Below are positions 1 through 64,000 of a stretch of 64,000 bases of DNA, piece after piece. The stretch is from Endotrypanum monterogeii (Eukaryota > Euglenozoa > Kinetoplastea > Trypanosomatida > Trypanosomatidae): NCBI GenBank assembly GCA_000333855.2, contig CM007329.1, positions 80,923 to 144,922 on the forward strand, in the 5' to 3' direction. The position numbers were made by a program, and so were the translations under genes. Each line of letters opens with the position of its first letter. The stretch's first letter is position 1. Under the pieces are notes generated by a model. It ran no database searches and was not told the DNA's origin. It saw nothing but the letters and a program-made list of their open reading frames with translations.

Positions 1-130
1 GTCGGTCGGTCGTAGTCGTACGTAGTGTCCGGTCCCGGTCCGTCCTTCGTTCCCCCCCCCGTTACCCCCCGTTTACGTTGTTTGTTTGTTGTTGTGTCGT
101 CCTACGCGTTTTTTCGTTTTTCGTTCGTCT
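1..130. other. Noisy, probably uncorrected sequence at window edge
   Basis: The first 130 bases are dominated by short GTC, CGT and GTA units and have none of the ordinary spacer composition seen from about 140 onward. The same texture occurs only beside the two 20-N gaps in this window, where it can be shown to be an error-rich copy of neighbouring DNA. I infer that a gap or contig end lies just left of the window. Confidence 0.4.
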
Positions 131-1322
131 CCCCCCCCCCCACCACACACACACACACATATCTGCCACCACTTGCCTCCCTCCCCCACCTCACCTCCGT
201 CCGTCCCCCCCCCGCTCGCTGCGAGGGTGCTATGCCTCCTCTACGCGCATAAATTTGAGCAGAAATGTGCCTTCGGTTTCTCAATATCGCACTATATATA
301 GATTTTTTTTTCTTCCTGTCTGTGTTCGTCTCTCTCTCTGGTGTTATACGGATGTTTATGCGTGACGGCATCGCTGTTGTCCGTCTCGCAGAATTGGCAC
401 CTCTATTCTCCTTTTCTCCTTCAGCCAGTCCCCGTGGGCTATTTCGTGCGTGCCTGAGTCGGTTGTGCCCCCCACCACCTCCCCCACCCCCACCTCCTCC
501 TCCTACTCCTCCCCTCCCTTGTCATCGCCGCAACTACGTATTGTGTTCACATCTTACAAGACTCACGTTTGCACCGCACCTGTGGGGCATACGGGTCTTT
601 GTGTGTCTGTGTATGGGGAAGGGAGGGAGGTCTATATCCGCGCATATCAATACTCATCAACTCCACCAGCCCCTCTCCGTAACCCCATCGAATAAGTCAT
701 TTCCTGTCTGTTCTATATATATATATTTTTTTTTTTGCCTTCCCTCCCTCCCCCTCGGCCTACCCTGGAAACTGCTGCATGTCAGCTTCGCCATATCCAG
801 CCACGGGAGATGAGGGGCGGGACACACACATTAGGCTAGAGAACAGGTGATGCAGCACCGAATGCCTGAGAACAAGCACCACGGCCGAGTGCAAGAATGC
901 AGCATGAAGCAATGTGTCCCAAGCGCACGCAAGTGAAGTGGGATGCGTGAACACATGTGTCGTACACTCAGTGCACACAACCCTGGGCTCCACTTCTTTT
1001 CCTCATTAATCCTCACTCTCTCTACCACGCACACTCCCACGACACTGACGGCACGAGTCGCCCACCCCTTCACTACCACCACCGTCATTCCCGTAAGAAA
1101 AAAAAAAGAACCATAGAATATTTTCTAGGCACCTCTCTGCCGCACCAGACGCGTTGCAGCCCACTCTAGAGTTAGAAGAAGCTCAGCCGGCGCCGCTGCC
1201 GAGGGGGAGGAGGAGGAACGGCAGCATCTCGACACTGCGCGCACACAGACGCAACGTGTTTGAGAGAGAGACTGTGTGTGTGTGTAGCACTCGGCACTTT
1301 CGTACAGATATCGAAGGCGAAT
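131..1322. other. Intergenic spacer upstream of HslU
   Basis: No gene is supported here. The stretch holds C-rich runs, a short CA repeat near 142-158, a TA repeat followed by a T run at about 715-737, and unremarkable complex sequence at 790-980. The 3' end contains the pyrimidine tract and AG predicted to be the trans-splice acceptor for HslU. Confidence 0.6.
990..1057 (+). promoter_or_regulatory. Predicted spliced-leader acceptor for HslU
   Basis: A pyrimidine-rich tract at about 990-1024 is followed by the first AG at 1056-1057, 266 bases before the HslU start. This is the standard layout of kinetoplastid trans-splicing; use of this exact AG is inferred. Confidence 0.45.
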
Positions 1323-2879
1323 ATGTTCCGCTTCCCAACGCGGAAACTGCTCTGCGTCGCCGCGGCTGCCAGCACACCATCCCCAGATGTACTGCAAGTG
1401 ACCAAAGATCAAGCTAAGAAACTCGATGATCTCTCGCCGCGAGCCATCACGAAGATCCTGGACACTTATATTGTCGGCCAGGATGCAGGAAAGCGCGCTG
1501 TGGCTATCGCGCTGCGCAATCGGTGGCGTCGTCGGCAACTCAAGGACGGCGACCTTCGGAAGGAGGTGGTCCCTAAAAACATGCTGCTGATTGGGCCGAC
1601 GGGTGTTGGCAAAACAGAGATCTCGCGTCGCATGGCGCGTATCACTGATGCCCCCTTCATAAAGGTGGAGGCCACCAAATACACGGAAGTGGGCTTCAAG
1701 GGAAAAGACGTGGAAAGCATCATTGAAGATCTCTACACAAATGCGAAGCTCAAGGCGCGGCGCGCGCTCGAGGCGGAACGACAAGGGGAGGCACTGAACA
1801 TGGCCCTGGATACCGTGTACAGTGCATGGTCGGTGAGTCAGCGAATGCACACGATGAACCGGTCTTTGCGCCACGCCGGCAAGGCAGAGGAGGCGGCTAC
1901 CGCCAAGAAGACGGTCGAGGCGCCGGTAGAGGAGGCCGCATCTGGAGCAGACGACGGCTCGGGAGCTGCGGGAGAAGAGGGCGAGGGCTCGCAGCAGCCG
2001 CTGCATACATTCGAGTACTTCCGCGACCACTATCTGGAAGATCCGATAGCCAAGGATATGGTAACAATCGACGTCACTGCCCCTCAGATGCCGTCCAAGC
2101 CGCAGAAGGAAAGCGGCATCGATCTACAATCCGTGGGCATGCTGCTGGGACTCGGTGGGGAACCGAAGCGGCCCAAGATGTCCGTGACGAAGCGGGTGGC
2201 CGACGCCGTGCCGCTGGCCACGCAAGAGGCGCTCGACAAGCTGATCGATGAGGCATCCGTCCACACACTCGCACGTGCCCTCGCGGAGGAGGAAGGCGTC
2301 GTCTTTGTCGATGAAATTGATAAGGTGGTTGCTGAGCCGTCAAGTGCCAACGCCGACGTCAGCTCCACCGGGGTTCAGCAAGATTTGTTGCCGCTCATCG
2401 AGGGTTCTAACGTGACCATGAAGGACGGCAGTGTCATTGCGACGGACAACATTCTTTTTATCTGCTCTGGCGCCTTCCACGTCGTCAAGCCGTCTGATAT
2501 GATTGCAGAACTCCAGGGCCGCCTGCCGGTGCGCGTGGAGCTTCAGGCGCTGACCGAGGACGACTTTCGCCGTATACTGACCGAGCCCAAATACAACCTC
2601 CTACGACAACAGGTAGAGATGATGCAAACGGAGAAGATCGAAGTTGTGTTCACCGAGGAAGGAGTCAGAGAGCTAGCAAAAGTGACCTGTGCTGTGAACG
2701 CGCAGACGCAGAACATCGGCGCCCGCCGCCTCAACACGATCCTCGAGCGAGTCATGGACCCGTACAGTTTTAATTGTGAAGACTATGAAGGAAAGAAAAT
2801 TGAGATTACCGCCAAGATGGTGCAGGAGGCGACAGAGAAGCTCCAGAAGAATGTCAACTTGGCGAAGTACTTGCTGTGA
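1323..2879 (+). CDS. hslU: ATP-dependent protease ATPase subunit HslU (mitochondrial HslVU)
   Basis: HslU is the AAA+ unfoldase that feeds substrates to the HslV peptidase. In trypanosomes the bacterial-type HslVU complex is mitochondrial and has been linked to control of kinetoplast DNA replication (known for the family in T. brucei). The 518-residue product has the N-terminal family block ending in YIVGQDAGKRAV, Walker A GPTGVGKT at residues 91-98, Walker B with FVDEID near 327-332, a Lys/Glu/Ala-rich I-domain insertion between them, and the C-terminal tail NLAKYLL expected to dock into HslV. Bacterial HslU is about 440 residues; the surplus is a basic presequence-like N-terminus and an expanded I domain. 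I chose the ATG at 1323 because MFRFPTRKLLC gives a plausible mitochondrial presequence; the frame is open further upstream only through poor alternative starts. Trypanosomatids can carry two HslU paralogues and I cannot tell which one this is. Confidence 0.93.
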   Translation: MFRFPTRKLLCVAAAASTPSPDVLQVTKDQAKKLDDLSPRAITKILDTYIVGQDAGKRAVAIALRNRWRRRQLKDGDLRKEVVPKNMLLIGPTGVGKTEISRRMARITDAPFIKVEATKYTEVGFKGKDVESIIEDLYTNAKLKARRALEAERQGEALNMALDTVYSAWSVSQRMHTMNRSLRHAGKAEEAATAKKTVEAPVEEAASGADDGSGAAGEEGEGSQQPLHTFEYFRDHYLEDPIAKDMVTIDVTAPQMPSKPQKESGIDLQSVGMLLGLGGEPKRPKMSVTKRVADAVPLATQEALDKLIDEASVHTLARALAEEEGVVFVDEIDKVVAEPSSANADVSSTGVQQDLLPLIEGSNVTMKDGSVIATDNILFICSGAFHVVKPSDMIAELQGRLPVRVELQALTEDDFRRILTEPKYNLLRQQVEMMQTEKIEVVFTEEGVRELAKVTCAVNAQTQNIGARRLNTILERVMDPYSFNCEDYEGKKIEITAKMVQEATEKLQKNVNLAKYLL

Positions 2880-3374
2880 GGCGTTGAAGAGCGGAGAAGA
2901 GAAAGAAGAGAGAAGCGCCCTTGTGGCCCTTGTCATCTGCAACCCTCTGCTTGCCTTCCCCCCTCCCCACCCTTTCTGTTGTTGTTGTTGTTTTTGTTTT
3001 TTGGGGGGCGGGAAGGTATGCTGTCGTACCTGTGTTTGTGTCTATGTATTGTGTGTGTATGTCATTGTTCATGCTTAGGTGCTACCAGAGCTCCATATAC
3101 CATCATCTTCAAATGTGAAGCATGTATATCTGTCTCTGTGGATCACCACAGCAGAGTCATCGCGCGCGGATGCTGTAGAGCACATCATGCGCATCTTTCG
3201 GCCACCAACACTCCGTAGCAGCATGCACCTGTCGTTGGGCTTCCCGCCAGCCCCCGCCCCCTCAGGTCTGCTACCCTACTGTCCTCTTCTCCCCACCCCA
3301 CCCCTCTACAAAATATTGCTCATGCGGTTTAGATGCGTCCCGCAACTCAGGCGTGTAAACGACAGAAAATTTGC

Positions 3375-3407
<33 letters not shown>

Positions 3408-3603
3408 ACGTGTGATCACCGTAGGAGCAGGCTGTAAGGAATACGCCCTTGTTTAAGGTGGAGAAGTCGCCTAGTGTCGCTACCTCTGTCTCTCCCTACT
3501 CCTCCCCCTCCCCCCCCAACATATATATATAGAGAGAGAGATTTTTTTCCCCCACAGGGAGAGCCTTCTCGTATACGTCTGTTTCCCATCTACGCCCCCT
3601 CCC

Positions 3604-3634
<31 letters not shown>

Positions 3635-4373
3635 TGTCTGTGAGAGGGTGGTACAGTGAAGACAGTGACGTAAGTTTGCTGATTTATTAATCGTTTGTCT
3701 ATGTGACAACCCTCCCCCCTTTCCCACTCCCTACTTCTCTGCATTGCGGCTTACACATATACATCCTTTTGTTCTTGTTGAGTGCGTCTGTGTACGTGTT
3801 TTCGGTGGCGCTGTACTTGAGCACTGCCTCCCGTCCCTCGGTCCGCTCTCTTACCCGCGTCCCCTTCCCTCACCCATCACAGTTTATAAAGCGCGCGCGT
3901 GCCTATAAACGACACGGGGGTGATATAGTAATAAATAAATAAAAGTACGCTCGCCTCGGGGTGGTTTATCTGTGCTTGTGTTTTCTTGTCTGTGTGTGGC
4001 TGTCTGCTTTTTCAGTCGTTATTGTTGCCCCCCCCCCACCCTGCCGCCGCCGCCTTGAGGCTATTAGCGCACGCCAGAGTCGTACAGGATTGTGAGACAG
4101 CGTAGGGAAAAAAGAAAACACGCGCGAGGGAGAGAGGGAGGGAGGGGGGAGAGAAGGTTCTGGGTATGAGAGTGGACATAAGGCACTCCGTGTAAACCAA
4201 GTGTCTACGTGCTGTTTCTTTTTTTTTTTTCACGAGTGACGTGTCGGGGTGATCTCAGCGTCTTGTGGACCTACACTTCTCCCCCTCTGCCCTTCTCTTA
4301 TGAATGCGCTCGCGCTGCTCAACGTTTTTCACACATTCCTTTCTTTGGACAATCGCATCGCACCCACCATCTG
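2880..4373. other. Intergenic spacer HslU-USP
   Basis: No gene is supported. It contains a CA repeat (3375-3399), a TA repeat (3604-3632), several C and T runs, and moderately complex sequence at about 3070-3300 that shows no convincing reading frame. The last part carries the predicted splice signal for the next gene. Confidence 0.6.
4212..4236 (+). promoter_or_regulatory. Predicted spliced-leader acceptor for the ubiquitin hydrolase
   Basis: A nearly pure pyrimidine tract (4212-4231, mostly T) runs directly into an AG at 4235-4236, 138 bases before the chosen start. It also rules out upstream in-frame alternative starts that would include the tract itself. Confidence 0.55.
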
Positions 4374-7133
4374 ATGACACACCCATCGCTACATCCCCCA
4401 TCACGGATGGAGCAACACCATGAGCTGCTGCTGAAAGAGTCGACGAGTACATGTACGGAGATCGGTGAGGCGATCGAGATGAATTGTGATGAGCAAGCCA
4501 CCCCGTTGACAGACGCTGCGTTGTGCGCGCCACACGAGGGCACGGCGGCAACGCCCCCCACAACGACGCTCCTGAGGGAGACGGCACCACAGTGTACTGC
4601 CAACCAGGCCGCTTACAGAGGTGCTGCAGAAGGTATTGTCAAGACGCTCCCGTACGTACCGGCAACCCCGGGCGGCATCACCTCCTCCGTTGCCACATCA
4701 GCCAACACAGTCACCACAACCCCTTCGATGAGATCGTGGATGATGCTCACGTGGGAAGACACCCAAGCAGCTCAGAGACTCCAAGAAGAACGTGCCAGTT
4801 ACGAGGAGGACTTCAATCCAATGGTCTTGTGCCCGCTACAAAATCTCGGCAATACGTGCTACTTCAACGCAGGTGTGCAGCTACTCGTGAACTGCCCTGC
4901 CCTGGTCTACGCGTTGCGCAGCTATCCATCCGCGTGGAAGGTGGGGAAAAGAAGGAGTCACTCGCCCCTCGCCGCCCACTCGTTACGTATGCCGACTGCT
5001 GAAACTGTGGTGGCGGCATCGAAGCTGCACCTGAGGGGGGGTTCCGCCACTCACGAACTGTTCGTTGATTTCGCTGCCCTGCTTTCCCGCATGGAGGCGG
5101 GGTGCTCAATCGGTGAGAGGGCGATCTCGCCGCTGGCCACGCTGGATTCCCTCGCCCGTGTGTATCCGCAATTCGAGGGCCGCAGTCAACAAGACGCAGG
5201 AGAGATGATGACGTCGCTGTTGGCCAGTTTGGAGGAGGAGGGCGGGCAGTACGTGGAGGTGGCACAGCTCCTGCAGTCTTTTGACGAGGATGCCGTGGCG
5301 CTGCGGCAGGGCACGTCGGCGTCAGCTTCCTCTGAGCGTCCCTTGGTGACAACGGCGGTGGGTACCGCAGCGCCACGGCATCTACGCTATTGCAGCGAAC
5401 CGCACAACGCCGAGAAGTGCACCAAACTATCGCCTGTTACGACCGACACCCAAGATGCCTTCTTGCCGGGACCGCGCAGCGCCAATCAATTCGCTGTGCT
5501 ACGGCTGATGGACCAGGTGAACCGTGAGAATGAGGCGCTCGAGCGGCGCGTGAAGCAGCGGCGAGGGACACCCTACACAGGTATTTTCAGGCCCCCACGG
5601 TTACACTTCAATCCATTGCTGGACAGCTTCCGTGGGTATATGCTGTCTGAGGTGGAGTGCCACAGCTGCAGGGCTGTCTCGCGTGTCGTGAGCGCCTTTA
5701 ACGGACTGCTACTGGATGTACCAACGATGAAGCAGCGCCGGAACTACGAGATGGCGCATCCCGAAGTACCACGGCGCGTCGACACGTATCGGCGGCCGCC
5801 ACAGGTGAAGAAATCTTTTCGCTTATCCTGGTGGTTCCCTGTCTCCCTCTGCATGTCCATGTGGAATCAACTGAAGCAACTCTTCCAAGACCCTTTGCCG
5901 TACCCCCTGTGGCTAGACGAGTGCCTCGACATTCACTTCGAGTCCGAAGTCCTGCAGGGATCAAACAAGTACCGCTGCGAGTCTTGCGGCGCCACCACCG
6001 ACGCTACCAAGTCGGAATCGCTGCTTTCCCTACCCGAGTATCTTCTTGTTCATATGAAGCGCTTCGAGGCTGGCCGCTTCTTTAACAGCAAAAAAGAGGA
6101 CTCTGTATTCTTCCCCGTCTCGTGGTCCCCGCTGACTGAGGCACAGGCGAACCAGTCGCCTCCGATGAACAGCAACAGCGCACGACCACTGCTGCCAGAG
6201 TACCTCGATCTGCGGCGCTACCTGCACAGCAGCGTCGCTCACTTCGCTGAGCCTATCCCGACCTGCCTCAAAGGCAGCGACGCCTACACCCAGCCGCACC
6301 CCACCAAGAGGGAATGCGCCAGTAGTCCCCCCTGCTCAATACCGACCACCTACACACTCGAAGGCATTGTGAACCACCACGGCAGCTACGATGGCGGCCA
6401 CTACACCGTCTTCCTCCATAAAGCAACAAGAGAGCGGGAGGCCTGGGTGTACATGAGCGACGATGAGGTGGTGCAGGCGGAGGATGTGGTCGCAACGGAT
6501 ACCGAGTATGTTTTCATGTACCGCCGGCAGCCCCTCGTCAAGACGGCGCCAGAGTCGGACGAGGCGGAGCAGCTGCGTCGCAAGGCGTGCTACTACCTCT
6601 CCCCGTCACTTTCCCCCTTCTCCGGCCCCAGTGCACCAGCACCACCGGCCGCCGACTCCATCTCCCGCAATGCGCAAAGCGTCTCCTCCCTCTCCTCCTC
6701 CATGGAACCCGTCGCTAGTACGCCGCTACAGGCCCCAGTGGGGCCGTGTGTATACATCTCTCGCATGTGGTTGCAGCGCGTCGTATTTATGCATGAGCCT
6801 GGCCCCATCGTCAATCGGCTGTGCTACTGCCGTCCAGAGGATCGGGAGCGAGTAAGCATGTATCAGACGCTATTTCCCACGACGGTGAAGGTACCTGCGG
6901 AGGTGCCCCACATTCACGGTCCGCCTGTCAGCTGGTTCTATGTGCCCATTGCCCAGAAGGACTATGATATCTTCTACAACGCATTTGGTGGCAATGCAGC
7001 CGTCACGGAAAGCCAATATGAGTCCCTACGCGCGCTGCAAGAGAAATTCATTGCCGAGATTGACATAGCGGAAGGACAGCGGCATCGGCGTCGGCAGCAC
7101 GGCAACACGAGTCACCCGATGTCACGGTGCTAA
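4374..7133 (+). CDS. Ubiquitin carboxyl-terminal hydrolase (USP/C19 family)
   Basis: This cysteine protease should remove ubiquitin from protein conjugates. The 919-residue product has the USP Cys box LGNTCYF with catalytic Cys162, the QQDAGEM element at about 272-278, two CxxC pairs (429/432 and 535/538) that fit the zinc-binding fingers, and the His box GSYDGGHYTVF with catalytic His676 followed by SDDEV carrying the expected third residue. About 150 N-terminal residues are Thr/Ala-rich and low complexity. After the His box a Ser/Pro linker leads to a folded-looking C-terminal region (about 790-900) with VSWFYVP and a helix-rich end, which might be a DUSP-like substrate-binding domain (inference). 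ATG 4407 is an alternative start 11 codons downstream. Which USP orthologue this is cannot be decided here. Confidence 0.9.
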   Translation: MTHPSLHPPSRMEQHHELLLKESTSTCTEIGEAIEMNCDEQATPLTDAALCAPHEGTAATPPTTTLLRETAPQCTANQAAYRGAAEGIVKTLPYVPATPGGITSSVATSANTVTTTPSMRSWMMLTWEDTQAAQRLQEERASYEEDFNPMVLCPLQNLGNTCYFNAGVQLLVNCPALVYALRSYPSAWKVGKRRSHSPLAAHSLRMPTAETVVAASKLHLRGGSATHELFVDFAALLSRMEAGCSIGERAISPLATLDSLARVYPQFEGRSQQDAGEMMTSLLASLEEEGGQYVEVAQLLQSFDEDAVALRQGTSASASSERPLVTTAVGTAAPRHLRYCSEPHNAEKCTKLSPVTTDTQDAFLPGPRSANQFAVLRLMDQVNRENEALERRVKQRRGTPYTGIFRPPRLHFNPLLDSFRGYMLSEVECHSCRAVSRVVSAFNGLLLDVPTMKQRRNYEMAHPEVPRRVDTYRRPPQVKKSFRLSWWFPVSLCMSMWNQLKQLFQDPLPYPLWLDECLDIHFESEVLQGSNKYRCESCGATTDATKSESLLSLPEYLLVHMKRFEAGRFFNSKKEDSVFFPVSWSPLTEAQANQSPPMNSNSARPLLPEYLDLRRYLHSSVAHFAEPIPTCLKGSDAYTQPHPTKRECASSPPCSIPTTYTLEGIVNHHGSYDGGHYTVFLHKATREREAWVYMSDDEVVQAEDVVATDTEYVFMYRRQPLVKTAPESDEAEQLRRKACYYLSPSLSPFSGPSAPAPPAADSISRNAQSVSSLSSSMEPVASTPLQAPVGPCVYISRMWLQRVVFMHEPGPIVNRLCYCRPEDRERVSMYQTLFPTTVKVPAEVPHIHGPPVSWFYVPIAQKDYDIFYNAFGGNAAVTESQYESLRALQEKFIAEIDIAEGQRHRRRQHGNTSHPMSRC

Positions 7134-7690
7134 GCATCGAGGATGTGTGGAACTTGGGCACAGCGGAGCAACTCTCGCTGCGAGTTCTGAGCACTTGGGT
7201 ATGCTTTCACACACACACACACATATATATATATAGAGAGAGAGAGAGAGGGATGGATGGATAGATATATATATATAAGTGCCTTCTGTGAATGATGTTT
7301 TTCTTTTTATTTGGTGTGAAGCGTGGTGACAGTCTGTGCAGTGGTGGTGGTGTAGATGGCGACCCGAAACGGTGTTACGCTTTACAAGAGACGAAAAAAA
7401 AAATTCGGATTAGGTCAGCGGCTGTACATCACAACACGCGCGCTGATATATATATATATATATATATATATGAGTGTATGCTCCTGTGCGTTTTTTTTTT
7501 CTTTTGCGCCACTCTTCCCCCTCCTCCCATGAAACTCTGCTGCCCAAGTCTGCCTGACGAGTATGCCGCCCACCTCTGCTCCCCCCCTGATTTTCCTTTA
7601 TGATTTCTCGTCCCCCAATCTAATTATATATACATATATATATATATATTGGGTGGGTGTTGTACCTGTGAGCGCCTGCAAGGCACATCT

Positions 7691-7731
7691 TTGTTTCCCC
7701 CCCCCCTTCACCTATCCCCATGTGATCTCAG
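7691..7731 (+). promoter_or_regulatory. Predicted spliced-leader acceptor for MCM4
   Basis: A T/C tract at 7691-7720 precedes the first AG at 7730-7731. If used, the 5' leader is about 93 bases and ends in a TA microsatellite directly before the start codon. Confidence 0.5.
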
Positions 7732-7789
7732 CTGTTTGCCTACATCCCCACCTCCTTCCTCAACGTGATCACCGCACAACTATATATAC

Positions 7790-7794
<5 letters not shown>

Positions 7795-7820
<26 letters not shown>
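7795..7820. repeat. AT microsatellite in MCM4 leader
   Basis: A run of about 13 AT units ends four bases upstream of the MCM4 ATG. Length variation would change the spacing of the start codon from the mRNA cap. Confidence 0.8.
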
Positions 7821-7824
7821 CCAG

Positions 7825-10770
7825 ATGGACGGTGACGAAACACCCAGCCGATTCATCGATCTCACGCCAGTGCGACCGAATCGGAGGCGAGAGCCGACCC
7901 CGACCCCACCGCCTAGAGGTGCCGATGAATACAGCAGCACAACAGCAGCACCCCTCGGCGATGATGGAGTAGCTGCCGGCCTTGCAACCTCCGTCCCACG
8001 CGGAGAAGCCTCTGAGGTAGTCGCTGTGTCCGCCTATAGTGGGCCAACGCAGCACCGCTCGGAGGAATACTCCTACATCTGGGGCACTGGCATCGCCGTG
8101 GAGGTATTTCGAGATGAGTTCCGCCGCTACATTGAAACATTTGCGCTCGACCAGGTCGTCGCCGAGGTCGCGCAGCGTGCATCTCACCCCAGCGGTGGCG
8201 GTGGGGCAGCGGCCATGCAGTACACGCTACAGGAAAAGTACTATCTGAAAGAGTTTCTACGCATGCACGTACAAAGTCGCACTACGCTCGAAGTGGACTT
8301 CACTTGGCTGCAACAAGTGACACCGCGTCTGTATGTGCAAACAGTGCATCATCCCACGGAGTGTCTGCAGATGATGTCGGCGGTGGCGGATGAGGTGTAC
8401 CGTGAGGTTCTGCTGCACCGCCACGGCATCGAGGTGGCCGAAGACGTGCTCATCACCGTGGCGGCAAAGAAAATGCCCTCCATATGCACGCTGAAGCATT
8501 TGAGTCCACATCATATCGAACAACTGCTCAGCATCAAGGGGATGGTGATTCGTGTCTCAAAGATTATTCCCGAGATACGGGTGGCATGCTTCCAGTGCTG
8601 GAACTGCCAGTACCAGGAGCGCAGCGTAAGTGGTGACAAGGGCCGCATCTTCGAGCCCACCCGCTGTCCACACTGCGGTAAGACCTACTCCTTTAAGCTG
8701 CAGCACAACCTCTCCCTCTACGAAGACAAGCAACTCGTCAAGGTGCAGGAATCACCAGAGAACGTCTCGGACGGCGAGACGCCCATCTCCATAGGTGTCG
8801 TCGTGTACGGCAGCATGGTCGACGCGGTCGTCCCGGGTGATCGTATCGTTGTCACGGGCATCTACCGATCAACTCCAATTCGATTGAACGCAAACACTCG
8901 CATCATCAAGAGCATCTTCGCAACACACATCGATGCCGTTCACATGGAGCTGGTTCGTGCGACGCGCGCGTCAGAGACAGGGTCCAAAAGGGGCTCCAAG
9001 GCCGACGTTGCAATCGGCAGCGACCGCCTCCACGTGTCTACGCCAACCCTGGTGACGACAAAGGAGGCAGAAGCGGATCTGTCGCGTGCGGCACTGATGG
9101 ACACGGCGCGCCTGGACATCTTCTACACTCTCGCCCGTCGCCCCGACATTTATGATGTGCTGCTTCATTCCTTCGCTCGCACCATTTGGGGCCATGATGA
9201 CGTGAAGCGTGGCATTTTGGCGCAACTCTTTGGCGGAACGGCGAAGACATTTGTTTTCAGTGAACACGCCAGTGGCGATTCTAAGCAAATGGACCCGGGC
9301 CGAGGTGGTGGCACTAGCGCCGTTGGGACAAAAAGCAGCAACAGCGCCGTCTTTCGCTCGGAACTCAACGTGCTGCTTTGTGGTGACCCCGGTGTGGCGA
9401 AGTCGCAGCTGCTAACGCAGGTGCACGAAATAGCGCCACGCGGGGTATACACTTCCGGTAAGGGTAGCAGCAGCGTTGGTCTCACAGCCTTCGTTGTGCA
9501 GGACACCGACACGGGGGAGCTGGTGCTGGAACCAGGTGCGCTTGTGCTTTCCGACCGCGGCCTCTGCTGCATCGACGAGTTCGACAAAATGAACGAGTCG
9601 ACTCGGTCGGTGTTGCATGAGGTGATGGAGCAGCAGACCCTGTCCATCGCCAAGGCCGGCATCATCGCACAACTCAACGCCCGCACGTCTATCCTGGCTG
9701 CGGCCAATCCAAAAGACTCGCAGTGGAACGCGCAACTAAACGTGGTCGAGAACCTTCAAATTGAACCGACGCTGCTCTCGCGATTTGACCTCATCTTCCT
9801 CCTCCTCGACTGCCACGACCCTGCCGAAGACCGCCGGCTGGCCACGCACGTCCTCTCACTCTACATGGACACCTCAAGTAAAGCACGAACTCGACGCGGA
9901 GTCTCCGACGGCAGGGGTGCAGAGGGCATCCGTTCGCGCCAGGAAGGCAGTCGCACTAGCAACGAATCCACAGATGACGACGAGGCGACACAGTGGCGCA
10001 GCACGGTCAATGCGGGGCAGCCGACCGGGGTCTCGACGGATGCAGCAGCGCATGCGCACACATATGTGGACGCGACCACGGGGCTGCCGGTGGAGGTGCA
10101 GATGGAGATGTACGGAGAAGTATTTTTACAAGGCCCGCGCGATGCGCCGTATATGCCGACCGCTATTCTTTCCGAGTACATCGCTTTGGCCCGCGACAGC
10201 ATTTTCCCGAAGCTTACAGAGGCATCGCACAAGCAGCTCGCACAGTGCTACGTGGAGCTGCGGCAGGCCCGTGGCAGCAGCTGCACTGTCTCAGCGACTC
10301 TGCGGCAGCTGGAATCCATGATTCGACTTTCCGAGGCCCGTGCGAAGATGCGGTACAGCAGCGAGGTATCCGTCGAGGACGTTGTGGAGGCAAAACGTAT
10401 CATCAGTGCTGCCCTCAAGAAGGCGGCCACAGATCCTACGACGGGGCTCATCAATCTCGACATGTTCCACGCGGCTGATCCTGGGAAGAACACGGTGGAG
10501 GGCAACATGCGACGGCTAGAGGAGCTTCTAGTGCGCCGCTTTGTTGCGCAGGGACAACGCAACGTTGCGGTGGCGGAGCTGCGATCTCTTTTCAACGAGC
10601 AGCAGTTTGGTTCAGCGCGGCCAGTGGCACCAGCACAGTTCGTCGAGCTTCTCGCGCTTCTCTCGGGTGGGGACGTTGTGCAGTCCTTCACCGCTACGAC
10701 CGTGACACTCGCGACGCCAGGAGCAATGTCAGAAGGAGCAAATAGTCAACGGAGGGGACGTGTTAGCTGA
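7825..10770 (+). CDS. MCM4: DNA replication licensing factor MCM4
   Basis: MCM4 is one of six AAA+ subunits of the MCM2-7 helicase that unwinds DNA at replication forks. The 981-residue product has a proline-rich basic N-terminus, the subfamily-diagnostic YIWGTGIAVEVF, a C4 zinc finger (CWNC 258-261 and CPHC 281-284), the N-terminal hairpin region, Walker A GDPGVAKS at 520-527, Walker B CCIDEFDKM near 581-589 and the arginine finger SRFD at 652-655. The WGT block and the GMVIRVSKIIPE segment match MCM4 better than the other MCMs. Acidic and Gly-rich insertions occur around 490-515 and 690-760; the C-terminus carries a winged-helix-like segment. The start is the first ATG after a TA repeat; upstream in-frame codons only translate the microsatellite. 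Confidence 0.93.
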   Translation: MDGDETPSRFIDLTPVRPNRRREPTPTPPPRGADEYSSTTAAPLGDDGVAAGLATSVPRGEASEVVAVSAYSGPTQHRSEEYSYIWGTGIAVEVFRDEFRRYIETFALDQVVAEVAQRASHPSGGGGAAAMQYTLQEKYYLKEFLRMHVQSRTTLEVDFTWLQQVTPRLYVQTVHHPTECLQMMSAVADEVYREVLLHRHGIEVAEDVLITVAAKKMPSICTLKHLSPHHIEQLLSIKGMVIRVSKIIPEIRVACFQCWNCQYQERSVSGDKGRIFEPTRCPHCGKTYSFKLQHNLSLYEDKQLVKVQESPENVSDGETPISIGVVVYGSMVDAVVPGDRIVVTGIYRSTPIRLNANTRIIKSIFATHIDAVHMELVRATRASETGSKRGSKADVAIGSDRLHVSTPTLVTTKEAEADLSRAALMDTARLDIFYTLARRPDIYDVLLHSFARTIWGHDDVKRGILAQLFGGTAKTFVFSEHASGDSKQMDPGRGGGTSAVGTKSSNSAVFRSELNVLLCGDPGVAKSQLLTQVHEIAPRGVYTSGKGSSSVGLTAFVVQDTDTGELVLEPGALVLSDRGLCCIDEFDKMNESTRSVLHEVMEQQTLSIAKAGIIAQLNARTSILAAANPKDSQWNAQLNVVENLQIEPTLLSRFDLIFLLLDCHDPAEDRRLATHVLSLYMDTSSKARTRRGVSDGRGAEGIRSRQEGSRTSNESTDDDEATQWRSTVNAGQPTGVSTDAAAHAHTYVDATTGLPVEVQMEMYGEVFLQGPRDAPYMPTAILSEYIALARDSIFPKLTEASHKQLAQCYVELRQARGSSCTVSATLRQLESMIRLSEARAKMRYSSEVSVEDVVEAKRIISAALKKAATDPTTGLINLDMFHAADPGKNTVEGNMRRLEELLVRRFVAQGQRNVAVAELRSLFNEQQFGSARPVAPAQFVELLALLSGGDVVQSFTATTVTLATPGAMSEGANSQRRGRVS

Positions 10771-11423
10771 GCGTGGAAATGGTTTTCCAGATGACATTTG
10801 AGAAGCGTCCAATCATGAGGCGACGGACTCACTCACGTATCTGTATGTGAGCGTCTGAACGTCAGTGTAGGCTCGCCTGCTTTCTTCCTTATTGTGCGTC
10901 TGTTGTTTTTTTGTACGAGTTTGCTTTCGTGGGTAATCATCGACAAGAGAGACCTCGAACGGCGCGTGGGCGTCACTGCATAGAGCATATCACGAGTAAA
11001 AAAAAAAAAAAATGGTCAAGAGAACAACAGCAGCAGCATCACGTGTGAACGTCATGTGAACATCTGCAATGTGTATTCCCGTTTCAGCTGCCCGTCTGTA
11101 AATATATATATATATATATATAGATATATAAATAAATATATATATATTATTGTATACGTATATATATGTGTGTGTGTGTGCGCGCGTTTGTGTATGTGTG
11201 TGTAGAGAGAGGGTTGTAGTGCGGTAATCAGTCAATGAATTCTACCGCAGTCTTGACACCCCCATACACACACGAAGATATGCGCGACACTCATTCGCCT
11301 GTTTGCTTGCACCCTTCCTCTACTCTACCCCCCTCCCTGTTCGTGCGACTCCGACTCATATTGTATTGCTAACATTCCTCGGTGCATACCAACGCCTGTA
11401 CACAGAAGCGCGCAGGTTGGGAG

Positions 11424-11454
<31 letters not shown>

Positions 11455-11469
11455 GTCGAGGCGGACACG
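10771..11469. other. Intergenic spacer MCM4-BUD31
   Basis: No gene is supported. There is an A run (10997-11010), a TA-rich block (11101-11167) that passes into TG/CG repeats (11168-11205), and a CA repeat (11424-11449) shortly before the next start. Confidence 0.6.
11307..11405 (+). promoter_or_regulatory. Predicted spliced-leader acceptor for BUD31
   Basis: A long pyrimidine tract at 11307-11340 is followed, after sequence without AG, by the AG at 11404-11405, 65 bases before the start codon. Confidence 0.45.
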
Positions 11470-12282
11470 ATGCCGCTGATACGACCTGGCATGCCGAAGC
11501 CACCGCCGGGCTTTGATGTAGTTCTGGCCAAGCTAGAAGAGTACGATCAGCAAATGAAAACAGCCACCCAAGAGGAATCGAGGGGTGTTGTGGGGGTGAC
11601 CACCAGACCTCGACACAGCAGCCGTGGCGACAACGGCGCACGCAAGCGCTCTCGCGACGGAGAAGACAAATCGAATGAGGACACAACCGCGGCACCTGAA
11701 GGGATAACATCGACAATCACAGCCACGGAGGAGGACATTGGTGCATCCACACCAGGTGAGGAGCTAACAATCAGAGAAAATGCACCTATCCCACCGCTAT
11801 GGAGTATGGCCGCCATCAACCGTGCTCGCACTCGGTATGTCTTTCTCGCTTACCACAAACAGCGAAGCATTTCAAAGGAGGTGTTCGACTACTGCGTCGA
11901 GATGAGACTCATCGATGGCGGCCTCGCCCGGCGTTGGCGGTTGCCGGGGTATGAGAAACTCTGCTGCACAGCGTGTGGCGTGCCCGGGGCTGCGAGCTTG
12001 GCTGCTAACGTCACCTCTAAATTCGCCCTGCGAGATCGGCAGGAGCGGCGTCTGTCCACTTCCGCGTCGCAGAGACGCATAGATGACACTGCTACGTGCA
12101 TATGCCGAGTTCCATCGACACAGCGCAAGAATAAGAGCTTCGTCGCGTGTGCAGTGTGTGGGTGCCGCGGATGCTGCTCCACAGATGCCGTGAAGCCAAC
12201 GGCAAAGGAAAGCTGCGGCGAAAGCGCTGGCAAGACGCGGGAGGAGCAGCCCACGATCGCATCCAGCCAAGGAGATTCATAA
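11470..12282 (+). CDS. BUD31: BUD31/G10-family pre-mRNA splicing factor
   Basis: BUD31 (G10) is a small zinc-binding component of the activated spliceosome; in kinetoplastids it would act in spliced-leader trans-splicing and the rare cis introns. The 270-residue product has the family start pattern with PPPGFDVVLAKLEEYDQQM, then the core from about residue 108: a helix with RTRYVFLAYHKQRSIS, then KEVFDYC, GYEKLCCTAC, CICRVP and the Cys cluster CAVCGCRGCC, with the zinc-ligand cysteines retained. Human BUD31 is 144 residues. The extra length is an acidic low-complexity insertion at about 35-105, a short Arg/Ser insertion between the first Cys pair and CICRVP, and a 30-residue tail. Confidence 0.9.
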   Translation: MPLIRPGMPKPPPGFDVVLAKLEEYDQQMKTATQEESRGVVGVTTRPRHSSRGDNGARKRSRDGEDKSNEDTTAAPEGITSTITATEEDIGASTPGEELTIRENAPIPPLWSMAAINRARTRYVFLAYHKQRSISKEVFDYCVEMRLIDGGLARRWRLPGYEKLCCTACGVPGAASLAANVTSKFALRDRQERRLSTSASQRRIDDTATCICRVPSTQRKNKSFVACAVCGCRGCCSTDAVKPTAKESCGESAGKTREEQPTIASSQGDS

Positions 12283-12476
12283 ACACAAGTTGGAAGAAGA
12301 AGATGGGGGCGAGGCAAACAGAGCGTAACAGTCCTCGTTGCACTATCCAACTCCGTGCTCATAATGTGCCTGTGCGCTTAGATCCCTGCTTGTCCAGTTG
12401 CCATGCTGTACACCACCTTTCGCCCCATACAGGCAAACAGCACAATTCGTGTAGACTCTCGCCCCGCCCCGCTCCC

Positions 12477-12511
<35 letters not shown>

Positions 12512-14091
12512 TACCACAGCTTATTTAAACTACCAAGATGCCGCCGCCACGGCTCACCCTGACATGAGCTCAACGCATGGTGGGGAGAAGATGCGATGTC
12601 GGGCACGGGACATGTATCTAGACGCGCTTCTATGTGTTCACTAACACTCGCACATGGAGGGCACTACGGCGAGATAAACCCTCGGCTGGCTGGGGGTCGA
12701 GGGTGCGTTCCGGCGTGTTGCAAAGAGGTCGTCGCGTGCCAGGCTACTTGTGACGAGAAGGACAGTGCATCAACACGATGGAGAAGGGAGGAGAGAAGCA
12801 ACTTTCCCCGATCTACCAGAAGGTTGGATAGAGGTTCGTGTGCGTGTCTGGGTGGGTGGGTCGTGCTTTTCTTTTCACATTATATGTGCTCCGAAACAAA
12901 TGATAAGATATATATATATTTTTTTTTTCGGGGCTCAGGTATCTTCCGCCTGCGAACATATCGTGCAACTACTCGAGCATGGCTTATTGTGTTCTCGTTG
13001 AATCGATGTATTGCTCTTCGAATTCTGCTGAGACGCTATCGCCAAATATGTTGGGCCGAGGGGGGGGGGAGAGACGAGGAGGAGGCGGGAGCTCGACACC
13101 CTCAAGCTCGTGTTCGTAAAAGGGCGGTCTGTGCACACGCCCCTCCGATCGATACCCTCTCCCCCTTCTTCGATCCTTCATTGCGACCTGTACGCAAACT
13201 AGCTCAGGTCACGGAACCCTTCTCTGAGAGAACAACACTTGGAGGACTTCGACTGAAGCGAAAGAAAATCGACTGGTCTCTGGAGTGAGAAAAAAAACGG
13301 GGGAAGAGTACGTCATCCACCTCAAGGTGAAGGGTACCCAACGTTTTTTTTATCTATAGTCACAAACAAATTGCACGTCTGGTGAACCAGGTCATCTTCC
13401 CCCTCCCCCACAAACACACACACACACCGTATTGCTCATCTCTCTACATTTATTATGTGGGGAAAACAAGCAGAACAGGCGCACCTCCTCTGATTCCCGA
13501 GATGTGCGCTTGTATCAGTCCCCTCCCCTTCGTCCCCTCCAATCTATTGTGCTGGGCGATATCACACAACAGAAGGCTGGGACTGGTGGGCAACATGCGA
13601 ACCATTTCTCCAGCGCACAGATAACCGTCTGCATCTCCCATACTCCTCTCTTATATCCTTCATCCTCCTTCCATATATCTTCCGATGGCGCCTGGAATGT
13701 AGGTCTGCATCAGTCCCTCACCCGTGCATCTAGCTGCCTTGTGCACGGCCGTTATCGCAATCGAACCTATACACTGTACACTCCATCAATCCCCTACCCG
13801 CAGTACATTATATATATATCCCCTCCCCCTCGGAACCTAAGGCATCTCCGCTCACCCATCGGCGCCTCATTCACTGCAACCCTCCCTGCCCCCCCCCTCC
13901 TCCTCCTCTTTGCTTCCTTTCCTGCGCACCCTTGGGAGAGCGTGAGCACTTCATCACACAGAGCGAGAGATTGTTTATTCATTTAAAGAGCGGAACATCG
14001 ACTTTTGCGGTCGTGTGATCCCTTGAGCTGCCGCCGCCACCCCCCCCCCGAAAAAAAATAAAAACGTGCGTGTGAAGGGTTGCTACGAAGC
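12283..14091. other. Intergenic spacer BUD31-MFS transporter
   Basis: About 1.8 kb without a supported gene. It holds a CA repeat (12480-12508), short TA runs (12908-12919, 13809-13820), G and T runs, and complex sequence at 12560-12860 and 13440-13780 in which no frame looks coding. The right end has the pyrimidine tract for the next gene. Confidence 0.55.
13881..13938 (+). promoter_or_regulatory. Predicted spliced-leader acceptor for the MFS protein
   Basis: A C/T-rich tract at 13881-13923 is followed by the first AG at 13937-13938, about 154 bases before the start codon. Confidence 0.45.
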
Positions 14092-15906
14092 ATGTTCAAG
14101 CACACACTTTCCAACGGCGCGGGGCCGACAGGGGTGTCCGAGCAGCAGCAGCTATCGAGCACCTTTGTTTGCGCGACGTACGCGGAGCTCTTCAAAGCGC
14201 ATGTACTAGACGTACATCTGCCCAATGTGCTTGTTGGTGTCAGCTCCAGCATCGAAGTACCGCTTGTCGTCATTCTCGGTCGGCGCATCGGCGCTAGCTT
14301 CTCCACCATTGCCGACTACATCTCAGTTGCCTCCATGTGCCGTGTGCTTCTGGATATCCCATTTGGCATCATTATCGAGTACGCAGGCGTGCGAAACGTG
14401 ATGCTTTTCTGTCTGCTGTTGAATGTCATCGCCTCGATCATCGGACTCAGCGTGAGCAACAGCGCATCACTCTTCGCCTTCTGTATGATGAGCGGTTCCA
14501 GCCTCGGCGGGTATTTCCTGGCGCGTCATATCTTTGTCGCGGGAATCACCTCGAAAAGATATCGCGGCCTCCTCATGGCCGTCCTAGCCGGGCTGCTGAG
14601 GTGGTCGCACGTCGTTGGCCCCATCGCCTCCGGTTTCTTTGCCATGTATTTTGGCGACATTCGATACTCTTTTTTTCTCTCAGCCGCCTCGAGTGGGCTG
14701 GCGATCGCGTCTCTCGCCACCTCCATGTCGTGGAGGCAACAGCAACAGGCCTGCGAGCTATCGTGCACAACGAGTGCTGTGTCCTCGGTAGATACAACCC
14801 CGCTGTTCGCAGCACAAGAAAGGGATGGCGTAAGCGGGACTCCGCGCTACCCGGTCGGTGCGCCAGGGGACGACTTATACGTGGGGACACCACTGTTGCC
14901 GCGCGCAACGGCATCCTCTGTAGCGAGGATTGGCGGTATAATGAATGGGTCGGATGCAGTCAACCATGGGGACATTGTTGGCGCCGAGGTAAACACCATC
15001 ACCCCGCCTTTGTACATGGAGAACGTCAACAGTGGGCACCCGAATGACGGCATCCGGGCGCCATCCGGCAACAGTGGTGCGGTGCCTATCGTACCGACAT
15101 TGGCACAGACGCACGCCGAGGTCAGCAACGAGCACTACTTTCACTTGGGAACGCTCTGGGGAACGTTTGTCGACTACTGGAGCGTGATATGGCGCCTGGG
15201 GCTGTACGTGGTGCTTCTCACTGCACTACGAGCGAATCGGAAGCTACTCATCACCTTTGCAGGGATGCGTGCGTCGATGACGGACGCGCAAGTGTCCTAC
15301 CTCTTGGGGTTCAGCTTCATCTTTGACGCCCTCTTGTTTCCCCTGGGTGGCCTAGTGATGGACCAGTGTGGGCGTCAGTTCGCCATGCTGCCCGTCGCGC
15401 TTGGACTGGGCACTGTCTTCATGTTCCTTCCCTTTTGTTCAACCAGGCACCAACTGATCATTGCGTCGTCCTCCTTCGGCATCGTAGACGCACTAGGGTG
15501 CGGTCTCCTCATGACCATCACAGCCGATCGGGCGCCTTTGCGGTATGGGGCGCCGTACTTTGGCATCATGCGGATGGTGCAGGACATGGGCCACGCTGTG
15601 GGTGCTCGTGGTGTGTCCAGTCTCATGCACTACGCCGGCTTTGACGCCTGCTGCTGGTTCCTGGCGGCGGTCGGCCTCTTTACGGCAGTGTGGGGCTGGC
15701 GCGGTGTTCCAAGGGATACAGACACGCTTCCTGAAACACCGCGACTGGTTCAGGCGGCGGCGGTCGCGCAGGAGCGACGGTCGCGCAAGCTTTCCGCGTG
15801 CTGCTATGGCAACGCAGAGGCCGCGCCGTTGAAGGCCGCGCCGTTGACCGCGGCGCCATCCACCTTCACGTATGGCACCGCGGCAATACCGCCACCTTTG
15901 GGATAA
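14092..15906 (+). CDS. Major facilitator superfamily-type membrane transporter
   Basis: The 604-residue product is a polytopic membrane protein with about six hydrophobic segments in residues 45-225, a polar loop of roughly 120 residues (about 230-350), and a second group of hydrophobic segments in 365-550. This 6+6 arrangement with a long central loop is typical of MFS carriers. MDQCGRQFAMLP after the second transmembrane segment of the C-terminal half resembles the MFS motif A (D-x-x-G-R), and DIPFGIIIEYAGVRNVM in the N-terminal half is the matching position. The substrate cannot be deduced. The start is ATG 14092, four codons inside a slightly longer frame that would need a TTG. The C-terminus ends with Ala/Pro repeats (AAPL units), probably disordered. 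Confidence 0.75.
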   Translation: MFKHTLSNGAGPTGVSEQQQLSSTFVCATYAELFKAHVLDVHLPNVLVGVSSSIEVPLVVILGRRIGASFSTIADYISVASMCRVLLDIPFGIIIEYAGVRNVMLFCLLLNVIASIIGLSVSNSASLFAFCMMSGSSLGGYFLARHIFVAGITSKRYRGLLMAVLAGLLRWSHVVGPIASGFFAMYFGDIRYSFFLSAASSGLAIASLATSMSWRQQQQACELSCTTSAVSSVDTTPLFAAQERDGVSGTPRYPVGAPGDDLYVGTPLLPRATASSVARIGGIMNGSDAVNHGDIVGAEVNTITPPLYMENVNSGHPNDGIRAPSGNSGAVPIVPTLAQTHAEVSNEHYFHLGTLWGTFVDYWSVIWRLGLYVVLLTALRANRKLLITFAGMRASMTDAQVSYLLGFSFIFDALLFPLGGLVMDQCGRQFAMLPVALGLGTVFMFLPFCSTRHQLIIASSSFGIVDALGCGLLMTITADRAPLRYGAPYFGIMRMVQDMGHAVGARGVSSLMHYAGFDACCWFLAAVGLFTAVWGWRGVPRDTDTLPETPRLVQAAAVAQERRSRKLSACCYGNAEAAPLKAAPLTAAPSTFTYGTAAIPPPLG

Positions 15907-16005
15907 AAAAGAGGCACACGAAGAGGCTGAATAAATAGCGCTGCGCTGCTCCCAGCTGAATGCCACGCCCCTCCGAAGTCTGTGGCATCGCTCTCGCCCC
16001 CTCCC

Positions 16006-16036
<31 letters not shown>

Positions 16037-16616
16037 NNNNNNNNNNNNNNNNNNNNNNNNNNNNNNNNNNNNNNNNNNNNNNNNNNNNNNNNNNNNNNNN
16101 NNNNNNNNNNNNNNNNNNNNNNNNNNNNNNNNNNNNNNNNNNNNNNNNNNNNNNNNNNNNNNNNNNNNNNNNNNNNNNNNNNNNNNNNNNNNNNNNNNNN
16201 NNNNNNNNNNNNNNNNNNNNNNNNNNNNNNNNNNNNNNNNNNNNNNNNNNNNNNNNNNNNNNNNNNNNNNNNNNNNNNNNNNNNNNNNNNNNNNNNNNNN
16301 NNNNNNNNNNNNNNNNNNNNNNNNNNNNNNNNNNNNNNNNNNNNNNNNNNNNNNNNNNNNNNNNNNNNNNNNNNNNNNNNNNNNNNNNNNNNNNNNNNNN
16401 NNNNNNNNNNNNNNNNNNNNNNNNNNNNNNNNNNNNNNNNNNNNNNNNNNNNNNNNNNNNNNNNNNNNNNNNNNNNNNNNNNNNNNNNNNNNNNNNNNNN
16501 NNNNNNNNNNNNNNNNNNNNNNNNNNNNNNNNNNNNNNNNNNNNNNNNNNNNNNNNNNNNNNNNNNNNNNNNNNNNNNNNNNNNNNNNNNNNNNNNNNNN
16601 NNNNNNNNNNNNNNNN
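16037..16616. other. Assembly gap of 580 N
   Basis: An unbroken N run begins exactly at the end of a TA repeat and ends before a C homopolymer. The size, unlike the 20-N gaps elsewhere, looks like an estimated length. Confidence 0.98.
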
Positions 16617-16741
16617 CGTGTTCTCCCCCCCCCCCCCCCACCAACTCAGTGTCTATTTTTAAGCGTGTGTGTGTGTGTGTATCTTTTGCTGCTCCTCTCA
16701 CGGGTACACGTTATGAGGATACACTCGTACACATCCCCCTC

Positions 16742-16777
<36 letters not shown>

Positions 16778-18751
16778 GTCTTCTTTCCAACTACAACCCC
16801 ATAATTTCGCTTGTTTATTATGAGTACTCAACATGACTGTGTGTCTGTGCGTTTGTCCTTTTTTTTTTTTTCGGGTATTCCTCTTTCTCCATTCTCTGTC
16901 GCTATATCAACTTTTTTTCTCCCCACCTCTCCCCCGCAAATCTCTTTATCAATCCTTCCAACTCACAAACACACACACACACACATAAATTTATGTGTTT
17001 GTATTTGTGTTTGTGGAGGCGTGTCGTGGTGATGATGGTGACCTTTTTTCCCGATCCTTCTACCCCTTCTCTCTTCTTTTTCCACAGGAATAATGCATCA
17101 TCTCCCATTGCTCCATGTTGGTGTTTTTTTCTCGAATCACCACATAAATTGTATGCAAACCTCAACCTTGCTCTTTCAAACCTCTCATGATGGGCTCTTG
17201 CTCCGTCCTGTAACCAACGCTTCTGCCTTTATATGTTCATGTGTTTGTACGTGTGTGTGTGTGTGTGTGTGTGTTGGTTTGTGTGTGTTTGTGTGTGGCC
17301 CCGGCAACGCCAGTCATGTATGACACTAAAGATCGAAGGCTTATGTATGTATACATATATACATACGTCTGTGTATGTGGGTTTTTTTGCCTTAAATGGC
17401 CACTACTGTAATTCGAACATTCTTTTTGAATATGTCTACGCCTCCCACCCCACTCACACTCTCACCTACCTACCCCCCGCACACAGTCCCTCCTGCACCC
17501 ATCGTGCACGACCCTTCCCTTTCCCCCTTAGGGAATGTACGTATTCTTCTTTCTCCTGGGACCCCCACCTGCCCTTTGCACTACCAACAAACAATCGTGT
17601 TTGCATCCATGTGCAAACACCACATTTCACGGCCATTTTGCGTCCATCACGTGTATCTAGAAAAGGTAAGAGGATGGCCAGAGAGGTGCGCGTATCTTTA
17701 GAGGACTCCCAAAACGAAAGGGAAGAAAAATGGGGGAGGCGCTCGGGAGGAGTCGAGTATATATATATATGTCTAGTATATATGTATATATATATATATT
17801 ATATATATGTGTGTGTGTGTGTGTGTGTATTCGATTCGTTTTTTAATGACATCGTTTTCCTTCCTCCAGCGACCGGCAGCGTAAACAAAGTGTAAGTGCC
17901 TGAGTTTTAGGTGTCCTATAGAAAAGAGGACTCCGTCTCCTCCTTCCCCCCCCCTCTCCCCTACTGCTCTACATTATCCCTTTTGCTTCAGCGGCGTCAA
18001 GCTTGTGTTCGTAGGGATCTGTCTTGCGACGCACACACACCATCATCACCGCTTCTCCATCCCCTCCCCCCCCCCACACACCCACTCCATCCCCGTCTCT
18101 TCCTTGCCCCTTTTTTATTATTATTTAACCCCACAATCAGTTCTTGTGAATGCGCATCACGCATATATATATATATATATATATATGGTGAAGAGGTGGT
18201 TGAACAGTCGAGGAGAAGAGGGGCGGTAAGTTAACCGAACGGTGATGGGCACTCAAGTTGCCCCCTCCCCCCCCCTCCTTAACGGGATGGCAAGGAGTCT
18301 GAGGACACACACTTACAAAGGGGGACGGAAAGGCAAGCCAAACAAAAAAGGGAATGTGGTGGGGGTGGAAGAGAGGGAGGGCTTTGTAGAGCTCGCAAAT
18401 GCGAAGATATACAGCCCTTCCTGCTCCTGCACCTCACACCATCGCTCCTCCTCTTTTTTTTTTTTGAAGTAATCTCTCGGTATCGGCATCCCATCAATCT
18501 GTATGCGTGGTGACCACGCTGGTCTCCATCGAGGGAAGGCGTAGAAGCGACTTGGAAGAAGAAAAAAAAAAGGAGGAGAGGGAGGCAGTGCTTCCCCCAC
18601 CCCATCCTTCTCACACAAAGTACAAACGATGGCACTTGAGTGCCCCCCCCCCCTTCCCCTTCCCCTTCCCCTCCACTGCTACCACGGCAATGAATTTTGC
18701 TCTCCTCTGTGTCCCTCAACTGACCTCACGCACTTAACCCCACCCTCCTTT

Positions 18752-18754
<3 letters not shown>

Positions 18755-18788
<34 letters not shown>
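18755..18788. repeat. CA microsatellite
   Basis: About 16 CA units in the spacer; typical of non-coding sequence throughout the window. Confidence 0.8.
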
Positions 18789-18790
<2 letters not shown>

Positions 18791-19073
18791 CGCGCGCGAT
18801 GACAAACCCCGAGGATCAACTCCCATCCATCGAAAAAGGAAGTGTTGGCTATCTCACAGGTGAAGCGGAACGAATCTGAAAAGATAGAAAAAAAAGAAAA
18901 CATATTTACACAAGAACAAAAAGACTCTAGACGTCAAGCAATCACCTACAAACTGAGGCGAGGTGGGGGGGGGAAGGGTGCTAACATCCATCTCTATGCG
19001 TGCGAGTGTGCTGCCGATGGTAAATGAAGCGTGATCAAGATGGGTGAAAAAAAAGTGTTGCTTTGAAATAAGT

Positions 19074-19094
19074 CCTCCTCCCACCGCCTTCTAG
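19074..19094 (+). promoter_or_regulatory. Predicted spliced-leader acceptor for the SMP-like protein
   Basis: A C/T tract at 19074-19092 ends in an AG at 19093-19094. The resulting leader of about 147 bases would contain the TA microsatellite at 19178-19215. Confidence 0.45.
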
Positions 19095-19175
19095 CACACA
19101 CACAAGCGAGCGCTGTACACACAAGCCTCTCCTGCCCCAGAGGTGCCGACGCCCCGTCAGGTGTGTCTATACAAC

Positions 19176-19177
<2 letters not shown>

Positions 19178-19215
<38 letters not shown>
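19178..19215. repeat. TA microsatellite in the SMP-like gene leader
   Basis: About 19 AT units ending 26 bases before the start codon. Confidence 0.8.
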
Positions 19216-19217
<2 letters not shown>

Positions 19218-19241
19218 AAAGAAGGGGGTGGAGGGGATCCG

Positions 19242-21437
19242 ATGCTGCATTTGCTTCTCGAGCTCGCTGTGAGCATAGTGCTGTGCGCTGCCCTGGCCTA
19301 CTTCGCACTCCTGAACGCACCGGTGGAGGCGGAAATCTCAGAGGCAACTGTGGCAACGTCAGTGGATGACCGAGTTGCCGACACGAATGGTGCCGCGTCC
19401 TCTGGTGACTTCTCAGCTAGCGGTGGCGGTGACGCCGAGTATGTCTACGCGTACGATCAGCTCCTTATCTCGACACACGAGCTGCCCCTCTACCGGACGA
19501 TCACTCGCTTCGTATCGCTAGCAGAAGATACAACGCTTGGCATCGCATACCGCTGGCTGCTCATCAACGCTCTTCACTATAGTCCTCGTGAAGTGTATGG
19601 TGCGCGCCCGCTTCGCGAGATGGGCTACTACTACTCCAGCAGCATCGGTGAGCCGATTGATGGAAACGATGGTGGTGCCACTCTAGGCAGTGCTGGCACG
19701 CGCGCTGGGAAACAGTACTCATCTGCGAACATGGCCACCTCGCGTCGCCCGCGTCGGCGTCTGCGGCGTGGCGCGGCTGCAGCTGCGGCCGCCCCACCAA
19801 CGCCGCTGCGGAAGGAAAGCGCGTGTTGGGTGAACGTACTCATCCGATATGCAGCCTTCCTGTGCCTCGGCGGGGGCACAGTGAAGTCTGAAGTCTGGAA
19901 GGATCACCTTCTCTATGGCGCAGAGGAAGTGTTACATCGTGTCAACGTCGAGTATGAAAACCGCCTGCGCGCACGTGTAGCACAAGCGCGTGCCATGGCA
20001 GCCCAGCCCGAAGGGGCAAGTCAGTCAACGCCTTGGGCAGATCGGCCCTCTTTTCCCTACGCGGCGGAAGCCCTAACCGGATCTCGCAAGCCGCTCCTGC
20101 GCATCGTGCTTCTCGAGCTCGGCTCCGGGCTTCTTGGGGGTCCGCCCCGTGAGGTGAACCGGCCCGCCTTATACCACCACCAAGCCGGGGATCCCCCTGG
20201 CACCTTCACGGTGTCGTCTACCATGGCAGCATCGGGTCCTAGCGTTGCTCACGATCGAAAGCACAACGGCGGTGGTAAAGGCAGCGCGCATGGTCATCAA
20301 TCAAGCGCCCCGATCGCCATCGATGCCGCCGGCTCTCTCTTACCTTCCCCGGTGGCGGCCCTCAGTACTGCGATCGCAGGTGCAGTGTCGTGTGTTACAA
20401 CCGGTGGTTCCGACAGTGTCCACCCCATCGACACGGTGACGGGCCCCTCTATGCTAGACTACGCCGGCACCAGTGCCTTGTTCGCCAGTGGACGCGGGAG
20501 CTCCGGCGCAGCCAGCGCCCAGCTCGGCGTTGTTCTTCCTCGTGTTGAGGGAAGCATCATCTCTGTGGAGAAGCCCTACCGTGAAGGTGGTCACGAGGTG
20601 CCACCGACTTCTACAGCGTCGCATCCGCCCCCCCCCCGTGCATCACCCGCGGCCGCGTCGGCTTCCGCATGGCTAGGGACACCAGGGCCATCTCTACTCC
20701 GCTGCTTTGCAGTACCCCTGCTCTACGAGGACCAGTGGTTTTATCTGCGTCTTGGCTGCTGCTTTCCCCTAGGCGCGCTTTTGCCTCTCAGTCTGTGCGT
20801 GCCGCCAGACGTCCTCACGTTGAACTGCGCGGTCGCCGTTCGTCGCATCATCTTCTCCGGTCATATGTACGCTGCATTTCATGGCACGCGCGTGGAACTG
20901 AGCTTCCCCACTGCGCCGCTCTTTACAGCAGTCGTCAAGGTGACTCCAGACACCAGCGGTGGTGGTGGCGGCGTCACCCGCTCCGGTGCGACACCACCGC
21001 CACCGCCACCCGCCTTCACCACAACGTACACGACGCGTAACGAGGCGACAGCCGTTCGCGCTTCCAGCGTCCACAAACGACCCGAATGGAATGACGAACA
21101 AACCCGTCCTCCGCGGCCAGGGCTCCACAGCAGCAACAGCCATAAGGTATTTTCACACCAACGTTCTTATTATGGTGGCATGGGTTTGGGGAATGGTGGA
21201 GGCGGTAGCGGTGGTGGGAGCGCAACAGCAAGCGGATCATGCATCAATGAGCGCAACGAAAAAATTCAGGAGATTGTGCTGCTGGCGGTGCATCGTCTCA
21301 TTCAGTCTGTGACGTATCCTCAAGTCCTGGTGGGCGAACTAGTCTGTCACCACCCGTCCAATAAAAACGACGCTTCGGAGAAACATCTGCAGCTCAAGTG
21401 GACTCGTCAGACAGCCTCGCTGCCCCTCTGCATGTAA
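19242..21437 (+). CDS. Membrane-anchored protein with probable SMP lipid-transfer domain
   Basis: The 731-residue product begins with a hydrophobic segment (residues 1-23, LLLELAVSIVLCAAL) that reads as a signal anchor. From about residue 190 it has features of an SMP domain, the lipid-carrying module of membrane-contact-site proteins such as Mmm1, TEX2/Nvj2 and E-Syts: WVNVLIRYAAFL near 194 at the position of the usual W-x-N opening; LLYEDQWFYLRLGC and a strand pair with FSGHMYAAFHGTRVELSFPTAP corresponding to the beta strands before the F-x-x-P turn; and a terminal helix IQEIVLLAVHRLIQSV followed by YPQVLVGEL. The domain is interrupted by long Ser/Gly/Ala-rich insertions (about 330-460 and 590-680). 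An N-terminal anchor followed by SMP would suit an ER-mitochondrion or similar contact. The family call rests on pattern reading, not a search. Start ATG 19242 lies after the TA repeat. Confidence 0.5.
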   Translation: MLHLLLELAVSIVLCAALAYFALLNAPVEAEISEATVATSVDDRVADTNGAASSGDFSASGGGDAEYVYAYDQLLISTHELPLYRTITRFVSLAEDTTLGIAYRWLLINALHYSPREVYGARPLREMGYYYSSSIGEPIDGNDGGATLGSAGTRAGKQYSSANMATSRRPRRRLRRGAAAAAAAPPTPLRKESACWVNVLIRYAAFLCLGGGTVKSEVWKDHLLYGAEEVLHRVNVEYENRLRARVAQARAMAAQPEGASQSTPWADRPSFPYAAEALTGSRKPLLRIVLLELGSGLLGGPPREVNRPALYHHQAGDPPGTFTVSSTMAASGPSVAHDRKHNGGGKGSAHGHQSSAPIAIDAAGSLLPSPVAALSTAIAGAVSCVTTGGSDSVHPIDTVTGPSMLDYAGTSALFASGRGSSGAASAQLGVVLPRVEGSIISVEKPYREGGHEVPPTSTASHPPPPRASPAAASASAWLGTPGPSLLRCFAVPLLYEDQWFYLRLGCCFPLGALLPLSLCVPPDVLTLNCAVAVRRIIFSGHMYAAFHGTRVELSFPTAPLFTAVVKVTPDTSGGGGGVTRSGATPPPPPPAFTTTYTTRNEATAVRASSVHKRPEWNDEQTRPPRPGLHSSNSHKVFSHQRSYYGGMGLGNGGGGSGGGSATASGSCINERNEKIQEIVLLAVHRLIQSVTYPQVLVGELVCHHPSNKNDASEKHLQLKWTRQTASLPLCM

Positions 21438-22216
21438 GACATATGAGAGAAATGAGGGAAAGAAAGTATGCAACCCGACAACCATGATACAAGGTCTTAT
21501 TAAGGGAAGTGGGCGAATGGGGGGGGGGAGGGGTGCTCAAAGGCACAGAATAGATCAACAGAAAGCATGCGAACAGCGGACCTGATGCGCACAATGAAAC
21601 ACAAACCCATACGCACCTCCCCTACGCTGGACGTATAACCCCCTTTTCGGGTTGCAGGTGACGACTAGTCATGCACGTCGGTAACTGTACCATACGGCGG
21701 AAGGTCGACAATATACACACCTCTCCACCGTCACCCACCCACCCCCTCCCTTTCTTCTTCTCATGGATGCTTTCCCTTCATGTCTTGGCTCTCTCCCTCT
21801 CTAAACCCGTTTTCCTGAACTTCTCTGCGGCCTTCGAGTCTTTGCGTACATTTCCCTGTGTTTCGCGCACGGACTGCCGACTGTGGGCGCAAGGAACAGC
21901 AAACACGTAAGAACGGCGCTGCCCTTCTCTCCAACATACACACAAGCGCGTATACAGATCTATTATACATATACCTTCATAGACAGAGAGAGTCGTTGCT
22001 GTTATTGATACGTTCATACGTTCATGTGTCCCTACACACACGCGCTCAGAGGCACCGCATCGCCTTCCCTCTCACCCACTCCTACTCCGTAGCGGAACGA
22101 GAAAAACACTCTTGCTGATTTGCACACAAGAGAGAGAGAGTGCGCGCGTGTGTGATTATGGGCAGGGGGGGGGGGGCGTACTTGACACTACCGCGCCATC
22201 CCCCTCCCTCTCTCCT
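21438..22216. other. Intergenic spacer SMP-like protein-kinesin
   Basis: No gene is supported. It has a G run (21520-21534), pyrimidine blocks (21728-21770, 22061-22089) and otherwise undistinguished sequence. Confidence 0.55.
22061..22092 (+). promoter_or_regulatory. Predicted spliced-leader acceptor for the kinesin
   Basis: A C/T-rich tract at 22061-22089 is followed by AG at 22091-22092, 125 bases before the start codon. Confidence 0.45.
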
Positions 22217-25200
22217 ATGAAAGTCTTCTGCCGCTTTGCCCCGCCGCCGGCGGAGGGGCGGGGTGGTGTGACACGACGTGGGTCTGTTGAGGATGCCCTC
22301 CTCCTGCGAGTGGGGGGGCCCTCGATAGAGGCGTCCATGTCAACAGTGACGACTGCGTCAGCCTTCAGTGCCACCACTGGTAAGCGCGCCGACATCGCTG
22401 ACCCCGTCACACTTAGCAGGGCCTCGTTTTCGTGTGACGGCGTGTTCCTTCCCCCATCGGCGGGGACCGCGCAACCGGCAGTGGCAGCCGCTCAGCAGCA
22501 GCAGCAGCTGTATGAAGCCACATGCAAGCATCTTCTGGAGCCGAAGTCGCTCACCCTTGAACAGGAACAACGATGCTTGGGTGATTCTGCCGTACCTGTG
22601 GCGCCGCGTCGGATCTACCTCGCATACGGTCAGACCGCCAGTGGGAAAACGTACAGTCTGTTCGGAGAAATCTCAATGCGGTCTGGTGTCGAGGAGCTAT
22701 CCCCCTCTGCAGGAGTGGTACCTCGATACCTGCACAGCGTCTTTGCCACGAGAGGCAGTGCAGCTCATCATCGATGTGGTGACAGCAACAGCAACAGTGC
22801 CAGTACCCGGAGCACGGCCCCTAATGTCTTTGTCGATATCTCATGCTTTGAGGTTTACAATGAGGTCACAAGCGATCTGGTGGCGCTCTCCGTCACACAG
22901 TCGATGTCGAACTGTCTCTACTCCACCGGTCTGGCTGGTCTCTCGGGGGACAGTACAGACCGTCGCCTCAACTCGAAGATGTCTACAGAGTTTGCAGCCG
23001 GGGTGACTCACTCACAAGGGACCACCAGCTCACAACTCCAGCTACCGGTGTGGGTGGCGCATAAGCGGTACCGCAGTGAGCATCAGTTGGACGGTGCTGT
23101 CGTGGGCGCGACGGAGAACATGGGGGCTTTGCGCAACGGATTTGCAATATCGGAGGTGAGTCACCCCACGATCCACGGCGAGGCCGCAGCGACCTTGCTC
23201 GCATCATCACCAACCCCCCTGCGCTATCTCAAGACGGAGTACAAAAGTACGGAGAAGCAGCAGGTGCTGCGGTCACTGGAAAAGACACGCTGCACGACAT
23301 TTGGCGAAGCACAGGCGGTGCTGAGGGCCCTGCTTGCTCTTCGGCAAGAATGTGCAACCAGTCGCAACCAGAACTCCTCCCGTGGACACCTTGTTCTATG
23401 TGTTCAGGTCTACGCGCCTGCGGCATGGGACCGCTCAGCAGGTGTGTGGCTGATGCAGCATGAGACATCTTTCGTGGATCTTGCCGGATCAGAAAGCCGC
23501 AAGCCCACGGATGCAACTGTAGCTGACGAGTGCCACGCCCCGCTGGTCAATCGTCATCTTATGACGCAAGGCAACCCGACCGCCGACGCAGCACGCCTGT
23601 CTCGGGCAAGCAGCCAACACAGTCGCATGGCACTGGATATGTCGTTTCGATCCGGCGTCTCCTCACATCACAGCAGCATCAGCAGTGGAAGCCTGCGCAA
23701 CAGCATGGGCACCACTACTACATCCTCAGCCTATCATCGCTCTCTCCTCCGCACCTCGCTCGACGCAGACACAAAGGAGGTGCAGGCGCGGAGGCTGCGT
23801 GAGACGCGGTGCATCAACGCAAGTCTACTTGCTCTTCGGAAAGTTTTTCGTGCCCTCTACGAAGCAACACAATCAAGTTGCGCAGCCGCCACCCGAGAGC
23901 TAGCGACAGCAGCACACCCGTGTCGGCCTCCGCGGCATCATGCCCCCTTCAAGGACAGCGCACTAACAGCAATTCTGGAACCGTTTCTGGTGCCGCAGAT
24001 ATCTACGGGGTCTCAATCACCACCAACGTCCACAAGTATTTTTGAGAGTTCCCCACAAGTGTATGTCGTCTTGCTTGTGTGCTGTTCTAGTAGATCCGCT
24101 GATTTCTTCGAGACGGTCGCCTCCCTGCGGCTGGGAGCGGAAGCGACGGCCGTCCATCCGGAGATTGTCCTGCACGCGCTGCCAGCACAACAGCGTGAGC
24201 AGCAACGGCGGCAGCTCTACCGATGTGAAGCAGACCCGCAGCAGTCACGCTGTCGAGTCGCCTGCCGCCGTCAACCTAAGGACATCGCCGCCACGAGTTG
24301 TAGTCGTCAGTCACTCTTCCGAAGCGCGTCCGCACCGAGCGGGCGGATGGCGCTTACCAGCGACGAAGATGAGCTCATGGAAAGGAAAAGCGTCGCCGAG
24401 GGCACAGGCGCAACCCGCTTCAACGCAACACTTCGTCATCAGAATCGATACTGCGTAGATAAAAATTTACCACACGCGAAGGTAACGGGCATGGCGCACT
24501 GCAGCAGTGAAGCGGTCGTTAGCGCCACTGATGCTGCACTCCTCAGTGAGGAAGCCCGTCGGTATAAGGACACGGCACAGCAGCTGTATAGGCAGTGCAA
24601 GTCGCTCTGTGAGAGTTATGATGAGTGTGTTGCGGAGCTGCAGCGGTGCCGCATTGCCCTGTCTGAGCGTGACACGCGAATCTGTGATCTGGAAGCGGCA
24701 CTGAAAAAAACCATTAGATCAATCACAGTCGCCACGCAACCGTCGCCGCACAAGCCTCTACACGAGCCGCTGCAACCGTGCACCCCCAATGGAACCACCA
24801 ACGGTGTCGTCACACGCATACCTCACTCATCGGGCACTCAGAGCAACACCCAAAAAAAGATGGCGCCGAATGAGACGCCCGAGGGCACCCCAACCATTAC
24901 TGGCGACGATAGGACCCGGGAAAATGCTGTACCTGATTCGCCGACTACGATGTGGGTCACCACGGGGCGTAGGCACACCGGCTCCATCAGCTCAACTGAA
25001 GGAGAAGGAAGCAGGCACTTAATGGTGAGTGTCTCGCCTTTCTCCACTGCCTCCCACGCACCCGTGACGGATCTCCGCACGGTGGTTCTCCCCGAGAGCG
25101 TCGTGACGCTCGATGATGAGGGGAGCAACGACGGTTGTATCAGCGACGACACCAGAGAAGAGCACTGGAGCAGGAGCGTCCGTGATCGAGGCAACGGCAA

Positions 25201-25498
25201 ACAGCACCAGGGCAACTCTTGTGGGTCAGTAGATAAAAGACAGCAACAAGATGCTCAAAACATCATCGAGGCTTTCCTGGCACGGCGGGTTTTGCAGAGA
25301 GATGCACGAGCTGAGGCCGCCTCTGATGCACCGCCAGCTGTCGGAGGGTTCTCCCCCTCCCACCCCGCCAACGCTGCCGGCGTGCAGTGCTACAGCGACG
25401 ACGTCGTTCTCTGCGATACACCAGGAGAAACGCAAGGCCAACAACAGCTACGAAAAGAGCGACCAAGGCGTGTGCGCTGCGGAAGCGCGAGCGTCTGA
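22217..25498 (+). CDS. Divergent kinesin motor protein
   Basis: Kinesins move along or remodel microtubules using ATP. The 1093-residue product opens with MKVFCRFAPP, the first strand of the motor domain, and contains the P-loop AYGQTASGKT (136-145), switch I NQNSSRGH (about 383-390, with Gly replacing the usual Ser), switch II DLAGSE (421-426) and the alpha-4 signature INASLLALRKVFRAL (from about 533), ending with a terminal motor strand near 655 (FFETVASLRLGAEA). The motor spans some 650 residues instead of about 350 because of Ser/Thr-rich insertions. A coiled coil is likely at about 775-835. The stop at 25496-25498 may not be the native end: coding-like sequence continues beyond it in shifting frames (see next entry). 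The subfamily is unclear. Confidence 0.85.
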   Translation: MKVFCRFAPPPAEGRGGVTRRGSVEDALLLRVGGPSIEASMSTVTTASAFSATTGKRADIADPVTLSRASFSCDGVFLPPSAGTAQPAVAAAQQQQQLYEATCKHLLEPKSLTLEQEQRCLGDSAVPVAPRRIYLAYGQTASGKTYSLFGEISMRSGVEELSPSAGVVPRYLHSVFATRGSAAHHRCGDSNSNSASTRSTAPNVFVDISCFEVYNEVTSDLVALSVTQSMSNCLYSTGLAGLSGDSTDRRLNSKMSTEFAAGVTHSQGTTSSQLQLPVWVAHKRYRSEHQLDGAVVGATENMGALRNGFAISEVSHPTIHGEAAATLLASSPTPLRYLKTEYKSTEKQQVLRSLEKTRCTTFGEAQAVLRALLALRQECATSRNQNSSRGHLVLCVQVYAPAAWDRSAGVWLMQHETSFVDLAGSESRKPTDATVADECHAPLVNRHLMTQGNPTADAARLSRASSQHSRMALDMSFRSGVSSHHSSISSGSLRNSMGTTTTSSAYHRSLLRTSLDADTKEVQARRLRETRCINASLLALRKVFRALYEATQSSCAAATRELATAAHPCRPPRHHAPFKDSALTAILEPFLVPQISTGSQSPPTSTSIFESSPQVYVVLLVCCSSRSADFFETVASLRLGAEATAVHPEIVLHALPAQQREQQRRQLYRCEADPQQSRCRVACRRQPKDIAATSCSRQSLFRSASAPSGRMALTSDEDELMERKSVAEGTGATRFNATLRHQNRYCVDKNLPHAKVTGMAHCSSEAVVSATDAALLSEEARRYKDTAQQLYRQCKSLCESYDECVAELQRCRIALSERDTRICDLEAALKKTIRSITVATQPSPHKPLHEPLQPCTPNGTTNGVVTRIPHSSGTQSNTQKKMAPNETPEGTPTITGDDRTRENAVPDSPTTMWVTTGRRHTGSISSTEGEGSRHLMVSVSPFSTASHAPVTDLRTVVLPESVVTLDDEGSNDGCISDDTREEHWSRSVRDRGNGKQHQGNSCGSVDKRQQQDAQNIIEAFLARRVLQRDARAEAASDAPPAVGGFSPSHPANAAGVQCYSDDVVLCDTPGETQGQQQLRKERPRRVRCGSASV

Positions 25499-26205
25499 CG
25501 ACGAAGGCAGTGGAGCTGAAAAAAGGACAGAGATGCGACAATCTAAAAAAAAAAAACACGAGGCGTGGAGGAGGTCGCAGGGCCAAGTACCTCTCCTGTT
25601 CCCACGGTCGTTTCGTGGTCGCCTACACCCGAGGACTCATGCGACACAGCTCGCTCCTCCTCCTCCGCCGGCGCCACGACGTCGTCCTCGCTGGAAGAGA
25701 AGGGGGCAGCATCAGTGCCGGGCGGCCCTCTTCTGACAGTTTGAACGAGGAGCTAGTCCCCAACGCAACAGGGTCTCCCCTCCCGTCATCTAGGCTTGCT
25801 GCAGCGCACGTTGTTGCTACACCAGTGGAAGCAACCTCAGCAGCGCCTACCAGATAAAGCAGTTCGGGGAACTTGAGAGGCGTTCTTATGTCCGACACTG
25901 CCCAGTACGACTCTCAGGAACGTGTAGCATCCGCGCAAACAACCACGATATTGATCACACCACATGTCAACGTGCCCCACACGAAGGTCCTGGATGGTGG
26001 GGATGGAGGTGACCTCGATGAAGTGGTGATTCGATCCAGGAAACACAAGGATGGTGGCGCACCTCTCCATTCCTGCAGCAACGCATCCGTCGGTACAGAC
26101 CCGCATGACACTGGGATCTGGGACTCAGACAAGCCTCAGTGACTTCGGCGGCAGTAGTATTGCAGATACCGCCCACGTGATGCAAGTGCGCTGGAAGGGG
26201 GAAAC
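25499..26205 (+). pseudogene. Frame-switching continuation of the kinesin tail (decayed or mis-assembled)
   Basis: Beyond the kinesin stop, coding-like translation moves between frames in consecutive pieces. These are: an acidic piece (EARASDDEGSGAEKRTEMRQ) one base out of frame up to the A run at 25545-25556; then the original kinesin frame to a TGA at 25742-25744 (EEVAGPSTSPVPTVVSWSP, TSSSLEEKGAASVPGG); then SDSLNEELVPNATGS in a third frame to 25857; SAYQIKQFGELERRSYV around 25845-25895; LDGGDGGDLDEVVIRSRK around 25985-26045; and TSLSDFGGSSIADTAHVMQ up to about 26190. This could be a pseudogenised C-terminus or consensus indels in homopolymers. I do not attempt a reconstruction. Confidence 0.35.
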
Positions 26206-27083
26206 CCTCTCTTCGTTTTTTTTTTTATTCTTGCCTGTGTATATATATATATATATATATATTATATGTGTGTGTGTGCGCGCACTGCCGCACACACACG
26301 CAGCATGCCCACATAGGCAACACTGTGTGAACTGCCACTGCCAGCCGCCGTGAACTGTATTACTAAAGGTGGGGTAAGGGGGGAGGGGGGGGGGGCTCTC
26401 CGTAACCCGGGATGTGTCCCCCCCCTCCCTCCTCCTCCTTCGTCTGATGCATGCTGGCTTGCGGCAATAGATGCTAACGCACCTGTGGCATAAGTTTCTA
26501 TGTGCGTGTGTGTATGGCTCGAAAGCACTAAACGCGGGTGGACACGCAGACAGAGAAGGCGCGAGTGTGGGGAACTACACGTGATCATCAAGTCAAAGCG
26601 CCGTTCACTTGATGTGTATACTTTTAGGCGGAAGGGGAACATGTAGACGGTGAGGAGGAGAGGGAACGAGTCGTTATGGTGGCGACTGCTGCTTCACACG
26701 CGTTTTCCATACTCGCAGACATCTTAGCCTGACCCCCTTCCCTTTGGATGACGCGAAAAACGTGTCTTGCACCCCGATAGGGAACACGGTACAGGCGCAA
26801 GTGGCTTGCCTCGTCCCCTTCACACACACGCAAACTGATCGCTCGGACTTCTTCATTGGTTTTCGTTTTCTCTTTTTTTTTTTTTACACACACACATACA
26901 CACTCGCCGTCCCGCCACCGGTACCAGAGCCTTCTTGCACAGGCTGCGGTGGGTGATCAAAGGATCCAACATCCCCTGAGTGCATACAGCACTCCCAGAA
27001 TTGAGAGGATCGGTGTTGCGCACCCGAATCCCTCATCACATTCACACTGAGAACAACACAAACCTGATACACGCGACGGAAAC
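26206..27083. other. Intergenic spacer kinesin tail-unknown protein
   Basis: No gene is supported. It holds a T run (26216-26226), a TA/TG repeat (26240-26283), a G run (26374-26394), and a pyrimidine tract before the next gene. Confidence 0.55.
26860..26927 (+). promoter_or_regulatory. Predicted spliced-leader acceptor for the 216-residue protein
   Basis: A T-rich tract at 26860-26885, then no AG until 26926-26927; leader about 157 bases. Confidence 0.4.
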
Positions 27084-27734
27084 ATGACGTTTGTGTTTGA
27101 AGCTCAACGTCTTCCTTTTGGGAACATATCTGAGGTGTATGCAGATCGCATCCGCCTCATTACAACCGTCCACGCACTGAATGATCTACCTTTATGGGAT
27201 CGCTGTATGCTGGCTGAGGTGCTGCCAGTCGTACAACAGCGCCATTCCGCCGGTGTAGCCGCCCGTGAGTTGGAGGTTGCCTCCTCGCTCCCTGGCCGGA
27301 CGGACACATCAAATCATCAGGAGGACGTCATTGCGCAGTCGAAGCTTGCGGGGACAGCATCCCTCGAGGACGTGACACTGGCTTTGACCGTTGTGCGTGC
27401 GCTGGATGAACTTGAGGTAGTGTATGACTCATGCTCGCAAACACGTGCCAATCTTAAACGTCAGCGGCAGCAGTCTCGGGGCCCATCTTCTGTTGCAGGA
27501 GTTCGCGGGCATGCTGTCTCTCAACCAATGAAGTCGTCGGAAGATATTCTCATGGAGGTACTTCTGCAGGAGCGGCTCGGGGAGACGAACCCGTATCTCC
27601 CCGAAAGCAGTGACGACGATAGCGGCAGTGGCGATGAAGAGTCTGTCGATGTGGCCATGTGCTTCAACGATAAAGGGGAGAGCTTGGGAATCGGGTCCGC
27701 ATGCGTGTTCGGTGGTCACGGTTATCACCCCTGA
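27084..27734 (+). CDS. Conserved-looking protein of unknown function (216 aa)
   Basis: I do not recognise a family. The N-terminal half has regular helical periodicity (VYADRIRLITTVHALNDLPLWDRCMLAEVL), followed by a Ser/Gln-rich middle, a second helical stretch with VVRALDELEVVYDSCSQ, and a strongly acidic run ESSDDDSGSGDEESVD near residues 174-190. There is no signal peptide or membrane segment. The frame is uninterrupted, has kinetoplastid-like GC-rich third positions and sits behind a credible splice signal, which supports it being a real gene. The acidic patch is compatible with a nuclear or RNA-associated role, but that is only a guess. Confidence 0.7.
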   Translation: MTFVFEAQRLPFGNISEVYADRIRLITTVHALNDLPLWDRCMLAEVLPVVQQRHSAGVAARELEVASSLPGRTDTSNHQEDVIAQSKLAGTASLEDVTLALTVVRALDELEVVYDSCSQTRANLKRQRQQSRGPSSVAGVRGHAVSQPMKSSEDILMEVLLQERLGETNPYLPESSDDDSGSGDEESVDVAMCFNDKGESLGIGSACVFGGHGYHP

Positions 27735-28693
27735 GGAACACGCTGGCAAACACCAACTGCCCGTTGCAGCCTGAAGAGTGGAAGACCTGAGAGATTTTCT
27801 CTTACCTCTCTCTCTCTTCCCCCCCCCCGCTTTCAACTCACGCACACACAGGGAAGAAAAATGAGCAAGGATGAGGGGCTGATCACTTCTTTATATTTCC
27901 GCTAAAAAAAAATTGTCCTGGTTTCTGTTTTGATGTGTCGCATCCCCCCCCCCCCACACACACACTCAACCCCACCCCTCCCTCCCTCCCGCGCGTGCGC
28001 ATGACTAACTAACTTGCTAGCTAGCTAGCTGGGGGGAGGGGTGGGGATAGCGACAGAAGAAAAACAGAGGGCAAGTGAATGTGAAAAGTAAAGGAGGCAT
28101 ACACACCACAAAGGCTCGATGGGTCAAGTCTAGGGAAATGGCTGCGTTTTCGCTATCACCACCACGGCCCTCATCATCCAATCCACTCGCCTCCGCTCCT
28201 ACTCCCTCCTGGTCCCCGTGTGCTACAAGCACCCCGCCACCCCCACCCCCACCCGCATCCGCCACTTGGGTGTGACTCATCACCCACCATCACCAACGGT
28301 GACCACCACCGCTATCCCTTCTTGCCCCAGCCGCTCAGGTCATCTCCCCCATCCTTACTTTCATTCCCCCCCCCCTACTTTTCCAAATCCGCTGAATCAT
28401 TATTTTTTTTTTTTTACAGCGCACCCACTGGAACAGTTGCACGCAAACCTGCACAGAGCAATACCGACTCAAGCAGAGGAGGGGTGCCGGGTGCTAGTAA
28501 GATAAGGCACATCATTCACACACAACCGCACATGATACAGTCACCGCTGTATTTGTATGTATGCATGTGTGTGTGTCTTTGCGTGTATGTGTGTGTGTAG
28601 GAGAGAGCAGAAAGAGAAAAGCCTCATATATTTTATTTTAAGGCGAGGGAAGTCCATCAAGGCAGTGAAACAGGTGCAGGTAGACCTCTCGTG

Positions 28694-28694
<1 letters not shown>

Positions 28695-28728
<34 letters not shown>
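28695..28728. repeat. CA microsatellite
   Basis: About 17 AC units, immediately followed by the pyrimidine tract for the kinase gene. Confidence 0.8.
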
Positions 28729-28730
<2 letters not shown>

Positions 28731-28759
28731 CACTACCCCCCCCCATCCAACTCTCATAG
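28729..28759 (+). promoter_or_regulatory. Predicted spliced-leader acceptor for the CRK kinase
   Basis: A C/T tract at 28729-28755 is followed by AG at 28758-28759; a second AG at 28797-28798 is an alternative. In both cases the leader ends in a TA microsatellite. Confidence 0.4.
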
Positions 28760-28810
28760 CGCTGATTCCTTCACCGCTTCCGACTATCCGGCCACAGAAC
28801 ACACGTGTAT

Positions 28811-28834
28811 AAATATATATATATATATATATAT
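28811..28834. repeat. TA microsatellite abutting the kinase start codon
   Basis: About 12 TA units end some four bases before the ATG at 28839. Confidence 0.75.
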
Positions 28835-28838
28835 TAAT

Positions 28839-31409
28839 ATGCAGGAGAATCAGCTGCAAAAAAGCAGCTGCGACTCCAGCCTCTCCGCTTGTATGAAGTC
28901 GAATTGTGCCAAAGCAATTGTAGTGGACCAAGAGGATGTGGGTTCAGAGACGTTCAAGATGGGCACAGGTAATGGAAACCCCCAAGATATCGGCGTCGGT
29001 GGCGGTGGAGGGGGCACAAGCTTTGTCAGCAACTCCCCCCTCACTTCTAGCTCAGGCGGTAGCGTACACGAAGCCCAGCCAACGCATCTGGCGGCGCCCG
29101 TAACAGCGGCGCCACTCGGGCTGCTCGTCTCCGGTTTGAACGAGACTCTGGACCGTGAACAAGCGCAGGTGTACCACACTGGGAGCAAAGAGCTGGAAAT
29201 ACACACACCAGCCCCAGCAGCCCCACCACCCCCTCGGCTGCATCCCGTCGCCGGTGACACCACCGGGGCTGCTGGGACTGCGTTTAGCCCGAGGTCAACA
29301 CGAATCATGCGCCTCGATCCAGCTGCCAACGCGTTACCTCCCTCGTCGGGTCCTGTAGTCGAGCCTCGACACACGCTGCGTCTCCACACCTCCGCAGCCG
29401 CATCTCAGCCACGCTCTGAGATGCAACGAGTGCTAATCAACTGTAGCGAAGAGGAGGACGCGCCCCCCTCCAAGCGGCTGCGTTCATCCCTTGACAAGCC
29501 CTCTCCCTCTGCATCTACACCCTCTACAGCAACAACACCTAAGGCTCCTACGACCACAGTAGGCGGTGACAGCGATGGCGGTCGCCGCGTCTTGCAGCTG
29601 TCGCTTCCGATCAGGAGCCCCGCACCGACGGGCACGGTGTCGAACAAGGACCCTACCGCCATGCCACCTACTTCCCCTGGAGGGGGTTTGGGTGATGACG
29701 CCGATGTAGCAGACACCCACGCATCCGAAGAGTCGGAAAACCCGACCAACGCTCAAGAGAAAATGCTACGGAAACCTAACACCCCCGGTGACTACACCGT
29801 TGCTGCCGGATCACCACCGCCACCAGAGAACGCGGCGTTTCGGCCACCGCCGATTTTCGCTGGGGCCACTTCGCGTGCCGTCCCGGACAACGCGTCAATT
29901 GAGGATTCGGCTGTAATGCAGCAGCAACTGAACCGGCCGACGGCGTCAAATGTCAACCCGTCCTGCCCAACAGGGGTAGGCATCTTCCCGCGTCTACGCT
30001 CACTCACACCCACGCCGTACCCTGGAGGGCAAGGGTCTCCCTGTCGGCGTCACCGCTTTGCCGGGGTCAACCTACCCAGTGCCCCGCCGCCGTCCATTGA
30101 CTACGGATCCATTCAGCGCACGGCAAAGGAAGTCTACGAAGTGCACGAAAAACTTAGCGAGGGAACGTACGGCGAAGTGTTCAAGGGCGTCGATAAGCGC
30201 ACCGGCGCTGCAGTGGCGCTGAAGCGTCTCAAAATGTTGTCCACACATCAAGGCTTTCCACAGACATCGCTACGGGAGGTAATTGCCCTTCGACATATTC
30301 AGATCCAGCGCGAACGGCTGGAGGAAAAACTGAGCAAGGATGCGAGTCACCGCGGCTCGGAGGTCGTCACCGACCCTTTGGCCGAAGTATCACAATTGTG
30401 TGATGTTCTCATTTATGATCGACAGCAGCGCGACATCGTGTTGGTGTTTCCCTATGCGACCGCGAGCCTCGCTGGTTTGTGTCGCCGCCAGTTCGCCTTC
30501 ACGCCGTCGGAGATGGCCTACCTCATGAAGAAAATTATGGTTGCTGTGCGCAAGCTGCATGAAATGCGCATCATTCATCGCGACATAAAATCAGACAACG
30601 TGCTAGTGACGAGCGATGGAGAGGTGCAGCTGACTGATTTTGGGCTATGTTCCATCTCCTCATTCGGGACGTCGCGGTCTGGAGGGCAAGTGTGGAGAAC
30701 ACCGAGTGTGATCACACTCGCCTACCGCCCGCCAGAGATGCTTCTGGGGAGCACCGCGTACGATGACAAGGTCGACATATGGTCAGTGGGGTGCCTGCTT
30801 GCTCAGATGTACCTTTTGGAGCCCCCTTTCTATAAGCACCGCACGCACGCGCAGCAACAGCAACAGCAGCGTACATCAGAACGAACGGCAGCTACGGAAC
30901 TAGAGCAACTCTCCCGTATCACGGAGATCCTAGGGCCGCTGCCGCCAGTGCGTGTGTATCACCCCGACTCGTGTCAGCACATGCGTCTTCTGGAGCAATT
31001 GGAGATGCAGGGGCGCCAGGCGGAGTCGGGGCGGGCTGCACAGCCGGCGAACTGGGGTAAACTACAGACCATCTTCGAGCCTAGCTTCCTTTATCAGCAG
31101 TTTCATGGCTTTCGGGGGTGGTTCGAGGCGGAGCTACAGCGCTCGCGACACCAGCTTCACCGTCGGCCCACCCAAGCTTGCATGGACGTTCTGTGTGCCA
31201 CTCTGCAACTTGACCCACAGCAACGCCCCACCGCGGCAGAGCTGCTCCGCATGCCGTACTTCACAACCCTAGACGACGCTCCTCTCCTGGGCAGCTATCA
31301 GCGACTTCTACCCATTACCCCAGAGCGGGAAGCGGAAGTGCGCCGCGGTTTTATGATCAAGGTGCAACGCGGCGGAGACAGCCATACCCAACGCGCTCCG
31401 CATAAGTAA
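28839..31409 (+). CDS. Cdc2-related protein kinase (CRK/CDK-like), long form
   Basis: The 856-residue product has about 430 N-terminal low-complexity residues (Pro/Ser/Thr/Ala) followed by a CMGC kinase domain at about 433-811. Visible elements are the Gly loop LSEGTYGEVF, the catalytic lysine in VALKRLK (Lys462), a PSTAIRE-equivalent helix FPQTSLREV, the HRD motif IIHRDIKSDN (580-582), DFG (600-602) and an activation segment ending TLAYRPPEMLLG. RPPE rather than RAPE is typical of transcription-linked CDKs (CDK9/12 group), so a role with a cyclin in RNA polymerase II phosphorylation or mRNA processing is possible, as known for long trypanosome CRKs such as CRK9 and CRK12. Insertions lie after helix C and in the C lobe (Gln-rich, near residue 670). 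All catalytic residues are present. I cannot assign the CRK number. Confidence 0.85.
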   Translation: MQENQLQKSSCDSSLSACMKSNCAKAIVVDQEDVGSETFKMGTGNGNPQDIGVGGGGGGTSFVSNSPLTSSSGGSVHEAQPTHLAAPVTAAPLGLLVSGLNETLDREQAQVYHTGSKELEIHTPAPAAPPPPRLHPVAGDTTGAAGTAFSPRSTRIMRLDPAANALPPSSGPVVEPRHTLRLHTSAAASQPRSEMQRVLINCSEEEDAPPSKRLRSSLDKPSPSASTPSTATTPKAPTTTVGGDSDGGRRVLQLSLPIRSPAPTGTVSNKDPTAMPPTSPGGGLGDDADVADTHASEESENPTNAQEKMLRKPNTPGDYTVAAGSPPPPENAAFRPPPIFAGATSRAVPDNASIEDSAVMQQQLNRPTASNVNPSCPTGVGIFPRLRSLTPTPYPGGQGSPCRRHRFAGVNLPSAPPPSIDYGSIQRTAKEVYEVHEKLSEGTYGEVFKGVDKRTGAAVALKRLKMLSTHQGFPQTSLREVIALRHIQIQRERLEEKLSKDASHRGSEVVTDPLAEVSQLCDVLIYDRQQRDIVLVFPYATASLAGLCRRQFAFTPSEMAYLMKKIMVAVRKLHEMRIIHRDIKSDNVLVTSDGEVQLTDFGLCSISSFGTSRSGGQVWRTPSVITLAYRPPEMLLGSTAYDDKVDIWSVGCLLAQMYLLEPPFYKHRTHAQQQQQQRTSERTAATELEQLSRITEILGPLPPVRVYHPDSCQHMRLLEQLEMQGRQAESGRAAQPANWGKLQTIFEPSFLYQQFHGFRGWFEAELQRSRHQLHRRPTQACMDVLCATLQLDPQQRPTAAELLRMPYFTTLDDAPLLGSYQRLLPITPEREAEVRRGFMIKVQRGGDSHTQRAPHK

Positions 31410-31410
31410 C

Positions 31411-31450
<40 letters not shown>

Positions 31451-31788
31451 GATTCTTTATTGATACCACGCCAACGCAGCAGCATCAGGCAGGCATGGTG
31501 GGTGAGGTGAACAAGGCACAAGTGGGGCGTGCAAAGCGCATCGGTTCTGGATGAAGCAAGACGAACTCACTACACTTGTCTTTTTTTCCTTGGTGAACAA
31601 TAAGGGAGGAGGAATGCCCCCCCCCAAAAAAAAAAAAATCAGCGCGACTTAATCACCCTTACTAGCCCACCACCACCACCACAGCAGCGGCGGCGGCATC
31701 AACATCAGGCGACCATGATGTGGCCACAATAACAAAGCCGTGAAACTACCCAAATGAAACAGTATGATGTGCGTGGAAATAAAGGAGG

Positions 31789-31845
<57 letters not shown>

Positions 31846-31847
<2 letters not shown>

Positions 31848-31951
31848 TAACGAACGTCGAGTAAGAAACTACGTCGTTGGTTTGGTTTCGGTCCTTCCTT
31901 ACACGTACTCCCTACGTTCGTTTTTCCTTTTTTTCCTTCCCGTCGTCGTTA
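31846..31951. other. Error-rich duplicate of sequence right of the TA/TG repeat
   Basis: This stretch aligns, with very many substitutions and indels, to the clean sequence starting at 32143: both begin after a TG repeat, and both read on into a taagaaac-like start, a ttggtttgg/ttgtttggg block, a ccttc block and a T-run/CCTT block. It appears to be an uncorrected read end. Confidence 0.6.
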
Positions 31952-31971
31952 NNNNNNNNNNNNNNNNNNNN
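31952..31971. other. Assembly gap of 20 N
   Basis: A fixed-size 20-N join. The flanks are error-rich copies of each other's far sides, so the true gap is likely to be zero or negative. Confidence 0.95.
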
Positions 31972-32086
31972 CTACACGGCGGACCGACTAGATAGTGGTC
32001 CGACAACTAAACAAACGACCGTACGAAACGTAACCCTAAACTAGAAACGAAGTAAGTAGTAGTGTGCGTGGAAGTAAAGAAGGTAG
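31972..32086. other. Error-rich duplicate of sequence left of the TA/TG repeat
   Basis: This stretch matches, with many errors, the clean sequence at about 31690-31788: both read GGCG..., an A-rich aacaaa block, a gaaac block and gtgcgtggaa(a/g)taaag(g/a)agg immediately before a TA/TG repeat. Confidence 0.65.
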
Positions 32087-32147
<61 letters not shown>

Positions 32148-32727
32148 AACTCGGATGAAAATACGCCTGTTGTTTGGGCCTCCTTCAGATCCCACTGTCT
32201 TTTTTTCTCCCTTCCTAGGTCACTCGTTCCTTACGTGTGTGTGTGTGGCACAATTCCCCCCCCTTCTTATGTGTCGCCTGACTTTCCGGCTCTGGTGAGC
32301 GAACCGATAATTCCCTGCGTGTGCTCTCCCCTTCGGGGCATCGCGTTGCCAGCAGTCTACGTGCGGCCGCTGCCTCTGTGCCTGCCCCCCTCTTCAACAA
32401 CTGCTCCTTCTCCCCGCCCCGTACATCTCACAACTGTTGCCTCGAAAAAAAAAAAAAAACTGTGCACATTGTATTCAAAAATAGAACCTCTACCAGGGAG
32501 CATCACGGGCGCACATCGACGGTGACCCCATCCACACATCACCACCACCGCAACCTTTTTTTCTTCGAGCACGCAGGTATACCAACGCCCGCTTCTATCT
32601 GCCCTCTGAAACTGTTTCCCCTCTCACCTAACCTACTCTGCGCACACACACACACACACACACATGCGTAATCACTCCGTCCTTTAGTGTGTGTGTGTGT
32701 GTGTGTCTGTAACCAGAAGAAGAGAAC

Positions 32728-32785
32728 CTGCCTCGTTCCCTCTACCCCCCCCCCTCGCGCGGTGCTTGATACTCTCACCTTGCAG
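32728..32785 (+). promoter_or_regulatory. Predicted spliced-leader acceptor for CHASE receptor 1
   Basis: A pyrimidine tract at 32728-32757 is followed by TTGCAG with AG at 32784-32785, 136 bases before the start; a TA-rich stretch lies between. Confidence 0.5.
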
Positions 32786-32794
32786 CAAATATAT

Positions 32795-32833
<39 letters not shown>

Positions 32834-32920
32834 ATATACATATTTATATATACATTTATATAAAATATAATATAGTGGCTGTTTGCTTGAGGAAAGATAG
32901 GAGGAGGAGACAACAGCACA

Positions 32921-35647
32921 ATGCGCGCGTCCAAAAGAAAAGGAGAGGGTCCAACGGACGTCGCTTCTTCGTGCGACAATGGCGATGATGCGCCGTGCAC
33001 CAGTGCCGACGGTGATGGCGTCTCCTCTCCGGATAGGGTTGTCACCTCACCAAGCTCACAAACAATCGTGAACTCACCCACCGTCCGCCTTTACCTTCAG
33101 CACTCACGTAACAGCAGCACTGTCTTCCCACGTCGCGCCTCTATCCAGCCCCAAAGCTCTCTCGGTACGACGCAGCCGGTGCTACCGAAGAGCTTTTACC
33201 TCATTTCTATTTTCACCTTGTTGTGTGTGTTGATGATACTTCTGAGCATCCTTGTGCCAATGATGGTGATCCACAACGCCGCAACTAGTCGCTCTGTCGC
33301 GCTTCGCGAGTATGAATACAGCACCTCGGTTGAATGGGTGACAGTGCTGCGTAATGTCATGATCGACGGCCTCGCCGCTGGACGCGCGTTGGAGGGCTAC
33401 GCGATAAGCGCCTTCCCCGATCTGCAATCAACAGGCGCGGTATCGAGTGCGTCACGGAGCGCTAATGTTTCCAAGCACCTGAACATCTTCACCTATGTTG
33501 CGTCTCTGCTGTCTTCCAAAAGACCTGCCGTGGCGATGCAGGCCATCTGCCCTGGTGGGGTTATCACCACGATGCACCCCTTCGACAAGAAATCCGTCAA
33601 CCGAGACCTGCTGAATGCATCGGACCCAGCGAACCAATACAGGCCCACACCAATGGAAACCATCGAGTCAGGTCGCTACTCAATTGTTGGCCCACGGCGC
33701 AGCACAATTGACTACCTTCGCGGGATATGGGTCCTCATCACACGCATACCTATATACAAAGACAACAAAAGCAGCGGTGTTGGTGGCAGCACTGCGCTTC
33801 GCTCGCTGGAAAACTTTTGGGGGTTTGTATTTCTACTCGTCAACGTGAGCAAAGCCATTGATGTGATTCAGCTGCACACAATGGCCAGGAACGACAGGCT
33901 GAACTACGTCCTCTATGACAATTCCACTGACTCAGGCGGCATAAACGTGATCGCATCGACATTACCACCGGCCACAACGCAAGAGGTGTACAACGAATTT
34001 ATCGCCGACAGTACTGTATCTTATATTCTGTCGCGCCACTCCCCGCTCCGCATCGCGGTGCGCTCACGTGAGAGCTACACCTCACTCACGCCCGCCAACG
34101 TAACCAGCATCGTTTTATGGACCCTTTTCGGGGGACTGCTGCTGCTCGGAGTAGTCATCGCAGTCGTTCTGTGGTGCACGCAGGAATACAATGCGGCAGC
34201 GCACGCACCCAAGATGACGCCTTTCACCATGCTCACCATCGGCCCACGCCGCGGTGAGGAGCTCTGGGATCTTGCGGCAGAGCAGATGGCTGAGGTGACG
34301 GAACGCCTCGATCGGCTGCTGGAGCGGCAGATGGTTCGGCATCACGCCTACCAAATCCAGCAGGTGCACCCGCTCACCACGTCCTACGTCACGCGCAGCG
34401 TCGCGACCGCCGTGCAAATGGCATTCAGTATCATTGAGGAGCTGCAGCATCACCCCATCGACGATCCACTGCGACGGCTGCTCGGTGATGAAGGAAGCTT
34501 GTTAATGAGCTACGCCGTGCACTGGTGCACCGACGCTACCGTGCGCGTGGAATCTCTAGAAGGGTCCTACCGCTACGAGGGTCCCGACGTAGTCTTCGGT
34601 GGCCGTATGTGGGCCTTCGCTGCACCCGGCGTCGTGACGGCGTCCGAGGCGGTGGTGCAAGCGCTCACGCGCTGCGGCATGGGCAGCGTGGACGCGTGTC
34701 CCTTGCGTACTGTCCATGTGCTGCGATCACGATCGCTCTGTGCAGTCACCAATAAAGAGAGGCGTAGAACCGATAGCGCATTTCTAGCCACTATTCGTGT
34801 GCCTTACTCAGCCCCCACAAAAATTGGGGCGATCGCTGGTATGCATACCCGCAGTGTCGACCTCCAAATTTCGTCACCTGTGGGCAAAGACGAGCTCAGC
34901 GGTACTGACAGTGAGGAGACACTGCCCCCACAAACCCTCTTCACGCTCCTCGACACGCGCCGCTCTGGATTGGTAATGGCTGCGGCTTCTGCCCCGCGCA
35001 ACCTTGACGAGATTTCCCCTGCAGCTCACCCCGACTTCTCTATGGCGACTGCCGCCGTCAGCAGTCCCGAAGCCGGCCGTACTGTGTCACGAATGTCCTC
35101 CTTCGGGACAGGTAGCTGGTTTGCGCGGAGGAATACAACTCCCGCGAGCCCAGAAGTGCACAGATCCACTTCATCTCCATTTAGCCATCAAAAAAAAGAA
35201 TCTACTTTTCTCCATCCGCTGACACTAACAGAGCCGCTGCCAGGCGCACCAAGTGTGTTGAATCTGAGATTACCCAACTCCAAGGCTGCGGCACGGCGAA
35301 AAAATATCCCCGTCTTCCAGGGAGATGCTGTCACGCGCGCACTGCTGCAGCCCCTCATTCCGCAGTCGCTGGACATCGCCCTTCATACCGCCTTCTCGCA
35401 ACAGTTTATAGCGCTCGAGGTACAATACAGCGAGGTGCGTGTGCTTGTCTATTATTTCTACGTCAGCTACAAGATCCTATTCCGCCCACTGGCTGCGCCG
35501 GAGCGCCATAACATCTTTCGCCGCCTAGTGACTGCCTTTGGAGTGCCGCAGCAGCGCATCCTTGAACACCTTGCCGCCCGCTGCGCCATTCAACTCGTAC
35601 AAAAAGTTCAGCGGCGCGCCATGTGGCATCGGGATCGAGTCTCATAG
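32921..35647 (+). CDS. CHASE-like receptor with degenerate nucleotide-cyclase-like domain, copy 1
   Basis: The 908-residue product is a type-II-entry, two-pass membrane protein. A Ser-rich cytosolic N-terminus leads to TM1 (about 89-117), an ectodomain of about 275 residues, TM2 (about 394-416) and a long C-terminal part. The ectodomain has the CHASE-domain pattern: CPGGVITTMHPF, a Gly/Pro block (GRYSIVGPRR), RIPIYK and NFWGFVFLLVN in the right order. CHASE domains are extracellular ligand sensors of cyclases and histidine kinases. After TM2, residues about 433-586 follow the class III cyclase order (strand-helix-LW..., helix, IQQVHPLTTSYVT, YRYEGPDVVFGGRMW) but lack the two metal-binding Asp positions, so catalysis is unlikely. 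A C-terminal module (about 806-900, VRVLVYYFY and YKILFRPLAAPE) is shared with the next gene. The domain calls come from reading patterns. Confidence 0.72.
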   Translation: MRASKRKGEGPTDVASSCDNGDDAPCTSADGDGVSSPDRVVTSPSSQTIVNSPTVRLYLQHSRNSSTVFPRRASIQPQSSLGTTQPVLPKSFYLISIFTLLCVLMILLSILVPMMVIHNAATSRSVALREYEYSTSVEWVTVLRNVMIDGLAAGRALEGYAISAFPDLQSTGAVSSASRSANVSKHLNIFTYVASLLSSKRPAVAMQAICPGGVITTMHPFDKKSVNRDLLNASDPANQYRPTPMETIESGRYSIVGPRRSTIDYLRGIWVLITRIPIYKDNKSSGVGGSTALRSLENFWGFVFLLVNVSKAIDVIQLHTMARNDRLNYVLYDNSTDSGGINVIASTLPPATTQEVYNEFIADSTVSYILSRHSPLRIAVRSRESYTSLTPANVTSIVLWTLFGGLLLLGVVIAVVLWCTQEYNAAAHAPKMTPFTMLTIGPRRGEELWDLAAEQMAEVTERLDRLLERQMVRHHAYQIQQVHPLTTSYVTRSVATAVQMAFSIIEELQHHPIDDPLRRLLGDEGSLLMSYAVHWCTDATVRVESLEGSYRYEGPDVVFGGRMWAFAAPGVVTASEAVVQALTRCGMGSVDACPLRTVHVLRSRSLCAVTNKERRRTDSAFLATIRVPYSAPTKIGAIAGMHTRSVDLQISSPVGKDELSGTDSEETLPPQTLFTLLDTRRSGLVMAAASAPRNLDEISPAAHPDFSMATAAVSSPEAGRTVSRMSSFGTGSWFARRNTTPASPEVHRSTSSPFSHQKKESTFLHPLTLTEPLPGAPSVLNLRLPNSKAAARRKNIPVFQGDAVTRALLQPLIPQSLDIALHTAFSQQFIALEVQYSEVRVLVYYFYVSYKILFRPLAAPERHNIFRRLVTAFGVPQQRILEHLAARCAIQLVQKVQRRAMWHRDRVS

Positions 35648-36411
35648 ATTTCTCTTCACGCATGCAGGTATCGCTACAACTGACCGCAAGCAAACAAAAA
35701 TGGGAGCCAGGGGGAGGGGAGGGGCAGGTCCCTGAGCATCTGCGAGCCGTGAGGTAGAAGGAAGCACAGTAAGGCGAAGAACAAGGGATACGTTAGCACA
35801 ATAACACAAACAGAGCCCCTTCCCACAAAAACAAAAAAAATAGTGATGTATATATATATATATATATAGTTTTGTTATTTTTATTCAAGTACAAACCGCT
35901 ATGGGGTCTCGCACCCTTCTCTGCTCTTAGCCCTCTGTCCCCATCCCGTGAGGGGTAGGGACGGAAGGGGCTGACCTTTTTTCTAATTTTTGCCACCGGT
36001 ATTGCTGGCGACGGATGAGTTGTTATACGACCACCTAAGCGTTCATAAAATAGTTTTGATATGCTAGGGCTCGCACGACATGGGAAAAAAAAACTGTGTT
36101 GACGCGTGCATATACACTCACGTGCGCGTTCTTTGCATAAACAATTGTGTGATCATGTTTAGTATGTATAATATATATATTATATTGCATGTGGAGAGAG
36201 CGTAGGGAATGCGATACTCTGCATTGTCGTCGCTTTTTTTTCTTCGAATACTGACAGCCTATTCACGGCCCCTGCTAACGTAATCTTGCTCTCCCTCTCT
36301 TTTTTTTTTTTTCGCGTGTCTATGCCCTTATGTGTATGTGTGGTATATATTCTTTGCCCATCCAGTAACCTTTGTATGTTTCTGCAATTATGTATGTACA
36401 TATATACACAC

Positions 36412-36446
<35 letters not shown>

Positions 36447-37184
36447 CGTGGGTGCGACGGCTACCTCTGCTTCTTCTCATGACGGATGAGATCTGCACAC
36501 AGAGAAGAAGAGGGGGAGCTTTGCACTCCACCCCTCCCCAGCCTACGTCATAAAATCAATCTTTTCTCCCTGCTCGTTTGGGCAGAGGGAAAAACACTGG
36601 ATACTTCAGACGATGGTGCTTGAAGCCTACGATGTCCCCCCTCCGACCCTCTGTATTCTCCCCGTCCCCTCCCTCCCCCCACATGCGCATATATATATAT
36701 ATATATATATATAGTGTGTGTGGTCCTCCTCAAAACCCTCACTTCCTCATTTGCCACACGCGCCGATAATCATCCCCATACCCCCCCCGGGAAGCAAGCG
36801 AGTCCGCCTGCAATCTTTCCCCCTCCCCCCTTCATTATTGTACACCCCTTCTTCACACACCAGTTGCTTCCCCCCCCCCGTTCGTGCACGTTGACGTCTC
36901 CACACCATCTCCCGCCCCCTCCACCATCACACTCTTCCGCGCCGGTGGAGTACACGTTGATCACATCAATTTAAGCATAAAACCCTCCTGGAACTACTGA
37001 CAAGCCCCTCTGGAGAGGCGGTGGGTATATTTCTATTGTGTACTGTCGTTGTAATCCGAAGATATATACACGTATATTGTATATATATATATGCATACGT
37101 GTGTGTGTGGGGGGCGTGTATGGACCTACACGTGTGTTCCTGAATCCATTATTTAGCCCACACATACAAAAAAAAATTTCAATA
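35648..37184. other. Intergenic spacer between the two CHASE receptors
   Basis: No gene is supported. It holds TA repeats (35848-35868, 36413-36435, 36690-36714, 37080-37092), TG repeats (36435-36446), T runs and several C runs at 36780-36940. It is not a copy of the spacer upstream of receptor 1, so only the gene body appears to have been duplicated or retained. Confidence 0.55.
36911..36950 (+). promoter_or_regulatory. Predicted spliced-leader acceptor for CHASE receptor 2
   Basis: A C/T-rich tract at 36911-36939 precedes the first AG at 36949-36950. The 235-base leader would contain short upstream ATGs, for example in the TA/TG stretch near 37090-37120. Confidence 0.4.
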
Positions 37185-40100
37185 ATGTTTCACACCTCCA
37201 CCGGCAACTCTGCCGAGGATGAACAAAACAACAAACGCCACGCGAAGAAATACCGCGTCTACCTCATCGTTCTTGCTATATGGGTCGCCATGTTGCTCAA
37301 CCTGTTCACGATTCTCACGCCTATCCTAGTCATGCAGCGCAATGATAGCAGACTGCAACACGAATATCAAAACCAGGAGAAGTTACTGGCGAACGCACTC
37401 GCGACAAACTTCCGTGATGCCATCCTCGAAGCCATAGCAGCCGTGTACGGGGTGGAGGGATACGTTATGGGTATGATGAAGTCGCTGCCGAAGCTCGATA
37501 CAAGCGCTGCCGAGCGGATGGAAGGGCAAAGCTTCCCAAAGCTGTATGACTACACGCAGTTGCTAGCCTCCACCTCGAAAAATGTTGATCTATTCGCCAC
37601 TGCACCAGGAGGCGTCATACTCCAGGTGTACCCAATAGAGGAGGAGTTGCATCTGAAAGGTCTAGATTTCTTCAAGGACACCGCAAGTAGCTTGCCCCTG
37701 GAAGGCCAAACACCATTGCACCGAAGAGACCTGCACCGCATCATCCGAACAGGAAATCTGACCCTGATAGGGCCGTACAGAAAATCAGACTTGACGCTCG
37801 TGAATGGGGTGAGAACCTCGAAGGAGCCACAGGATGGCTGGTGGGTGGAAATCCTTCAGCCTATCTACAACGCGACCCCCGATGCAACAATCTCAAAAGA
37901 AACGTTTTGGGGATTTGGCATGGTCCTCCTGAGCGCGGATCGCCTCATGTCAAACAACGGCTTTCCACACAAGATAGAGAGCGAGGACATGGACTTCGTC
38001 ATCTACACAGGCGACGATTTCCCTAACGAATGCCGGGTGATGCTCACATCAGCCAAGTTCACTGGCGAGACCGAGTGCAGCGCACCCCCCATACAGGACT
38101 TCCTCAGCGACGCCACAACCCGCGACGTCCTCCGAGTGCAGATCTCGTGGAAGATTGCCTTGAAGAGCAAGAAGCGGGTGAATAAACTGACTAGTGGTGT
38201 GCGTAACGTCATCATCTCTTCATCCGTTGTCTGCGTCAGCATTCTTTTAGCGCTTTGCATATTTGCGATTGTGCGGTGCACGAAGGTGTACGATGGAACC
38301 CTGTATGCGCCACGAATGTCCCCTTTTGCCATGCTCACCATCGGCCCACGCCGCGGTGAGGAGCTCTGGGACCTTGCGGCAGATCAAATGGTCGAGGTGA
38401 CGGAACGCCTCAGCCGTGTATTGACTAGGGAAATGGTTCGCCATCACGCCTACCAAATCCAGCAGGTGCATCCGCTCACCACGTCCTACGTCACGCGCAG
38501 TGTTGCGACCGCCGTGCAAATGGCATTCAGTATCATTGAGGAACTCCACAACGCCCCCATCGACGATCCACTGCGGCGCCTGCTCGGTGATGATGGGAGT
38601 CTCCTCATCTCCTACGCCGTGCACTGGTGCACCGACGCTACCGTGCACGTGGAGGTAGCGGGTGGAGGGTACCGCTACGAGGGTCCCGACGTAACGTACG
38701 GTGGCCGCATGTGGTTGTTTGCTGCACCCGGCGTCGTGACGGTGTCGCCTGCGGCGCTGCCCAGTGCAGCGCGAATCTCGCATGTAAAAAGCAAGCTGTT
38801 CGACTCTGTGTTCCTGCGCGGTGTCATGACTCGCCAAGATCTCTACATCGTCACAGATACATCGAACCATCGTTTGAAGGAGGCAGAAATATTTGCTACG
38901 CATCAGGTGCGTCGTGCGCGCCAAGCGCAGCTGCAGTACACCACTGACAAGAGAAGAGAACAGAGCACCGAAAGCAATAGCAGCAGCAGCACCAGCACCA
39001 GCAACCACACACACCGAAATCGACGGCACATTTCTATGCAGCGGTCTGGGCACGACAGCACCGACCTGGACGGTAGCTCTGTATTGGAACGGGTTGTTGT
39101 CACGCCCGGTGCCGATGTTGCATCGCCGGGCACTGGCAGCTGTAGTGAGTCCTCGGTACACCTGAGGTGTAGAACCTCAGCGTCAGCGGCAGCCTCCAAA
39201 AGGGCGACCTATGACGATGGGTGTATGGGTGTCTGCGGTGTACCCACGGCCATTGTCGTTCCAGCCACCACGACCGACATCCCGTTGACGGGGAAGGCGG
39301 TGGAGATGGAGACGGTCGACCCGTCGGTGTCGTTCCTCCAACCCGCCTCAGCGGCAACAACGCCTCCCCTAACGAACGGCACTCTCCGCTCACGTCGCGG
39401 GCAACACACCAATGGCTGCGCTGTCGCCGTCGCTCACTGCATTCAGCACCCCGAACTGCTTCCCATCAACCCATTGGTTGTCGTCCCGCCGTCGACCACC
39501 GTGGCTACAGTGGGACATCGACTGAGCGGTGGTGCCAGCGGGGGCGTCGTCAGCGGCTCCGCCTCCGCCTCCGCCTCGCTCAGCTCCGACGAATCGTTAT
39601 CAGCGCGGCATGGCAACGCACTTCCGGCCTGCGCAAACGACAACCCACTTGCGCACGACATGAATGTCATAGCAGTAGCCACGAGGACTGGCGCAGTTGT
39701 TGGGAACACGAATGGTCCGACGGGAGAGGGTGGCCGATGCGTCACCGGCAATACGCTCTACACCACCACGTCTCCAAACAATAGCGACTCCGACTCTGGG
39801 ATGCAGAGAAGTGAGTTGTTTATGGATAACCTCAGCAGTGACCTACTACTGCGCCCCGCAATCTCTGCACAGTCAGATGTACTACTGCGCTCGGTGTTCG
39901 ACCGACACGCTGTGGCGCTGGATGTGAGCTATGACTCGGTGCGTGTGCTTGTGTACTACTTCTACTTTAGCTACAAGATCTTGTTCCGCCCTCTGGCTGC
40001 GCCGGAGCTGCATAATATCTACCGTCGCCTGATGGCCTCCTTCGGCGTGCCGCATCAAGGTATTCTCGAAAACCTGGCTGCGCGCTGCGCCATCCGATTT

Positions 40101-40232
40101 CTCCAACGGCATGAAGAAAGGCAGACTCTGTTGTGGGATCAGCAGCACCGGCTGCAAGCGCACACGCGGTTGGCAAGCGCAAGCACGTCACCCAGCTCGG
40201 ACTCAGATAGCGGCACAGACAACACCCAATAA
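37185..40232 (+). CDS. CHASE-like receptor with degenerate nucleotide-cyclase-like domain, copy 2
   Basis: A 1015-residue tandem paralogue of the preceding gene. TM1 is at about 24-50; the ectodomain (about 55-340) shows a clearer CHASE pattern than copy 1: DLFATAPGGVILQVYPIEEE, then LHLKGLDFF, RTGNLTLIGPY, WWVEILQPIYN and TFWGFGMVLL. TM2 is at about 341-363. The cyclase-like region (375-522) is almost identical in protein and DNA to copy 1 and likewise lacks the metal-binding Asp residues and the catalytic Asn/Arg pattern of active trypanosome cyclases. A 360-residue Ser/Thr/Val-rich linker follows, with runs of Ser and Thr, and then the conserved C-terminal module (about 885-975, VRVLVYYFYFSYKILFRPLAAP). 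A role as a signalling scaffold or cyclase partner is inferred. The start is ATG 37185; upstream in-frame sequence is microsatellite translation. Confidence 0.75.
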   Translation: MFHTSTGNSAEDEQNNKRHAKKYRVYLIVLAIWVAMLLNLFTILTPILVMQRNDSRLQHEYQNQEKLLANALATNFRDAILEAIAAVYGVEGYVMGMMKSLPKLDTSAAERMEGQSFPKLYDYTQLLASTSKNVDLFATAPGGVILQVYPIEEELHLKGLDFFKDTASSLPLEGQTPLHRRDLHRIIRTGNLTLIGPYRKSDLTLVNGVRTSKEPQDGWWVEILQPIYNATPDATISKETFWGFGMVLLSADRLMSNNGFPHKIESEDMDFVIYTGDDFPNECRVMLTSAKFTGETECSAPPIQDFLSDATTRDVLRVQISWKIALKSKKRVNKLTSGVRNVIISSSVVCVSILLALCIFAIVRCTKVYDGTLYAPRMSPFAMLTIGPRRGEELWDLAADQMVEVTERLSRVLTREMVRHHAYQIQQVHPLTTSYVTRSVATAVQMAFSIIEELHNAPIDDPLRRLLGDDGSLLISYAVHWCTDATVHVEVAGGGYRYEGPDVTYGGRMWLFAAPGVVTVSPAALPSAARISHVKSKLFDSVFLRGVMTRQDLYIVTDTSNHRLKEAEIFATHQVRRARQAQLQYTTDKRREQSTESNSSSSTSTSNHTHRNRRHISMQRSGHDSTDLDGSSVLERVVVTPGADVASPGTGSCSESSVHLRCRTSASAAASKRATYDDGCMGVCGVPTAIVVPATTTDIPLTGKAVEMETVDPSVSFLQPASAATTPPLTNGTLRSRRGQHTNGCAVAVAHCIQHPELLPINPLVVVPPSTTVATVGHRLSGGASGGVVSGSASASASLSSDESLSARHGNALPACANDNPLAHDMNVIAVATRTGAVVGNTNGPTGEGGRCVTGNTLYTTTSPNNSDSDSGMQRSELFMDNLSSDLLLRPAISAQSDVLLRSVFDRHAVALDVSYDSVRVLVYYFYFSYKILFRPLAAPELHNIYRRLMASFGVPHQGILENLAARCAIRFLQRHEERQTLLWDQQHRLQAHTRLASASTSPSSDSDSGTDNTQ

Positions 40233-41199
40233 ACCGTGACAGCGAACGTTTATGGAAGGATATGAAGGATGGAGGGGAAAACCCGTTGGTGAACCGGAAG
40301 TACATCACGGCTAGCTTTGATATTCCCAGACTTCCTCCTATCACACCCACTGGCACATACATGCACGAAGCCCAGGACTTATTTTACTTGGACGACACAC
40401 AGGTACGCGTACCACACGCTTATGCATTTTTGTCTCGTGTGTGTATTTGTGTGTATGTGTGTTATCTCTCATCATTTGCGGATTTGATAACGCTCTTTTT
40501 TTTTTTTCGCTCAATGTTTGTTCTATTTTGTTCTTATATTTCCGTCGCTCGGCGTGTATTTGCATAAATGTATATATATATATATATATCTATACATACA
40601 CATATATATATATATATTTGTATAAGCCCCTTCCTCTCTCCAACTACTCTGCACCTATGCTCGCATTATGGTTTATCCCCCCCCCTCCTCCTCCTCAACC
40701 CCTACACACATACACAAACGACAATTCCCACTGCAGTGATTCTCTTGTGTTTTTTTTTCTCTTGTGCCTACATTCACCTGTCCCTGGCACTCGAGGCACG
40801 TCCATGTGTATGTGTGTATATCTATATCTGTACACACATGAGAAGGACTGCAGTCAATTTTTTTTTTTTAAAGGGGGCACAATGGATTGCGCCACCCTGG
40901 TGTCATTGCAGTGCTGACCCGGGTGCATGTAGGTAGGTATCGGCATCCTTGGCTCGGCGCCTTTGCACATGCTTATATATACGTATATTGAGTGTACGCA
41001 AGACTCACGTGCCGCTGTAACAAGCACTCCCTGGAGAGGTGTGGATAAATGGTGCAGCACACACACACACACACCGAATCAGGGAATGGTTGTGGTACCC
41101 TCCCCTCCCCTATCGTAGCCGTTATAGCCACTGAGGAACAGCGACAAGAGGCTGCGTTCACTCGTGCTTACAGTCGAGGTGGAACTTATCCTATATATG

Positions 41200-41230
<31 letters not shown>

Positions 41231-42408
41231 ATCTATTAAAGCAAACTCGTGCAAACAACGCTTCACTAATCATGAGACGGGACAACATCTGGAGTTTCCT
41301 CAAGCGACTTCTCTCGCAGTGAGACGCCACTGGCCTCACCCTCGGGTAGTGATGCAGTTCTTCACAGCCACTTGTCTGCACCTTTTCTTGGAGAAGAGGT
41401 TGCAAGGAGGAGGAACTCTTACATTGGCGGTGGACAGTATAAAATGGGCGGATGGTGTGCTGCCCACGAAACAGCTGGTGTCGTGATGTACTCCGCTGCA
41501 TCCATCACACATACCTCGTGTGGCGCTGCAGGGGCTGAGCCCCCCCCCCTCCCCCCCTCCCGTCTGTGTCTGTGCGCATGCACGCCCTTACTGCAGGGTA
41601 GGCGGTGAGACTTTTTCTTTTTCTCACGGGCTCATCCACGGGGGGCACCCCCCCCCGCTTGACACACCCATGACAGGGGGGTCTCCCCCTCCTGCCGTTC
41701 TGCACAGTCAGAGTAGGACATCCTATCCAATTCGAGTGATCGAGATATCAGAAAGGGAGTGTATGACAGTCGCGAAAGGCAATCATATATATTATACGTA
41801 CTCGTCTACCTTCCCGAATGGTGTGTATATGCATCAGTGTATGTATGTAAGTAAGTGTGTGTGTGTGTGTCATCTTTTTTTTATTTTGTTTGCTCTGGTG
41901 TGGATGTTTCCCCTGACAAAGTTTTCTAGGCGTACACATGAATACAAAATAGGGCACCCCACGGCCCATCTCTCCCAGCGCGCACACACACATGCATGCA
42001 CGCAAGGAAGCGGTATGTTTTTTTTTTTGAGGGGGGACAGGAGAGGGAGGGTATAGGGAGGTGTTGCGTATCCATCTTTTGGTAGCGATATACAGTCGTC
42101 TGCTTCCTGATGCGGTGGCGCCGAGTTGCCTACTGCGCTCCCCCCCCCTCCCTCTCCCCCGGAATCCTCTTCGCTGCAGCTTCAGAAATCATTGGTGGAA
42201 AGGATTTCGCAGTGAGGCAGTGGCCCATATCGTCACCCACAGCCGGGCCGCAACCCACCTGGACCTGAGCGCATGATGTCTCCTCTCATCAACACATCCC
42301 CTCCCCCTCCCCTATCCTTGTGTGCATTCACTTCTTTGTGCTCCTAACAATTATCGGCTCACACAGTATCGGTGAAAGAGGAGTGAGTTTTTATTTATTC
42401 AGTCCGAA
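40233..42408. other. Long intergenic region CHASE receptor 2-small basic protein
   Basis: About 2.2 kb with no supported gene, the longest gap-free spacer of the window. It contains TA-rich blocks (40568-40622, 41192-41232), T runs (40496-40507, 40858-40870, 42016-42028), a CA repeat (41059-41074), C runs, and complex non-repetitive sequence at 41270-41520 and 42060-42270. I could not link the complex parts to a known retroposon or RNA. Confidence 0.5.
42272..42366 (+). promoter_or_regulatory. Predicted spliced-leader acceptor for the 250-residue protein
   Basis: A long C/T-rich stretch (42272-42345) is followed by CACAG with AG at 42365-42366, 43 bases before the start codon. Confidence 0.55.
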
Positions 42409-43161
42409 ATGGTGCGCGTCGGCGCGAAGCGCGAGCGGCCTTGCGTGCTCGTCCTTCATGTTGCTCTGCGTGCTGCTGCGCTGCCCACAATAGACAGCAC
42501 CCCCTGCGGGCGAGATGGGACGCGCGTATCTGCCCCCCAGCCGGCTAGGCTCATCTGCAAGACGCCGGCAACTGCGGTGGTGTATGCGGATGCAGTAATG
42601 CGCGCCGTGCAAGAGTATTGCCAACTCCTAGGCGGGGTACGCTACGCAGTGTCCGATGCTATGACCCTTTCCAGCGCTATCTGGGAAGACAGCAGAAACC
42701 CTGTCTCGGTAATGGGGGAAACGACGATGCGGGAAGGAGTGGGTTGCGAGAGCGCCTCACCGTCAGCCTCCCCTCCGACGGGGACCACAACAGCCAACAC
42801 ATCGCGCAGCATAAAACAGGATCTGCGACGGAATCGCATAAGCACGACACAGCGACGCAGTGGTGTTCTGTGGTGCACCGTACATCTCTCTCGTTCCCTC
42901 TACGGAGACGCCGGCGCCACAAATGCCCTCCGTGCCGCGTGCGCGTGTGTGTCACAGGCCACGGTGTTGGTGCCCGTGGCACAACAGGCCATGGATGATA
43001 ATGCCGACAGTGCAGCGACGTCCGCCTCCGAAAACCGCCGGCGCAAGAGGCGTCGTGGACAAGCTGACGAGGATGTGGGAGAAGTTTTTAGCCAAACCTG
43101 CAATGTAGTCGTACGTGTCGCGCGAGTGGAGCATGTGTTGCCGTCGCGCAAGCGGCAGTGA
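42409..43161 (+). CDS. Small protein of unknown function, possibly Pop5/Rpp14-like
   Basis: The 250-residue product starts MVRVGAKRERPCVLVLHV, has a helix with YADAVMRAVQEYCQLLGG, a Ser/Thr-rich insertion (about 105-140), then SGVLWCTVHLSRSLYGDAGATNALRAACA, and ends in a basic tail with ENRRRKRRRGQ (a nuclear localisation candidate). The order strand, helix, then a G-[VI]-x-x-[VC]-x-[VL]-type strand followed by a helix resembles the Pop5/Rpp14 proteins of RNase P/MRP, whose members also start MVR. This is weak: no long motif is shared, and trypanosomatids use a protein-only RNase P. It may equally be a lineage-specific nuclear protein. Confidence 0.6.
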   Translation: MVRVGAKRERPCVLVLHVALRAAALPTIDSTPCGRDGTRVSAPQPARLICKTPATAVVYADAVMRAVQEYCQLLGGVRYAVSDAMTLSSAIWEDSRNPVSVMGETTMREGVGCESASPSASPPTGTTTANTSRSIKQDLRRNRISTTQRRSGVLWCTVHLSRSLYGDAGATNALRAACACVSQATVLVPVAQQAMDDNADSAATSASENRRRKRRRGQADEDVGEVFSQTCNVVVRVARVEHVLPSRKRQ

Positions 43162-44199
43162 AAGACTGCCAGGAACACACCTAAAGAACTCGTCCTCACC
43201 CATCGAAGCATGAGTGGCGTGTGTTCGTTGGCGAGGACGCCATTTTTTCTCATCAAACGCACACGTGATGGGTGCTTAATCTCCCCATGACGGAAGCGAT
43301 CCCCTCCTCCACTTTAAATATTACTATTGGAGGGAGGACGAATGAACACGACGCCAATGTCCGGGGAATGCTTGAAGGGGAGGGGGGCGGGGGGGGGCGG
43401 GAAGAAGAAGGACGTATGTTCAAGAGGACAGTGGCGAAAAGAAGTGCGACATTGTTGACGGGTCTCCTTTGCTGCTTTCTCCTTTCTCACCCACACCACC
43501 CTGTCCTGTCGGACATCAAAATCTGCAAATGCCCCCCTCCCTCAGCCTCGTTTATCCTCCCCCCCCCCCTCGTTAGGCGGTGAGGGGGATACCAGATGTG
43601 GTGCACACTTGCCTTTTCATGGCAGATGGTGGGAGGGGATGATAAGCCAACACGGCGCGTGTCATGACCATCCTGGGAGCTCCCTTATGATATGTAAAAA
43701 AAAATAATAATTTATAGTGACAACCCTCAATCTCTCCATGTAGGTACATGTCGTCATTCCTACTCCTCCTCTCACTGCTCGTTTGCTTGCTGATGCTTCA
43801 TCTTTAACATGGGACCGCACGTCTGTTCATCGGGTGGGGTGGGGGGGGTATGTATGTGCCCTCGCTACCGCTGCTTCTGTGCATTATAAATTCACAAACG
43901 TTTCGGGGATCCAACATAGTGCATGGGTTTGTCCTTTGTGTGCGTGTGCGGGTGTGTGCGCGCGCGCCTCTTTTAAAGCGTCGGAAGCCTTAGTATACTT
44001 TGCAACACCTTGCGATAGGTACACACAGAAACATTCACGCGCGGCGGCGGCGGGAGGGGAGTAGGAGAAGGAAAGGAGAAGACGAATAGCGTTAGCGTGA
44101 CCAAATATAGATGTATATATATATATATACATATATACAGCAAGTATACAACATTTTTTTTTGACCCCCTGACGGCACATTTATCTGCGCTTCCCCCTC
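43162..44199. other. Intergenic spacer 250-aa protein-RING protein
   Basis: No gene is supported. It has G runs (43378-43400), C runs (43560-43568), an A run (43696-43704), a CG/TG alternation (43947-43966) and a TA repeat (44114-44136). Confidence 0.55.
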
Positions 44200-46728
44200 A
44201 TGTACTCCCTAGTCAGAGAATTCAAGGAGCTCGAGGCGACGAGCCAACTCCCGCCATCGACGCTGCGGCAGCGCGTTACGCCAACAACGGTACTGTTGCC
44301 TGCTGCTGTGGTGGGACCACCATGCGCTGCCGGTGGGGTGGCGACGATGCCGCACTTGAGCCCGACCATCACCAGCAGTGCATCAACGATGATGTCTCCG
44401 CAGGGATCCACACAAATGTGTGTGGCACCGGTCTTTGGACTTGGCTCTGTTCCAGGGTCGCCACTTCTCAACGGAAGCACGACAGTGCAGAGCGTCACCG
44501 ATAACTACCCGGATGCCCATGTGCACCGCGTCAGTAGTGGTGTCAGCGCCCTCCTGGACACGTTACACGTCCACACAGCACTCGCTGCCCGAAGCGCTGG
44601 TGAGGACTCAGCGTTTGGACCCCTCACCCCTGACTCTTCTACCACAACGTCACGCCTGTCGCATAGCACTCAGGAAAGCTTGCTGGTTGTGAACTACACC
44701 CCAGCACAAGCGTGCACCACCGGAGATGCAACCTCCTCGGCAAACGCAAGCTCGAGAATGAGAAGCTGTAGCAGGCACAGCAATCAGTCAGACTCCCGGT
44801 TGGACCAGGACCAACGCCCCTCGACGATCTCATCCTTCCCCCACACATACAAACATCCCCAGCAGCTGTGCTCGGCGATCGGCGCACCATTCACGCGCGT
44901 TGTGGCGGCAACGCCTGATCCTGGTGCCCCTAGCATACCAGGCGAGCGTGGAGCGGCACAGCGAGTAGCATATAGAAACCCCAGCGCCTCGCTCCTCGCT
45001 GAGATACCAGATATCATGTGCGCCGCTCACTCTCTCACCCACATCATGGACTCGGTGACAACCACATCACCTTCGGCCCCAGTGATCCCTCCAGCTGATG
45101 TATCCCAAGGGGAAACGAACAGTGAGTGCAAATCAATGTTCGCAAAAAAAAATCCTCGACCCCAGGCATCAAAGCAGAAGCAGCCCACGCTGCAGATGCA
45201 CCTCCTCCCCTCTACCGCCAGCATCACCGACAGCGCCTCGGTGACTTCGCAAACGAACGCCCACGCACCGCTATCCCTGCAGAGAAAGAAGCAGATCAGA
45301 ACTGGCGCGTCTGCGATTCCAGGCGGCTACGGCGGTGGTGAGGGTAGTGGAAGCACGCTGTCATCTCCACTCCCCACTAGACCACTACGACCATCCCCAC
45401 CGTGCCTCCCCGGTTCAGGCGCAAAACCCTCCACCAATGCGGTCGGTGTGAAACCCAACGGGGGTCAGGGAGGGCCAACTGACTGCACCTCCGCTGCCAC
45501 AGCAACAGCGGCGGCAGCTGCAGTATTCGCCCCGTGCCGACTTGCTTCATCCCCCACACCCTCGGCAACGACCACGTCGCCGTCTACAACGCCGCCGCCG
45601 CCGTCACTACAGAGCATATGCCTTGGCGGCATCCCAGGCACCATCGCCTTTCTTCCTCTCGAGGTGCAACCAGACATCACCACCACAACTCCTTCTATAC
45701 GCACGATCAGTGCCTATCGATCACCCGCTCGCGCGGCTTTCGGTGCCAGTGGGGATACCGCTACCTCAGCCTCTGCCACAAACACTGTCCTCTCCTTGTC
45801 ATCCCTACCAACAATGGCGATGCTGGAGCAGCCAAGCCAAGCCTCGGCCGACTCGCTCGCAGCGGCTACGCCACCGCCACCGCTGTACTCCGTCTCGCCG
45901 ACAACACAGCCATTGCAACCCTCCGCGTATGTGTCGTTCCCATGCATGCCGACAGGGTCCCTGACGATGTTCCTCGCAACCCCGGAGGTGAACTGGCAGC
46001 CGTTGGCGGGCGGTGTAGCGAACCAGCCGGCAACTACGGTCGGGGGCACAGGGTGTGGCCTAACAGATAGATGCTCATCCCCTACCTCGACCGCAACGCC
46101 GCAAACTGTGTCGCCAAGGACGCTCACTACATCCTCGCTAACGCTCGAGCCACAGCGTGCAAGCGGGAGCCGTAGTACCACTTGGGCGTCGTCGGGGCAG
46201 ACCTACCGAAACGTGATCCTACACAGCGGTGGCGCAGCCAGCGGATCCGCAGCGGCGGGGGTCACCGCGGCTGTCACATCATCGGTAAGTGGTTACAGCC
46301 ATGGAATTCCATTCTTTCATTCTCAGGCTCAGCTCCTGTGTACCCCAGTGCCGCTCGATGACACGGAGAGTTTGTGTGCCATCTGCCTAGAAGGTCAAGT
46401 GCTACATAGCAACACAGGTGATATGCACACGACGACAACGCCGTCGTCAACACCACCCCTGCTACTGCGGCGTCCGGTGGTGGCGGCGGCGGCGGAGGAA
46501 GACACCGACCAGAATAGTGAAAACGATTCAGCCGTGAGGAGCAGTGCAACCATACCTGGTGAAGAAGTCGAGCACGGGGCAGTACGCGGTGTCAAACCTG
46601 GCTCCCGTCTTCTCTCTCTCCCTTGTGGACACTGCTACCACCAAAACTGCGTGCAGCGGTGGTTGATGGAGTCGCAGAGCTGCCCCACCTGTCGCCGCGA
46701 CCTCTCACGCGACGCCACCGTGAACTGA
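44200..46728 (+). CDS. RING-H2 finger protein, probable E3 ubiquitin ligase
   Basis: The 842-residue product is Ser/Thr/Pro/Ala-rich and largely disordered for its first 720 residues. It ends in a RING-H2 domain: LCAICLEG (Cys726, Cys729), then after a long spacer LPCGHCYHQNCVQRWL (Cys809, His811, His814, Cys817) and CPTC (828-831). These eight ligands would bind two zinc ions and recruit an E2 enzyme. The spacer between the second and third ligand is about 79 residues, far above the usual 9-39, and is Thr/Glu-rich. No membrane segment is visible. The start is uncertain: the nearest T-rich tract (44153-44162) is followed by no AG before ATG 44200, so either an upstream acceptor is used or translation starts at a later Met (the next in frame is near 44347). 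Confidence 0.8.
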   Translation: MYSLVREFKELEATSQLPPSTLRQRVTPTTVLLPAAVVGPPCAAGGVATMPHLSPTITSSASTMMSPQGSTQMCVAPVFGLGSVPGSPLLNGSTTVQSVTDNYPDAHVHRVSSGVSALLDTLHVHTALAARSAGEDSAFGPLTPDSSTTTSRLSHSTQESLLVVNYTPAQACTTGDATSSANASSRMRSCSRHSNQSDSRLDQDQRPSTISSFPHTYKHPQQLCSAIGAPFTRVVAATPDPGAPSIPGERGAAQRVAYRNPSASLLAEIPDIMCAAHSLTHIMDSVTTTSPSAPVIPPADVSQGETNSECKSMFAKKNPRPQASKQKQPTLQMHLLPSTASITDSASVTSQTNAHAPLSLQRKKQIRTGASAIPGGYGGGEGSGSTLSSPLPTRPLRPSPPCLPGSGAKPSTNAVGVKPNGGQGGPTDCTSAATATAAAAAVFAPCRLASSPTPSATTTSPSTTPPPPSLQSICLGGIPGTIAFLPLEVQPDITTTTPSIRTISAYRSPARAAFGASGDTATSASATNTVLSLSSLPTMAMLEQPSQASADSLAAATPPPPLYSVSPTTQPLQPSAYVSFPCMPTGSLTMFLATPEVNWQPLAGGVANQPATTVGGTGCGLTDRCSSPTSTATPQTVSPRTLTTSSLTLEPQRASGSRSTTWASSGQTYRNVILHSGGAASGSAAAGVTAAVTSSVSGYSHGIPFFHSQAQLLCTPVPLDDTESLCAICLEGQVLHSNTGDMHTTTTPSSTPPLLLRRPVVAAAAEEDTDQNSENDSAVRSSATIPGEEVEHGAVRGVKPGSRLLSLPCGHCYHQNCVQRWLMESQSCPTCRRDLSRDATVN

Positions 46729-47504
46729 CCAAAGAAGCGAGGAGTGGCGATGGCGAGGGCACTCAGCCAAAAGGAATAGGAAAGAGAAGGCGGTCAACTC
46801 ACCTATAGGCACACTCACACACCAAGACGGTCGAAGCGGCGTTTCGGGGGGTAGGTCCTTGTCTTCCCTCCACACACACACACACACACCACCCCTCTCT
46901 CTGCACCACCGCCCCTTCCCCCATACGGGCCCTCTCAACAACAACAAAAAAAAATGCTTCTTTTTTTTTCATTTTTTCCTTTTGCTTGCACATTGCATTG
47001 CTGACTGCCGCCCCCCACACACACACACACAGGCAAACACATACGAATCAGATTATCGCCGCGGATGCCCTGTGATGTTCCCGTGTTAGTGCTACCTCAT
47101 CTCCCACCCCTGTCCTACTCGTGTTCCACAGTGTGTGTGGTGACGCATCCTCAGGAAGAAGAAAAAAAGGTGAAAAATTGTGTCCAACTCGATTGTGTCC
47201 CGAGGGGAGAGGGAAGGAGAGAGTCAAGTGTCGCGCGGCACTGAAAATGCAATACTCGGTGTATGTGTTGAAAAAAAAAAAGGAGTGGGCACGAACCCAA
47301 CACTCGATAATTTTTTTTTTTTTAAAGGACTTCTTCGCTTTTTATGTGTCGGTGCTGGCGTCGTCCTTCATGTTTCCCCCCTCCCCGTTTGTGTGTCAGT
47401 GTATGTGTGTGTGTGTGTTGTTCGGTCATACCACTCATGTCGAAGCAGTGATGAGTTCGCACGGAATGGCTCATGGCCTCGCGTGGGGGGGAGATCTTCC
47501 TCTA

Positions 47505-47531
47505 TATTAAAAATGTATAATTTTTAATATA
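47505..47531. repeat. Short AT-rich inverted repeat
   Basis: The sequence tattaaaaat-gtataa-tttttaata forms a near-perfect hairpin stem of about nine base pairs. Its function is unknown; it lies in the leader region or spacer before the photolyase gene. Confidence 0.55.
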
Positions 47532-47690
47532 CCCTCTCGACTCGCTCCCCCGCTTTTCTCTCTCTTCCAATGAGGAGGGGTTATATCCCCTTACACACAC
47601 ACACACACATACTAGCACACCCCTTACGAGTGTACCAAGAGGCAGTGAGACCTTGTCCCTGACCACCTGTCACTGCACTGTCTTGATGAC

Positions 47691-47728
47691 TTCATTCCTT
47701 AACCCCTCCTTTCCGTTGAATTGCCCAG
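47691..47728 (+). promoter_or_regulatory. Predicted spliced-leader acceptor for the photolyase
   Basis: A C/T tract at 47691-47716 leads to TTGCCCAG with AG at 47727-47728, 83 bases before the start. An earlier option is the tract 47541-47568 with AG 47573-47574. Confidence 0.45.
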
Positions 47729-47810
47729 AGCACACACTAGCCATAGTGAGCAACACACATTCTTGCAGTCGGTTGGGTACCAACCAGCTCTACGAACAGC
47801 AGTGGTGTGC

Positions 47811-50800
47811 ATGTCTCGAATACCCGCCATGCTAAGCCACCATTCGGCCTCCGCCTCCGTTGTGTTGTGGAATAGTCGTCGTGGCTGCGCCTGTAACAGA
47901 GCCCTCACGTGTACACGAAGAACCCTCTTCACCGCAACTCGAGTGTGCCCATCGAGGAGCGGCGGCGTCAGCAGCAGCGGGTACGACAACGACGGTGGCA
48001 CAATCCAGAGCAGCTCAACAGCAGTCTCGTTCGACGACCCCGTACACTTTCATGGCTCTTACATGCGCCAGGGCAACAAAGAAAACGGATCCAGCACTTC
48101 TGCGCCAGCACATTTCGTGGAGGCGCCTCCGGCACCACCCTCACAACCCCCCGCATCACCGGAGTCACCCTTGGACATTACCACAGAGGAATGGACCGAG
48201 CTCCAGCACTACCTTTGCCACTCAGGACAACTCAGCTCGACATTGCCACTGTCGACCCACAAAGATGCACAGATGCGCTCAACTGTGTCTACGTACGACG
48301 TCGGCCAAACAGCAACAGTAGTTCAAAATATTCCACACAGTGGTGTCACCTGGGACGGCCAACTTGCATGGAGATCATCAGCGTCACCGCTGGTATCGTC
48401 TGTTGATGCTGCAGAGCTCGCGAGTGATCTCGCAGAAGAGGCGGCTGTGATGAACAAAGACCCTTCCGCTTCGTTGAAGCAAAATTTGGGGCCGGAGAAT
48501 ATGATGATGGAGAGCAGACTGCAAGGGCGTCATCAATGCAACCCTGGTGTCGAGTTCGGGGACGACGCCGAGTGTGATGAACAGTTGCTGGCCTCCCTAA
48601 GGGGACACCATGTGCGACTTGAAAACACCCCTGAAGTCGTGCTGCCGCCGTCGCTGGCTATACCTGACAAGAACGGGCAGGTGGCTAAGATAACACCGCC
48701 GACCCTGCACAGTGAAACAGAAGACAACATAACACCCGCCTCGACTGTGACAACGACAGACAGTGACTTGGTGGCCGCGCCGCAACCAACCGTGCACTTC
48801 CTTCATCGAAACAGCTATTTGACACGGCAGGATCAACTGTACCTCGGTGCTTGCACGGCGCGAGAAGCGCAGCTGCGTCCACCTGATGCCATGCAGACAT
48901 CCGCACTATTTGCAAGCTCACAGCGCCACGACCGCAGTATCATTGTCGTCTTCTCCTCCACTGACCTACGTGTGCACGACAACTACCTCTTGGCGCTCGC
49001 CTCCATGCGGGCCAGAGCAGTAGCCACGGAAACAGGAAAACCTGTTTCTGTCATCGGTGTTTGTGTGCTCGACTATCGCAGTTTTGCACAGCCAAGCGTG
49101 GTCGGTGGATTTTTCCGTCAGAGTCCGATGCGGGCGCAATTTTTGTTAGACACGGTGGCTGCCCTGCGCCGCGAACTAGAAGAAAAGTTGCGTGTACCCC
49201 TCCTCGTTCGCTGTGGTAGGCCAGAGGAACATGTGCCTCGTCTGGCCGTTGAGCTGGGGGCGATCGATGTTTTCATGACCACTCAGTATGCCCCACACGA
49301 GAGACGCGTGCAGGCCCTCATGATCCGTCGACTCCGATCAGGGACGTGGATTTCGCGTGAGGCGGTGGATGAGACAACTGTGGTGGCGAGTGCGGTGGGA
49401 CCAGGAGGTCTGGCAGCAGCACGGTATGATGCACCTCGTGACCCAACAGCGGATGAAGACGACATACAGCCAATCGCCGTCATTGAGCACGCTAGCCTCG
49501 GTGTCTCCTCACGGCACCCATACCACCATGGTCACAGCTCTCCCCCCGACTGTCAGAGAGGGACAGCTCCCCCTGTGGTGCACAGTGTCTGGCAGTCGAC
49601 GCTGGTGCACCTTGACGATCTAGCGACACCGCTGGCGTCTATGAAAGAAGGCGAGCGGTGGTATCACGACGACGTCACGGTGAGCACTATCCGGCCGACC
49701 GATCCGTATGACAAAGCAACTTCGCTGCTGTCGGAGCTGCCTCTCACCTGGCGAACAGCTGCCTTGCTTCCTACAGAAAGTGAGCGGAGCGGGCGGACGC
49801 GGACCTCGGTACTGAGAGGAGCGCTTCCCACGCTCGAAGACCTTGGCTACATTGCCGCTGCCGCCCACGGGACGGACTTTGCCTTCGAGGAAGTGATCGC
49901 CACCCAATCCTCCGGCCCAGAAGCGGGAGAAAGTGCGGCACTGGTTCGCCTGCAGGACTGGCTGGCCCAGGGCGGGATGACGTCGCTGCTGCGCTACGGA
50001 CGCGAACGCCGCACCAACACGAAGATGTACTCTCAGAAGTTGGCACGTGTTTCGCCGTACATTGCAGTTGGGGCCCTATCCCCGCGGAGGTATTACGAAG
50101 TTCTGCGACAGTTCGCCCATGAGAATCAACGCGATGCCTTTGTGCAGCAGCAGTTCCGTGAGGGATTGCTTCGGTTGTCTCGACGGGATCACTGGCACTG
50201 GATGGGACTGCGTTACGGCGACCGACTCTTTTTCTCCTACGGGCCGCACCCCGAGCACACAGACGACGTGGCAGACTGGCGCCATGATAGGAAGGTAGTT
50301 CAGCGCTGGTGCGACGGACTAACGGGCATCCCCTTTGCAGATGCGGCCATGCGGGAGTTGGTGGGGACAGGCTTCGTCGCTCACGAGGGGCGGCAGGCTC
50401 TGGCATGGCTTCTCACGCGTGGCTACGGACAAGACTGGCGCCTCGGCGCTGAGTGGATGGAGCGCTGCTCCCTCGATTATGATCCGTTTGTGTGTTATGG
50501 CAACTACGCATACAGCTGCGGGCTTATACTAGACGATTTTGGCGAGCCTGTCCGCAACGTCCACTACCTCGCTCACCAACACGATCAAACTGGTATATAC
50601 GTCAAGAAGTGGCTGCCGCAGCTGTCCAAAATACCGCCGGTCTACATCCATCGACCACACGTGCTGACGGCGCGTATGCAAGCGATGCATGGGGTACAAC
50701 TTGGCACGAGCTACCCTTACCCCCTCAAGCTGTGGCAGGGGGCCCAGCACACCCTCTCCGCTGCTGAACTTACGGCCTACTACCCGAAGGGCATCGTGAA

Positions 50801-51062
50801 GGGCCCCGGATACGCGGAAGCCGTGCGCTACGGCAGTGCCATGTTGCAGCCCGAGGAATATAACGCTGCGGTTTCACCCGCTTACCTACAGCGACGGCAA
50901 TGGGCGACAATGCTGCCAGCCTCGGCCTTTGCCGATCTGGAGATGGGCGACGAAGCGGCGGTCCATCTGACCCGTGTGGTGGATGCAGCAGCAGCACACA
51001 AGTGTGTCGTCCCCGCCACCTCTGCACCTCCAGAGCTTCTCTCGACGAGGGCCTCCGCTTAG
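47811..51062 (+). CDS. CRY-DASH-like cryptochrome/DNA photolyase
   Basis: Flavoproteins of this family repair UV pyrimidine dimers (CRY-DASH mainly in single-stranded DNA) or sense blue light. The 1084-residue product has about 370 low-complexity N-terminal residues with a basic, Ser/Cys-rich start that could be an organelle presequence. Next comes the Rossmann-like antenna domain (from about 376, SIIVVFSSTDLRVHDNYLL), and the FAD-binding domain from about 700, with RLGAEWMERCSLDYD (near 877), a YGNYAYSCG stretch and YVKKWLPQL. The AGESAALVRLQDWL block, the order of motifs and the KYGRRIF-like RYGDRLF stretch are DASH-like. Odd point: the usual L-x-W-R-[DE]-[FY] helix reads LSRRDHWHW (about 789-797), replacing its Trp by Arg. 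ATG 47829 is an alternative start. Confidence 0.88.
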   Translation: MSRIPAMLSHHSASASVVLWNSRRGCACNRALTCTRRTLFTATRVCPSRSGGVSSSGYDNDGGTIQSSSTAVSFDDPVHFHGSYMRQGNKENGSSTSAPAHFVEAPPAPPSQPPASPESPLDITTEEWTELQHYLCHSGQLSSTLPLSTHKDAQMRSTVSTYDVGQTATVVQNIPHSGVTWDGQLAWRSSASPLVSSVDAAELASDLAEEAAVMNKDPSASLKQNLGPENMMMESRLQGRHQCNPGVEFGDDAECDEQLLASLRGHHVRLENTPEVVLPPSLAIPDKNGQVAKITPPTLHSETEDNITPASTVTTTDSDLVAAPQPTVHFLHRNSYLTRQDQLYLGACTAREAQLRPPDAMQTSALFASSQRHDRSIIVVFSSTDLRVHDNYLLALASMRARAVATETGKPVSVIGVCVLDYRSFAQPSVVGGFFRQSPMRAQFLLDTVAALRRELEEKLRVPLLVRCGRPEEHVPRLAVELGAIDVFMTTQYAPHERRVQALMIRRLRSGTWISREAVDETTVVASAVGPGGLAAARYDAPRDPTADEDDIQPIAVIEHASLGVSSRHPYHHGHSSPPDCQRGTAPPVVHSVWQSTLVHLDDLATPLASMKEGERWYHDDVTVSTIRPTDPYDKATSLLSELPLTWRTAALLPTESERSGRTRTSVLRGALPTLEDLGYIAAAAHGTDFAFEEVIATQSSGPEAGESAALVRLQDWLAQGGMTSLLRYGRERRTNTKMYSQKLARVSPYIAVGALSPRRYYEVLRQFAHENQRDAFVQQQFREGLLRLSRRDHWHWMGLRYGDRLFFSYGPHPEHTDDVADWRHDRKVVQRWCDGLTGIPFADAAMRELVGTGFVAHEGRQALAWLLTRGYGQDWRLGAEWMERCSLDYDPFVCYGNYAYSCGLILDDFGEPVRNVHYLAHQHDQTGIYVKKWLPQLSKIPPVYIHRPHVLTARMQAMHGVQLGTSYPYPLKLWQGAQHTLSAAELTAYYPKGIVKGPGYAEAVRYGSAMLQPEEYNAAVSPAYLQRRQWATMLPASAFADLEMGDEAAVHLTRVVDAAAAHKCVVPATSAPPELLSTRASA

Positions 51063-51441
51063 AGGTATCCAACTTCTCGCGAGTCGTCGCCTACACTACA
51101 TCCCCATTCACGCTTGCGTAAAAAAAAAAAAAGAGCCCCCATCCACCCACCACCACACAGTGCGCAGCAGCGGCGGTCCCCCAATCTCTGCTACCCGCTC
51201 CTCACGGATCCCATGAGGCACACTCCAGAGCACGACCAGGGAAGGGAAGCAAAGGGGGGAAGTCTAGCGAGGCAGAGGAGAATTTGTTTTACAGCTAAGC
51301 GACTAATGTCATGAACTCGGCGACTGTCAAGCCAACCCTCTCTGCACGAGGGAAAAAAAAAACATGTGTTTCGCCCCCGATAAACCGGTTAGGAAAAAAA
51401 AAAAGAGGGGGTAGGTGAAAAAGGAGGAGGGGAGACTGTTG

Positions 51442-51499
<58 letters not shown>

Positions 51500-51500
<1 letters not shown>

Positions 51501-51585
51501 TATACCTAACGACTACTACTACTACGTCGTAGTAGTACGCGTTCGGTAACGGTACGTACCGGTACGTACTTCGTAGTAGTACGGT
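51500..51585. other. Error-rich duplicate of sequence right of the CA/TA repeat
   Basis: A GTA/CGT-dominated stretch right after a TA repeat, sharing GTAGTACGCG and similar order with the clean sequence following the second TA repeat (51731-51830). Probably an uncorrected read end. Confidence 0.5.
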
Positions 51586-51605
51586 NNNNNNNNNNNNNNN
51601 NNNNN
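51586..51605. other. Assembly gap of 20 N
   Basis: A fixed-size 20-N join, flanked on both sides by noisy copies of clean sequence nearby. Confidence 0.95.
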
Positions 51606-51679
51606 ACGGTAAAAAAAGTAAAACGGGGTAAGGGGTAAGGTAAAAGGAAGGGAGGGAAGGAACGTCGTGTACACACACA

Positions 51680-51689
<10 letters not shown>
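51606..51689. other. Error-rich duplicate of sequence left of the CA/TA repeat
   Basis: Matches the clean stretch 51388-51456 with many errors: a CGG(T)TA start, an A run, GGGG-TA-GGTGAAAA-like units, AGGAAGGGAGG, then a short cgt/ctgtt segment before the CA and TA repeats. Confidence 0.6.
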
Positions 51690-51735
<46 letters not shown>

Positions 51736-51939
51736 GTAAACGCATACATCTGCATAAGCTTGTAGTACGCGACGTCTTCTGATGTGCTGCCACGTATCTG
51801 CACTGATGCCGCAGTTTGTATTCTGTATACATGGCTGTAGCAATGGTGATCTGTCGCTCCATTATGGTCCCTTACATTCACATCTAGTTGCGTCATGCAG
51901 TAGTTGCCACCCCCACCCCTCACTCACCCACTTACACCG

Positions 51940-51971
51940 TCTTTGTCTTGATTTCACTCTTCTCTTTGCAG
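51940..51971 (+). promoter_or_regulatory. Predicted spliced-leader acceptor for the ankyrin protein
   Basis: A textbook T/C-rich tract (51940-51968) ends in TTTGCAG with AG at 51970-51971, 116 bases before the start codon. Confidence 0.6.
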
Positions 51972-52086
51972 AGCGAGTACACAAACGGGGGAAAAAAAAA
52001 AGCGCATACAGACTCGCTGACTTGCATCTGCGCCCCGCTCCCCTCTGCAAGCATCCGCCATCGGACTCTTCTCTTTACCGCTAGCC

Positions 52087-52725
52087 ATGTCCGCACCAGC
52101 CTCGGCTGCTGTACCACCTATGGGGCCGCTTCCCTATCCGAATAGACTGCAGCACCGTCAGACCACCGCTGAGCAGCGCCAAGTCGCTGCCACGGCGGTG
52201 GCTGACTATCGTCGCACGCTTGAGGATGAGAAGGCGCTTCTGAGCGAAGAAGATGCACTGCTTACTCAGGAAGAGGCAGAGCGCCTTCAGCGCAGAAGTG
52301 AAAGTCAGCACGCCGCCAACACCATCGCTGCTCAGCTTCGCGTACGTGCCTGTGAAGTAGTTGCCAGTGTGCAAAGTGAGTCGGGTCACGGCGAGGGTGG
52401 TGTCATCGACATCTTCCACGCGGCCTGTGACGGTGATGTGGCGGCCCTCGAGGCATGCCTGAAGAGCGGGGCGAACATTAACGCCACTGGGCAGCCAGAT
52501 CCGGCCCGCTATGACGGAGTTCAATTTCAGCAACGGTGGTTTTTTCGCGCCCCGCCCATCGTCTTTGCGTCCGCCTTCGGACGTGAGGGGGCGGTGCACT
52601 TTCTGCTTGACCACGGAGCAGACCCGCACGTGGCGTCGTCCACGGGGCTTCGCGCCATTGACTATGCGATGCATCGCGGCTACAGCGCAATTATAGAAAT
52701 GTTGCCGGGAAAGAAGAGTGAATAA
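52087..52725 (+). CDS. Ankyrin-repeat protein
   Basis: The 212-residue product has a charged helical N-terminal half (about 25-95, Glu/Gln/Arg/Ala-rich, probable coiled coil) and two to three ankyrin repeats in the C-terminal half: DIFHAACDGDVAALEACLKSGANIN (written here in parts, residues about 114-138), then PPIVFASAFGREGAVHFLLDHGADP, and a capping GLRAIDYAMHRGYSAIIEML. An 18-residue aromatic insertion lies between the first two repeats. Ankyrin repeats bind other proteins; the partner is unknown. There is no signal peptide or membrane segment, so a cytosolic location is likely. The single ATG after a strong splice signal makes the start secure. Confidence 0.82.
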   Translation: MSAPASAAVPPMGPLPYPNRLQHRQTTAEQRQVAATAVADYRRTLEDEKALLSEEDALLTQEEAERLQRRSESQHAANTIAAQLRVRACEVVASVQSESGHGEGGVIDIFHAACDGDVAALEACLKSGANINATGQPDPARYDGVQFQQRWFFRAPPIVFASAFGREGAVHFLLDHGADPHVASSTGLRAIDYAMHRGYSAIIEMLPGKKSE

Positions 52726-52862
52726 CAGCGAAGGGCACACCGAGTAGCGCCCGCCACCCCGAAAAGGCATCATTTTTTTTTTATGTACAATTATACCCAT
52801 CCCCCCCCCACACACACACACAGCGTGTTGGTCTTTTTTGTTGCTTGTTGTTGTCTCTGTGA

Positions 52863-52894
<32 letters not shown>

Positions 52895-53541
52895 GTGTGT
52901 ATATATATATGTGTGTGTGTGTGTATATATAGAGTGGGGGAGTAGAAGTTCAGTGTCTATACACCGCCCCCCCCCCTGCCGATCTATCCCACCACTCACC
53001 CACACCGATCGATTGCAGGCTCTGGGAACAGAAGATGGATAAGTTCTTTCCAGCCCAGCAAACTCGCAAAACTGCGTAGGAAGTCTGCATCATCCCCTAA
53101 TGTTTGACAAACACATCCACTCTCGCTCTTCCTCTCCACCTCTCTATTCATCTTCTGGCGCACCGCCGCCGCTGATCGTCCCTCACTACAATGAAAATCT
53201 TAACATGACCTCATTTGCTGTTGCACACACACACCCACAAGCACACACACACACAGTGAGGGATTATTTTTTTTTTTTGAAGCATTCTCTTGATACTTTA
53301 TGTGCATTTAGACGTGTATCATCGCGTCACAAAGTTGGCCATAGGAAAAAAAAAAAAACGGGTGAGCGATCCGCTTCTCACTTGTGTATGTGCATGTACG
53401 TGCGTGTCAGAATCTGTTTGTGACTGGGCGTCCTGCACCCTTTCCTACGCCCCTACACCACCTCGGTGTCACCCGCCGTGTGTGCACTTTTTCAACGTCT
53501 ATTTTGGCAGAAAGGCCGATCACCCAAAATACGCTGCTACT

Positions 53542-53543
<2 letters not shown>

Positions 53544-53580
<37 letters not shown>
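53544..53580. repeat. TA microsatellite
   Basis: About 18 TA units in the spacer. Confidence 0.8.
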
Positions 53581-53583
<3 letters not shown>

Positions 53584-54408
53584 GCTCTCCCTCCCCGCCC
53601 CCCCCCCCTTATACCCCTGTCACAGACACTACCAGCGGCACGACCACACAACCCCTCCCCCGCTTCCCAATTATCTGCTTTTTTTCACCACCACCACTTC
53701 GTGTACGTACATACCTTTCCCCAATCCCCGAAGCAGGGTATCCTGCAAACAACAAAAGTTTTTTTGTTCTCCTCGAAAAAATCGCTCACCGTGTGCTCCC
53801 AAACTTGTGTGCCACGTATTGTGCTGTTTTTGTTGCTGCTTTGGGGTGTGGATTATCCATACACCTCTTTGCCTGGCGCAGGTGCTGCCTCCCCCTTACC
53901 CCGTTTTCCTTCCATTGTTTGCGAGGGAGAAAGTGCTGCGTGTGTGTGTGTGTGCACTCAATACGGGAAAAAAAAGCGATTTTTTCAGATTTTGTTTTCC
54001 TGTGTTGTCTCCCCTTAGGTCTCACTCTCCTGTTCGTGTGCTGTTGCTGTTCAGCCCACATATACACACACACATATATTTATATTTATGGTGGGGAAGT
54101 TCGCGTGTGAATCGCCCGAGACGAACAGACACACGTCGACACTGCTTCGATTCAAATTCCTTTTTTATTTTTCTAACGATTTTTTTTTTGTCTACCTCAC
54201 CTGCCACCGCTATCCTACCTTGAGTCCTGCGCATACTTGCACATTTGTTTTTTTTTTGATATTTTACCATCGCGAAAGGGGCAACAAGAAGGTGTGAACC
54301 TCTCTGTGTGTGGGTGGGTGGCTGTAGCTTACTCGAGTCTGTGATACCTCAACTCCCACGACTCCACCTCTTTATCTTGTCCCCGTTTCGCCCACGCGTA
54401 CGTCATTG

Positions 54409-54449
54409 CCCTCCCCTTCCCTCTCCACGCCGCATTCTTAACGCCCAAG
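54409..54449 (+). promoter_or_regulatory. Predicted spliced-leader acceptor for the 1188-residue protein
   Basis: A C/T tract at 54409-54426 is followed by AG at 54448-54449, 61 bases before the first start codon. Confidence 0.45.
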
Positions 54450-54509
54450 GCGCACACGCACGCGTAAGCATACATGCAAGTGTGAATATCGAGAGGCTCC
54501 GCTTGAGGA

Positions 54510-57500
54510 ATGAAAAGAAGGTCGCACATGGCGACCTCTCCACCCGCGGAGAAGGACGTTCTCGCGGCATCGTCACCGTTGGTAGAGCGACCGCGGGCAG
54601 TGGAGAAAAAACATCGAAGTGGGCGTCAGTGTCCTGGCAGTGAAGAAAAACCCCCATTCGCAGCGACCGTGCAGGTAGCACCGACACCGCCATCGAGTCG
54701 CTCCATCACGCACGGTATAACCTGCAATCCGCGGATCGCCTCTGAGGAACGCCCTGGGGCGACGGCCGTACGCACCGCCTTGACAGCCAATCGCACCCTC
54801 CACAACACCGACTTGGTTGCAGTCCAAAATATCACACCACCCTCTGGCGCAGTACCGCAGGAAGACATGAATGGGAGCCTCGGTGCAGGTAGCAAGCAGC
54901 GCTATCATGTCGTCACCACCGCGGTCGACGCACTCAATTCACCAAGTATCACACCATCTTCACCACTGCCCGCGTCGTCAGCAGCCGGCGAGAGCTCTCC
55001 ACTCGGATCGCCGGGCGGGTCGACAACGCTGCTGTCGCGGCTGCGGAACCACCTCGCACACGCACACGGTCTGTCGAGTCGGCCGGCTGTGACTTCGATG
55101 GGCACCGATACCCGATGTGGTGTTGGGCAACAGTACAGCCGCACCTCTACCGCCAGCAACGCGGCAGGGAGATCCGGCGGCACCAAGCGCGGTGTGGACA
55201 GAGATTTGAGCTCAACAGCGCCGAGGCCGCGTCTACCACAATTGCAGCCCGTGCCGGCGGCACAGCCGGCTTCTGCGGAGCGCATCGCCGCCACCTCAGG
55301 GACAGTCACAACATCAACACCAGACACGCCCTTGATAACTCAGACAGTATCCCATTCGCAAAGCAACATAGACTTGACCGTCGCTGCCTCCAGCGGTGTC
55401 CTGAAGCAGGCGGAGCGGATCTCGGTGGAGGGTTGCTCACGGGTGGACGATAGCCCCAACCCAACCTCTATCGAGGTGCCGCAGGTGTCGTCGCCAGGAC
55501 TCGCAAATGACCTCGTCCCCGAAGCGGAGGTGGCGTGCCACGAGTTCCTCCACCACCTTCCAGGAGTGTGGGCCCGCCCAATCATCCGCGCAGTGACGCT
55601 TCAGACAGCCACACTGCACGTGCCACAGCGTCTTCTGCGCGCCCCTGTCCTCTTCGACGCCTACGCGGAGTTGAAGGCGGAAGTGGTCGCTACGCTGGAA
55701 GCGGTCGCCGGAAGGACTGCAGCAAACAAATCCCTTCAGACGAAACCGGGTCATCCTGCTTTTGCGGGACCGCTGTTTCATTGCGTGGACATGCAGCGCT
55801 TGCTGACAGTGGCCCCTGCAATATTGCGCTATCGCCTCCAGAACACGTGTAGGATCAAAGGGGACGAAGTGCGCACGGGATTCCGCTCCAATGCTCAGAC
55901 AGCGAGTCGAACTGAGGCATCTATCAATCGCTACGCTTACCTTCCACACGTACAACGTGACGTGCACTTCGGGGCTACGTTGGCGCAGTGCGTTATACGT
56001 AAGATGGCGCTGGGGCCGCCGCTGCTTCGCAGTGGAAGCAGTCGCAGCGCTTGCCCTCCTGCTAGTGCGGGTGACGGAGGTCTGCGAGACGCTGGGCAGC
56101 AGCATCCCCTGACGGCTGTGACAGCCCCGAACAACGCGCAGAGGGATCAAAAGAATCTCTCTCTGTACCCGCTGGCCATCACCTACTCCGCCGTGTCCTT
56201 TGAGGGGTTTCCGTCCATCTTCCTAAAAGACCGTTACGACGTGGCCCACCCCGAGAACGTTGCTTCGGGTCTGAATAGCGCGGCGCAAGGCAGCACTGCC
56301 GACAATCCCCGTCACGGTGGTCGCCGTCGACGCTACATCAAGCCCTTCTTTGAACGCGAGTTTTCGGCAACGCTGGCTAGTGGGCAGGAAGATGCAGCCT
56401 TTTTCGCAACCACACTGGCACCAGAGTTCATGGTCAGCCTGCCATCTTTTCTCAAACACCCTGAGCGGGCAGTGCCGCTGAGCATTGCAGCCTCGCTTCA
56501 CCACCTGTACACCGCTCTCTCAGTGGAGATATTCATGCACACCTTTGATGGCCTTTTTATGCAAGCGACAGATGCAACAGCCAGTGATAAGCACGCGAGT
56601 ACAGCACCGGCGAAAGCAACGTGCGGTCGAGCACCGAGTACGTCGTTGTCACCGCTTCTGCCCCCGGTGAGTCCCGCTTGCGAGCGTGGTGGCACACCCG
56701 TCTCCGCTGCCGCTACGCCCAACATCCACCCCTCGGGGACGCCGACACCGCTGCGCGGGCCCGCACTGGAACTTGGTATGGCGTACGTGCGCAACACCGT
56801 CCTGTGCAGCGCCAGCACGCCAGGCATTGAGTCTTATCTCATGTTCCTCCATCAGATTGTCTACACAGAACGTCATGGCGGCAACCGCCGCGCGAGTGTG
56901 CGGGGAGACGCCGAATCAATCTCGCCACCGCCACCCTGCCGCGCCGTGGTGCAGCTGTCTGAGGAAGCAAACGGAAGTATGTTACCGCCCGCGATGCCGG
57001 CAACTGTGATGGCCAGAGATGGCTCCTCCCCCCCTGGCACCTTCAGCCTCCCCACGGTCAAGCACGCAGCGGTGGAGCTCACACAGTTGCTGACGTGGGT
57101 CCAAGATGAGCGCTCCCACGACCCGCAGCACGGCCAGCCCTTCCTATGTCACCTCACCTTTGTCCCAACGTACATCGCGAATATCTCGACACCCACGCCG
57201 ACAAGTCTCTGCCATCCGCTGCCGGACATCGAGCTGGAAGACTCGAATGCGTTCCCCTGTGCGGTGGTGTTGGCCACACTGGACATGTGGAAGTCACTGT
57301 CGCCTTCGGTGGTGTCGAACCTCCTGCGCGTCTGCTTTGTTCTCGATCGGCACGCGCAGCGGGTTATGGAACTCGAGTCGCCCGACTATCCCACGAAGGA
57401 GATGCCGAAAAGTGCGACTGCCGCCGAGGCTGGAACCACGAACAACGACCCAGTAAATACCTACGGCGCGAACGGGGCCGTCACATCTGCGATCCCCTTC

Positions 57501-58076
57501 CCAGACCCGCAGCTGCGGCAGCACGTTGCCACCACTATTGCTGGGCAGGTACGCGCCTATCTTGAGGAACTCCCCGCCCTCGACCAGGAAGACGGATCGC
57601 ACCCCACGCGCCTGCAGCAGCGACAGCAGCGGCTCCTGGGATTCTTTATGGCTCGCCTGCACTATTATGAAACCCTGAATGAGCAACACTGCAAAACGGA
57701 GATGACGTTGCAGCACGAACTTCTTCTGCGCACGGCCGATAAACGCGCGAGCCCCCCAACGCCCTCGCCGATGCTACCTCCCAACCACGACGTGTATCGT
57801 GTAAAAACGAAGCCCATATGCGACGCCCTCGCGGCAGTCCTCGCCGTTGAGGCGACTGTGAACACACACAACAACAGTGTCTGTCTCGCAGAATTTGGGG
57901 ATGGGGTTGCAGCAGCCCAGAGCTCGTGTTGGCTGCCCGCGGCACTTCAGCAGGTCTACACATCCGTCACCGACACAGCTGAAACTTCGAACTGTGCCGA
58001 CGACACCGCTGCGCCGGAGACCACTGCATCCGTAGTAGTGCTGCTCGTACCTCTGCGTGACGTGCAGCGTCGCTGA
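54510..58076 (+). CDS. Large protein of unknown function (1188 aa)
   Basis: I do not recognise a family. The first 320 residues or so are Ser/Thr/Pro/Ala-rich and probably disordered. From about 345 there are structured blocks separated by low-complexity linkers: CHEFLHHLPGVWARPIIRAV, a stretch with LHVPQRLLRAPVLFDAYAEL, LAITYSAVSFEGFPSIFLKD (about 555-575), ERAVPLSIAASLHHLYTALS, SYLMFLHQIVYTERHGG, CHLTFVPTYIANIS, and PCAVVLATLDMWKSLSPSVV with VSNLLRVCFVLDRHAQRV. No transmembrane helix or catalytic motif is evident. The pattern of conserved-looking islands in long insertions is common for trypanosomatid-specific cytoskeletal or regulatory proteins. A second in-frame ATG lies at 54528. Confidence 0.72.
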   Translation: MKRRSHMATSPPAEKDVLAASSPLVERPRAVEKKHRSGRQCPGSEEKPPFAATVQVAPTPPSSRSITHGITCNPRIASEERPGATAVRTALTANRTLHNTDLVAVQNITPPSGAVPQEDMNGSLGAGSKQRYHVVTTAVDALNSPSITPSSPLPASSAAGESSPLGSPGGSTTLLSRLRNHLAHAHGLSSRPAVTSMGTDTRCGVGQQYSRTSTASNAAGRSGGTKRGVDRDLSSTAPRPRLPQLQPVPAAQPASAERIAATSGTVTTSTPDTPLITQTVSHSQSNIDLTVAASSGVLKQAERISVEGCSRVDDSPNPTSIEVPQVSSPGLANDLVPEAEVACHEFLHHLPGVWARPIIRAVTLQTATLHVPQRLLRAPVLFDAYAELKAEVVATLEAVAGRTAANKSLQTKPGHPAFAGPLFHCVDMQRLLTVAPAILRYRLQNTCRIKGDEVRTGFRSNAQTASRTEASINRYAYLPHVQRDVHFGATLAQCVIRKMALGPPLLRSGSSRSACPPASAGDGGLRDAGQQHPLTAVTAPNNAQRDQKNLSLYPLAITYSAVSFEGFPSIFLKDRYDVAHPENVASGLNSAAQGSTADNPRHGGRRRRYIKPFFEREFSATLASGQEDAAFFATTLAPEFMVSLPSFLKHPERAVPLSIAASLHHLYTALSVEIFMHTFDGLFMQATDATASDKHASTAPAKATCGRAPSTSLSPLLPPVSPACERGGTPVSAAATPNIHPSGTPTPLRGPALELGMAYVRNTVLCSASTPGIESYLMFLHQIVYTERHGGNRRASVRGDAESISPPPPCRAVVQLSEEANGSMLPPAMPATVMARDGSSPPGTFSLPTVKHAAVELTQLLTWVQDERSHDPQHGQPFLCHLTFVPTYIANISTPTPTSLCHPLPDIELEDSNAFPCAVVLATLDMWKSLSPSVVSNLLRVCFVLDRHAQRVMELESPDYPTKEMPKSATAAEAGTTNNDPVNTYGANGAVTSAIPFPDPQLRQHVATTIAGQVRAYLEELPALDQEDGSHPTRLQQRQQRLLGFFMARLHYYETLNEQHCKTEMTLQHELLLRTADKRASPPTPSPMLPPNHDVYRVKTKPICDALAAVLAVEATVNTHNNSVCLAEFGDGVAAAQSSCWLPAALQQVYTSVTDTAETSNCADDTAAPETTASVVVLLVPLRDVQRR

Positions 58077-58419
58077 GATCAATTAGAGCGATCGGAGCCA
58101 CACACACACACGCAGACAAACACACACGGCGCGCTCGTGACCTGACCGATGGGAACCGTGATGAACTCTTGTACATATGCGCGGGAGCGCTTTCTTGTGC
58201 TGAAAAGATGTAGAACAGGTACGTATTCGCCCACACGCTTTGCTCGTGTACTATCTGGACTGGTAAAGCTGACATGCTGTATACACTATCGTTCTGAACC
58301 AAACCCTTACCACCACCACCACCACCACCACATCCCTTCAATGAAACGGAGGAGCTGCAAATCACGTCAGAGTGCGTCTCTCATACGCCCCCGCACCCTC
58401 AGCTTGCATCCCCGGCGGT

Positions 58420-58453
<34 letters not shown>

Positions 58454-58719
58454 AAGAGAGGCTGCCGTGAGTGCAGCGCCAGGGCAGGACGTGTCTGGGT
58501 ATTCCAACGGATTCGCACCGACGGGCGCCAAAATCAAGACACGGATAAGAAATCCGGGGATAGGAAGGGGATTGATATCCCCCCCCCCTACATATGACTG
58601 AAGGCCTACCACACTCACTCTCCCCTCATCGCTCTCCTTGTTCAATGTATCTCGGTGTCTGACAGACACAGACACACACATATATACATATTTATATATA
58701 TTTATAAGAGCGTTCCAGC
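58077..58719. other. Intergenic spacer large unknown protein-CX9C protein
   Basis: No gene is supported. It includes a (CAC)n run (58310-58331) that would encode poly-His in one frame, a TG repeat (58422-58452), a C run (58579-58587) and an AT-rich end before the next start. Confidence 0.6.
58615..58665 (+). promoter_or_regulatory. Predicted spliced-leader acceptor for the CX9C protein
   Basis: A C/T-rich tract at 58615-58641 is followed by the first AG at 58664-58665, 55 bases before the start codon. Confidence 0.5.
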
Positions 58720-58971
58720 ATGGAGGGCAACTTTTACATATCGGACATCGTGATCGACCGCGAGCTCACATCCAAGTACGGCATAGCCTACAGGAAGTGC
58801 CCCGCGGAGTCGAAACAATATGGACAGTGCGTCGAAGCCGGTCAAATCAATCGGAACCTTCAGCGGAACAGCTGTGTCAAGGAACGCCATGCACTGCGGG
58901 CGTGTATCTCAAAACAGCTTCGTGTAGGCCGTGTTGGCGATGGAAGCAGCAATGACACACAAATATCGTGA
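58720..58971 (+). CDS. Twin CX9C mitochondrial intermembrane-space protein (NDUFAF8-like)
   Basis: The 83-residue product has two exact C-x9-C pairs, Cys27/Cys37 and Cys52/Cys62, the hallmark of small coiled-coil-helix-coiled-coil-helix proteins that are imported into the mitochondrial intermembrane space and oxidised by the Erv1 pathway. The spacing and the residues CPAESKQYGQCVEAG and CVKERHALRAC resemble the human complex I assembly factor NDUFAF8 (C-x3-x-x-x-Y-G-x-C-V and C-x-x-E-x-x-A-L-R-x-C). No presequence is present, as expected for this class. The frame is short but complete, with a good splice signal upstream. NDUFAF8 orthology is inferred from pattern only; other CX9C families are possible. 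Confidence 0.75.
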   Translation: MEGNFYISDIVIDRELTSKYGIAYRKCPAESKQYGQCVEAGQINRNLQRNSCVKERHALRACISKQLRVGRVGDGSSNDTQIS

Positions 58972-59303
58972 TGGAAACACGTCAAAAGAGTTTCCAAGTA
59001 TTGCGCACGTGTCAACGCCTACCCAAGGAAAAGTGGGCGGAGGAAGGCGAAGCAGAAGGCGTAGTGCTGAACGCCGTCGTCGGTGTGTTGTAGTGGGCAA
59101 CAAGGGGTGAAGGGTTAGGACTCTTCTTCGCTGCCCACCTTGTCGACGCGGAAGAACCTCAATGGGCGGCAGTGCTTCATCTTTTCCGATGATCCTATGA
59201 ATCTGTCTCCTGGTGTGTGTGCACGCACTCACCCCAACGATGCCGGTTCACAACGACTTCGCATTGATCCCTCGCACTTCACAATAAGCAGGAGAATATA
59301 CGC

Positions 59304-59306
<3 letters not shown>

Positions 59307-59346
<40 letters not shown>
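59307..59346. repeat. TA microsatellite
   Basis: About 20 TA units, continuing into TG units to about 59361. Confidence 0.8.
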
Positions 59347-59360
<14 letters not shown>

Positions 59361-60100
59361 ATTTACGAGGGATTAAGAGAGAACTGCACGCGCCCTTTCC
59401 CTACACCACCACCACCACCACCATCTCAGCCCCCTCATTTTCTCCCCAAGGGGTGGGAAGGGTGAGAGTGGGGAGGAAGACGGGGAGCCGGTCGCGTGCG
59501 GTGTGCAAGGAATTTCTTTGGGTAGAGAAGTGGCATATGTATGTCTATCAGATCATTCACTTCGTATTCTCCTCAGTGTCACCATATAGTGTAGACCAGA
59601 GGACCTGACCCCTCCACGAAAAGTAAGAAGATAAAGAGATGCGTCGATGCCATGGTGAAATACTCATCGACGCGCTTTGGCGATCACCCAAACTCTCCGA
59701 CGACTTACCTCCCCCCTCCCCCACCCCTCCCTTCGACACCGCTCCCGGCACCTCTCCATATTTGTGCTCTTGAAGTTTCTTGCGCATACGTGAAAGCCAC
59801 GACACCAGTGATGTACCCGACTGGATGCCGTTGTGTGACATGCTCATATGCGTAGCAACAACTACTACTAATATCGATCCCCTGGTAGACAAACACAGCG
59901 CTTGATAAAGGTGACACACGCTTACACACTTACCGGCCCGCGCGAACATACAACAACCGCTTCTCGCTTTCCACCCCTTCGCGCCCCCACCTACCCAACC
60001 ACATTCCCGCCCCTCCCCCGGGCTTCACGTACTGTTGCGAACAGGGGGGGGGGAGGGGGCGTGATAAACCTCTGTGCTCTAGGCCCAATACAAATACTCA

Positions 60101-60170
60101 ATCCTCTTCCACTCTTTTCTCCATCAAAACCAAACCCGTGTGCCGACCTCCACATCCTGTCCTGCCGCAG
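60101..60170 (+). promoter_or_regulatory. Predicted spliced-leader acceptor for the tail-anchored protein
   Basis: A T/C tract at 60101-60122 is followed by GCAG with AG at 60169-60170, only 4-5 bases before ATG 60175. If this AG is used, translation may instead start at ATG 60286. Confidence 0.35.
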
Positions 60171-60174
60171 CAGC

Positions 60175-60975
60175 ATGGCTGCCTGTAGCAGCTCCATCAT
60201 TGTGTGGCGCCGCTGTGCCTGTGTCACGGGATCGCTCCGTAAATCCTCAAGCCCACTCCCCCTGCCCAGTCCCCAGAGACGCACTATGGTGTATTCGACA
60301 TTTGATGCGATGCGCCGTAAGAAAATGAAAGCACAGCCACGAAGTGGCCCCGACGATGCAGGCAGCTCGCCCGCGCGTGTAGGGCAGCCCGCGTCAGCCT
60401 CCGGGCGTCCGCTGCAGTCGTGGGTGCAGCGTCAGAAGGAGGCGCAGATGGCCTTTCCCAAGACGCTCAAAAGCGGCCGGCCGGCGCAGCAGAACACCAT
60501 GTCGCAGCAACTTTTTTACGCGAACCCCTCAAACGCGGCCGATATGGCACACCAGCAGCAAATGGACCGCGAGTACGCGCAGCAGATGCGTGAGCTACAC
60601 GCCAAGAAAGGCGCAGCGGATCGTCGCTTTTTCCGGCCCATGACAGACTATCGTGACATTCAAAGTAACGATCCATACGCATCTCTTTTTGATGAGTCTG
60701 GCACGACGCAGCGGCTGCGAACTGCCGCGTGGCAGCGACAGTTCGAGGCAGAAAATGAAGATGTGGAGCTGCCGTATGAGCGCACCAATGTTCTCGCGCG
60801 CATCGCCCCGAATTGGTTTGTGCGGTACTTCGTGAATCTACGCGACAAGGGCGGGGCGGACCATCTTTACCTCCTCTGGACGTGCGCCTTCGTGGCAGTG
60901 TCGCTCTTGTCGCTCATCGGCTACTTCTTCTACACGGCACCCAGTCGGGCACGGCCGACCAGCGAAATCCGCTAA
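60175..60975 (+). CDS. Probable mitochondrial single-pass membrane protein of unknown function
   Basis: The 266-residue product begins MAACSSSIIVWRRCACVTG, a basic and hydroxylated N-terminus without acidic residues that suits a mitochondrial presequence. The middle is rich in Gln, Met and Arg with helical periodicity (HQQQMDREYAQQMRELHAKK) and conserved-looking aromatic turns (RRFFRPMTDYRDIQ, NDPYASLFDES). Near the C-terminus there is one hydrophobic helix (about 228-252, LYLLWTCAFVAVSLLSLIGY) followed by a short basic tail. The layout resembles small subunits or assembly factors of inner-membrane complexes, but I cannot name a family. Both start options, 60175 and 60286, keep the body intact; the upstream one keeps the presequence. 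Confidence 0.72.
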   Translation: MAACSSSIIVWRRCACVTGSLRKSSSPLPLPSPQRRTMVYSTFDAMRRKKMKAQPRSGPDDAGSSPARVGQPASASGRPLQSWVQRQKEAQMAFPKTLKSGRPAQQNTMSQQLFYANPSNAADMAHQQQMDREYAQQMRELHAKKGAADRRFFRPMTDYRDIQSNDPYASLFDESGTTQRLRTAAWQRQFEAENEDVELPYERTNVLARIAPNWFVRYFVNLRDKGGADHLYLLWTCAFVAVSLLSLIGYFFYTAPSRARPTSEIR

Positions 60976-61629
60976 GAAAAAGCAATGCGGGGGGGACGAC
61001 AGCGGCAGCAGCCGCAGCATACGACGTGGACGAAGGCAGCAAACAAACAAAAAAAAACCTTCGAGGCAGCGCTGCTCTCATGCATGTAAATGGAAACAAA
61101 CAAACATATCGCTTCCATCAAATTAACGACACCACCAACACCACCCCAGCCCCGCAACCTGCGCCACATGGTCCCCCCCTTTTTTTCTTCCTCCCCGCTC
61201 GAAACGGTGCATCATGCAAACACACACGTGCGTGTGTTGTCTGCTCAACAGAGAAGGCATTCAAAAAAAAAAACACGGAGGAGGAGTACCGAGGTCTGTC
61301 TTGTTGCTGCTGGCACCGATACCTTGTAGATATGTACTGCAGAGATATCTCTGGGCTCCTTCTAGATGGTTCCCTCTTTCCTTTGCATGGTCGGCCTCAC
61401 CCCACCTCACCTCACCCCTCGCTTACATCACCACCCTCACCCCTGCAACCTCTCCTCGCTCCGGTATTACAAACACACGCGTCAGATCATCTGGTATGTG
61501 TGCGTGTATATATATATATATATATATATATACCCATTTGAGACATATATTTTCTCTGAAGGGCGCCCACACACCTACCCCAACTCCCCTCTCTTTTAAC
61601 TGGTAGACACTCGGTCAAGCATTGCCGCA
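60976..61629. other. Intergenic spacer tail-anchored protein-Plus3 protein
   Basis: No gene is supported. It has A runs (61047-61055, 61263-61273), a TA repeat (61506-61532) and a strong pyrimidine tract before the next gene. Confidence 0.6.
61569..61606 (+). promoter_or_regulatory. Predicted spliced-leader acceptor for the Plus3 protein
   Basis: A C/T-rich tract (61569-61598) is followed by GGTAG with AG at 61605-61606, 24 bases before the start codon. Confidence 0.55.
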
Positions 61630-63039
61630 ATGCCTGCAACCTACGCCCTGGCAAAAACGTGTCAAGTGCTCCGTAGTGACGTGGGAGGCATACTCTCGCT
61701 TGCTGCACGACTCCTGATTCACACAACCTCGGCTCCACCCCCCGCCAACGGATCATCTAATGCCTCTGCTTCTCCATCGGCGTCAGCTACATCGCCTGTC
61801 AGTCCCATCATCGGCGCCATCCTCACGGATGTCCATGTGCGCTCATTTCTCCTCAACACTCTGGTGCGTGTTTCGGTGCCGGCTCGGCGGCAAAAGGCAC
61901 TGCTCGATGACAACAAGTACGTGCAGGCCGCCAACATGGTGGCACTCCAGCAGCAGCAACAGCAGACGACCACCGGTCACGGCGCCAACACAACCAACAC
62001 GGCCGCTAGGGGATCAGAAACCTCGCAGCGGTACCGCGTAGGGCGGATTGTTGGTGTCGTGCCGAAGCCCGGGTCGGGAATCGCCCAAGCATCACACCGT
62101 GGTGAGGGTGATACGTCCTCCAACGGTGCTGCTCTTCCGGTGGCGCCAACAGCAGCGGACGAAGATCAGCGATGGCTACTGGCCGTGTACCTCGGCGAAT
62201 GTGTTGAACCCTTCGCTGTCTCAGCCATCGCCGAGGAGGTCTTCACGGAGACGGAGCACCGCATATTCGTCCAGTCGGCACTCACGACCAACAAAGAGGA
62301 CGGTAGTCGCCGAGCGAGCGTGTTGCCCAGTCAACAACCGGCGCTTCTCTGCGCTGAAATGGCAGCAACTGTGCAGCAGAACATCAAAGATATTCGTCTA
62401 GCGCTACAGCTAATGCAGACGCCAGATACCACAACAGCAGGCGCCATTGCGGAGGTGGCTACAGCGGAACTGATGCAGCGGGCCAGTGGGTTGAAGCGAT
62501 CGCATGCTGCCGTGGAGGAAGACGGTGACAACAATGGCACCAAGCGGGGTAAGGAGGAAGGTATAAACAATGAGGACGGCAACGGACTCACCAAGTATTT
62601 GGGCAATGGCGCCTCCTCCCTAGCCGCGCGTATAACCCGCCTCACGGAAGATGTCGCGACACGTGGCACGCAGCTTCAGCAGCTTCGCCAGCTACTCCAA
62701 CAGAAAGAGCAGGAGGTGAAGACAACGCTCCAGCGACAGCAGCAACAAGAAGCAAAACATCGCGGTGAGATGGATGTGTGGCGCGCCAAGGTGGAGGAGC
62801 AGAGTCGAACGCACGAGCAGTCTTCGAAGGAGCTGCGAGAGGCGCTAGAGCAGCGAGATCGCCTACTCGAGGAAGCGAACACGAAGCTGCGTCGGCTGGC
62901 AGGGATGACCACCAAATACAAGCAAGTTGTAGACGCTGTAGCAGCACTTCTGAAGCGCAGCAGCAGCGAAGGGGTTGACAGCGCGGTCAAGACACCAGAA
63001 GACATCTTGTTGGCGCTACAAGCGAAAAAGTCTCTGTAG
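61630..63039 (+). CDS. Probable Plus3-domain (Rtf1-like) protein with C-terminal coiled coil
   Basis: The 469-residue product shows, at about residues 65-220, the order of the Plus3 domain of Rtf1, a PAF1-complex factor of RNA polymerase II elongation: a helix and first strand VHVRSFLLNTLVRVSVP, the core strand YRVGRIVGVV, a WLLAVYLGECVEPFAVSAI strand pair, and the closing helix with FTETEHRIFVQ (compare F-T-E-x-E-F in Rtf1). A Gln/Thr-rich insertion (about 105-130) and a Gly/Ser-rich one split the domain. The following region has a basic KRSHAAVEEDG stretch and then a long coiled coil (about 335-450, Gln/Glu/Arg-rich with heptads). Rtf1 itself also places a helical C-terminus after Plus3. 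A role in transcription or chromatin is inferred; the match needs a profile search. Confidence 0.6.
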   Translation: MPATYALAKTCQVLRSDVGGILSLAARLLIHTTSAPPPANGSSNASASPSASATSPVSPIIGAILTDVHVRSFLLNTLVRVSVPARRQKALLDDNKYVQAANMVALQQQQQQTTTGHGANTTNTAARGSETSQRYRVGRIVGVVPKPGSGIAQASHRGEGDTSSNGAALPVAPTAADEDQRWLLAVYLGECVEPFAVSAIAEEVFTETEHRIFVQSALTTNKEDGSRRASVLPSQQPALLCAEMAATVQQNIKDIRLALQLMQTPDTTTAGAIAEVATAELMQRASGLKRSHAAVEEDGDNNGTKRGKEEGINNEDGNGLTKYLGNGASSLAARITRLTEDVATRGTQLQQLRQLLQQKEQEVKTTLQRQQQQEAKHRGEMDVWRAKVEEQSRTHEQSSKELREALEQRDRLLEEANTKLRRLAGMTTKYKQVVDAVAALLKRSSSEGVDSAVKTPEDILLALQAKKSL

Positions 63040-63374
63040 GCCCCTCTTGCCATCCTTGTGCATGTCTGTGTCTCGTGCCGGTGATGCCTGTGTCGTTGAG
63101 CTAAGCAAGGGAAGTGTCTGCGAATAAGGGGAGACAAAGAAAAAAAAAAACTACAGAGGTGAGAACGGCGAGGGGCAGGAGAAAGCGACAACGATGTCTG
63201 TTGCGTGTATCGCTTCGATTCTGTGAGCAGTCCCGTCCCTATATCTTCCCTCTTATCCACTCCGCCTCCCAACCCCACCTCGCCCGCCTTCCACCCTACC
63301 CCCTCCGGGGGCGTTGGTGTCGGCCATCGTTAAAAAAAAAAAAAGGTATCCAATTAGACTACAACTACAACCAC

Positions 63375-63408
<34 letters not shown>

Positions 63409-64000
63409 AATATAGTGGCGAAGTAACAAATTTCGAACAAGTGGATGTCGAGGAAACGAGCAGTCGTAGACGTCATCAACGTCTTTCTCCTTTCACCCCA
63501 CTATCTCTGGTCTGTCAGCGAGAGAGTTAACGTTTCTGGGATTGCGCGCATAGCGTGCCTCGAGATGCGTATGTGTGTGTGTGTGTGTGTGTGTGCACTA
63601 CCGCAGGGCAACTGGGTCAACCCCCACCCCACACACACTCGACGCTGACGAGTGCACTATTGCACACAAACATGCATATGCACATACATACACACAATGC
63701 CACAAGCAGCGCACGTTTCACGAAAACCACAGACTACGCCCCCCACGAGCGGCAAGAGGTGCTACGGCATCCCCATTTCCCTTCCCTCCGCCCTCTCCTT
63801 TTTTTTTTTATGTAAACCCCCCACCCCTCTCGATCGAGACCGATTCACCTCTATATATATATATATATATATATATGTAAATATATATATGTGTGTGTGT
63901 ATGAATATATATAAATCACAGGTGACATTTCGAACTTGCGTGTCGACTGTATCGCTCGAAAAAAAAAAAAGAAAACAAAAGCGAAGGGCGAAGGGAAGAG
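63040..64000. other. Intergenic sequence at the right end of the window
   Basis: No gene is supported. There are A runs (63139-63150, 63332-63344, 63959-63970), TA repeats (63375-63414, 63852-63877), a TG repeat (63570-63595) and a C/T stretch near 63776-63800 that may belong to a gene starting beyond the window. Confidence 0.55.

Follow-up and report, generated by a model that had tools for sequence, protein, structure and literature searches.

Two neighbouring genes of Endotrypanum monterogeii appear to encode membrane proteins in which a CHASE-type ectodomain precedes a class III cyclase-fold domain devoid of its catalytic residues. We consider it rather probable that these proteins are two-pass CHASE sensors with a dead cyclase domain, which would pass a ligand signal on without cAMP synthesis. 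The genes lie in a stretch of 64,000 nucleotides (hereafter, the window), which is part of one contig (C9) of a genome of 30.7 Mb in 44 contigs. Gene structure, CHASE homology, the cyclase fold (in a predicted model), catalytic residue loss and conservation were computed, as described below.

The tandem genes and their family

As summarized in Table 1, copies 1 and 2 are arranged head to tail, and both open reading frames were found where an earlier note on this DNA had placed a tandem pair (32921..40232). Exactly two hydrophobic stretches were detected in each copy (Kyte-Doolittle, 19-residue window, cut-off 1.6), with the CHASE-type ectodomain between them in both proteins, in good agreement with the order of TM1, ectodomain and TM2 described in that note. 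Its APGGVI and CPGGVITTMHP, PIY and FWGF motifs were also recovered, as CPGGVITTMHP (PGGVI at 211), PIY (277) and FWGF (299) in copy 1 and as APGGVILQVYP (PGGVI at 141), PIY (226) and FWGF (241) in copy 2. Its TG-x-L-x-GP block, however, was loosely worded, since the actual strings are TGNLTLIGP in copy 2 and SGRYSIVGP in copy 1; G190, G196 and P197 of the former are invariant or nearly so across 33 family members.

Table 1. Positions of the two genes, their parts and the upstream kinase gene within the window
Feature	Position	Strand	Details
Protein kinase ORF	28839-31409		directly upstream of copies 1 and 2; PF00069
Copy 1	32921..35647	+	ORF, 908 aa; type C ectodomain, in the group of L. major P0029 (trees)
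Copy 1 TM1	33176..33289	+	residues 86-123; hydropathy
Copy 1 CHASE-type ectodomain	33290..34090	+	residues 124-390; alignment A1
Copy 1 TM2	34091..34192	+	residues 391-424; hydropathy
Copy 1 pseudocyclase module, conserved part	34193..34657	+	approx. residues 425-579, offset from copy 2
Copy 1 conserved C-terminal helical module	35333..35596	+	approx. residues 805-892, offset from copy 2
Copy 2	37185..40232	+	ORF, 1015 aa; type A ectodomain, in the group of the long-branched members from Trypanosoma melophagium and Phytomonas
Copy 2 TM1	37248..37337	+	residues 22-51; hydropathy; within one long model helix (10-97)
Copy 2 CHASE-type ectodomain	37347..38174	+	residues 55-330; profile and fold comparisons
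Copy 2 TM2	38193..38291	+	residues 337-369; hydropathy and model
Copy 2 class III cyclase-fold domain without catalytic residues	38295..38912	+	residues 371-576
Copy 2 low-confidence linker, probably disordered	38982..39857	+	residues 600-891; pLDDT <50
Copy 2 conserved C-terminal helical module	39837..40100	+	residues 885-972; alignment A1, model

A sequence search matched 39 related proteins (among the 7,996 best word-sharing candidates), of which all that were named came from trypanosomatids, and copies 1 and 2 are thus evidently real genes. The two copies and 31 of these matches constitute a 33-row alignment (A1); for the eight remaining matches and three later members, the comparison was confined to the active site. 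Among the matches listed, the named protein nearest to copy 2 was from Porcisia hertigi (68% over residues 1-560), which places the parasite very probably in the Leishmaniinae. No member from T. brucei or T. cruzi was present among the 39 and 40 matches obtained (7,996 and 7,997 best word-sharing candidates scored). Neither the family nor its CHASE domain name is new to the databases: the UniRef name reads "CHASE domain-containing" for 25 of the 39 matches and "Nucleotide cyclase, putative" for one. In the literature, a 2020 paper (PMC7400496) describes gene conversion in the family under the name "putative adenylate cyclase", and no paper calling it CHASE or noting the lost catalytic residues was found among open-licence papers.

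In the sources consulted, LmxM.09.0310 is CRK12 in L. mexicana (PMC7902614) and the L. major members are LmjF.09.0320/0330/0340 on chromosome 9 (PMC7400496), so that the genomic place of the family looks conserved with Leishmania; the kinase ORF directly upstream is, by its place, probably CRK12. The "putative adenylate cyclase" genes on chromosome 9 belong to the same family, as judged from their location and sequence. The Leishmania family has three copies, whereas two (types A and C) were found here, and a type B copy was sought in the window and in the E. monterogeii genome with none found. Elsewhere in the window, 47811-51062 encodes a member of the cryptochrome/photolyase family (PF03441, PF00875) that has a long extension at its N terminus, and an ORF call at 15960-16823 crosses a long N stretch (masked or gap) in a low-GC region and is not evidence of a gene.

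The CHASE-type ectodomain

As single sequences, copy 2 scored 13.6 bits with Pfam PF03924 (gathering cut-off 25, a detection threshold rather than a structural definition) and copy 1 gave no match. No Pfam or NCBIfam family was above cut-off for either copy, a PF03924 search of the E. monterogeii genome gave no match, and no relevant match was obtained against PDB sequences with phmmer (copy 2) or with the A1 profile. Among the 40 matches of the A1 profile search was the bacterial PAS-domain protein P0045, which carries PF03924 (2.5e-7) and aligned over most of the ectodomain. Furthermore, an HMM of the ectodomain matched 10 of 674 six-frame ORFs from 79 bacterial loci and none of the reversed decoys; on reading, the ten represented six genes (four fetched twice), all six at places above the PF03924 cut-off. 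Classical CHASE loci such as L065-L067 were not reached by this HMM at E<=10.

The family ectodomain was also compared by hhalign with an independent CHASE set of 12 sequences not recruited by the family profile (AHK4, PcrK and ten Pfam-chosen bacterial loci), which resulted in a probability of 82, an E-value of 1.1e-5 over 119 columns and a score of 47.0. As controls, 50 shuffles scored at most 19.9, and the reversed ectodomain and the cyclase part gave E-values of 0.47 and 0.59, respectively. A CHASE set including sequences recruited by the family profile gave 5e-14, and the independent test thus appears weaker yet clear of its controls. Matches of the family to the single AHK4 and PcrK fragments were weak (E 0.016 and 0.075). 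The ectodomain of copy 2 was folded alone because the full-length fold search filled with cyclase matches, and the predicted model showed PAS-like folds in tandem together with a long helix at the N-terminal end. For copy 1, the profile and fold evidence was taken from the family and from copy 2, the only copy folded. These results supported the assignment of both ectodomains as CHASE-type, and the proposal of the earlier note was thereby upheld both at the profile level, by P0045 and the independent set, and at the level of the fold. It is improbable that the ectodomain represents a generic double-CACHE sensor instead of a true CHASE domain, considering that the sequence profiles choose PF03924 proteins, that the family aligns with the independent CHASE sequences, and that PGGV (within APGGVI), GP, P-x-Y and FWGF match up with the bacterial CHASE of P0045.

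With regard to the ligand, the position of Asp285 in AHK4, which we take to be a ligand-contact residue, holds Asp in none of the 33 members (by ungapped offset), that of T301 holds Thr in seven and that of F304 holds Phe in eight, and cytokinin was therefore not predicted as the ligand. The AHK4 numbering was fixed by placing T301, F304, R305 and K297 of PMC1863423 on the printed AHK4 chain. In addition to these residues, the family differs from Arabidopsis AHK4 (3T4J, 3T4S) in that no histidine kinase was found in either copy by Pfam. The paralogues may differ in ligand.

The cyclase-fold domain and its active site

Beyond TM2, the predicted model of copy 2 and a profile comparison both identified a class III cyclase homology fold. 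PF00211 was not among the best 25 of the 27 families listed for the 33 members at E<=1, and the assignment is therefore based on fold and profile comparison. The hhalign score with cyclases was 43.5; two of 100 column shuffles scored higher, both over 5 or 32 columns at the end of the profile, and the next best reached 30.3.

The active-site residues were paired by the profile alignment, read by eye, and not by superposed coordinates. In copy 2, metal Asp 1 corresponded to Gly387 (G in 33/33 rows of A1), the Lys to 426 (Q in 30; V, T and P in the others), metal Asp 2 to 433 (T in 30; Q, H and N in the others), the Asp of YDYYG to 497 (R in 31, L in two), the Asn to 504 (V in 32, T in one) and the Arg to 508 (R in 33/33). 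None of eleven further members, including the eight left out of A1, regained a catalytic residue, two of them being fragments that cover the last three positions only. Overall, five of the six catalytic positions had lost their residue in each of the 42 members that cover them and the Arg was kept in 44/44, whereas in a comparison set of 119 cyclases all six were invariant except for one Glu in place of Asp at metal 2. Because residues of both the metal-binding (C1) and the base-reading (C2) half of a split cyclase are lost, the domain is predicted to be unable to act as either half in the usual way, and on these alignments we regard it as catalytically dead.

Copies 1 and 2 were 39% identical over 516 columns, with 19% identity in the ectodomain and 81% in the cyclase module, and the border between the divergent and the similar parts fell just after TM2. 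Between copy 2 and T. melophagium, Phytomonas and one further relative, identity was 48-60% in the module and 24-27% in the ectodomain, and the dead domain thus appears to be the better conserved part. At four-fold sites, the ectodomains of the window pair were saturated (8/28 identical; chance approx. 0.29), and 59/71 sites in the cyclase modules and 17/30 in the C-terminal modules were identical. Recent conversion between the two copies is suggested by these synonymous sites only; in the cyclase amino-acid tree the two, of types A and C, stay apart. Trees of the 33 members resolved three ectodomain groups (types A, B and C). In the tree of the cyclase part, the type B and type C members of a species paired with each other in L. 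major, L. mexicana, L. tarentolae and L. martiniquensis as well as in L. enriettii (support 89/82), and two B-like copies of Leptomonas pyrrhocoris were identical. PMC7400496 reported gene conversion in L. donovani and others, with which the B/C pairing is consistent. A separate observation concerned P0016 from Lotmaria passim, which falls in the type B-like ectodomain group, yet has a cyclase module 92% identical to that of the type A protein P0013, and is possibly a recombinant or a misassembly.

Comparison with known receptors and possible output

According to the sources consulted, the trypanosomatid receptor cyclases (GRESAG4, RAC-A/B, TcAC) resemble the present family in combining a variable ectodomain, a conserved class III cyclase and a C-terminal region in a multigene family (PMC10470820, PMC6027212). 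They mostly have a Venus-flytrap (PBP-like) ectodomain and one TM, as described there, and an intact active site in the 119-cyclase comparison, whereas the present family has a CHASE ectodomain, two TMs and a dead site. The suggestion of the earlier note that the ectodomain differs from the PBP-like one and that the proteins may be a second sensor family was upheld. Dictyostelium ACG, compared by description only, likewise has CHASE before the cyclase domain and between two TMs (PMC1863423); unlike the family, it is described as an adenylyl cyclase, and it has a single TM in PMC10470820. PMC7400496 reported high conservation in two regions of XP_003858708.1 (336-510 and 721-806), which fit the cyclase and C-terminal modules of L. 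donovani P0026 (HAPK at 351, LAARC at 803) if P0026 is that protein. The main text of that paper likens the genes to receptor cyclases and contains no word beginning CHASE, domain or transmembrane.

For the orientation in the membrane, the binding of a ligand, the direction of signalling and the non-enzymatic output, we infer the following. The N-terminal tail would lie inside and the tandem-PAS ectodomain, between TM1 and TM2, outside or in a lumen; TM2 would lead to the dead cyclase domain, which is followed by a long disordered linker and then by the conserved helical C-terminal module. A small ligand would most likely bind the ectodomain, and the induced change would travel via the TM helices to the pseudocyclase, which most plausibly would pair with or displace active receptor cyclases, or hold effectors, without making cAMP. 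Trypanosome receptor cyclases are described as needing dimerised catalytic domains (PMC10470820, PMC6027212), and a dead partner could thus raise or lower the activity of a live one.

A search of the E. monterogeii genome with PF00211 and L. major RAC-B (P0079) detected one receptor-type cyclase frame (C36), one cyclase (C28) and a weak match (C5), which are candidate partners. A counterpart of the Leishmania tandem RAC-A/RAC-B cluster was not found by this search, in an assembly that may collapse repeats. In place of the HWCTDAT of copies 1 and 2, the C28 cyclase (L002 169-2205), presumably of the globin type, carries HCTDAT; this similarity may be relevant to how the pseudocyclase arose. We tentatively entertain the wider possibility that a conserved pseudocyclase, driven by CHASE sensors, pairs with active receptor cyclases and in this way tunes cAMP signalling, the ectodomains diversifying for ligands and gene conversion keeping the signalling module uniform.

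It is also possible, and we hold it no more than tentatively, that the pseudocyclase serves as a nucleotide- or metabolite-binding switch for the C-terminal module or a bound effector, independently of other cyclases. The strong constraint on the domain, its novel invariant residues (among them H480-W481-C482 and D484 in A1) and the conserved C-terminal helices beyond the long linker are in line with such a switch, against which stands the weak match of the C-terminal module to the receptor cyclase tail (hhalign E 0.0056, 29 columns; one of 100 shuffles higher). That the published name is right and the domain is a working nucleotide cyclase with an atypical active site is quite improbable: the class III fold, the invariance of Arg508 and of several novel residues in 33/33 members and the "putative adenylate cyclase" annotation would suit it, but in every covering member other residues stand in for both metal Asp residues, for the Lys and Asp that read the base and for the Asn, the domain fits neither half of a split cyclase, and the name itself, according to PMC7400496, came from the GenBank description of one homologue. 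In our reading, the name "adenylate cyclase" is probably wrong, the members being CHASE-pseudocyclase receptors. Decaying receptor cyclase genes, for which the missing catalytic residues might speak, are hardly credible against open frames across several genera and a dead domain more conserved than the ectodomain.

To our knowledge, the ways in which Leishmania senses its surroundings are poorly known. For the receptor cyclases of T. brucei, PMC6027212 describes the natural ligands as still unknown. As two-pass sensors with a dead cyclase domain, the two neighbouring genes point to a little-studied family of signalling receptors in a Leishmania-like parasite, and, being small and conserved and having an ectodomain of a ligand-binding type, this family makes a tractable receptor candidate. 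The conserved dead cyclase behind the CHASE ectodomain is a more interesting point than CHASE itself; renaming the adenylate cyclase a pseudocyclase changes what experiments should seek, and the diversifying ectodomain set against a homogenised output module offers a clean case of modular receptor evolution.
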